Assembly: GCA_013152755.1 (NCBI GenBank)
Contig: JAADFR010000020.1
Span: 1-34,993, forward strand
DNA from: Alphaproteobacteria bacterium
GTDB taxonomy: Bacteria > Pseudomonadota > Alphaproteobacteria > Sphingomonadales > Emcibacteraceae
Reading direction: 5' to 3'
DNA: 34,993 nucleotides
Part shown: positions 1 to 34,993 of the stretch, piece by piece
Numbering within the stretch: position 1 is the stretch's first letter
How the letters are laid out: every line of letters starts with the position of its first letter
The notes under the pieces: generated by a model
Told to the model about the DNA's origin: nothing
What the model saw: the letters and a program-made list of their open reading frames with translations, nothing else
The model's database searches: none
Position numbers and translations under genes: made by a program

Positions 1-135
1 AAGGGCGGCGTTTTGGTGGCATTGGCCGAGAAATTCGACCTGCCTATCCATGCCATTGGTGTTGGTGAATCCATTGATGATTTACAGCCCTTTGATGCCG
101 ATGATTTTTCAAAAATGTTAGTGGGACTGAAATAA
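1..135 (+). CDS. ftsY: Signal recognition particle receptor FtsY, C-terminal end (5' truncated)
   Basis: This is the last 44 codons of an open frame that enters from the left edge of the window. FtsY is the SRP receptor GTPase that delivers ribosome-nascent chain complexes to the inner membrane. The visible residues contain the conserved end of the NG domain: KGG near the start, then PIHAIGVGES, IDDLQPF and a terminal FSKMLVGL, which match the usual FtsY C-terminus. The TAA stop shares its last base with the ATG of the next gene (TAATG), so the two genes are probably translationally coupled. The ftsY-yciB order is common in alphaproteobacteria. The N-terminal and GTP-binding parts lie outside the window. 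Confidence 0.93.
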   Translation, partial: KGGVLVALAEKFDLPIHAIGVGESIDDLQPFDADDFSKMLVGLK

Positions 136-716
136 TGAGTGACACCCAAAAGCAATTGCTCAAGCTTTTTATTGAGATGTTCCCGATTATCCTGTTCTTC
201 TATGCCTATGATTCAAAGGATATGGAGAGCGTTTATCTGGCGACCAAGGTCTTTATGGCGGCCATGGTAGCATCCTTGATTGCGTCCAAACTTGTGTTCA
301 AGAAAATTGGCCTGATTTTATGGATTTCCGGGGGCCTTGTGGGCATATTGGGCGGGGCGACCATTTATTTTCATGATGAGATTTTTATCAAGTTAAAGCC
401 GACTATTCTCTATGGTTTTTTTGCCGTTGCCTTGCTGGGCGGTGCGGCGTTCGGCAAGTATTTTTTGAAAAATATCTTTGGGGCCGGGTTTCCGCCCATG
501 CCCGATGAGGCGTGGAAAAAGCTGACCGTACGTTTTGGTGTCTTTTATATTTTCAATGCTATTTTAAATGAGATCATCCACCGCAACTTTGCCTTTGATA
601 CCTGGATTGCGACCAAGTTATGGCTGTTCATGCCCATGAGTATCCTGTTCATGATGGCGCAAATGCCCATGTTGATGAAATATATGGATGTTGAGGACGA
701 GAAGCCTAAACCCTGA
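135..716 (+). CDS. yciB: Inner membrane septation protein YciB/IspZ
   Basis: This 193-residue polytopic membrane protein belongs to the YciB (IspZ, septation protein A) family, which is linked to envelope integrity and cell division; its biochemical activity is not settled. The sequence shows the family hallmarks: an N-terminal FIEMFPIILFFYAY segment, four to five hydrophobic helices, and a C-terminal NEIIHRNFAFDTWIATKLW stretch. The length matches the family's usual 180-200 residues. The ATG overlaps the ftsY stop by one base, which fixes the start and suggests co-transcription. The last 11 bases overlap the 3' end of the convergent Gln-rich gene. The charged tail after the last helix is short (EDEKPKP). 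Confidence 0.93.
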   Translation: MSDTQKQLLKLFIEMFPIILFFYAYDSKDMESVYLATKVFMAAMVASLIASKLVFKKIGLILWISGGLVGILGGATIYFHDEIFIKLKPTILYGFFAVALLGGAAFGKYFLKNIFGAGFPPMPDEAWKKLTVRFGVFYIFNAILNEIIHRNFAFDTWIATKLWLFMPMSILFMMAQMPMLMKYMDVEDEKPKP

Positions 717-1074
717 TGTCGATGATCTGACCGGGGCGGGTATCTTGGGGCCGGCTTGGGCTGCCCAGATTTTCTCTGAGGTTAAGGTTTACGTTACCGC
801 CACGACCACTTTGATTGCCCTGACCCTCTGACGAGAAGTCTGCTTTTAGCTTTTCAAGATTGTCGGCTTTCAGCCGATCCTGAAGTTTCCGCAACGCATC
901 CCGGTTGGCATTGATGTTGTCCTGACGGGAAACCTTGGTGGTTTGTTCGGCGGCCTTCTTTTCTTGCTGACGCAATTCCTGCTGTTGTTGCAGGGCCTGT
1001 TGCTGTCCGCGCTGATTGGGGTCAACCAGAGAGGCCAGAGAGGTCAGCAATTGTGAATTTGTCGTAACTTTCAT
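706..1074 (-). CDS. Small Gln-rich hypothetical protein
   Basis: This 122-residue protein is not one I recognise. It has no signal peptide or membrane segment. Residues about 20-45 are a Gln/Glu/Lys-rich, probably coiled-coil stretch (GQQQALQQQQELRQQ). Residues about 50-80 are Lys/Leu/Asp-rich and helical, and the tail is Gly/Asn/Arg-rich and likely disordered, ending in IIDIRV. It starts with MKVTTNSQLLTSLASLV, an amphipathic opening like that of some flagellar or secretion-associated small proteins, but that is only a resemblance. Its stop overlaps the end of yciB by 11 bp. A TTAAC direct repeat sits just upstream of the start. No partner gene is adjacent on the same strand, and no function is inferred. 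Confidence 0.7.
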   Translation of the reverse strand: MKVTTNSQLLTSLASLVDPNQRGQQQALQQQQELRQQEKKAAEQTTKVSRQDNINANRDALRKLQDRLKADNLEKLKADFSSEGQGNQSGRGGNVNLNLRENLGSPSRPQDTRPGQIIDIRV

Positions 1075-1191
1075 CGCAAATCAAACATAGTTAACAATAT
1101 TTAACATATTGCTAAGGGTTATTTTTAAAACACCCGGTCCTTCTGAGGGGAAGAAGTCACCATTCTGCGACTCTATTGATCAGCGCGTATT

Positions 1192-2346
1192 TTACTCTTG
1201 TTTTTTTAATATTTCCAGTTGTTTCTTAACCTGTGGTTTTTGGTCGTCCGGCGCATGTTTCATGGCCTGTTCCATTGCCTTGATCGCGTCCGCCTTTTGA
1301 CCAAGGACACTATAGGCCTTGGCAAGGCGGAACCAGCCTTCAATATTCTCAGGATTTGCATCCATTTTACTTTGCAGGCGCGCCACCATGCTCTTGATCA
1401 TTTCCGCCCGGTCTGCGGGGGACATATCGGCGACAGTGGCTCGTTGTTCGGCGCTTAAGGCGGGGCCTGAGCCTCTGGAACCGGTGCTTTGAACGCCCAA
1501 TTCTTTCTCGGCCTTGCGAATCCATCTGTTGAGGGCGCCGAGCCACGGCGCACCGGGCTTGCTGTCGGTGGCCAATGATTTCCAGCTGGCCAGAGCCTGT
1601 TCTACATTGCCAGCCTGATATTCGGCCAGCGCCATATAATGACGTACACCAGGGTTTTGTGGCTGAATTTTCCGAGCGCGGTTCAGGACAAGCAGGGCGG
1701 CAGGACCGACCCGGCCATCACTGAGGATAATCAGGCTTTCAGCATAAACCACCGCCGCATCAATGCTGTTCGGGTCCAGCTCATGCCAGCGTTGAAAGGC
1801 TTTCGCCGCTTCGGGGCGGTCATGAAGATCGGTTTCAAGCTGGCCCAATGTGCGCCATGCCTTTATATCGTCCGGTTTTTGAGCCAGATAGGTTTTCAGG
1901 ATGGCCACCTCGCTGATCATTTCCGGGGATTTGGCATCTTCCTTGGTCATCTGGGCCGCAGAGTTTTTCTGCTCATCAAGGGGAAAGTCCGGCATGCCGG
2001 GGCTGCCGATCAACAGGTAAAAACCATAGCTGCCCAAAAACACAAGGACAGTCACCACCACCAGCAACGGGCGCGCCGCCTTGGTCACGGTTGTTTCGGT
2101 TTTGTCTTCTTTGGGCGTGCTTGCCACTTTCAACAGTCGCCGTTCAATCTCAAGGCGGGCCGAGGTAACTTCTTCTGCACTGAGCTGATCGTTTTTCTGG
2201 TCGCCGTCCAGTTCTTTCAGCTGGGCTTTATAGACATTGAGGCTTTGACTTTGGTCCTGTTCCTCATCCTCGCGATAACGGAACAGGGGGACCAAGATTA
2301 TGGCAAGCGCAATCAGGAGTAAAAAAGCAGACGCTATCCAGAACAT
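1192..2346 (-). CDS. ccmI: Cytochrome c biogenesis protein CcmI (TPR chaperone)
   Basis: CcmI is the membrane-anchored chaperone that holds apocytochrome c for the CcmF/H heme ligation complex. This 384-residue protein has the expected build: an N-terminal helix (residues 2-22), a cytoplasmic loop rich in acidic and basic residues, a second helix (about 93-113), and a long periplasmic domain with TPR repeats (about 145-255, and again 333-380). The phrases KPDDIKAWRTLGQLE, NPGVRHYMALAEYQAGN and NPENIEGWFRLAKAYSVLGQ are clear TPR helices. It is the last gene of the ccmC-I operon and starts 3 bp after the ccmH stop. The C-terminal TPR domain has the usual bipartite arrangement. Confidence 0.93.
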   Translation of the reverse strand: MFWIASAFLLLIALAIILVPLFRYREDEEQDQSQSLNVYKAQLKELDGDQKNDQLSAEEVTSARLEIERRLLKVASTPKEDKTETTVTKAARPLLVVVTVLVFLGSYGFYLLIGSPGMPDFPLDEQKNSAAQMTKEDAKSPEMISEVAILKTYLAQKPDDIKAWRTLGQLETDLHDRPEAAKAFQRWHELDPNSIDAAVVYAESLIILSDGRVGPAALLVLNRARKIQPQNPGVRHYMALAEYQAGNVEQALASWKSLATDSKPGAPWLGALNRWIRKAEKELGVQSTGSRGSGPALSAEQRATVADMSPADRAEMIKSMVARLQSKMDANPENIEGWFRLAKAYSVLGQKADAIKAMEQAMKHAPDDQKPQVKKQLEILKKQE

Positions 2347-2349
2347 TTT

Positions 2350-2808
2350 TTACCCTCTATCTTCGATGATTTGTTTCAGGCGTTTTTCTTCTTCCGCGCT
2401 CAAAGGGTCAGCCTTGGCACTATTTGCTGATTGCCGGATGGTGCGGAACACCAGAAAGCCACCGATCAGGAGCAGGAAGAGAGGGCCCAACCAGAGCAAG
2501 GCGTTAGAGGCCTTGAACGGTGGTTTCAACAGAATCCAGTCGCCGTAACGGCTGGTCATAAATTCAATGATCTGTTCGTGGTTCTTGCCCATGGCCACCT
2601 GTTCGCGGACGATCGCCCGCAGGTCACCGGCCAGCTCAGCATCAGAATCAATGATCGACTGATTTTGACAGACAAGGCAGCGCAGTTCTTTCATGATATG
2701 CTGGGCGCGGGCCTCCATCACAGGATCAGGAAGCTTTTTGAGGTCAACGCCAATGGCAAAGGCATTCAGGCTCAGGCCGATGAACAGCAGGGTCAGCAGA
2801 AATCTCAT
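2350..2808 (-). CDS. ccmH: Cytochrome c maturation thiol protein CcmH (CcmH/NrfF/CycL family)
   Basis: CcmH reduces or holds the CXXCH cysteines of apocytochrome c before heme attachment. The 152-residue sequence has a signal peptide (residues 1-18, ending AFA), the diagnostic LRCLVCQNQ motif with the redox pair C44 and C47, the following DLRAIVREQV and SRYGDWILLKPPF blocks, and one transmembrane helix (about 103-123) with a short cytoplasmic tail. Length and domain order match the short CcmH form, with the TPR part encoded separately as ccmI. The ATG overlaps the ccmG stop by four bases (ATGA), which supports this start and translational coupling. Confidence 0.95.
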   Translation of the reverse strand: MRFLLTLLFIGLSLNAFAIGVDLKKLPDPVMEARAQHIMKELRCLVCQNQSIIDSDAELAGDLRAIVREQVAMGKNHEQIIEFMTSRYGDWILLKPPFKASNALLWLGPLFLLLIGGFLVFRTIRQSANSAKADPLSAEEEKRLKQIIEDRG

Positions 2809-3347
2809 GAGCCACTTTCCTCTTTAAGTTCCTTGATGATCGGCGCAATTTTTTCTGTAATTTGCGATTCATAAATCGGCCCGATATGCTGGTAACGGAT
2901 AATACCATTTTTAATGAAAAAAGTCTCTGGCGTGCCGGTGACGCCCCAGTCGATGGCAGTCCGGCCTTTCAGGTCAGTGCCAACCTTGGCATAGGGATTG
3001 CCCAGACTTTTCAGAAAGCTGATACTGTTGCGCGGCAGGTCTTTATAGGCAATGCCAAAGAGTTTCACGCCGTCCATCTTGCCCAAAATTTCAAGAGAGG
3101 GATGTTCCACACGGCAGGGGCCGCACCATGAGGCAAAGAAATTGATGATGATGATATTTTCACTGTCTTTCAAATCGGCACTGCTTAATCCAACACCGTC
3201 CCCTTTTAACGGCGGCAGGGAAAATTCCGGCACCGGCTTGTTGATCATGGCAGAGGGGACTTCCCGGGGATTCAGGGTCAAGCCAATGATGAAGACAACA
3301 AACAGCCCGGCAAAAATAAACAGCGGTAGAAATCTTTTAAACTGCAT
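2805..3347 (-). CDS. ccmG: Thiol:disulfide interchange protein CcmG/DsbE
   Basis: CcmG is the membrane-tethered periplasmic thioredoxin that passes electrons to CcmH and apocytochrome c. I place the start at 3347, giving 180 residues. The longer open frame would run far into ccmF and adds a low-complexity, Cys/Arg-rich stretch unlike the family. From this start there is an N-anchor (residues 5-24), the NKPVPEFSLP strand, the active site W74-C75-G76-P77-C78 preceded by INFFAS, the conserved GVTGTPE with cis-Pro140, and a C-terminal helix. The start overlaps the ccmF stop by 11 bp. The length is normal for DsbE/CcmG. Confidence 0.95.
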   Translation of the reverse strand: MQFKRFLPLFIFAGLFVVFIIGLTLNPREVPSAMINKPVPEFSLPPLKGDGVGLSSADLKDSENIIIINFFASWCGPCRVEHPSLEILGKMDGVKLFGIAYKDLPRNSISFLKSLGNPYAKVGTDLKGRTAIDWGVTGTPETFFIKNGIIRYQHIGPIYESQITEKIAPIIKELKEESGS

Positions 3348-5331
3348 GAGCCTGTTTCCCTTTGTTTTTCTGTGCGGTCTTTTTCCCTTCCGGTGAGCCA
3401 ATGCGGTAGCGACGATCGCTAAGGGATATAAAACCACCCAGAACCATGACCGTGGCCCCGATCCACAGCCAGACCTGCATGGGTTTGTAATATACCCGCA
3501 TGCCCCAACGGTCGGAGCCCTGCATCTCGCCGATGACAATGAACAGATCTCCGGACAATGTGGTCCGCACGGCACCCTCCGTCGTGGTCATGGGGGAGGC
3601 CACATAGGTCCGGCTTTCCGGATAGGCCATATAATGGTTGCCATTCTTGTCGGTTACGGTGATGGCCCCGCGTACCGCCGTGTAATTGGGTCCGGCAACG
3701 GCAACAACATCGTCAAGGGTCAGGGTAAATTCACCAATGGTCATGCTGTCGCCCACAGGCATGACTTTCTGTTGTTCCAGGCTCCAGTATGAGGTAGCAA
3801 CAATGCCGATCAGGCCAATGGCAAAACCCAGATGACCAAGGCTCATGCCCCAGCTGGACCGGGGTTGACGCAGCAGCCGTTCAAAACTGTTTTTAAGCGG
3901 CACCTGAAATAATTTGATCCGGTTTGCCAGTTCCTGAAGCATGGACAACAGCAACCAGACACCAAGCCCCATCCAGACCACGGGCATAATGCCGCCGCCG
4001 TAGGTGACATAAAGCACCATAAGAGCCGCCAGAAGGGATAGCAGGGTGACCATCTTTAACTTGCCAATCACCGCCTTGAGGCGCGCGCGCTTCCATTGCA
4101 GATGAACGCCGAACCCCATGGTGATCACCAGTGGAATCATCAGCAAGCCGAAAACCAGATTAAAGAAGGGCGCGCCCACCGACGACTTGATGCCCAAAAT
4201 GGCATCGCTGAGCAGGGGATGCAGGGTGCCATAAAGCACCACCGCTGCCGCCACCGACAAAAACAGGTTATTGATCACAAGGCCGCTTTCCCGGCTGGCC
4301 GGGGCAAAGAGCCCGCCGGCCTGCAACCGGTCAGAGCGCAGGGCAAACAGCAGGAAACTACCGCCAATGACCAGCGCCAGGAACATCAGGATAAACAAGC
4401 CCCGCTCCGGGTCCGTGGCAAAGGCATGAACCGAAGTGAGAACACCAGACCGAACAATGAATGTGCCGAGCAGACTAAAGGAAAAGGCAATGATCGCTAG
4501 CAAGATTGTCCAGCTTTTCAGGGTATCGCGTTTTTCCACCACGATCGCCGAATGAAGCAGGGCCGTGGCCACCAGCCAGGGCATGAAGGAGGCATTTTCA
4601 ACCGGATCCCAGGCCCACCAGCCGCCCCAGCCCAGCTCGTAATAGGCCCACCATGACCCCAGCACGATACCGATGGTCAGGAATACCCACGCCAGCAATG
4701 TCCATGGCCGGACCCATCTGGCCCATGCCGGGTCAACCTTTCCCTCAATCAGGGCGGCAATGGCAAAGGAAAAGGCCACCGACAATCCCACATATCCCAG
4801 ATAGAGAAACGGCGGATGAAAGGCCAGCCCCGGGTCTTGCAACAGGGGATTCAGGCCGTTGCCATCAAAGGGGACATTGGGCAAGCGGTCAAAAGGGTTG
4901 GAGGTGATCAGCATAAACAGGAAAAACCCGATGCCGACCAAGGCCTGTATGGACAGAACCCGGGCCTGCAGGCTTTTGGGCAGATTGCGCCCGAAATGGG
5001 CCACCATGGCCCCAAAGAGCGCGAGGAACATCACCCATAACAGAAGCGATCCTTCATGGTTGCCCCAGACTCCGGAAATTTTATAAATCAGTGGTTTTAA
5101 GGAATGGCTGTTATGGGCGACAACGGCCACGGAAAAATCAGATTGCAGATAACTATAGGTCAGGGCCAGAAAGGCGCCCACGGTAAAGATGAATTGACCA
5201 TAAGCGGCGGGGGGTCCCAGTGCCATCATCCGGCCATCACGGCGGGCAGCACCGATCATGGGGAAAAGCGCCTGTATGACGGCCATGCCCAGTGCCAGAA
5301 CCAGAAAAAAATGACCTAATTCAGCGATCAT
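3337..5331 (-). CDS. ccmF: Heme lyase subunit CcmF
   Basis: CcmF takes heme from holo-CcmE and, with CcmH/I, ligates it to apocytochrome c. The 664-residue protein has about 14-15 hydrophobic helices and the WWD signature WGGWWAWDPVENASF (residues 235-249). Histidines expected to ligate heme are visible in FHPPFLYLGY (H172) and LLHSA (H260). A NHEGS motif (residues 91-95) and a periplasmic domain near 515-615 are also in family positions. The length is typical. The start shares ATGA with the end of ccmE, and the end overlaps ccmG. Nothing suggests loss of function. Confidence 0.97.
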   Translation of the reverse strand: MIAELGHFFLVLALGMAVIQALFPMIGAARRDGRMMALGPPAAYGQFIFTVGAFLALTYSYLQSDFSVAVVAHNSHSLKPLIYKISGVWGNHEGSLLLWVMFLALFGAMVAHFGRNLPKSLQARVLSIQALVGIGFFLFMLITSNPFDRLPNVPFDGNGLNPLLQDPGLAFHPPFLYLGYVGLSVAFSFAIAALIEGKVDPAWARWVRPWTLLAWVFLTIGIVLGSWWAYYELGWGGWWAWDPVENASFMPWLVATALLHSAIVVEKRDTLKSWTILLAIIAFSFSLLGTFIVRSGVLTSVHAFATDPERGLFILMFLALVIGGSFLLFALRSDRLQAGGLFAPASRESGLVINNLFLSVAAAVVLYGTLHPLLSDAILGIKSSVGAPFFNLVFGLLMIPLVITMGFGVHLQWKRARLKAVIGKLKMVTLLSLLAALMVLYVTYGGGIMPVVWMGLGVWLLLSMLQELANRIKLFQVPLKNSFERLLRQPRSSWGMSLGHLGFAIGLIGIVATSYWSLEQQKVMPVGDSMTIGEFTLTLDDVVAVAGPNYTAVRGAITVTDKNGNHYMAYPESRTYVASPMTTTEGAVRTTLSGDLFIVIGEMQGSDRWGMRVYYKPMQVWLWIGATVMVLGGFISLSDRRYRIGSPEGKKTAQKNKGKQAHAV

Positions 5332-5825
5332 GAAGCACCTGCTTTGGTTTTGGCTGACTTGTCACGTTGCCATTCCCCGCGTTTCTTCAGGCTGTCAATG
5401 ACTTCTTTGGGCATATAATTCTCATCATGTTTGGCCAGAACTTCCGTGGCCACAAAAACCCCGGCGCTGTTCATGGACCCTTCGGCGACAACCCCCTGTC
5501 CTTCGCGGAACAGATCAGGCAGCAGTCCTTCATAGGTCACGTCAACCGTTTCATTACCGTCCGTGACGGTGAATTTATTGACCATGGCACCTTTAATCTC
5601 ATGTCTTTCAAGGCTGTCAGTGGCCACCAGACCACCAAGGCGAAAATCTTGACCGGGCTTTATGCCTTTTTCAACAATTTCCGTGGGGTCATAGAACAGC
5701 CGGATGCTGTCTTCCAATGCGCTCAGAACCAGCAGGACCGCCAGCCCCAATACAGCGATAGAGGTGAGCATGAGATACAGACGGCGTTTCTTCCGCATCC
5801 CGGCCTTTGTTGCTGGCTTTGTCAT
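5328..5825 (-). CDS. ccmE: Heme chaperone CcmE
   Basis: CcmE is the periplasmic chaperone that binds heme covalently and carries it from CcmABCD to CcmF. The 165-residue protein has a basic N-terminus and a membrane anchor (about residues 17-36), then an OB-fold domain. The heme-binding motif LAKHDENYMP contains the reactive H133 and the conserved Y137. Upstream signatures FRLGGLV and YEGLLPDLFREGQGVVAEG are typical. The last 20 residues are Lys-rich and probably flexible. The start overlaps the ccmD stop (ATGA-type), and the stop overlaps the ccmF start, so it sits in a translationally coupled chain. Confidence 0.96.
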   Translation of the reverse strand: MTKPATKAGMRKKRRLYLMLTSIAVLGLAVLLVLSALEDSIRLFYDPTEIVEKGIKPGQDFRLGGLVATDSLERHEIKGAMVNKFTVTDGNETVDVTYEGLLPDLFREGQGVVAEGSMNSAGVFVATEVLAKHDENYMPKEVIDSLKKRGEWQRDKSAKTKAGAS

Positions 5826-5989
5826 TTTTTACCCTGTTTATCTGTTAAATCCCGTATCTGGGCCTCCAGCTTGCGCAGGGTGGCCTCATCTTTCTTCTTT
5901 GTCCATAAACTTGTCACAAATAAGGCGATCAGAACCACGGCACTGGCTATGTAGCTGAACAGGAGAAAAACGTCATTTCCTTCCATCAT
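5822..5989 (-). CDS. ccmD: Heme exporter protein CcmD (small ORF)
   Basis: A 55-residue reading frame fills the gap between ccmC and ccmE. It encodes one transmembrane helix (about residues 8-29, VFLLFSYIASAVVLIALF) followed by a Lys-rich, probably coiled cytoplasmic tail (TKKKDEATLRKLEAQIRD). That is the standard CcmD architecture, and CcmD is needed to release holo-CcmE from CcmABC. The ATG at 5989 overlaps the ccmC TGA (ATGA), and its TGA overlaps the ccmE ATG. A second ATG directly follows the first, so the start could be one codon later. Position, size and coupling make the identification firm despite weak sequence conservation in this family. Confidence 0.9.
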   Translation of the reverse strand: MMEGNDVFLLFSYIASAVVLIALFVTSLWTKKKDEATLRKLEAQIRDLTDKQGKK

Positions 5990-6711
5990 CCGCGCCCCCC
6001 GCCAAGCTGAATCCTGAGCGAGCGGATACGCCGCCGCAGGATCAGGCTTTGGATTCGCCAGATTATGATGGTGAAAAAGAACATGTTAAAGGCTGCAATC
6101 ATTAAAAGCAGGGCCGCCAGCATATCACCGCCTATGGTCGGGCCATCCATGCGCATCAGGCTCGCCGGTTGATGGAGGGTATTCCACCAGTCCACGGAGA
6201 ATTTGATGATGATCACATTGACAAGGCCGACCATGGCCACAATGGCGGCAATCTTTGCGGCGCGCGCGTGGTCATCTATGGTTTGCCAGACAGCGATATA
6301 TCCTAAATAGACAAAGAACAGGATCAGCATGGAAGTCAGCCGGGCATCCCATATCCAATAGGTCCCCCACATGGGTTTGCCCCACAGGCTGCCGGTGATC
6401 AGGGCAAGGGCGGTGAAGGCCGCGCCTACGGGCCCGATGGCCCGCGCCGCCTGATCGGCAAGAGGATGTTTCCAGATAAAGCCCACGGCACTGGCCACCG
6501 CAATGGCGCCGTAACCGAATTGGGCCATATAGGCGGCTGGTACATGAACAAACATAATCCGGTACGTGCTGCCCATCTGATAATCCTCGGGCGCGACCAC
6601 AAGGGCATAATAGAGCCCCAAGGCAAACAGAAGGACCGTTATGCCCGCTATCCAGGGCAGAAACATATTACTCAACCGCATAAAGCGGGCAGGATTGGCA
6701 AACTTATGCAT
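5986..6711 (-). CDS. ccmC: Heme exporter/handling protein CcmC
   Basis: CcmC presents heme to CcmE in the CcmABCD complex. The 241-residue protein has six hydrophobic helices and the WWD signature WGTYWIWDARLTS (residues 115-127). The two expected axial histidines are in FVHVPAAY (H56) and NTLHQPASL (H180). The C-terminus is strongly basic (RRRIRSLRIQ), on the cytoplasmic side. It is the first gene of the ccmC-D-E-F-G-H-I operon. The 112 bp upstream contain a perfect FNR/FixK-type palindrome, so this promoter is probably oxygen-regulated. Confidence 0.96.
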   Translation of the reverse strand: MHKFANPARFMRLSNMFLPWIAGITVLLFALGLYYALVVAPEDYQMGSTYRIMFVHVPAAYMAQFGYGAIAVASAVGFIWKHPLADQAARAIGPVGAAFTALALITGSLWGKPMWGTYWIWDARLTSMLILFFVYLGYIAVWQTIDDHARAAKIAAIVAMVGLVNVIIIKFSVDWWNTLHQPASLMRMDGPTIGGDMLAALLLMIAAFNMFFFTIIIWRIQSLILRRRIRSLRIQLGGGRG

Positions 6712-6782
6712 AAAAATGGTCTACATCTTGTGAGCTTCTTAATCAAGTTAAATAGCTTTATTTGATTCCCGCTCGCATAAGT

Positions 6783-6796
6783 TTGATTGAGATCAA
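6783..6796 (-). promoter_or_regulatory. FNR/FixK-type binding site upstream of ccmC
   Basis: TTGATTGAGATCAA is a perfect match to the FNR/FixK/Anr consensus TTGAT-N4-ATCAA. It lies between the end of the monoheme cytochrome gene and ccmC, 71 bp before the ccmC start codon. If the site is centred near -41.5 (class II activation), the transcription start would fall about 34-36 bp nearer ccmC, leaving a short leader. The -10 region is only a weak match, so exact promoter placement is inference. Confidence 0.75.
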
Positions 6797-6823
6797 TTTG
6801 AGCCCTGTATAAAAGCTGGTTAT

Positions 6824-7231
6824 TTAATGCTTTCCAGGGGCCAGCTTAACATTGCGCCGCTCATGGGTAATATAGGCCTGCATGGCGACCATCTTGGGGT
6901 CATCAAGGGCCATTGGCTTGCCTTCAAGGGGGTTGCGGATGCACCAGTTGATCATTTCCGGCAGGGTAATGACCCGGCCTATCTGTTTCTGGAACTTCGG
7001 ATAGGTTTCCGGGTGGGTATTGGCCCCGTTGGGATGGCATTGGGCACAGACCACGCCGTTGGTGCCCAGATTTGGGTCCGTAAAGGCCGTCCGGCCAACG
7101 GCCACCACAGCCATAAATTCCTTTTGCCAGATGTCCAGATCTTCCTTGGTGAATTCATCCGCCTGCGCCGTCAGGGTACTTCCCAAGCCGAGGGCGGTAA
7201 CCAAGAACAATGTTTGAATGATGTTACGCAT
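6824..7231 (-). CDS. Periplasmic monoheme c-type cytochrome
   Basis: This 135-residue secreted protein has one heme-attachment motif, CAQCH (C62, C65, H66). I start it at 7231 because an AAGGA ribosome site lies just upstream and the protein then begins with a clear signal peptide (residues 1-24, ending TAQA). The longer frame overlaps the upstream gene. The C-terminal half has a WCIRNPLEGKPMALDD block followed by a helix MVAMQAYI, which resembles the class I cytochrome fold of the thiosulfate dehydrogenase/SoxA-like group. M107 or a nearby Met could be the distal ligand. It is the last gene of a three-gene cassette, 25 bp after the phosphoesterase stop. It is probably an electron carrier for the neighbouring peroxidase, which is inference. 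Confidence 0.85.
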   Translation of the reverse strand: MRNIIQTLFLVTALGLGSTLTAQADEFTKEDLDIWQKEFMAVVAVGRTAFTDPNLGTNGVVCAQCHPNGANTHPETYPKFQKQIGRVITLPEMINWCIRNPLEGKPMALDDPKMVAMQAYITHERRNVKLAPGKH

Positions 7232-7256
7232 AATATTTTCCTTGTGATGTCCGGGA

Positions 7257-8321
7257 CTAATAGTGGTTTTGCGGTGGTTTTGAGCGGCTGACATATTTGG
7301 TATCCAGCGGATAGCCGCGTTTGGCATCATAGCCAACGGTCCGGGGTTCATTCTCGGTCAGGCTGAATTTGACGGTGGCCTTGCCGCTGTTGATGTCAAC
7401 ATATTGCCAGCCGGTGGCGTCCCGCTCAAAGAAGGGGTCGGCCCGGTTAATGGGCACGGTCAGGTGCGGCATATGGTTTTCCGCCTGGGCATAGCTTTCC
7501 GGATAGGGCCAGGGCCAGGCCGTGGCCATCACCGAATGAAAGGTAATATTGCCGATCTGGTTATACTGGATTTGATGGACATGGCCGTAAAATACGGTGA
7601 CGCTGTCAAAGGGTTGGAGGATCGCCTGTACCAGCTCCGCATCATCGGTCCAGAAATTCCAGTTTTTAAACAGTTTTTGCAACGGCGAATGGGAAAAGAC
7701 GATAATCGGCGTGTCTTTGCTGACGCCTTTCAGGTCATTGGCCAGCCATTTTCGCTGCGCCGCCCCGACCATGAAGGGCGACCCACGGGGATCGTCCAGC
7801 CCGGCCATAACCCCCATGCGTTCGGTGCCATTGGCCCAACGCTCATGGGTCCAGTGGTCATCGGTCAGGATGCTATTGAGCACGATGATATGAACGCCCT
7901 TGTGATCAAAGCTGTAATATTGTTTTCCCACCTGAGAAGACCAATATTCGCCGAGGTCAGCATAATAGTCATGCTCCCCCATAACATAATGGGTCTTATG
8001 TTTCAGGGCCGACATTATCTCAAAACCGTGGTCCAGTTCTTCCCGGGTGCCCAGCTGGGCCAGATCACCGCCATACATGACGAAATCCGGCTTGGGCGAC
8101 ATGAGGTTGGCCTCGGCCACCGCCCGTTTCAGACCCTGATCCCAGTTGCGGACAAATTTTGTGCCTTTGATATGCTGAATATGGGAATCAGAGATATAGG
8201 CAAAGGTGAAATCCTGTGATTGGTCGGCAAAGGCGAGCCGGATATTGGTCAGGGGCAGACAGGCCCCGGCGACAAATGTACCCCCGGTTTTCAGCAGGGT
8301 TCGGCGATTGATAATGCTCAT
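7257..8321 (-). CDS. Tat-exported calcineurin-like metallophosphoesterase
   Basis: This 354-residue protein has a twin-arginine signal (NRRTLLK, R6-R7, hydrophobic stretch to about residue 31) and so should be exported folded. The dimetal phosphoesterase motifs appear in order: SDSH (D45, H47), YGGDLAQ (D86), GEHD (residues 115-118), FSHSPL (H211) and YGHVH (H247, H249). The usual GNHD is GEHD here, so a metal-ligand Asn is replaced by Glu. The catalytic His is kept. The substrate is unknown; relatives hydrolyse phosphomonoesters, cyclic nucleotides or nucleotide sugars. The gene lies 46 bp after the diheme peroxidase gene and 25 bp before the cytochrome gene, an unusual setting for a phosphoesterase. 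Confidence 0.85.
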   Translation of the reverse strand: MSIINRRTLLKTGGTFVAGACLPLTNIRLAFADQSQDFTFAYISDSHIQHIKGTKFVRNWDQGLKRAVAEANLMSPKPDFVMYGGDLAQLGTREELDHGFEIMSALKHKTHYVMGEHDYYADLGEYWSSQVGKQYYSFDHKGVHIIVLNSILTDDHWTHERWANGTERMGVMAGLDDPRGSPFMVGAAQRKWLANDLKGVSKDTPIIVFSHSPLQKLFKNWNFWTDDAELVQAILQPFDSVTVFYGHVHQIQYNQIGNITFHSVMATAWPWPYPESYAQAENHMPHLTVPINRADPFFERDATGWQYVDINSGKATVKFSLTENEPRTVGYDAKRGYPLDTKYVSRSKPPQNHY

Positions 8322-8367
8322 GGTTCTTCTCTTTCTGTCATTATTTGACGATTGATTTTCACAGAAA

Positions 8368-9465
8368 TCAGTTTAGCGGGCTGGTCAGCATCTTCAGAAA
8401 AGCCACCAGATCAGCTTTTTGCGTATCGTTCAGGCCAAGGGGCCGGATGCCGCCGCTTTGAAAGCTGTTGACCGGATCACCTGCCTTGACAAAGCCGCCG
8501 TTGTTGTAGAAATCAACTACATCTTCCAATGTCTTGATGCTGCCGTCATGCATATAGGGCGCGGTGAGGTCAACATTTCGCAGGGTCGGGGTTTTGAAGG
8601 CTCCGATATCCCGCCATTGCCCGGTGACCACGAAACGGCCCAGTTCAGCCACGGCCTTGTCGGTCAGGATGCTGACGTCCAGATCAACGCCGTCGGCCTT
8701 TTCCTGCTGCTGGCGCTTGGCCAGCGCCTGTACGCCACCGGAAATGCTGTTGAAATTCACATTAAGGTTATGAAAACGGCTGTCGGTAAACAGGGCGTGG
8801 GTCTGGGACACCGTATGGCAGGATACACAACGCCCCTGTTCCAGAAAGACATTAAAGCCCCTTACAGCGGATGGTGTCATGGCGGCCTTGTTATTGGTAA
8901 AGTAATAATGATCGAACGGGCTGTTACCGGAAATGATTGTCCGTTCAAAAGACGCAATTGCCTTGGCCACATGGTCCATGGTCAGGGCATTTTTCTTCTT
9001 AAGCCCAAAGACTTTCCGAAACATCTTCCAATAGGCCCGGTCGTCCCGCACCAACGTTAAGATGGGATCATGATTTTCCAGACCCATTTCCACAGGGTTG
9101 ATGAAGGGGCCTTTTGACTGGCCTTCCAGATCAGGCTCACGGCCATCCCAGAATTGGCTTTTCATAAAGGCGGCATTGAGTATCGTTGGTGCATTGCGGG
9201 TGCCGGTCAAGCCCTTTATGCCTTCTGATGTTTTCAGGGGGCCATCGGCAAATCCCTTGGCCGCATCATGGCAGGTGGCGCAGCTTACGTCACCGGTACT
9301 GCTGAAACGGGGATCATTGAACAGTTTTTCACCAAGGGCAATTTTTGCTTTGGATTGGGGATTATCTGCCGGAATTGGCACGGGCGGCAAGCCCAGAGGT
9401 TCGGCAAAACCCGTCTGGATACTAAAAAAAAGGACAATTGCTGTAATCGAAAATATTTTTTTCAT
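8368..9465 (-). CDS. Diheme cytochrome c peroxidase (CCP/MauG family)
   Basis: This 365-residue periplasmic enzyme belongs to the bacterial diheme peroxidase family. I use the ATG at 9465, which lies 5 bp after the strong site AAGGTGG; a GTG three codons earlier falls inside that site. A signal peptide (1-21, ending GFA) is followed by two heme motifs, SCATCH (C62, C65, H66) and RCVSCH (C213, C216, H217). W106 (QFWDGR) and E126 (NPVEMG) match conserved active-site positions. The distal residue of the electron-transfer heme appears to be Met (APYMHDGS, M305), as in true peroxidases, not the Tyr of MauG. It is probably a hydrogen peroxide reductase fed by a small cytochrome, and it heads the three-gene cassette. 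Confidence 0.9.
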   Translation of the reverse strand: MKKIFSITAIVLFFSIQTGFAEPLGLPPVPIPADNPQSKAKIALGEKLFNDPRFSSTGDVSCATCHDAAKGFADGPLKTSEGIKGLTGTRNAPTILNAAFMKSQFWDGREPDLEGQSKGPFINPVEMGLENHDPILTLVRDDRAYWKMFRKVFGLKKKNALTMDHVAKAIASFERTIISGNSPFDHYYFTNNKAAMTPSAVRGFNVFLEQGRCVSCHTVSQTHALFTDSRFHNLNVNFNSISGGVQALAKRQQQEKADGVDLDVSILTDKAVAELGRFVVTGQWRDIGAFKTPTLRNVDLTAPYMHDGSIKTLEDVVDFYNNGGFVKAGDPVNSFQSGGIRPLGLNDTQKADLVAFLKMLTSPLN

Positions 9466-9661
9466 CGTGACCACCTTAAGTAATTTTTATAAAAATATCC
9501 TACACTTGAATCATAGTTTAGACAAGTTCTAAAATAAAAAAATATATAAATTACATTGTTGGTCTTATTTTTAGGCGTCTTGGTCGCATAGATATTGCTA
9601 TTCGACGGTTAGAAGTATCCTATGAATATATGTGCCCGTCAACAGATTCCGGAATTAGAAT

Positions 9662-9964
9662 ATGAAAAGATTTAAACGCCCCATAAAGCTTGCCACAGGA
9701 TGGCTGTTTGTGCTGATCGGTTTGATCACGGCGCCATTACCCCTGCCGCTTGGTCAGTTGCTGGCTTTGGTTGGTCTTAGCCTGCTGGTTTCGGAAAGCT
9801 ATATGATTTGTATGTTCACCCGTAAGCTGCGCCGGAAATATACGTTGCTCAACAAATTGATGGACCGCATCAAGCCCTTTGTTCCCGGTTTTCTGAAATC
9901 AACCATCGAGGATACGGATCCCCGGCATCTAAATCCGGTTGCGCTTATTCCAGACCGGACCTGA
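9662..9964 (+). CDS. Small PGPGW-like transmembrane protein
   Basis: This 100-residue protein has a hydrophobic hairpin, GWLFVLIGLITAPLPLP then GQLLALVGLSLLVSES, which resembles the small PGPGW transmembrane family, although the PGPG core reads PLPL here. A basic helix follows (FTRKLRRKY) and then a hydrophilic tail. Function is unknown. It is the only plus-strand gene between the two ccm blocks, and its last 20 bp overlap the 3' end of ccmB on the other strand. The ribosome site is weak. It is divergent from the diheme peroxidase gene across about 195 bp of AT-rich DNA, where promoters for both presumably lie. Confidence 0.65.
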   Translation: MKRFKRPIKLATGWLFVLIGLITAPLPLPLGQLLALVGLSLLVSESYMICMFTRKLRRKYTLLNKLMDRIKPFVPGFLKSTIEDTDPRHLNPVALIPDRT

Positions 9965-10613
9965 TGGCTGCGGCCGCCGCCCAGGGGGTGATGGCCGCAC
10001 TGAACAGGCTGAAACTGATCAGCAGCATCAGATGCTCCGTCGCCGGATAGCCGTCTATGGTCGCCTTGACCGCCAGAACCCCGAAAATCAACACCGGAAT
10101 ATAGAGCGGTAATATGAGCAGGGACAGCAACACCCCGCCCCGGCGCAGGGTGACGGTGAGGGATGCCCCGATTCCACCAATAAAGCTGAGCGCCGGCGTA
10201 CCCAGCAACATGGTCAGAATTAGCGGGAAATAACCCTGCTCCGGTAAATTCATCAGGATGCCCAGAATGGGGGTGATGATGATTAGCGGCAGGGAGGTGG
10301 TGATCCAGTGAGCGATGCATTTGGCCAGCACCACAAGTTCCAGCGGAACCGGGCTTAAAATAAACTGGTCCAGCGAGCCATCCTCATAATCGGACTGAAA
10401 TATACTGTCCAGCGACAGGAGGCAGGACAATAGGGCCGCCACCCAGATCACGCCCACGGACATTCGTTGCAGGATATTTTGCTCCGGCCCGATGGCAAAG
10501 GGGAACATGATGACCACCATGACAAAAAACCCCATGACCATAATGGTGGTGGACCCGCGCCGCAGGGACAGGCGAAGATCACGGGCAATGATGGTAAGGA
10601 TGAGGGAGATCAT
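9945..10613 (-). CDS. ccmB: Heme exporter permease CcmB
   Basis: CcmB is the membrane subunit of the CcmAB ABC transporter, which powers release of holo-CcmE. The 222-residue protein has six hydrophobic helices, a basic N-terminus (RDLRLSLRRGS), and the family motif DYEDGSLDQFILSP (about residues 75-88) between helices 2 and 3. The length matches the family's usual 220 residues. The start overlaps the ccmA stop by four bases (ATGA). Its 3' end overlaps a convergent small gene by 20 bp. ccmC is not next to it; a cytochrome/phosphoesterase cassette and a gene on the other strand come between. Confidence 0.95.
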   Translation of the reverse strand: MISLILTIIARDLRLSLRRGSTTIMVMGFFVMVVIMFPFAIGPEQNILQRMSVGVIWVAALLSCLLSLDSIFQSDYEDGSLDQFILSPVPLELVVLAKCIAHWITTSLPLIIITPILGILMNLPEQGYFPLILTMLLGTPALSFIGGIGASLTVTLRRGGVLLSLLILPLYIPVLIFGVLAVKATIDGYPATEHLMLLISFSLFSAAITPWAAAAAIRSGLE

Positions 10614-11293
10614 AGCAGGCTTTCCTCAAGTATATCCGGCATCTGATAGGCAAAGTCGGCCATATTCAGGACCGAGCTTTTATCCGCCTCAAGACCAAGT
10701 TCGATATGGGTGGCCGCCAGAATGCGTCCGCCCCGCCTTAAATGATCATTCATCAACCCCGATAAAAGCGCAACACCATCGCTGTCCAGCCCGACGGTTG
10801 GTTCGTCAAGGAGCCATATATTGCCCGGATGACACAGGATGCGGGTCAGGGCGGCGCGGCGGGCCTGACCGGAGGACAGGTAGGACACGGGCAGGTCAAG
10901 ACAATGATCAATACCGATTTTTACGGCCTGTTCCCGGATGTCGCCGTCATGGCGTTCCAGTCTGGCCCAGAAGGTGAGATTCTCCGCCACGGTCAATTCC
11001 GGCTTCATACCGTTTTTATGGGCCAGATAGCAGACATTCTGACTGATCCAGTCTTTATCGCCGAGGATATTCTGACCCTGAATGGAAATTTCACCGCTGA
11101 TGGCGGGCAACAGACCGGCAATGATTTTCATCAGGCTGGATTTGCCCGACCCGTTGGCCCCCAGAAGGATTAGCGCCCGGCCCGGCGGCAAATCAAAGGC
11201 CAGATTTGAGAAAACCGGCCTGTCCCCCCGGATGCAGGCAAGGTTTTGCCCGCTTAGATGATCACTTGACATATTGCTCACTGAAAAACCCAT
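10610..11293 (-). CDS. ccmA: Heme exporter ATP-binding protein CcmA
   Basis: CcmA is the ATPase of the CcmAB complex. The 227-residue protein carries Walker A GANGSGKS (residues 45-52), the signature LSSGQ (139-143), Walker B IWLLDE (159-164) and a switch histidine in ATHIE. The N-terminal SGQNLACIRGDRPVFSNL is the usual CcmA opening. The start is uncertain: the ATG at 11293 and an in-frame ATG at 11272 both have weak ribosome sites, and the shorter form is 220 residues. The gene overlaps ccmB by four bases, so CcmA and CcmB are coupled. Confidence 0.94.
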   Translation of the reverse strand: MGFSVSNMSSDHLSGQNLACIRGDRPVFSNLAFDLPPGRALILLGANGSGKSSLMKIIAGLLPAISGEISIQGQNILGDKDWISQNVCYLAHKNGMKPELTVAENLTFWARLERHDGDIREQAVKIGIDHCLDLPVSYLSSGQARRAALTRILCHPGNIWLLDEPTVGLDSDGVALLSGLMNDHLRRGGRILAATHIELGLEADKSSVLNMADFAYQMPDILEESLL

Positions 11294-11335
11294 ATTTGCT
11301 TTTCAGAAAGCTATAACATTTGAGGGATATTGTCT

Positions 11336-11596
11336 CTATATGTTTTTTGGCATTAACCGCCCGGCCCAGACCAGCAATATGGCGGCCAGCGTGAACAGGG
11401 CCGTCCCGGTGATGATTTCACTCACCTGATTGGTCCAGCTGGCCAGCGTTTCCGAATTGCTGGCTCCGGTGGTGGCAAAAATCAGGAAGCTGCTGGTCAT
11501 TAAAAACAGCAGGGTGATCTTTGACCATGGGAAGGCGTGACGGGCAGTTTTGGTGGCGAAAGCGGCGGTTGGGTACGGATAAGAATGTTTACTCAT
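11336..11596 (-). CDS. Small hypothetical two-helix membrane protein
   Basis: This 86-residue protein has a polar, aromatic N-terminus (about 25 residues, no cleavable signal) and two hydrophobic helices, ITLLFLMTSSFLIFATTGAS and IITGTALFTLAAILLVWAG, ending in a short basic tail. An AGGAG ribosome site sits about 9 bp before the ATG, which supports translation. I recognise no family. It lies 42 bp upstream of ccmA on the same strand and could share a transcript with ccmAB; that is the only contextual clue. Confidence 0.6.
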   Translation of the reverse strand: MSKHSYPYPTAAFATKTARHAFPWSKITLLFLMTSSFLIFATTGASNSETLASWTNQVSEIITGTALFTLAAILLVWAGRLMPKNI

Positions 11597-11708
11597 AGCT
11601 CTGGTCTCCTGATTCTGTTCTCTATGACAGAAATATAGGAGGGCAATGGGGTTTAAGTTTGACCTGACTATGGTGATTTGCGGGCAAATTACGGCAATAT
11701 TGCCCTAT

Positions 11709-13199
11709 TTATCCAAACAGCTCTACATCATCCATGAGGTCGCTTTGGTCTTTTTCCGACCCCTGATTTTGAAGATAGACATTAAACATCCGGATCAGAT
11801 CTTCATCTTCATCCACATCAAACTGTGCGTTGATGATGCCGTCATTCATGTTGCGGATATTAAAGGTAATTGTTGCGCCAGATTCGCCTGTTGAAATTTC
11901 GCCTGTGGCCGCATCATCGGATAACGGTCTATCCAGTAATTTAATTTTAAGGCCCCCCATGGAAAAATCCATAATCTGAACAGACATGTCTTCTTTTGAA
12001 CCGTCTAGCCGGATAACGGATTTAATAGAGGTTGTGAATCTTCGGGATTCGCGCCGTTCGTTATCGTCCAGAGCACATTGAATAATATTCATCATATTGG
12101 TACGGATTGATAACACCTGTTCGGCCAACCCTTCTGAAATATGGTTGATTTCCCGGACGATTTCGACATTGCTGGTGGCTTCGTCAGATATGTCCTGCGC
12201 GCCGTCTGTTACGGTCTGGACGCTGTTGCGGGCGCCGGTGACATTGGTGGCGATTTCCTGTGTGGCCTCACTCTGCCGGGCCAGCTCATCCCGAATGACG
12301 TCAGAGGATTCCTGAACCTCATCAATACTTTTCTTGATTTTGTCAATATCCGTGACCGCTTCGGCTACTTTGGCCTGAATACCTTCTATATGCCCGGTAA
12401 TTTCATCAATGGATCTTGTGGTTTGGCTGGCCAGTTCCTTGACCTCTGCTGCCACCACGGCGAATCCCTTGCCGGCTTCCCCGGCGCGGGCGGCTTCAAT
12501 GGTGGCATTAAGGGCCAGAAGGTTGGTTTGGCCGGCAATATTGCTGATCAGACCAATGATGTCGCCGATACCCTGTGCGGCCTGTTCCAGCCCGAAAATG
12601 GTTTGCTGGGTGTTGTCACTTATGCTTACGGCTTTTTGGGTAAGCTCCGTGGTCTGTTCCATCTGACGGTTGATTGTTTCTACGGCGGAACTTAATCCCT
12701 CGGCGGATTGTTGGACCGTTGCGGTATTGTCCAAGGCCTGCGCCGCACTTTGGGCAACAAGATTGGATTTGTGGCCCACGGTTTCAGCGGAACCGGTCAG
12801 CCGGGCGGCAATATGATTGGCCTTTTCGGCCTGATGGGTGATGTTCTGGACATTATTTTGCAATTCAATATCTATGGAATCCGCCATTTTAAACAGACTT
12901 GTTTTGGTTTGCCCGGCAAATTCCTTTAGAAAATCCAATTCTGACTGTACCTGATTTTGAAGGTCCTGAGCCAACCCCGCCTTCTGCTTCATTTTAAGAG
13001 CAACCTGCTTTTGCTGACAGAGAAGGTCTTTTTCCTGATCCAGTTTTGTCAGGGCATCTTTCAGGCGGGCCCGTGTATCGGCAAGCTCGGACTTTGTTTT
13101 TTCTGCGAGAGGCCGCCTACGCAGGTGGGTCCACGGGCTGATGATTATCCTCATGCCCCCATGAATTATATTTTGTATGTTACGAAGTAATATATGCAT
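11709..13199 (-). CDS. Cytoplasmic methyl-accepting chemotaxis protein with C-terminal PilZ domain
   Basis: This 496-residue protein joins a chemoreceptor signalling domain to a c-di-GMP-binding PilZ domain. Residues about 33-100 form a charged coiled coil and 100-370 are the MCP helical hairpin, with the highly conserved CheA/CheW-contacting tip around 216-250 ([20 protein letters not shown]). Residues 381-475 are PilZ, with RRESRR (RxxxR) and DFSMGG (D-x-S-x-G-G), so c-di-GMP binding looks intact. There is no clear transmembrane helix or periplasmic sensor domain, so it should be soluble; the N-terminal 30 residues are only mildly hydrophobic. No che genes are adjacent. It probably couples second-messenger level to chemotaxis output or motility, which is inference from domain content. 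Confidence 0.9.
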
Positions 13200-13492
13200 G
13201 TCTCAAATCATTTATCATTAATATTTTAGCGGGTTATGCCTATAATCGCATTTGCCGTAGACTAAATAGACTGAACAGATATTTAACCTATATATGAATA
13301 TCCTTAACAGTTAGTATATATAAAAAAGAGATTTATATTAGATATTTATAATTTATAGTTGTATTGAGGATCTCTGGATATATGCAAAATATAAGATATT
13401 CAACATTATCATCTGAGTTTTACTCTATTATCTTGTATGGTATGAAATAACCCTTATATAGCAGAATTAAACGATCTACAGACGGAAATATA
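13200..13492. other. AT-rich divergent intergenic region between the MCP-PilZ gene and nhaA
   Basis: This 293-bp non-coding stretch is strongly AT-rich and must hold the promoters for the leftward MCP-PilZ gene and the rightward nhaA. Several TATA-like hexamers are present, but I could not assign a convincing -35/-10 pair or a known operator. No small ORF or structured RNA was recognised. An ACGGAAA ribosome site precedes nhaA. Confidence 0.5.
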
Positions 13493-14689
13493 ATGACAAG
13501 AGTAACTAATTTTATCCGCGATTTTGTGCGTCAGGAATCTTTCGCCGGGCTATTATTAATGGCAACGGCTCTGTTAGCTATTATTATTACAAATTCCCCG
13601 GTACGAGGATATTACGAGGCTTTGCTGGGTACGCCTGTTGTGGTGCAGGTCGGGGCGCTTGAAATTGCCAAACCCCTGTTGCTCTGGGTGAATGATGGCC
13701 TGATGGCGGTGTTTTTCTTTCTGATCGGGCTTGAGCTTAAGCGGGAGTTTCTGGTTGGGGAGTTGAACAAGCCACAGAATGTTATATTGCCTGCGGTTGG
13801 CGCTATTGGTGGCATGTTTGCACCTGCCCTTGTTTATATTCTCTTTAATCAGCAGGATGCTGTGGCTCTGAAAGGCTGGGCAATTCCCGCCGCAACGGAT
13901 ATTGCGTTTGTTCTTGGTATCCTGATGTTGCTGGGCGACCGGGTGCCGATCAGTCTGAAAATATTTTTGGCGTCTTTGGCCATATTTGATGATATCGGGG
14001 CTATTGTTATCATCGCGCTTTTCTACACCAGCAAAATTTCCGTGACAGCGTTGTTTGTCGTTGCCGTTTCCATTGCCATTCTGGCCTTTATGAACAGGCG
14101 CGGCGTTGTGACCAAAAGCATATATCTGCTGATCGGTGTCGTAATGTGGGTCGCCATGTTAAAGTCCGGTGTCCATGCTACGCTGGCGGGGGTTATTTTG
14201 GCGTTTTTTATTCCCATGAAGAACCCTGACAATCCGGATCATTCGCCCCTGAAGGACCTTGAACATGACCTGCATAGTGTCGTGGCCTATGTGATATTGC
14301 CGGCTTTTGCTTTTTGTAATGCGGGCATATATTTCGGCGATGTCAGAATCAGTGATATAACCCATCCGGTCACACTGGGCATTGCGGCTGGACTTTTCTT
14401 TGGCAAGCAGGTCGGTGTTTTCGGCTTATGCTGGGTGGCCATCAAAAGCGGCTTTTGCAAATTACCTGACGAGGTCAGCTGGATGCAGCTTTACGGGGCC
14501 GCGCTGCTGTGCGGCGTTGGCTTTACCATGAGCCTGTTCATTGGTTCTTTGGCCTTTGAGGAAGCAGGCGTGAATCTTATGTTTGATGAGCGACTCGGTA
14601 TTATATTCGGCTCATTGATTTCCGGCCTGTTCGGGTATCTTCTGCTGAAAAGAAGTCTGGTCACAAGCAGTCTGGTGAAAAGCGGATAA
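13493..14689 (+). CDS. nhaA: Na+/H+ antiporter NhaA
   Basis: NhaA exchanges sodium or lithium for protons and supports pH and salt homeostasis. The 398-residue protein has about 12 hydrophobic helices. The ion-binding aspartate pair is visible in LAIFDDIGAIVIIALFYTS (D166, D167), matching E. coli D163/D164, and ATDIAF carries D136 (E. coli D133). The NDGLMAVFFFLIGLELKREF opening is typical, and length matches the family. It follows an AT-rich divergent promoter region and is about 97 bp upstream of acnA on the same strand. A salt-exposed, probably marine, habitat would fit. Confidence 0.96.
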   Translation: MTRVTNFIRDFVRQESFAGLLLMATALLAIIITNSPVRGYYEALLGTPVVVQVGALEIAKPLLLWVNDGLMAVFFFLIGLELKREFLVGELNKPQNVILPAVGAIGGMFAPALVYILFNQQDAVALKGWAIPAATDIAFVLGILMLLGDRVPISLKIFLASLAIFDDIGAIVIIALFYTSKISVTALFVVAVSIAILAFMNRRGVVTKSIYLLIGVVMWVAMLKSGVHATLAGVILAFFIPMKNPDNPDHSPLKDLEHDLHSVVAYVILPAFAFCNAGIYFGDVRISDITHPVTLGIAAGLFFGKQVGVFGLCWVAIKSGFCKLPDEVSWMQLYGAALLCGVGFTMSLFIGSLAFEEAGVNLMFDERLGIIFGSLISGLFGYLLLKRSLVTSSLVKSG

Positions 14690-14786
14690 ATATTGAGGAA
14701 AGAAACGTGTTTTTCCTTGAGAATCTCCTCATTATGGTGCAAAAAGCACAGAAGAATTTCAGCATTCATTCATAAGGAGACTCCCC

Positions 14787-17477
14787 GTGGCAACAGTAGG
14801 TCAAGACACTCTCGGCACCCGCCGGACATTGGACGTGAACGGTAAGGAATATGATTATTATTCCTTGAAAGCGGCGGCGGAAAAACTGGGGGATATTTCC
14901 CGTCTGCCCTATACCATGAAAGTATTGCTGGAAAATCTGTTGCGTTATGAGGACGGGGTAACTGTTTCCACCGGTGATGTGCAGGCCATCGTGGACTGGC
15001 AGAAAAATCTGGGTAAAGACAGCCAGGAAATCCAATATCGTCCGGCCCGTGTGTTGATGCAGGATTTTACCGGCGTGCCCGCCGTTGTTGACCTTGCCGC
15101 CATGCGTAACGCTATGAAGGATATGGGCGGCGACCCCCAAAAAATCAATCCGCTCAGCCCCGTTGATCTGGTCATCGACCATTCGGTGATGGTGGATGTG
15201 GCGGGAAGTCCGACAGCTTTGAAGCAAAATGTAGATCTGGAAATGACCCGCAATGCGGAACGTTATCAGTTCCTGAAATGGGGTCAGGGCAGTTTCGATA
15301 ATTTCTCCGCCGTACCGCCCGGCACCGGCATCTGCCATCAGGTTAACCTAGAATATATTGCCAAAACGGTCTGGACCGCTGATATTGAAGGCCGGACCGT
15401 GGCCTATCCCGATACCTGCGTCGGCACCGACAGCCATACCACCATGATTAACGGTCTGGCCGTATTGGGCTGGGGCGTTGGCGGTATTGAGGCCGAGGCC
15501 GCTATGCTCGGCCAGCCCGTATCCATGCTGATCCCTGAAGTGGTGGGCTTTAAGCTGACCGGAAAATTACAGGAAGGCATCACGGCCACCGATCTGGTGC
15601 TGCGGGTTGTGGAGATGTTGCGCGAACTGGGCGTGGTCGGTAAATTTGTCGAATTTTATGGCTCCGCACTGGATGAACTGACCCTTGCCGATCAGGCCAC
15701 CTTGGCTAATATGGCCCCGGAATATGGCGCTACTTGCGGCTTCTTCCCGGTGTCCAATCAGACGTTGGAATTTTTGCGCCTGACCGGCCGCACAGAAGAT
15801 AATATCGCCCTTGTGGAGGCCTATGCCAAAGAGCAGGGCATGTGGCTGGACGAAAACGCACCGGAGCCGGTTTATACCAATCGCCTGGAGCTGGACATTT
15901 CCACTATTGAGCCGAATATTTCCGGCCCGAAAAGACCTCAGGACCGGGTGGCCCTGAAAGAATCCGTTACCGCCTTTGACAAGGTGCTGGCCGATTTTGG
16001 CAAGATTGATGAGAAGGGCAAGGTCTTTGAGACCGAAGGGGACGACCATGGCATCCGTCACGGTGATGTGGTGATCGCAGCCATTACGTCTTGTACCAAT
16101 ACCTCCAATCCCGGCGTTATGGTGGCCGCCGGGCTTGTGGCGAAAAAGGCTCACGCTCTTGGCCTGACGAAAAAGCCGTGGGTCAAGGCATCTTTGGCTC
16201 CCGGATCACAGGTGGTCAGTGAATATCTTGAAAAGGCCGGACTGCAAACACATCTGGACGCGCTGGGCTTTAATGTGGTGGGTTATGGCTGTACGACCTG
16301 TATCGGAAACTCCGGTCCGCTGGCGGCCCCGATTTCGGCGGCGATCAATGCCAATGATCTGGTCTGTACGTCGGTTCTGTCCGGTAACCGGAATTTTGAA
16401 GGCCGTATTTCTCAGGACATCAAGGCCAACTATCTGGCCTCACCGCCCCTTGTGGTGGCCTATGCCATTGCCGGGTCCATGTGCTTTGACATCACCAATG
16501 ATGCCTTGGGACAGGACACACAAGGCAATGACGTTTACCTGAAAGACATCTGGCCCAGCAATAAGGAAATTTCTGACGCCATCGCCGCTTCTCTCAGCCG
16601 GGATATGTTCATTGACCGTTACAGCGATGTCTTCGCCGGAACCGCCGAATGGCAGGCGATCAATGTGGCCGAGGGCGAAACCTATGACTGGGATGAGGAT
16701 TCAACCTATATCCGCTTGCCGCCGTATTTTCAGGGCATGAGCAAGACCACGGACGGCGCATTCGCTGACATCAAGGGCGCAAGCCTTCTGGCTCTGTTGG
16801 GTGACAGTATTACCACCGACCATATTTCACCGGCGGGCGCGATCAAGTTGGACAGTCCGGCGGGTAAATACCTGCAGGATCACGGTATTGCGCGTAAGGA
16901 TTTTAACAGCTATGGCTCACGGCGCGGCAATCATGAGGTCATGATGCGCGGTACCTTTGCCAATATCCGTCTGCGGAATCTGATGGCGCCGGGGACAGAG
17001 GGTGGCTGGACCACCCATTATCCGTCTGGTGACGTGATCAGCATCTATGATGCGGCCATGCGTTATCAGGAGAACGGCACCGCGCTGGTGGTTGTGGGCG
17101 GCAAGGAATATGGCACCGGGTCCAGCCGGGACTGGGCGGCCAAGGGCACGAACCTGCTCGGGGTCAAGGCCGTACTTGTGGAAAGTTTTGAGCGTATTCA
17201 CCGGTCCAACCTTGTGGGCATGGGCGTCCTGCCGTTGCAGTTCAAAGACGGTGATAACCGCGAGACTTTGGGCCTTGTGGGAACGGAAACTTTCGATATT
17301 ACCGGTATTGCCGACGGCATCTCCCCCCGTCAGGATGTGGCGGTCAAGGTGACCTATGCGGATGGCAGCACAAAGGATATTACGGTTCTATGCCGCATTG
17401 ATACGGCCAATGAAGTGGAATATTTTGCCAATGGCGGCATCCTGCATTATGTCTTGCGCAATCTTGCGGCAGAATAG
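14787..17477 (+). CDS. acnA: Aconitate hydratase AcnA
   Basis: Aconitase interconverts citrate and isocitrate in the TCA cycle. The 896-residue length matches AcnA/IRP1-type enzymes. The three [4Fe-4S] ligands are in ITSCTN (C436) and GYGCTTCIG (C502, C505), one residue off E. coli AcnA. Further signatures are [29 protein letters not shown] and [15 protein letters not shown]. Translation starts at GTG, fixed by the strong site AAGGAGA ending 6 bp upstream and by the MATVGQDTL opening. The 97-bp leader from nhaA contains a short GTGC-AAAAA-GCAC hairpin. The acnA/DUF1223/ccm neighbourhood is conserved in alphaproteobacteria. Confidence 0.97.
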
Positions 17478-17486
17478 ATAAAAAAT

Positions 17487-18368
17487 CTAAACCGCCTGCC
17501 CGGAGACTTTGCTTGTGGCAACGTCTTCCCGGCGGCGGCCGGAATCTGTCCTGTGAGGGGCATCGCCTTGGCGCACGCCGATCAGCACCCGGAAGGCTTC
17601 CGCATTGGCGGCTACCACGATGGCCAGCATCATAAATGTCAGGAAGGCCGCCAGCGTTTCCACCACGATGGTGGAAATAATATAATGGGCGGCCATTCTT
17701 GCCATGGCGATGTTCAGAAACCATGTCAGGCAATAGTTATAAAGGCTGAGCGGCAGGAACCCCCTGATCGCCACCAGCCACAGCGTCGCAGTATAGCCTC
17801 GGGTCTGTTGCCATAACTGTTTGAAGCTTAAAGATGTGCGCCCCAAGGCAAAACCCGCCGTATAGAGGGACAGGCGAACCAATATGGGGGAGAAGATCAC
17901 CATAACGATGAAGGTGCTTTTGATGGCCAGATCCTGAATGAGTTCGTCCGAAAATTGTACGCCCTGCTGAGCAAAATAAATCATCATACCCATGGAAACA
18001 AGCAATGTGGGCACCAGCAACACCAGCGTGATAATGGTTATTCGCAGCGCTGCTCGCCAGGCCCGTTGCAGGGTGAAATGACTGCCGGAGAAACCTTTTT
18101 TTAGCATAAGGCGGTAGCTGGCATAGTCGGACCCGAGCAGAAATTGCCGGTACCAGACGATGGCAAAAGCCGCCGTAAACAGATGCAGGATATTATTGCC
18201 GTTTATCTGAATGCCATATTCTCTGGCAAGGATCTGTTCGCCGAGCTTGACCGATACCCACAGGATGAGCGGGCCGTACATCAGGCGGAAAAAATGGGGC
18301 ATATGTCCCATGAGGAACTTGTAGCTCTCCGAAATGGACGCCCCGACAGAAATCTTTTGGTCACTCAC
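17487..18368 (-). CDS. Hypothetical polytopic membrane protein
   Basis: This membrane protein of about 293 residues has roughly six hydrophobic segments and a basic, probably cytoplasmic C-terminus (HRTDSGRRREDVA). I do not recognise the family. I start at GTG 18368, preceded by AAGGA; a TTG at 18407 would add 13 residues but has no ribosome site. The N-terminal ISVGASISESYKFL followed by a hydrophobic helix resembles the start of small integral membrane families of unknown function. It converges on acnA with a 9-bp gap and is divergent from the DUF1223 gene. Confidence 0.65.
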   Translation of the reverse strand: MSDQKISVGASISESYKFLMGHMPHFFRLMYGPLILWVSVKLGEQILAREYGIQINGNNILHLFTAAFAIVWYRQFLLGSDYASYRLMLKKGFSGSHFTLQRAWRAALRITIITLVLLVPTLLVSMGMMIYFAQQGVQFSDELIQDLAIKSTFIVMVIFSPILVRLSLYTAGFALGRTSLSFKQLWQQTRGYTATLWLVAIRGFLPLSLYNYCLTWFLNIAMARMAAHYIISTIVVETLAAFLTFMMLAIVVAANAEAFRVLIGVRQGDAPHRTDSGRRREDVATSKVSGQAV

Positions 18369-18472
18369 AAAAAAGCGTATCCTTGCTGTGCTTTTGTCTT
18401 TCAACAAAATACTCTATAACATTCACTATAGTGTGATTAGCAGTTTATTCACTCTTACGATACCCTGAAGGC

Positions 18473-19237
18473 ATGAATATAGTTTTACATATGGTTAGAA
18501 TTTTATCTGTTTTTTTAATATTTGCAGTGCTTGGTATAAATATGAATACGGGCGCGGCCCAGGCGCGTTCCGATGTGCGAGACGAGGGCGGCCAAGGTCT
18601 TGTTGTGGTGGAGCTTTTCACCTCACAGGGGTGCAATTCATGCCCGCCAGCGGATGAGGTTCTGGCAAAACTCAGCATGCGGAAAGATGTTCTGGCGCTC
18701 AGCTATTCTGTTGATTACTGGAATTATCTGGGTTGGAAAGATACGCTGGCCCAGCCGGATTGTACCATCCGGCAACGGAAATATAACATATCACTGGGCA
18801 AAAATGGCGTTTATACCCCGCAAATGATTATTCAGGGCGCGCGCGATGTGATCGGGTCAAAGGGCGATCTGGTGAGGCAGATGATTTCGGAAACAATACC
18901 TGACCGGATGGCCGATCTTGACATTATCTTTGATCAATCCGGTGACATGATCGACCTTAGAATAGGGGCTAACGATGCGAAATCCACTGCGACCATATGG
19001 GTCATCGGGTATGACTTTCAGAAGACGGTGAATATTCGGGGCGGCGAGAATGCTGGACAGACCCGGACCTATCATAATGTGGTTCAATCCATTAAACGCA
19101 TCGGCAGTTGGATGGGGCAGGAAGTCCGCCTCACCCTGTCCCGGCAGGATCTGGGCAAAGGCAATTATGATGCCTATGCCCTATTGCTACAATCCCGTGA
19201 GACCGGCCCCATCATCGCGGCGGTCAAGCTAAAATAA
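18473..19237 (+). CDS. DUF1223 family secreted thioredoxin-fold protein
   Basis: This 254-residue protein has an N-terminal signal peptide (to about residue 31, ending AAQA) and then the DUF1223 signature VVVELFTSQGCNSCPPADEV with a CxxC pair (C54, C57). It continues with LSYSVDYWNYLGWKDTLA and YTPQMIIQG, all diagnostic of the family. DUF1223 proteins have a thioredoxin-like fold, but their substrate is not established; an extracytoplasmic thiol role is plausible. In alphaproteobacteria the gene is often found beside acnA, as here. GAAGG precedes the ATG. It converges on htpG with a 3-bp gap. Confidence 0.9.
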   Translation: MNIVLHMVRILSVFLIFAVLGINMNTGAAQARSDVRDEGGQGLVVVELFTSQGCNSCPPADEVLAKLSMRKDVLALSYSVDYWNYLGWKDTLAQPDCTIRQRKYNISLGKNGVYTPQMIIQGARDVIGSKGDLVRQMISETIPDRMADLDIIFDQSGDMIDLRIGANDAKSTATIWVIGYDFQKTVNIRGGENAGQTRTYHNVVQSIKRIGSWMGQEVRLTLSRQDLGKGNYDAYALLLQSRETGPIIAAVKLK

Positions 19238-19240
19238 TCC

Positions 19241-21127
19241 TTATTTCAACCCGCTGGTCATGATGGCCGACAGGCGTCCGGCGAAGGCAACTGGGTCTGC
19301 GGGCAATTCACCTTCCATAATTCGGGCCTGATCCAGCAACAGGTTAGACGCATCTTTTAAGGTGTCAATGGCGCCCTTGCCGGTGGCCTTGGCGGCGATG
19401 GCCTTGATCAGCGGATGGTTTTCATTGATCTCCAGAACCCGCAGGGTTGTCTGGTCAAGCTGTTGATGTTGTTTTAGAATCCGCTGAAGGTGAATATCCA
19501 TATCCCCTTCGTCAGCCACAAGGCAGACCGGGCTGTCGGTCAGGCGGTTGGACAGGCGCACATCCTTGACCGCTCCTTCAAGGTTGCTTTTCAGCAGGCC
19601 GATCAGGGCGTCAATTTCAGGGCTGTTTTTCTTGTCCTTCTTGTCGTCATCGTCTTTCTTGTCGTCAAGGTCGGCGGTGCCGCGGGTAACGGACTGAAAT
19701 TTCTTGCCCTCATATTCCGGCACCATCTGTAACCAGAAATCATCCACCGCATCGGTCAGGAACAGCACTTCGATCCCCTTGGCTTTAAAGCCTTCAAGCT
19801 GGGGCGAACGACGGGCGGCTTCGGGGTTATCGCCGGTGATATAATAGATATTTTCCTGCCCGTCTTTCATGCGGCCAACATAATCATCAAGGCTTTGCAG
19901 GCCTTCTGTGTCGGTGCTTTCAAAGCGGGCCAGTTTCATTAGTTGATCCCGGCGGCCAAAATCCTCATAGATGCCTTCTTTCAATACCGGGCCAAAAGAT
20001 TTCCAGAAAACCGCATAGGCATCCGCATCTTTCTTGGCTTTTTTCTCCAGCTCGGACAGGATTTTTTTGGTGACCGCTGTGCGGATGCTGTTCAACACCG
20101 GATTATTCTGCAACATTTCCCGGCTGATATTCAGCGGCAGGTCTTCGCTGTCAACAATCCCGCGCATGAACCGCAGGTAGCTGGGGATCAGATCCTCGCA
20201 GTCATCGGTGATGAAGATGCGCTTTACATAAAGCTTGCTGCGGGTTTTGCGGGCCGGATCAAACAAATCCATGGGCGGCTGGGTCGGGATAAACATGAGC
20301 ACCGTATATTCGATCTTGCCCTCGGCCTTGTAATGAAGCGTCAACCACGGATCATCCATGGCATGGCCCACATGATGGTAAAACTCTTTATATTGCTCCT
20401 CGGTAATGTCGGACTTTGGCCGCACCCACAGCGCGGTGCCTTCATTGACTTTTTCCGCCTTTTCCTCACCGTCCTTGTCCATGACCAGCGTGATGGGAAT
20501 GGCGATATGGTCAGAATAGGTCTTGATAATGGACCGGATGCGGGATGCTTCCAGAAATTCTTTGGCGTCATCCTTGATATGAAGAATGATGTCCGTGCCC
20601 CGGCTTTCCTTGGTGGCAGGGGTGAGGGTATATTCACCGATGCCGTCCGAATGCCATGACCAGCTTTCATCCTCGCCCGCCTTGCGGCTGATGACGGTAA
20701 TATCGTCGGATACCATGAAGACGGAATAGAAACCGACCCCGAACTGGCCGATCATATTGATGTCTTGGGTGTCATCACCGGACAGCTTGTCCATAAAGGC
20801 CCCGGTGCCGGACCGGGCGATGGTGCCAAGGTGGGAAATCAGGTCATCATGGTTCATGCCGATACCGTTATCGGACAGGGTCAGACGGCTGTTTTTCTCA
20901 TCAAGGGTGATGGTGACCTTAAAGTCCGGATCATCCTTGGTCAGCTCCGGTTTGGTCAGGGCTTCATAGCGTAGCTTGTCACAGGCATCAGAGGCGTTGG
21001 AGATCAGCTCGCGCAGGAAAATTTCCCGTTCGGAATAGACCGAATGGACCATCATGTGAAGAAGTTTGGAAACCTCGGCCTGAAAACCGTGTTTTTCCAC
21101 CTTTTCCGTTTTGGTTTTTGTCGTCAT
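19241..21127 (-). CDS. htpG: Chaperone HtpG (Hsp90)
   Basis: HtpG is the bacterial Hsp90 ATPase chaperone. The 628-residue protein has the GHKL ATPase domain with REIFLRELISNASDACDKLR (E40, N44, D48), SDNGIGM (D86) and GQFGVGFYS, the middle domain with RIFITDDCEDLIPSYLRFM and LPLNISREMLQ, and a C-terminal dimerisation domain. A short, very charged Asp/Lys-rich segment (about residues 486-501) lies at the middle/C-terminal junction; such linkers vary among bacterial HtpGs. A site AGGG lies 10 bp before the ATG. No clear heat-shock promoter was found in the 80 bp upstream. Confidence 0.97.
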   Translation of the reverse strand: MTTKTKTEKVEKHGFQAEVSKLLHMMVHSVYSEREIFLRELISNASDACDKLRYEALTKPELTKDDPDFKVTITLDEKNSRLTLSDNGIGMNHDDLISHLGTIARSGTGAFMDKLSGDDTQDINMIGQFGVGFYSVFMVSDDITVISRKAGEDESWSWHSDGIGEYTLTPATKESRGTDIILHIKDDAKEFLEASRIRSIIKTYSDHIAIPITLVMDKDGEEKAEKVNEGTALWVRPKSDITEEQYKEFYHHVGHAMDDPWLTLHYKAEGKIEYTVLMFIPTQPPMDLFDPARKTRSKLYVKRIFITDDCEDLIPSYLRFMRGIVDSEDLPLNISREMLQNNPVLNSIRTAVTKKILSELEKKAKKDADAYAVFWKSFGPVLKEGIYEDFGRRDQLMKLARFESTDTEGLQSLDDYVGRMKDGQENIYYITGDNPEAARRSPQLEGFKAKGIEVLFLTDAVDDFWLQMVPEYEGKKFQSVTRGTADLDDKKDDDDKKDKKNSPEIDALIGLLKSNLEGAVKDVRLSNRLTDSPVCLVADEGDMDIHLQRILKQHQQLDQTTLRVLEINENHPLIKAIAAKATGKGAIDTLKDASNLLLDQARIMEGELPADPVAFAGRLSAIMTSGLK

Positions 21128-21207
21128 ATTTAATACACCCTACTTTAGTAAATCAGTTGTAGCTAAATATGGCGCGGGCCGGGTGGAATTCAAGGGCGAA
21201 AGGCTCC

Positions 21208-21900
21208 TCAGGCAGGTTTTTTTGTCCGGATGACTTTCCCCAGCCCGTCATACAGGTCATCCATCTTTGCCCGCCAGCCATATAATGGCTCATCGGGTGA
21301 TATTATAGGCAACGCACTGACCCCCTTGGCCCATTGAAACAGGCCATACATGATATAATCCGTATAGGCTGGCTGGCTGCCGTGGAAGAACGCCTGCGAT
21401 TTCAAGAGTGTGTTATAGGGCCAGAGCTGTTTCTGAAATATTTTCAGGGATTGGTCCTGATGGGCGTGGGCCTCCTCAAGACTTTTGCCAAGCCGGGCTT
21501 CCCGCGTTTCGCGAAAATAGGCCCGGTCCTTGTCATCCAGCCCTTCAAAAATATCATAGGCCAGCGTTTGGAAAAGCGGCATGACCAGATGGGTAAAGCT
21601 GGTAAAATTAAAGAAATTGGCATAGGCTTTTCCTGCCGCGCCGCCAAACAGGGACGGACGGTCGGGGTATTTCTCCTCCAGATAACAGGCGATATCCCAA
21701 CTGTCGGTAATCAGGGTGCCATCATCATCCAGAATGGGCACAGTTTTGGCGTCAATATCTTTTAGACCTGCGATTTCGGTAAAAATCAGAGGCACCATTT
21801 CAACCTCAAGCCCCTTATGGGCGATGGCCATGCGCGACCGCCAGACATAGGGACTGAACCCTTGGGTTTTATCCTTGCCGACCAGTTCATATAATTTCAT
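21208..21900 (-). CDS. Glutathione S-transferase family protein (beta-etherase-like)
   Basis: This 230-residue protein has an N-terminal thioredoxin-like GST domain with GFSPYVWRSRMAIAHKG, very like LigE-type beta-etherases (S16 as candidate catalytic residue), TVPIL with the cis-Pro (P55), and DSWDIACYLEEKYPD for glutathione contact. An all-helical C-terminal domain follows. The substrate cannot be told from sequence; LigE relatives cleave lignin-type aryl ethers, but many uncharacterised GSTs share this opening. The ribosome site AGGGG lies 8 bp before the ATG. It is 80 bp upstream of htpG on the same strand, with no catabolic genes nearby. Confidence 0.85.
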   Translation of the reverse strand: MKLYELVGKDKTQGFSPYVWRSRMAIAHKGLEVEMVPLIFTEIAGLKDIDAKTVPILDDDGTLITDSWDIACYLEEKYPDRPSLFGGAAGKAYANFFNFTSFTHLVMPLFQTLAYDIFEGLDDKDRAYFRETREARLGKSLEEAHAHQDQSLKIFQKQLWPYNTLLKSQAFFHGSQPAYTDYIMYGLFQWAKGVSALPIISPDEPLYGWRAKMDDLYDGLGKVIRTKKPA

Positions 21901-21961
21901 GAGGTTGCCCCTTTTGGTGATAGCGTGGTGAAAAAGTCATCCTATCAGAAGGCAAAAAAAA

Positions 21962-22027
21962 TAGCCAGCTACCGGAAATTATACGGGGTGGAAGAGGGGT
22001 ATCTATCGCATTTCCAGTGGCTGGCTA
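21962..22027. repeat. 18-bp imperfect inverted repeat with 30-bp loop
   Basis: The arms are TAGCCAGCTACCGGAAAT (21962-21979) and ATTTCCAGTGGCTGGCTA (22010-22027). Sixteen of 18 positions pair perfectly; one of the other two is a G-U wobble on one RNA strand. There is no T-run that would make it a classical terminator. It lies upstream of the GST gene and could be a small mobile-element remnant or an RNA hairpin. Confidence 0.7.
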
Positions 22028-22115
22028 AAGGGGATTTAGCAATTACAGATACTAGGTCCCCATTGCGGCAGAAGTGAGAGCAGAATAAGGCAATATTGTG
22101 GCAATTTTCCGCTGC

Positions 22116-22205
22116 TGTCACCCCGGCCCCCGAGCCGGGGTCCATTTTTCAACCTGTATAAATCTGCACAGATGTGGATTCCGGCTCGGGGGCCGGAATG
22201 ACGAA
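22116..22205. repeat. Dispersed palindromic intergenic repeat, copy 1
   Basis: Two arms of about 30 bp face each other around a loop of about 28 bp. The left arm begins TGTCACCCCGGCCCCCGAG and the right arm ends CTCGGGGGCCGGAATGACGA, its near reverse complement. The outer TGTCA/TGACGA ends and the core CCCCCGAGCC are shared with the copy at 27654. Such intergenic, hairpin-forming elements ending in TCATTCC/GGAATGA are widespread in alphaproteobacterial genomes. Confidence 0.8.
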
Positions 22206-22224
22206 GGAGGGGCGGCTGAGGTGG

Positions 22225-23856
22225 TTATTTCGCCAGCGGACGGCGGGGCGGGCGCAGGATGGTGTCGCGGCCATCCATGACGGGGTCGGTTTCCGGATAG
22301 TCCAACATATAATGCAGGCCCCGGCTTTCGGTGCGCAGCAGGGCCGATCGGATGATCAAATCCGCCACCACCACAAGATTACGCAGTTCCAGCAAGTCCG
22401 GCGTTACCCGGAAATGGCTGTAATATTCGCGGATTTCCCCGGCCAGCATATCCGCCCGCCGGGCTGCCCGTTCCAGCCTTCTTGTCGTGCGCACGATACC
22501 CACATAATCCCACATGAAATGGCGCAGTTCGTTCCAGTTATGAGAGATCACCACATCCTCGTCACTATCCATGACCCGGCTCGCGTCCCAAGGGCGGATA
22601 TTGTCAAACAGCTTTTCTGTCTTAATGAGGGACAGGATTTCCTTGGCCGCCTCATGGCCGTAAACCAGACATTCCAGCAGGGAATTGCTGGCCATGCGGT
22701 TGGCCCCATGCAGGCCCGTATGGGCGACCTCGCCAATGGCAAACAGGTTGGCCACGTCCGTTTGACCCGCCGGGCCGGTCATGATGCCGCCGCAGGTATA
22801 ATGGGCCGCCGGCACCACGGGGATGGGCTGTTTTGTCAGGTCATAGCCCAATTCCAAACAGCGTTTATAGATGGTCGGAAAATGCTCCTGTATGAAACCC
22901 GCATCCTTGTGGGAAATATCCAGATAGACACAGTCGAGGCCCAACCGCTTCATCTCATGGTCGATGGCCCGGGCGACAATATCGCGCGGCGCCAGTTCCA
23001 GCCGCTCATCAAAGCGTTTCATGAACCGCTCACCGTCCGGCAGGCGCAGGTAAGCCCCTTCACCGCGCAGGGCCTCGGTCAGCAGAAAGGTCCGGGTTTC
23101 CGGATGATAGAGGCAGGTGGGGTGGAACTGGTTAAATTCCATATTGGCCACCCGACAGCCAAACCGCCAGGCCATGGCGATCCCGTCGCCGGTGGAGCCA
23201 TCGGGGTTGGAGGTATAAAGATATACCCGGCTTGCCCCGCCGGTGGCCAGAACCGTGGTCTTGGCCCGGAAAACATCCATGCGGTTGTTTTTGGTATCAA
23301 GCACATAAGCCCCCACACAGCGGCGTTTTGCCGCATCAGGGTGCTGATCGCCGATCAGGTCAACGGTCATATGATTTTCAAACAGGGTGATATTGGGATG
23401 GTTCCGCGCCTGTGTTTCCAGCGATTGTTGAACCTCTTGCCCCGTGGCATCAGTGGCATGGACCACCCGGCGAAAGGAATGGCCGCCTTCCTTGGTCAGG
23501 TGATAATCCCCGTCAACAAAGACGTCTTTTTTGATAGTGGTTTCCTTGGTGAAGGACACGCCCTGATCCACCAGCCAGTCAATGGCATCATGGCCGTTTT
23601 CCACCACAAAAGTCACCGTATCCCGGTGGCATAGTCCCGCGCCCGCGACCATGGTATCTTCGATATGGGATTCGGTGCTGTCCCGGTTATCCAGTACCGC
23701 CGCAATGCCGCCCTGCGCCCAGGATGTGCTACCCTCATTCAGTTTATTTTTCGACAGGATGGCCACTTTTGCATGGTTGGCTACTTTCAGGCCCAGCGAC
23801 AGACCCGCCGCCCCGCTACCGATCACTAATACATCGAAGTCATGGAATTTTGACAT
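22225..23856 (-). CDS. nadB: L-aspartate oxidase NadB
   Basis: NadB oxidises L-aspartate to iminoaspartate, the first step of de novo NAD synthesis. From the ATG at 23856 the protein is 543 residues, typical for the family. It has the FAD-binding GSGAAG (13-18), the substrate-loop [12 protein letters not shown] (43-54), HPTCLYHP, and the C-terminal FAD motif [20 protein letters not shown] (about 370-395). An ATG at 23871 would add five residues and overlap the end of the ABC gene by 8 bp; neither start has a strong ribosome site. nadA and nadC, frequent partners, are not adjacent. A 486-codon open frame on the opposite strand is a shadow. Confidence 0.95.
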
Positions 23857-23863
23857 GGATTTC

Positions 23864-24805
23864 TCAGACATTTTCTGCGGAAGTAATTTGCAGGAAAATA
23901 TCCTCCAGATCACTTTCCTGCGTTGACAGGTCGGCTATTTCCACGGAGGCCTCCTGAACTTTCTGTAATATACTGCCGATGGACAGGTTGCTCGGGCTGA
24001 ATTGAACCACGATCTCACCCGCCTTATTCAGGCTCGCGCCAATTTTTTGCAGGATGTCCGGCACGGCGGACAGGGGCGATGTAGGCCGGATGATGATCAC
24101 TTTTTCATCCAGCCGCCCCAGCAGATTTTTGGTGCTGTCACAGGCCACGACCTCGCCGTGATTGATGATGGCAATCTCGTCACATAATTCCTCGGCTTCT
24201 TCCAGATAATGGGTGGTCAGCACGATGGTAACCCCCATCGTGTTCAATTTGCGCACATAGCTCCATAAATTCTGGCGCAGTTCCACATCGACCCCGGCGG
24301 TTGGTTCGTCCAGCACCAGAATGGGCGGGTTATGGACCATGGCCTTGGCCACAAGAAGCCGCCGTTTCATGCCGCCCGACAGATGGCGGGTGTAGCTGTC
24401 GGCCTTGTCCAGCAGGCTGACGGCTTCGAGGATTTCATCGGTGCGGCGGTCGGCTTTTGGCACGCCGTAAAACCCGGCCTGAAGTTCCAGCATTTCGCGC
24501 GGGGAGAAAAAGGCGTCAAAATATATTTCCTGGGGGACGATGCCGATGCTGGCCTTGGCATTGCGCGGCTGTTCATTAATGTCAAAGCCCCATACTTTGG
24601 CCGTGCCGGCGGTCTTGCGCACCAGCCCGGCCAATATATTGATGGTGGTTGACTTGCCCGCGCCATTTGGGCCGAGCAACCCGAAAATACTGCCCCGCCG
24701 CACGCTCAGGTCAATGCCTTTCAGCGCATGTTTTGCCGTCTTGCTTCCGACCTTGCCATAAATTTTTTCAAGACCCCGAATTTCCAGAGCCAATTGATGA
24801 TCCAT
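23864..24805 (-). CDS. ABC transporter ATP-binding protein (ABC-2 type, DrrA/YadG-like)
   Basis: This 313-residue ATPase has Walker A GPNGAGKS (45-52), signature LSGGM (142-146), Walker B ILVLDE (162-167) and the H-loop [10 protein letters not shown], followed by a C-terminal extension of about 80 residues as in ABC-2 exporter ATPases. It should partner with an ABC-2 permease, but none is adjacent: downstream is nadB, whose start nearly touches this gene, and upstream, on the other strand, is polA. The permease is probably encoded elsewhere. The substrate is unknown; relatives export drugs, lipids or polysaccharides. It probably shares a transcript with nadB. Confidence 0.92.
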
Positions 24806-24858
24806 ATGCTATATTTCGCCCAACTTTATATTAAATTTCATATTCAGGTCGTAAACTT

Positions 24859-27642
24859 ATGACAGATTCCCCCCTTGGCGCAAGTGCCAAGCATCTTTAT
24901 CTTATCGACGGGTCGGGTTTTATCTTTCGCGCCTATCACGCGCTGCCGCCCATGACCCGCCATGACGGGACGCCGATCAATGCGGTGATGGGCTTTTCCA
25001 ATATGCTGTTCAAGCTGCTTAAAGACCTTGATGACGGGGAGAGGCCCAGCCATCTGGCCTGTATTTTTGACCGGGCGCGCAAGACTTTCCGTAATGACAT
25101 CTATCCGGAATATAAGGCGCATCGCCCGCCCGCACCCGATGATCTGGTGCCGCAATTTCCCATCATACGCGAGGCGGTTGATGCCTTTAATGTCCCCGCT
25201 ATTGACAGCGACGGCTTTGAGGCCGATGACATTATCGCCACCTATGCCCGCCGGGCAGAGGCGGCGGGATTCAAGGTGACCATTGTTTCATCGGACAAGG
25301 ACTTGATGCAGTTGGTGGGCGAACAGGTGAGCATGTTTGACAGCATGAAGAACCGTCATATCGGCCCCGATGAGGTTTTCGAGAAATTCGGCGTGACCCC
25401 GGACAAGGTGATCGAGATTCAGGCGTTGGCCGGGGACAGTTCCGATAACGTGCCGGGGGTGCCGGGCATTGGCGTCAAGACGGCGGCGCAACTGATTCTG
25501 GAATATGGCGATCTGGACAGTCTGTTGGCCCGGGCTGAGGAGATCAAGCAGCCTAAGCGGCGGCAGAATTTGATTGAATTTGCCGACATGGCCCGCATCA
25601 GCCTCGAACTGGTGACCCTGAAACAGGATGTAGCGGGTCTGCCGGATATTGACAGTCTGGCTGTTAAGGATATTGACCCGGAGGCGGTCCTGCCGTTTCT
25701 GGAGGAACAGGGCTTCCGCAGTCTGACCAACAAGGTTCTATCTCATATGGGCTCCGATGTGCCGGAGACCTATCAGGCTGCTGCCGCCCCAACGGATATT
25801 GCCTATGAAACCGTAACCACCATGGATCAGCTTGATCGCTGGATTGTGGGCATCCGCGCCGCCTATCAGGTGACTATTGATACGGAAACCACATCGCTGA
25901 ACGCCATGCGGGCGCGGCTGGTGGGAATTTCCCTGTCCATAGAGGCGGGGAAAGCCTGTTATATCCCGCTTGGCCATACGTCGGTGGTGGAGGGGGAGCT
26001 TGATTTTGGCGACAATAAAGGGCCGGAACAATTGCCTATGGAGGAGGTTCTGACCGCCTTGAAGCCTGTTCTGGAAGACCCGGCAATCCTGAAAATTGGT
26101 CAGAATATAAAATATGATTATTTGATACTGGCGAAGCATGGCATTCATATCAGCCCGCTGGATGATACCATGCTCATTTCCTATGCGCTGGATGCGGGGC
26201 GGCACCATCATGGCATGGATGAGCTGGCCAAACGGCATCTGGACCATGACTGTATTCCGTTCAAGGAGATTTGCGGCACCGGTAAAAATAAGATCACTTT
26301 TGATAAAGTTCCGCTGGACAAGGCCACGGATTATGCCGCCGAGGATGCGGATATTACGGGCCGCCTGCATCGGTTGCTCAAACCACGCCTTGTGGAGGAC
26401 GGCATGATGACCGTCTATGAAACCATGGACCGGCCGTTGGCCGCTGTGCTGGCGGGTATGGAGCAGGAAGGCATTTTGGTCGACCGTCAGATGTTGCACC
26501 GTCTGTCCAATGATTTTGCCGAACGGCTTGGGGTTCTGGAGACGGAAATCCACGGGCTTGCGGGCCGTGAATTTAACATTGCGTCGCCCAAACAACTGGG
26601 CGAGATTTTATTTGACGAGATGGGATTATCCGGCGGTAAAAAGAATAAAAGCGGGGGCTATAGCACCAATGTGGATGTGATGGAGGGGCTGGCCGCAGAG
26701 GGGCACGAACTGCCCGCGCGGGTATTGGACTGGCGCCAGTTGGCCAAGCTGAAAAGCACCTATACGGATGCCTTGCAGGATCAAATCAATGCGGGTACCG
26801 GGCGAATACATACGTCTTATTCTCTGGCGTCCACCACCACCGGGCGGCTGGCATCCAATGATCCCAATTTACAGAATATCCCGATCCGGACCGAGGAAGG
26901 CCGCAAAATCCGTAAAGCCTTTATCCCCAAAGAAGGTCATAAATTCCTGGCCGCTGACTATAGCCAGATTGAGCTGCGCCTGCTGGCCCATATTGCGGAT
27001 CTGGATAGTTTGAAACAGGCTTTCCGGGATGGCATTGATATTCATGCCATGACCGCATCGCAGGTGTTCGGGGTGCCTATCGAGGGCATGGACCCCGCCG
27101 TCCGCCGTCAGGCCAAGGCGATTAATTTCGGCATTATTTACGGTATCAGCGCCTTTGGTCTGGCGCGCCAACTGGGCATTGGCAATGCGGAGGCCAAACA
27201 GTTCATTGATACCTATTTTGAACGCTTCCCGGGCATTCGCCAATATATGGAGGACACCAAGGATTTCTGCCGCAAATATGGCTATGTGGAAACCATTTTT
27301 GGCCGCCGCTGTCATATCGCCAGCATCAATGACAAGAACGGTATGCGCCGATCCTTCGGGGAGCGGGCCGCCATCAATGCCCCTATACAGGGGGCCGCCG
27401 CCGATGTGATCCGCCGGGCCATGATACGGATGCCTGATGCCCTGAAAGAGGCCGGATTATCGGCAAAAATGCTGCTTCAGGTTCATGATGAACTGGTGTT
27501 TGAGGTGCCGGAGGGAGAAATGGACGGGACCATCCCTGTGGTGAAGGAGATTATGGAAAAAGCGGCCTTGCCCGCTATTGAAATCTCGGTCCCTTTAACT
27601 GTGGACTGCGGTGTCGGGGACAATTGGGACGAGGCTCACTGA
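24859..27642 (+). CDS. polA: DNA polymerase I
   Basis: PolA fills gaps and removes RNA primers during replication and repair. The 927 residues contain all three domains. The 5' nuclease opens with LIDGSGFIFRAYHALPP and includes SDKDLMQLV and GIGVKTAAQL. The 3'-5' exonuclease (about 330-515) keeps DTETTSL (D341, E343) and AAEDADITGRLH, so proofreading looks intact, unlike Taq-type enzymes. The polymerase domain has ADYSQIELRLLAHI (D700), the O-helix RRQAKAINFGIIYGISAFGLA and VHDELVFEVP (D877). The gene is divergent from the ABC ATPase gene across 53 bp. The ribosome site is weak. Long antisense frames here are shadows. Confidence 0.97.
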   Translation: MTDSPLGASAKHLYLIDGSGFIFRAYHALPPMTRHDGTPINAVMGFSNMLFKLLKDLDDGERPSHLACIFDRARKTFRNDIYPEYKAHRPPAPDDLVPQFPIIREAVDAFNVPAIDSDGFEADDIIATYARRAEAAGFKVTIVSSDKDLMQLVGEQVSMFDSMKNRHIGPDEVFEKFGVTPDKVIEIQALAGDSSDNVPGVPGIGVKTAAQLILEYGDLDSLLARAEEIKQPKRRQNLIEFADMARISLELVTLKQDVAGLPDIDSLAVKDIDPEAVLPFLEEQGFRSLTNKVLSHMGSDVPETYQAAAAPTDIAYETVTTMDQLDRWIVGIRAAYQVTIDTETTSLNAMRARLVGISLSIEAGKACYIPLGHTSVVEGELDFGDNKGPEQLPMEEVLTALKPVLEDPAILKIGQNIKYDYLILAKHGIHISPLDDTMLISYALDAGRHHHGMDELAKRHLDHDCIPFKEICGTGKNKITFDKVPLDKATDYAAEDADITGRLHRLLKPRLVEDGMMTVYETMDRPLAAVLAGMEQEGILVDRQMLHRLSNDFAERLGVLETEIHGLAGREFNIASPKQLGEILFDEMGLSGGKKNKSGGYSTNVDVMEGLAAEGHELPARVLDWRQLAKLKSTYTDALQDQINAGTGRIHTSYSLASTTTGRLASNDPNLQNIPIRTEEGRKIRKAFIPKEGHKFLAADYSQIELRLLAHIADLDSLKQAFRDGIDIHAMTASQVFGVPIEGMDPAVRRQAKAINFGIIYGISAFGLARQLGIGNAEAKQFIDTYFERFPGIRQYMEDTKDFCRKYGYVETIFGRRCHIASINDKNGMRRSFGERAAINAPIQGAAADVIRRAMIRMPDALKEAGLSAKMLLQVHDELVFEVPEGEMDGTIPVVKEIMEKAALPAIEISVPLTVDCGVGDNWDEAH

Positions 27643-27653
27643 GGTTAGAGCTA

Positions 27654-27745
27654 TGTCATTCCAGCCCCCGAGCCGGAATCCATATTTATGGAAGAACTCA
27701 GCAGGTTTGAAAATGGATACCCGGATCAAGTCCGAGGATGACGAA
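27654..27745. repeat. Dispersed palindromic intergenic repeat, copy 2
   Basis: This element starts 11 bp after the polA stop. Its left arm (TGTCATTCCAGCCCCCGAGC, then CGGAATCCA) matches the left arm of the 22116 copy. Its right arm, read in reverse complement, is TCGTCATCCTCGGACTTGAT, then CCGGGTATCCA, so its core is GGACTTGATCC where the left arm has GCCCCCGAGCC. The two arms thus share ends but differ in the core, as if two subtypes had been combined. Confidence 0.75.
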
Positions 27746-27769
27746 AAAAGGGATGAATAACATAAAAAA

Positions 27770-27796
27770 GGCGGTCAAATATGTGACCGCCTTTTT
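27770..27796. terminator. Bidirectional intrinsic terminator between polA and the TonB receptor gene
   Basis: The stem GGCGGTCA (27770-27777) pairs perfectly with TGACCGCC (27784-27791) around a 6-base loop. It is followed by TTTTT on the plus strand and preceded by AAAAAA, which reads as a T-run on the minus strand. It lies between the convergent 3' ends of polA and the receptor gene and should stop transcription from both sides. Confidence 0.9.
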
Positions 27797-27815
27797 CATT
27801 TAAAGTCTGTTCTTC

Positions 27816-30374
27816 CTAGAAATTAAAGCTGGCCTGGAACTTGACTGTCCGGCCCCGGTTCAGGAAGTTATAGTTGGCAATTGCGCCGAATGTTGACCCG
27901 GAAAGCGGGGCATCGGCGGCAAATAATTTCACAACGTGATCGGTCAAATTCTCACCCAATATGGCCAGTTCCCAACCATCGTCACTGGCCAGCCCAATGC
28001 GGGCAGTGACCGTGGCATAGCCCGGCTGGACCAACTTTGGATCAAGCTGGGGTGAGGCATTGTATGAGCTGGTATAGAACATATTGGCCGAGGTATTGAT
28101 GGTCATGTCTGATGAAACATCATAGGTATGATTAAAGCCGAATGTTGCCTGAAAATCAGATACCAGTTGCTGGGTCTTGCCGGAATAGTCACAGTCGCCA
28201 TTGGCGGCGGACGGCCCGTTTGGTGCCTGACCGAAATAACATTGGCCATTAACATAGTCTTTAAATTGAAAGTCCGTATAGGCCATTGAGCCATGCAGGG
28301 TCAGATTGTCCGTGGCCTGCCAGCGGCCATCGACCTCGGCGCCAAGGACTTCAGCTTTGGCTGCATTTCCGACGTTAAAGCCCAATTTTCCATCAAAGAT
28401 AGAAACCTGAAGGTTGCTGAATTTGGTAAAGAAGCCGGCAAAATTAAGTTCAGCCGCGCCATCCGCCAGAACCAGTTTACCGCCGACTTCATAGTTGGTC
28501 GCCGTTTCATTCTGGAACTCAAAAGCATCTCTCATAGTTGCGGAACGCCCCCGGTTATTTGCCCGGAAGTCAAAGCCACCTGATTTGTTGCCTCTGGTCC
28601 AACTGGCATAAACCATGGTTTCGTCGGAAACGTCAAACGTCAGTTTTATGTCAGGTGAGAAAGTTGTTTCCGTGCGGCTTGCCGATACCGGATGAACACC
28701 ATTCAGGAATTGTTTGCCGGCAAAGCTTGGGCCGAAGCCCGCGGCTAAAGCCGCCGCTGTGGGTGGTCCTGCAAGGGGGCCAAGGCGGTCGGTCAGAATG
28801 CCGGTCAGGACATTGGCAAGATCGCTGCCTGCCGCATTGTCAGTCCCAATATCAAAGGCAAAACCATAGAAATCCGGGGCCAGAAGTTTGGCACCGCTCA
28901 GTGCCGACCCGTCAATATTGGTAATGGTCAAATTCCGTGATCCGTCTTTTTTCTCATAGGTCAGCCGCCCGCCTAATTGCAATGTCAGGCGATCAGACAT
29001 ATTCCAGGATACTTGTGCGAAACCGGAATAGACACTGGCATCAACCTTTGCATCCCGTGGGCCTTTGGTGCCGGCGAAAAGATCACCGGCTCCGGTAACG
29101 CCCAAGGCCCCGAAAAGCGGGGCGAATGCAGCAAATGCCGGGTTGCCGTTGAGTAGCGGTACCAGAACGGAACTGTTGTTTATCTCAATGGCATCCTGAT
29201 AGCCATGATTGCTGGTCTGGAAATAAGCACCGACAATATAATCAATGGTTTCGCCGCCGGGAGAAGCCAGACGGATTTCCTGAGAGAATTGCTCATATTG
29301 TTCCGACAGAGGCAATGTGAAGATATTGGCCCCGGTAAAATCACAATCACAATTATCATTAAATTTGAAATCGGAATAACCGGAAGTGGATTTCAGGGTA
29401 TGATCGCCCAGATCCCAATCCAGTGTCAGGACGATTTCGGTCTGCTTATTGTTGCTGAAATCGCCGTTGGCATGGCGTTTGCCGTCCAATGTGTTATTCA
29501 GTACAGACGGGTCCTGCCCAAAGGCACCAACCAGAATCTGAGAATAGAGTAGTCCGGCAAACGGACCAGCCGCGGCGGGAACTTCGCCGTCAATTTCAAT
29601 ATTACGGCCCACCACGTCAAACTGACTGCGCTCTACCTTCAGGGTAGCAGTCAGATTTTCACTGACGTCCATTTCAACGATGCCGCGCAGGGTCCAGTCT
29701 TCCTGTGCCGGCTCGTCCCGGTTCAGGGTCAGATTCTTGATATAACCGTTCAGGTCATGATAGCGGCCCGCCACACGGACGCGGATTTTGTCGGAAATTG
29801 GCCCAGACAAGACGATGGTGGCTTCTTTTTCATTATCGGTCGGCTCAAAGGACAAATTAACATAGCCTTCGAATTCTTCCGTCGGTTTGGCAGTGGTGAT
29901 GTTCAGCGCACCGGCCACGGAGTTCTTACCAAACAGGATGGACTGTGGTCCGCGCAGGACTTCAACCCGTGCCAAATCAAGGAAAGGCGCGCGTGATTGC
30001 TGCGCGCGGCCATGATGGATGCCATCTACATAGATGCCGACAGACTGTTCAAAGCCCTGATTGTTCCCTGACCCGATACCACGGATAAAGACATTGGTGC
30101 CGATGCCGCTTTCCGCCATGGTAAAGTTGGGTACGGAAAATTGCAGATCAGCCATTTTGGTAATGGATTGCTTTTTCATGAAATCGCCGCTGACAACCGC
30201 CACGGAAATGGGCACGTCTTTCAGGCTTTGCTCCCGATATTGGGAGGTAACAACGATTTCTTCCAAGGTGATGGTTTCATCGGCGGCTGTCGCGCTCGAT
30301 ACGGTCATCAGACCCGCCATCAGGGATGTGGAAATAAGGGCTGAGGTGGTTTTAAGATATTTGCGCATGGTCAT
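27816..30374 (-). CDS. TonB-dependent outer membrane receptor
   Basis: This 852-residue receptor takes up a scarce substrate across the outer membrane using TonB energy. It has a signal peptide (to about residue 30, ending SSATA), a TonB box region LEEIVVTSQ, a plug domain with SVPNFTMAE, NVFIRGIGS, DGIHHGRAQQS and RVEVLRGPQSILFGKNSVAG, and a long beta-barrel ending in Phe (VKFQASFNF). The style is that of the large receptor expansions in sphingomonads and related groups; the ligand cannot be told. AGGGAGA lies about 4 bp before the ATG at 30374, deciding between two close ATGs. No clear Fur box was seen in the 239 bp upstream. No transporter or catabolic genes are adjacent. Confidence 0.94.
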   Translation of the reverse strand: MTMRKYLKTTSALISTSLMAGLMTVSSATAADETITLEEIVVTSQYREQSLKDVPISVAVVSGDFMKKQSITKMADLQFSVPNFTMAESGIGTNVFIRGIGSGNNQGFEQSVGIYVDGIHHGRAQQSRAPFLDLARVEVLRGPQSILFGKNSVAGALNITTAKPTEEFEGYVNLSFEPTDNEKEATIVLSGPISDKIRVRVAGRYHDLNGYIKNLTLNRDEPAQEDWTLRGIVEMDVSENLTATLKVERSQFDVVGRNIEIDGEVPAAAGPFAGLLYSQILVGAFGQDPSVLNNTLDGKRHANGDFSNNKQTEIVLTLDWDLGDHTLKSTSGYSDFKFNDNCDCDFTGANIFTLPLSEQYEQFSQEIRLASPGGETIDYIVGAYFQTSNHGYQDAIEINNSSVLVPLLNGNPAFAAFAPLFGALGVTGAGDLFAGTKGPRDAKVDASVYSGFAQVSWNMSDRLTLQLGGRLTYEKKDGSRNLTITNIDGSALSGAKLLAPDFYGFAFDIGTDNAAGSDLANVLTGILTDRLGPLAGPPTAAALAAGFGPSFAGKQFLNGVHPVSASRTETTFSPDIKLTFDVSDETMVYASWTRGNKSGGFDFRANNRGRSATMRDAFEFQNETATNYEVGGKLVLADGAAELNFAGFFTKFSNLQVSIFDGKLGFNVGNAAKAEVLGAEVDGRWQATDNLTLHGSMAYTDFQFKDYVNGQCYFGQAPNGPSAANGDCDYSGKTQQLVSDFQATFGFNHTYDVSSDMTINTSANMFYTSSYNASPQLDPKLVQPGYATVTARIGLASDDGWELAILGENLTDHVVKLFAADAPLSGSTFGAIANYNFLNRGRTVKFQASFNF

Positions 30375-30613
30375 GGTTTCTCCCTAGAGTTGTTTTAGAT
30401 CGGCTTGTGCAAGATATATAGTATAGACGATTCAGGCCGGAAAAATGCTAAAACCTTCGTCTTTATTTTTTTATATCAGGCAAATACAGCCGATTGCTAC
30501 GGTATGTCATCCTACCGCATTTGACTATATAGTAAAAGTTTAAAATAGCAACCGGGATACAGACGTTCGTTTTAAAAAATACCGACGTCAACATACGGGT
30601 GGGGTAGGGTGGA

Positions 30614-31048
30614 TTATCTTTTATTGACAATGACGTCCGAGATCAGGACGCGGGCGTCTTTATGTTTAAGTACCGCATTGGTGACCACCTGTAAGGCATC
30701 GGCCAACATCCCGATATTAACCGGACGCTTCACATCAAAATAGTCATGGGACAGACGGCTGCTTTCCATGACATAGGCACTGCTCAGGCGGGGCAGGTAT
30801 TTTACGGCGGTGTCATGTTTTTCACTATCGGTGACCTTGAGTATCAGGGTGATGGTCATATTGCCTTTTGGACGGCCCTTGTTATACATGGTGACAATAA
30901 CGGGTGGAACTTGGATATAGTCCTCGTGGCTGGCCTCGCCATGTTCTTCCTTCTTTTCTTCGGAGGCAAAGGCTGATGTGGGTGCCATGAATGCCGGTAT
31001 AATAAATAGTGCCCCCAAGAGACATATCTTTGCGATAAAACCCGTCAT
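30614..31048 (-). CDS. Secreted FliL-like protein
   Basis: This 144-residue protein has a cleavable signal peptide (1-28, TSAFA) and then a charged linker. Residues about 45-142 look like the periplasmic domain of FliL: VPPVIVTMYNKGRPKGNMTITLIL, KYLPRLSSAYVMESSRLS and a final strand ARVLISDVIVNKR. Classical FliL is anchored by an uncleaved N-terminal helix near the flagellar stator; this one seems to be released or only loosely held. An AGGA site precedes the ATG. It lies 82 bp downstream of the flagellin-like propeller gene on the same strand, which supports a motility link. The family call is by pattern only. Confidence 0.6.
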   Translation of the reverse strand: MTGFIAKICLLGALFIIPAFMAPTSAFASEEKKEEHGEASHEDYIQVPPVIVTMYNKGRPKGNMTITLILKVTDSEKHDTAVKYLPRLSSAYVMESSRLSHDYFDVKRPVNIGMLADALQVVTNAVLKHKDARVLISDVIVNKR

Positions 31049-31130
31049 AGTGATCCTGTCTGTTATCTGAATATTGGGATAATTTAACGGAAGAAAGTCA
31101 TTATTTGGTTAATGGGCCAGATACATTGCT

Positions 31131-33926
31131 TTAAATGCTGAAGCCGCCGCCATTGCCCAGAAAGGACAAGCGTTGCAGACCATCCTGATAATTGGCCAGC
31201 TGTTTTGTCAAATAGGGCGGGACGGTGCCTTTGCTGAGGTTGGCCTGTTTCAACAGGTCCGCTTTCACCGGGTCAAAGGTCAGGGAACGGAAGGCCCGTT
31301 TTATGGTTGTCAGTGCCGTGTCTAGCTGTGTGCTGACAAAGGCGGCTTCGGTTTTGGTCCGTAGCGCGTATCCTGATTTCAGGTCAAGGCCAAATACACC
31401 GCCCAGGTTATCGGGGTCGGTGCCAAGGGACGCGTCGCCGATGGTGCTGAGTTTTGAAGCAGGTAGAATTTTAGAGGGTTGCAGGCCAAGCTTGATCAGC
31501 GCATCTCTGCCTCCCTTACCGGCAATGACATCAACGGTGGAGCCATTCAGGGATTCTATTTTCAATTTTTTGCCTTCAAGACCGGCGACTTCAACCGCCT
31601 TGATAAAGCGAAAAGACACCCGGCTTATGCGTCGGGCGAGGGTTTTAAAATCATCGCCTGCGTTAATGGTAACCTTGCGGGGGCGGCTACCGTTGACGGA
31701 GATGAAAAAATAATCCCCGGCCCGGGCCGATGTCTGGGTTTCAATATTTCGTGTTTGTTTATTATCCACAAGACCTGTTGGCAGACCCAACTTGGTCAGG
31801 ATGGATGACCCGGATGCGGAAAAGGCGAGCGATGTGCTGCCGTTATTACCACTACCCCGGAACTGTCTGATAAAGTCGGCGGTGCCGGTGGTGGCATTGA
31901 TTTTGGCCGCAAAGCTGTCGGTGATCCCGCTTTTAACCGCGCCGGGCAATGTTCCGCTGGTCTTGCCGGCCACATAAACGGCCCCATTTTGGACGCTCAG
32001 ACCTTCGATTTTGTCGGTGGCGCTGGAGCCAAGGAAGTAGGTGAAGGATGCGCTGAGGCTGGTGCCGCCGTCAGTCAATTTGGTGACAAAACCATCCGCG
32101 CCGCCGCTATAGGCATTGGTGATGGTGCCGCCCGCTAAAGCCCCGTTGAACGATGTTCCGGCGACAAATATATCGCCTGTGGTGCTATCCACGGCAATAT
32201 CGGAAATGGTGCCTTCGTTTAAATCGCCTAGGTCATAGGAGGCAAGTTGATTGGACAGGTTTGTCACATCCAGTTTGCGGATGATGGCGCGGCCATTTTC
32301 CTTTGAGGCCACCAGAATATTTCCGTCCCCGGCGATGGCAACCGCTTGCCCAAATTCTGTGCCGGTGCCGCCAATCTGGGTTGCGGAGGTCAGAGTCCCG
32401 GTCAGGCCGCTGAGTTTGGTGACAAAAACATCAGAGCCGCCGCCCGCGGTGGTGGTGGCATTGAGGCGACCTGAAATAGAGCCAGTGACATAAACATCCC
32501 CGGCGGCATCAATGGCAAGGCTGTTGGCCTGATCCGTGGCGAGGGTGTCCTGTTGCTGGGTCCAGAGTTCCAGCCCGGTCTTGTCATATTTGGTGACAAA
32601 ACTGTCAAAACCGCTGAAGGTGTCGGTGGCGGTCAATTCATTGTCCACCTGACCAGCGACGAATATATTGTCACTGCTGTCAATGGCGATGTCAAAAGCC
32701 TTCGCTGTGCCAGACGCGCCCAACAGACGGGAAAATATCAGATTTCCGGCGGCATCATACTTGCTCAGGAAGACATCCTGAACGCTCGCTCCGTTAATCT
32801 GGTTGCCGAAATCTCCCTTGCTGTTACCGACCACATAGACATTGCCTTGACTGTCTACCGCTGAGGCGGTGGCTTTTGTGTCAAAAACCGTATCCGGGAC
32901 AACGGTCGGGTTACCATTCTTGTCCAGTGGCGGCGGGATGAAGTTGGCCTGATCGGTTCCCGCCACCTGCCGGGAAAATTCCGTGAGTGGCAAAGTGGTG
33001 CCAAGGCCGCGTATTTTAGTCAGGGTGCCGGTTTCAACCTTGTTTAGCCCGGCGTCTTTCTGGCTGCCAGTAATATAAAGCGCGGGTTCAGAGGCCTGAG
33101 CGGTCAAGGTAACTTTTTCACCGCCTATAACATTGAATTTCAGAGCGAATTTTCCGGTGCTGACTTCCTCGGCAGCAACAGAGGATTTGTATTTCTTGAC
33201 CGGATTGCCGTTAACATCCGTAACCGTAACCGCATTGATCTGTTGATTGATAAAGGTCACCAGACCGCCCAGACTGAGCGGGGTGGTCATTTGTGACAGA
33301 TCAACGGTGATATTGTCATTGGCTGTGAGTTTATTCAGATTTATGGTGAAAACTTCTGTGCCGGTCAGGCCCGGAATAATCTGGGTTTTGGAGCTGACCG
33401 GAAGGGTGGTTCCGATAATATCTGCTTTGTTCTTGCCAAGGTTTATATCACTTTCCACCCGGGGTATCTTTTTTCCGAATATGAGCGATAGCTTGTCCAG
33501 CTCTGCACCACGAATATAGTCCTGAACCTGTCCCAGGCCATTCCGAAACTGGTTGTTTAAATTGGCCAGCAGGGCTGAGGGCGTATTTTTATCCGCGCTG
33601 TAATCGGCAATGGTTTTTAAATCATTCAGAGCCTGATAGAGGGCGAAAAGAGCGCGCTCATCCTTATTCTTGGTTTGGGTAACGCTTTTGACATTCAGGT
33701 CAATAAAGCTGGACTTGCCGCGTACCGCATTGAATTTCCCGGCCAATGTCTGAGCGCCGAGATTGGTTGTCTGATCCCAGGGGGTGATGACGGCGGGGCC
33801 ACGCTCAATACGGCGGGATGAATTTTGAATAGCGGCAACTGTCCGGGTGACGGCCTGGGCATTGAAATAGGACCCGAGCAAATTTGCGTCGAAAGTAATC
33901 AATCGGAATGAACTAAAGTCAGCCAT
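31131..33926 (-). CDS. Flagellin-like protein with SBBP beta-propeller insert (FlaEY-like)
   Basis: This 931-residue protein has no signal peptide. Residues 1-180 are helical and polar, like a flagellin/hook-associated N-terminus (NNQFRNGLGQVQDYI). Around 190-260 and 733-800 are segments like the flagellin hook IN motif (VTINAGDDFKTLARRI; IKLGLQPSK). Between them, about 345-690, are six repeats of the SBBP type, each with a core such as IAIDSSDNIFVAGQ or LAIDAAGDVYVTGS, forming a likely beta-propeller. The C-terminus (about 850-920) is again helical. The architecture resembles what I recall of Caulobacter FlaEY, a motility-linked protein; that assignment is from memory. It may be exported by the flagellar apparatus or act on flagellin. 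Confidence 0.75.
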   Translation of the reverse strand: MADFSSFRLITFDANLLGSYFNAQAVTRTVAAIQNSSRRIERGPAVITPWDQTTNLGAQTLAGKFNAVRGKSSFIDLNVKSVTQTKNKDERALFALYQALNDLKTIADYSADKNTPSALLANLNNQFRNGLGQVQDYIRGAELDKLSLIFGKKIPRVESDINLGKNKADIIGTTLPVSSKTQIIPGLTGTEVFTINLNKLTANDNITVDLSQMTTPLSLGGLVTFINQQINAVTVTDVNGNPVKKYKSSVAAEEVSTGKFALKFNVIGGEKVTLTAQASEPALYITGSQKDAGLNKVETGTLTKIRGLGTTLPLTEFSRQVAGTDQANFIPPPLDKNGNPTVVPDTVFDTKATASAVDSQGNVYVVGNSKGDFGNQINGASVQDVFLSKYDAAGNLIFSRLLGASGTAKAFDIAIDSSDNIFVAGQVDNELTATDTFSGFDSFVTKYDKTGLELWTQQQDTLATDQANSLAIDAAGDVYVTGSISGRLNATTTAGGGSDVFVTKLSGLTGTLTSATQIGGTGTEFGQAVAIAGDGNILVASKENGRAIIRKLDVTNLSNQLASYDLGDLNEGTISDIAVDSTTGDIFVAGTSFNGALAGGTITNAYSGGADGFVTKLTDGGTSLSASFTYFLGSSATDKIEGLSVQNGAVYVAGKTSGTLPGAVKSGITDSFAAKINATTGTADFIRQFRGSGNNGSTSLAFSASGSSILTKLGLPTGLVDNKQTRNIETQTSARAGDYFFISVNGSRPRKVTINAGDDFKTLARRISRVSFRFIKAVEVAGLEGKKLKIESLNGSTVDVIAGKGGRDALIKLGLQPSKILPASKLSTIGDASLGTDPDNLGGVFGLDLKSGYALRTKTEAAFVSTQLDTALTTIKRAFRSLTFDPVKADLLKQANLSKGTVPPYLTKQLANYQDGLQRLSFLGNGGGFSI

Positions 33927-34197
33927 CGGGCACCTTAAAAAATCCTGCTCTCACTATATCCCCAATATATTAGAATATAAAGAATCAGTTAATAAAACCG
34001 TAATGTAAAGATAACATTTTACTTTTATCCCGCCAATAGGGCGAATTTGCCTAGTAAAAACCTAAAAATACCACGAAATGCCCTTAATTGGGTCCATTCT
34101 TGCCGCCTTTTTTCCTTTCTGGCCCAAACTAGCTATTGAACTCAAGACCTATCCGCACTAAATCTATCATCATGTCTTAACAGGAGATGGCAGAAAT
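33927..34197. other. Divergent intergenic region with a possible CtrA-type site
   Basis: This 271-bp AT-rich region separates the leftward flagellin-like gene from the rightward yggT. At 33989-34003 it holds TTAA-N7-GTAA, one base off the CtrA consensus TTAA-N7-TTAA. No sigma-54 or sigma-28 promoter was convincing. An AGGAGA ribosome site lies before yggT. Confidence 0.45.
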
Positions 34198-34497
34198 ATG
34201 GGCGGTTATGCATATGATTTGATCTGGCTGGTGAATACCCTTTTCGGAATTGTCCGTTTCGGGTTGCTGGCTTATATTATACTGGGGCTTTTGGTATCCT
34301 TTGCGGTGGTCAATAGCCATAATCAAATTATCAGCATGGTCATGGGGACGCTGTATAGAGTTTTTGAACCTATGCTGCGCCCGATCCGTAATTTCCTGCC
34401 CAGCATGGGGGGCATGGATATTTCCCCCATATTCCTGTTTATCGCCCTTGAATTTACCAGAATGATTCTGGTGCGTATCCTATATAATCTCGCGTAA
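34198..34497 (+). CDS. YggT family membrane protein
   Basis: This 99-residue protein has two hydrophobic segments separated by the family hallmark FEPMLRPIRNFLPSMGGMDISPIFLF (in pieces: EPMLRPIR, GGMDISPI). YggT/YlmG proteins are small inner membrane proteins linked to cell division or membrane homeostasis in some lineages; the exact role is unclear. An AGGAGA site precedes the ATG. It is followed after 6 bp by a DUF167 gene and then folD, a gene order common in proteobacteria. Confidence 0.9.
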   Translation: MGGYAYDLIWLVNTLFGIVRFGLLAYIILGLLVSFAVVNSHNQIISMVMGTLYRVFEPMLRPIRNFLPSMGGMDISPIFLFIALEFTRMILVRILYNLA

Positions 34498-34503
34498 CGA
34501 AGA

Positions 34504-34821
34504 ATGCCCATCACGCCCCATCCCAAAGGTATGCGGCTGGCGGTGCGTCTGACCCCAAAGGCCTCAAAGAACCGCTTTGGCCCGGTGGAAAAAACGGCGG
34601 ATGGTGCGGCGCACTTAAAGGTCTATGTGACCGTTGTGCCGGAGGGCGGCAAAGCCAACAAGAGCCTGATCAAAATGCTGGCCAAATCCCTAAAAATACC
34701 GGCGGGAGATATTTCTGTTGCATCGGGGGCGACAAATCGTAATAAACAATTATTGATAGAGGGCGACAGCGGGATGCTGGCCGCGAAACTTGAACAATGG
34801 ATAAAGGATATAACCCCGTGA
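34504..34821 (+). CDS. DUF167 (YggU) family protein
   Basis: This 105-residue protein carries the DUF167 signature: [36 protein letters not shown] and [14 protein letters not shown]. The fold is known from structural work on the family, but no function is established. Its GTGA end overlaps the folD start by four bases, so yggT, DUF167 and folD are probably one operon. Confidence 0.9.
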
Positions 34822-34993
34822 GCGCAGATGTGATTGATGGCAAGGCCTTTGCCGCCGCTTTGAAAAAGGATGTGGCCCGTCAGGTAGCGATCCTGAAAGA
34901 ACAGCATGACCTGACCCCCGGTTTGGCCGTGGTATTGGTGGGCGATGATCCGGCCAGTCAGGTTTATGTGCGCAACAAGAATAAATCCACCAA
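34818..34993 (+). CDS. folD: Bifunctional methylene-THF dehydrogenase/cyclohydrolase FolD, N-terminal part (3' truncated)
   Basis: The frame opens at GTG 34818 and runs off the right edge after 58 codons. The residues [31 protein letters not shown] and RNKNKS are the classic FolD N-terminus, including the tetrahydrofolate-site SxxYVxxK region (S..VYVRNK). FolD interconverts methylene-, methenyl- and formyl-tetrahydrofolate. The GTG start overlaps the DUF167 stop by four bases. The rest, including the NADP domain, is outside the window. Confidence 0.93.

Follow-up and report, generated by a model that had tools for sequence, protein, structure and literature searches.

The three genes at positions 6824 to 9465 of the window, that is, of the whole 34,993-nucleotide stretch of DNA analyzed here, form a cassette whose constant core is a metallophosphoesterase (MPE) and a cytochrome and whose least constant member is a peroxidase-type enzyme. 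This association suggests that a calcineurin-type enzyme believed to be simply hydrolytic is wired to electron transfer. The explanation that we tentatively favor, and that could still go either way, is that the MPE is redox-coupled, that its electron partners can stand in for one another, and that a peroxide-driven arm is optional.

Organization of the cassette

All three genes lie on the minus strand, in the order peroxidase-type gene, MPE gene, and cytochrome gene. They code for a MauG/MbnH-type dihaem enzyme, P0003 (8368..9465; 365 residues from an ATG start; Pfam CCP_MauG, 1.1e-54), a Tat-exported metallophosphoesterase, P0002 (7257..8321; 354 residues; Pfam Metallophos, 3.1e-11), and a SoxA/TsdA-type monohaem cytochrome, P0001 (6824..7231; 135 residues; Pfam SoxA-TsdA_cyt-c, 2.8e-13). 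Neighboring genes are separated by 46 bp (8322-8367) and 25 bp (7232-7256), respectively. The first-pass annotation had described three same-strand genes with these gaps, and both the coordinates and the Pfam families agree. P0002 carries twin arginines at residues 6-7, and inspection of the other two N termini points to a hydrophobic signal in P0003 and a signal peptide in P0001. An alternative GTG start of P0003 is open at 9474. As to a possible mau gene cluster around the cassette, the genes that flank it in the window are ccm genes. Scanning positions 6600-9800 for promoter-like sites (6, versus 3.7 in shuffled sequences) and terminator-like sites (1 versus 4.3) was uninformative.

Conservation of the trio

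A scan with two motifs of the MPE only, HYVMGEH and QK[LI]FKNW, retrieved 71 loci, mostly from metagenome bins and from several phyla as judged by title. All three genes were present in the same order and on one strand, with mostly short gaps, in 69 of these loci, and in the remaining two the contig stops within the MPE gene. The cassette is therefore a real unit, and a chance neighborhood is ruled out by these counts together with the MPE-cytochrome pair of gammaproteobacteria described below. Thus, the search for co-occurrence of the three families that the first-pass annotation had proposed shows the three genes to be regularly rather than rarely together, upholding the cassette. Pairwise distances of the three proteins across 69 sequences are correlated (Mantel r of 0.79, 0.67, and 0.70, with 0 of 999 permutations as high), a correlation also expected from shared ancestry alone.

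The module is nevertheless rare in the window's own class, where the MPE family was found in 3 of 289 genomes; a sample of the phylum yielded 4 of 398. When a rhizobial MPE was used as the query, the window was the sole match among 385 genomes of the same class. Hosts of the trio include methanotrophs and Bdellovibrionales bins, and several others bear the names of sulfur oxidizers. Of the 44 stretches hit in a single motif scan of viral contigs, none encodes a relative. Twin arginines are found in 72 of 73 MPE sequences, the exception being L061, in which the MPE is fused to the peroxidase-type protein (CCP). We set that fusion aside as evidence. It lacks both the twin arginine of the MPE and the CCP end and, coming from a metagenome bin, may have arisen by misassembly.

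Exchange of partners outside the trio

Among gammaproteobacteria, the MPE was found in 36 of 369 genomes, and 30 loci were inspected. A SoxA-type cytochrome gene adjoins the MPE gene in 29 of them; in the other one, L187, the MPE is followed by just about 190 nt of contig. The neighboring peroxidase is of the Tyr type in 18 loci (see below), of the Met type in one (L194), and absent from 11. Stop codons interrupt two of the 30 MPE matches (L192 and L196). The phosphoesterase had been seen as the element that does not fit between a peroxidase and its electron donor. This view is not supported, given that the MPE-cytochrome pair is constant and the peroxidase is not. We thus dropped the canonical peroxidase-donor pair as the defining idea, since the MPE-cytochrome pair persists without a peroxidase, which is dispensable in the wider sample.

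A cupredoxin-like gene replaces the peroxidase gene in five alphaproteobacterial loci and in Thiocapsa L199. Distant MPEs have a cupredoxin (blue-copper) neighbor in 8 of 10 cases, including Gemmatirosa L127, where the MPE and the cupredoxin are fused in a single open reading frame; no cupredoxin was seen with the other two. A close MPE on an M. bryophila plasmid (L105) has no adjoining partner gene, 13 of the 58 matching plasmid records having been examined.

A divergent gene for an OxyR-like protein lies upstream of the cassette in 18 of 61 loci. All 18 proteins contain GHC and a second Cys, i.e., both peroxide-sensing cysteines, and OxyR was the best of the three NCBIfam models scanned, with 235.7 to 275.3 bits, below the cut-off of 329. 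The window has no OxyR gene beside its cassette and no strong match to the OxyR model genome-wide (best, 105 bits for the same cut-off). The idea that the cassette couples peroxide or redox state to a phosphate-ester reaction, raised by the first-pass annotation, thus gains from the ties of the MPE to redox proteins and from the OxyR-like gene of 18 loci, but it finds no adjoining OxyR in the window itself. The OxyR-like gene aside, no neighbor recurs in more than 10 loci, the neighbors being partly annotated. The largest other cluster, an ABC-ATPase group that includes ccmA, occurs in 10 loci, and a conserved wider neighborhood was rejected for the neighbors so annotated.

The cassette might serve an ordinary, co-regulated peroxide defence, in which the clearing of periplasmic H2O2 falls to the cytochrome and the MauG-type enzyme and the MPE performs an unrelated hydrolysis, e.g., recycling of a damaged phosphate ester. 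This would account for the divergent OxyR-like gene, for the adjoining cytochrome, as a dihaem peroxidase requires an electron donor, and for the canonical Met-type peroxidase alongside the L194 pair. We nevertheless consider it unlikely, as the MPE-cytochrome pair survives the absence of its least constant member, the peroxidase, and as the MPE-cupredoxin fusion is left unexplained. A Cys-ligated SoxA-type haem would also be an odd donor, the haem potentials of TsdA being lower than that of the thiosulfate/tetrathionate couple by several hundred mV (PMC9562282).

A dihaem enzyme of the MauG/MbnH type

P0003 had been labeled a diheme peroxidase. It does belong to the dihaem CCP_MauG family, but it has Tyr320 (codon 8506..8508, minus strand) where canonical CCPs have a Met, which makes it a MauG/MbnH-type enzyme rather than a canonical CCP. 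In the latter, the Met at this position is a haem ligand. Tyr320 is conserved in 71 of 71 aligned sequences of the family; it aligns with the Met of 4aal and with the Tyr of 6e1c, and its spacing makes it the equivalent of MauG Tyr294. By alignment, it would thus be the sixth ligand of the second haem, as in MauG. The best NCBIfam model for P0003 is 'MbnH family di-heme enzyme' (TIGR04039), with 259.4 bits, under the cut-off of 362.85, whereas TTQ_mauG gave 189.3 bits, under its cut-off of 443.85. The best solved match to the family profile is 6e1c, 'Di-heme enzyme', which we take to be MbnH, with 230.3 bits. Residues Q116, P120, and E126, corresponding to MauG Q103, P107, and E113, are kept in all 69 readable sequences, and W106, corresponding to MauG W93, is Trp in 66 of 68. 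The distal-pocket Gln/Pro/Glu and the bridging Trp preserve the MauG spacing; the roles of these residues in MauG are given in the accessible text of PMC6405878. All neighboring peroxidases of the gammaproteobacterial sample but L194 are also Tyr-type (18 of 19).

MauG oxidatively modifies methylamine dehydrogenase. By analogy, the dihaem enzyme might use H2O2 to modify the MPE or the cytochrome at an aromatic residue, the modified protein being the working enzyme. The conservation of Tyr320 and of the MauG pocket and bridging residues argues for this maturation, as does 6e1c, presumably MbnH, as the best solved match. Also in line with maturation, 99% of the peroxidase-type cytochromes, that of L106 among them, have Trp at residue 35, where all five cupredoxin-type ones have Tyr or Phe. 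A described MauG-like/phosphatase pair, BthA-phosA, provides a precedent, with partner oxidation proposed in the available portion of the report (PMC6405878). Nevertheless, in 12 of the 30 gammaproteobacterial loci, counted from neighborhoods only, the MPE-cytochrome pair has no neighboring MauG-type enzyme (one of them has the Met-type peroxidase), and apart from the OxyR-like gene no additional gene recurs in more than 10 loci. Moreover, we found no Trp of the MPE both kept in every peroxidase-bearing sequence and cleanly missing from the others. The peroxidase-bearing L106 lacks W60 and W162; it retains W157, whose alignment with the other architectures is ambiguous. Maturation is therefore improbable in our view. 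Modification of the phosphoesterase by the peroxidase, as suggested in the first-pass annotation, is not favored because the pair occurs without a neighboring peroxidase and because no diagnostic Trp was found.

A SoxA/TsdA-type cytochrome that lacks the thiosulfate arginine

The label of small cytochrome c given to P0001 is accurate as to its single CxxCH (CAQCH, residues 62-66; 7034..7048, minus strand), but its domain is of the SoxA/TsdA type and not that of an ordinary electron-donor cytochrome. TsdA and SoxA are the nearest matches to its predicted fold, and it scored 47.5 with the SoxA model, under the cut-off of 110. Cys62, Cys65, and His66 are invariant in 71 of 71 cytochromes. Cys97 (codon 6941..6943, minus strand) is likewise invariant (71 of 71). 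In the alignments it falls on chain position 222 of SoxA 1h31 and on the active-site Cys of TsdA, indicating that it is the equivalent of their haem-ligating Cys. According to the accessible text of PMC4423706, Arg119 of TsdA represents an Arg invariant in SoxA and TsdA. At this position, four residues before the Cys, 70 of 71 cytochromes have Met (Met93) and one has Ile. Gln83 occupies the position of TsdA Arg109 (71 of 71), and Pro101 that of Ser127 (70 of 71).

These substitutions bear on a possible role in sulfur oxidation, in which a reduced Sox/Tsd-like pathway would have the cytochrome bind a thiosulfate-like compound and the MPE hydrolyze the product as SoxB does. The cytochrome domain is of the appropriate type, SoxB belongs to the same superfamily as the MPE, one rhizobial locus lies near soxYZ, and several hosts are named as sulfur oxidizers. 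A TsdA-SoxB pathway is known from Erythrobacter flavus, as stated in the part of PMC7608252 that was available. However, the cassette has no SoxX or SoxYZ gene, and methanotrophs and Bdellovibrionales bins are among the hosts. SoxB was not the nearest fold of the MPE, ranking only 28th (E about 1e-3) in a search with a model of modest quality. The missing invariant Arg led us to downgrade the cytochrome as a thiosulfate enzyme, and we regard the sulfur pathway as very improbable.

A glutamate in the predicted metal site of the MPE

The nearest predicted folds to the MPE are those of Rv0805, GpdQ, and purple acid phosphatase, the model being weak (mean pLDDT of 64, and below 50 for residues 266-305, which include W269 and W271). 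Every motif position of the calcineurin-like metal-ligand pattern (D-x-H, GD, GNH, H, GHxH) is conserved, with Glu in place of Asn. As assigned by motif, the ligands of the dinuclear metal site would be Asp45, His47, Asp86, Glu116, His211, His247, and His249. The Asn of GNHD is a metal ligand in GpdQ, Rv0805, and purple acid phosphatases. In the MPE the motif reads GEHD (residues 115-118; 7968..7979, minus strand), and Glu116 is found in 122 of 122 aligned MPEs of all classes. This set holds 119 distinct sequences, with three identical pairs because two genome samples overlap. Glu116 and W221 are partly preselected in the 71 loci because the scan motifs contain them; the MPE sets based on profiles and tblastn are free of that bias. 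As a control, we examined 29 PF00149 loci of relatives: two were cassette MPEs (GEHD), nine were dropped for want of a usable motif, and the 18 resolvable proteins outside the MPE subfamily all have Asn (GNHD or GNHE). At residues 269 and 271, all 110 readable MPEs from the cytochrome-bearing classes carry Trp, compared with none of the 10 distant MPEs. Such conservation with the partner would be compatible with electron transfer into the MPE, without proving it. As its full metal-ligand pattern is kept, the MPE could also be an ordinary phosphodiesterase protected or regulated by its neighbors.

Proposed function of the module

In the redox-coupled reading that we favor, the trio would be a horizontally mobile periplasmic module, its mobility being suggested by taxonomic discordance. 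The core would be the calcineurin-fold enzyme, exported by Tat and bearing a dinuclear metal site with a carboxylate substitution, and the cytochrome, probably Cys/His-ligated, would be its one-electron partner. The MPE would perform redox chemistry or be redox-switched, rather than plainly hydrolyze a phosphate ester. The MauG/MbnH-type enzyme, which in some lineages has an OxyR-like regulator next to it, would be an accessory arm using H2O2 as the oxidant. It may draw electrons from the cytochrome/MPE pair through its bis-haem center, or determine how oxidized the metal site of the MPE is. Where this arm is absent, a cupredoxin or the respiratory chain would substitute. The sequences show the anatomy of the cassette, its conservation, the exchange of partners, the Glu substitution, and the loss of the thiosulfate Arg; that electrons pass into or out of the MPE, in which direction they flow, and which metals are bound are inferences.

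A bolder version, which we hold to be doubtful, is that a subfamily of calcineurin-fold 'phosphoesterases' has turned into redox metalloenzymes. In these, the Glu-for-Asn substitution would create a carboxylate-rich site like those of oxidative di-iron enzymes, electrons would be exchanged with a dedicated partner, either a Cys-ligated SoxA-type cytochrome or a blue-copper protein (once as a fusion), and the window's MauG-type enzyme would couple the reaction to H2O2. MPEs are annotated everywhere as hydrolases, and if the proposal is true, some of these annotations hide redox or redox-switched enzymes. MauG/MbnH-type enzymes would also gain a concrete partner system, one that Methylotuvimicrobium buryatense and other cultured bacteria would make testable.

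Comparison with known systems

MbnH acts on MbnP, turning one of its Trp residues into kynurenine. Like MbnH and MauG, P0003 has a putative Tyr sixth ligand, by alignment, and a conserved distal pocket; it differs in scoring under both curated cut-offs and in having the MPE and the cytochrome as cassette partners. The structures 6nx0 and 6v59, presumably those of BthA, are remote from the P0003 family, with 84.6 and 80.1 bits versus 230.3 for 6e1c. The first-pass annotation knew of no described system with this trio. For the MPE-cytochrome pair this stands, as among the matches listed in our literature search none describes an MPE-cytochrome or MPE-cupredoxin pairing; the combination of a MauG-like enzyme and a phosphatase, however, has a precedent in BthA-phosA. 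The available text of PMC6405878 describes Burkholderia BthA as a MauG-like dihaem enzyme with a Tyr-ligated haem, always beside phosA, a putative purple acid phosphatase and, as such, a presumed member of the structural superfamily of the MPE. In that same text, BthA has Ser for the bridging Trp, which the P0003 family keeps, and no SoxA-type cytochrome is mentioned (PMC6405878). P0001 shares with SoxA and TsdA the fold, the CxxCH motif, and the haem-ligand Cys, but it is a single-domain, monohaem protein with Met for the thiosulfate Arg. Lastly, the MPE has its nearest folds and its motif pattern in common with GpdQ, Rv0805, and purple acid phosphatases, and it is set apart from them by the Glu in place of the GNHD Asn and by its recurrent redox partners.

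Organization of the cassette and its ccm surroundings

The cassette lies on the minus strand and consists of the genes for P0003, a MauG/MbnH-type dihaem enzyme (8368-9465), P0002, a Tat-exported calcineurin-fold metallophosphoesterase (MPE; 7257-8321), and P0001, a SoxA/TsdA-type monohaem cytochrome (6824-7231). The gaps between them are 46 and 25 bp, bearing out the three-gene, same-strand arrangement proposed in the first-pass annotation. The cassette splits a ccm operon (1192-11293) between ccmB and ccmC. On one side are ccmAB, with CcmB identified by Pfam (2.8e-78) and preceded by an ABC-transporter gene; on the other, a cytochrome c assembly gene in the ccmC position is followed by ccmE, ccmF, a redoxin gene, ccmH and a CcmH/CycH-type TPR gene. 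Outside the window's genus, the trio occupies the ccm locus in the family member G304, and the ccmB/ccmC position is used in another genus of the family (L009). Between ccmB and the cassette, and divergent from the latter, is a small PGPGW-type membrane-protein gene (9662-9964, plus strand); among the clustered loci, it recurs nowhere but in the family's three other cassette genomes (L009, L010/L035 and L011/L034).

The trio is conserved as a unit

Among 60 related genomes, counting the window's own, four carry the MPE. The cytochrome occurred in the same four, with one additional weak match. P0003 relatives were present in 16 of the 60, with 66-100% identity only in the four MPE-bearing genomes and at most 43% in the remainder. 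A scan of a genome collection with the MPE alignment, in which neighbouring genes play no part, returned 71 loci; its two motifs, HYVMGEH and QK[LI]FKNW, bias it to close relatives and partly select for Glu116 and Trp221 of the MPE. The first reading had raised the alternative of a chance neighbourhood, and across these loci the cassette held up: the trio is in one order and strand at 69 of the 71. In some of them (e.g., L038, L040, L052, L063 and L096), the peroxidase gene is split or truncated by the end of the contig. At the other two, L102 and L104, the contig stops inside the MPE. Pairwise distances of the three proteins correlate across 69 sequences.

As catalogued, the 71 loci belong to Alpha- and Gammaproteobacteria, Desulfobulbaceae and other deltaproteobacterial bins, Bdellovibrionales, Myxococcaceae, Acidobacteria and one Spirochaete bin, mostly metagenome bins in which contigs may be misplaced; strains with a name come only from the alpha- and gammaproteobacteria. 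Methanotrophs and sulfur oxidisers are frequent. The window's MPE is as close to that of a Desulfobulbaceae bin (L036, 72% identity) as to that of L009, from a different genus of its own family (69-71%), which points to transfer between lineages.

Conserved features of the three proteins

P0002 carries a twin-arginine signal and the calcineurin-like phosphoesterase motif pattern with a single change, GEHD instead of GNHD. As a yardstick, GNHD or GNHE was present in all 18 resolvable Metallophos proteins of relatives outside the subfamily (9 more loci were unresolvable). Its predicted structure (mean pLDDT 64, weaker than that of P0001) matches Rv0805, GpdQ and purple acid phosphatase. Glu116 and Trp221 are kept in 122/122 aligned MPEs of all classes, as are Asp45, His47, Asp86, His117, His211, His247 and His249, gaps and ambiguous letters aside. 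Trp269 and Trp271 are Trp in all 110 readable MPEs of cytochrome-bearing classes and in none of ten distant MPEs, all without cytochrome; the orphan MPE L105 has Leu at position 271. This distribution suggests a candidate site of cytochrome docking or electron entry.

P0003 is a CCP_MauG protein whose top NCBIfam model is the MbnH family, with a score below the cut-off. Its Tyr320, kept in 71/71 aligned sequences, aligns with a Met of the canonical peroxidase 4aal, which we take to be a haem ligand, and with a Tyr of 6e1c, catalogued as 'Di-heme enzyme' and presumably MbnH. The equivalents of MauG Gln103, Pro107 and Glu113, whose roles are described in PMC6405878, are found in all 69 sequences with a letter at those positions, and that of Trp93, covered by the same source, in 66 of 68 readable ones. 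Maturation by the MauG-type enzyme would account for such residues; set beside the loci without a peroxidase (see below), we consider it improbable. In metagenome bins, the peroxidase gene is broken into two reading frames at L038 (1527-2635; sequencing error or decay), and peroxidase and MPE share one fused ORF at L061 (4858-7023), which may be an assembly error, as both natural ends are missing at the junction.

P0001 is a single SoxA/TsdA-type domain bearing CAQCH and an active-site Cys, Cys97, whose counterpart in the alignment with SoxA 1h31 is chain position 222. The predicted structure (mean pLDDT 87) best matches TsdA and SoxA. These resemblances bring up a sulfur pathway. However, the invariant Arg that SoxA and TsdA share, according to PMC4423706, is Met93 in 70 of 71 P0001-type sequences, and we regard a sulfur role as very unlikely.

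The phosphoesterase and its carrier with other partners

The gammaproteobacterial sample, 369 genomes, was built around a cassette carrier, so one positive is a given; 36 genomes have the MPE. The counts below rest on 30 of these 36 loci; at least four (L169, L173, L176 and L180) repeat loci of the 71. GEHD was present in 30/30, and a SoxA-type cytochrome adjoined the MPE in 29, the exception being L187, whose contig ends ~190 nt past the MPE. The peroxidase was Tyr-type in 18 and Met-type in one (L194, 2-1114, a cytochrome c peroxidase not of MauG type upstream of the MPE-cytochrome pair). In the other 11, the upstream flank, at most 1.5 kb long, contained none. The MPE matches L192 and L196 contain stop codons. 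A FastTree of 122 MPEs, with its root placed on the distant ones, divides the peroxidase-bearing form into two separate groups and the pair-only forms also into two, with low support at some of these nodes (0.24, 0.50).

At five loci of the window's own class, four rhizobial/Phyllobacterium plasmids and one genome, a cupredoxin-like gene replaces the peroxidase upstream of the pair; inspection revealed the motif HN...CDAHGWM, and Pfam detects only a carboxypeptidase-regulatory part. SCO and cbb3-type oxidase genes lie near this plasmid version in L107 and L111, joined in Sinorhizobium meliloti by soxYZ. Thiocapsa sp. KS1 has three separate loci: L087 is a full trio, L199 a cupredoxin-like version, and L200 gave no match for either a peroxidase or a cupredoxin-like gene.

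The ten distant MPEs are 31-37% identical, and eight are adjoined by a plastocyanin/amicyanin-type cupredoxin. Among these, L127 (2641-4101) on a Gemmatirosa kalamazoonensis plasmid fuses a Tat-exported GEHD MPE and a blue-copper domain in a single ORF. ECF-type sigma genes, some annotated and others recognized by inspection, lie beside several. In the plasmid survey, which examined 13 of 58 records with a match, a close MPE relative on a Methylocystis bryophila plasmid (L105, 7935-9011) had no partner and transposase genes nearby.

An OxyR-like regulator at some loci

Of the 61 loci with 900 nt or more of sequence upstream of the peroxidase gene, 18 carry an OxyR-like gene there, divergently oriented and encoding both redox cysteines; 17 of the 18 are gammaproteobacterial as catalogued. 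Since the L056 and L084 OxyR sequences clearly differ, more than one origin of the association is probable. Plain peroxide defence, with the MPE as a bystander, would fit such loci, but we find this explanation unlikely. No OxyR-like gene stands beside the cassette in the window, and OxyR matches in its genome are not strong (105 bits at best). At L193, a same-strand OxyR-like start of a LysR gene (750-1148, 133 aa) lies upstream of a peroxidase-less pair.

Possible function and comparison with known systems

What stays constant in the system is the pairing of the MPE with an electron carrier; the peroxidase is an optional addition. For this reason, we tentatively prefer a redox-coupled MPE over the three other explanations. 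Our search of the open-access literature yielded no description of the module; the nearest published pairing found there is BthA-phosA (PMC6405878).
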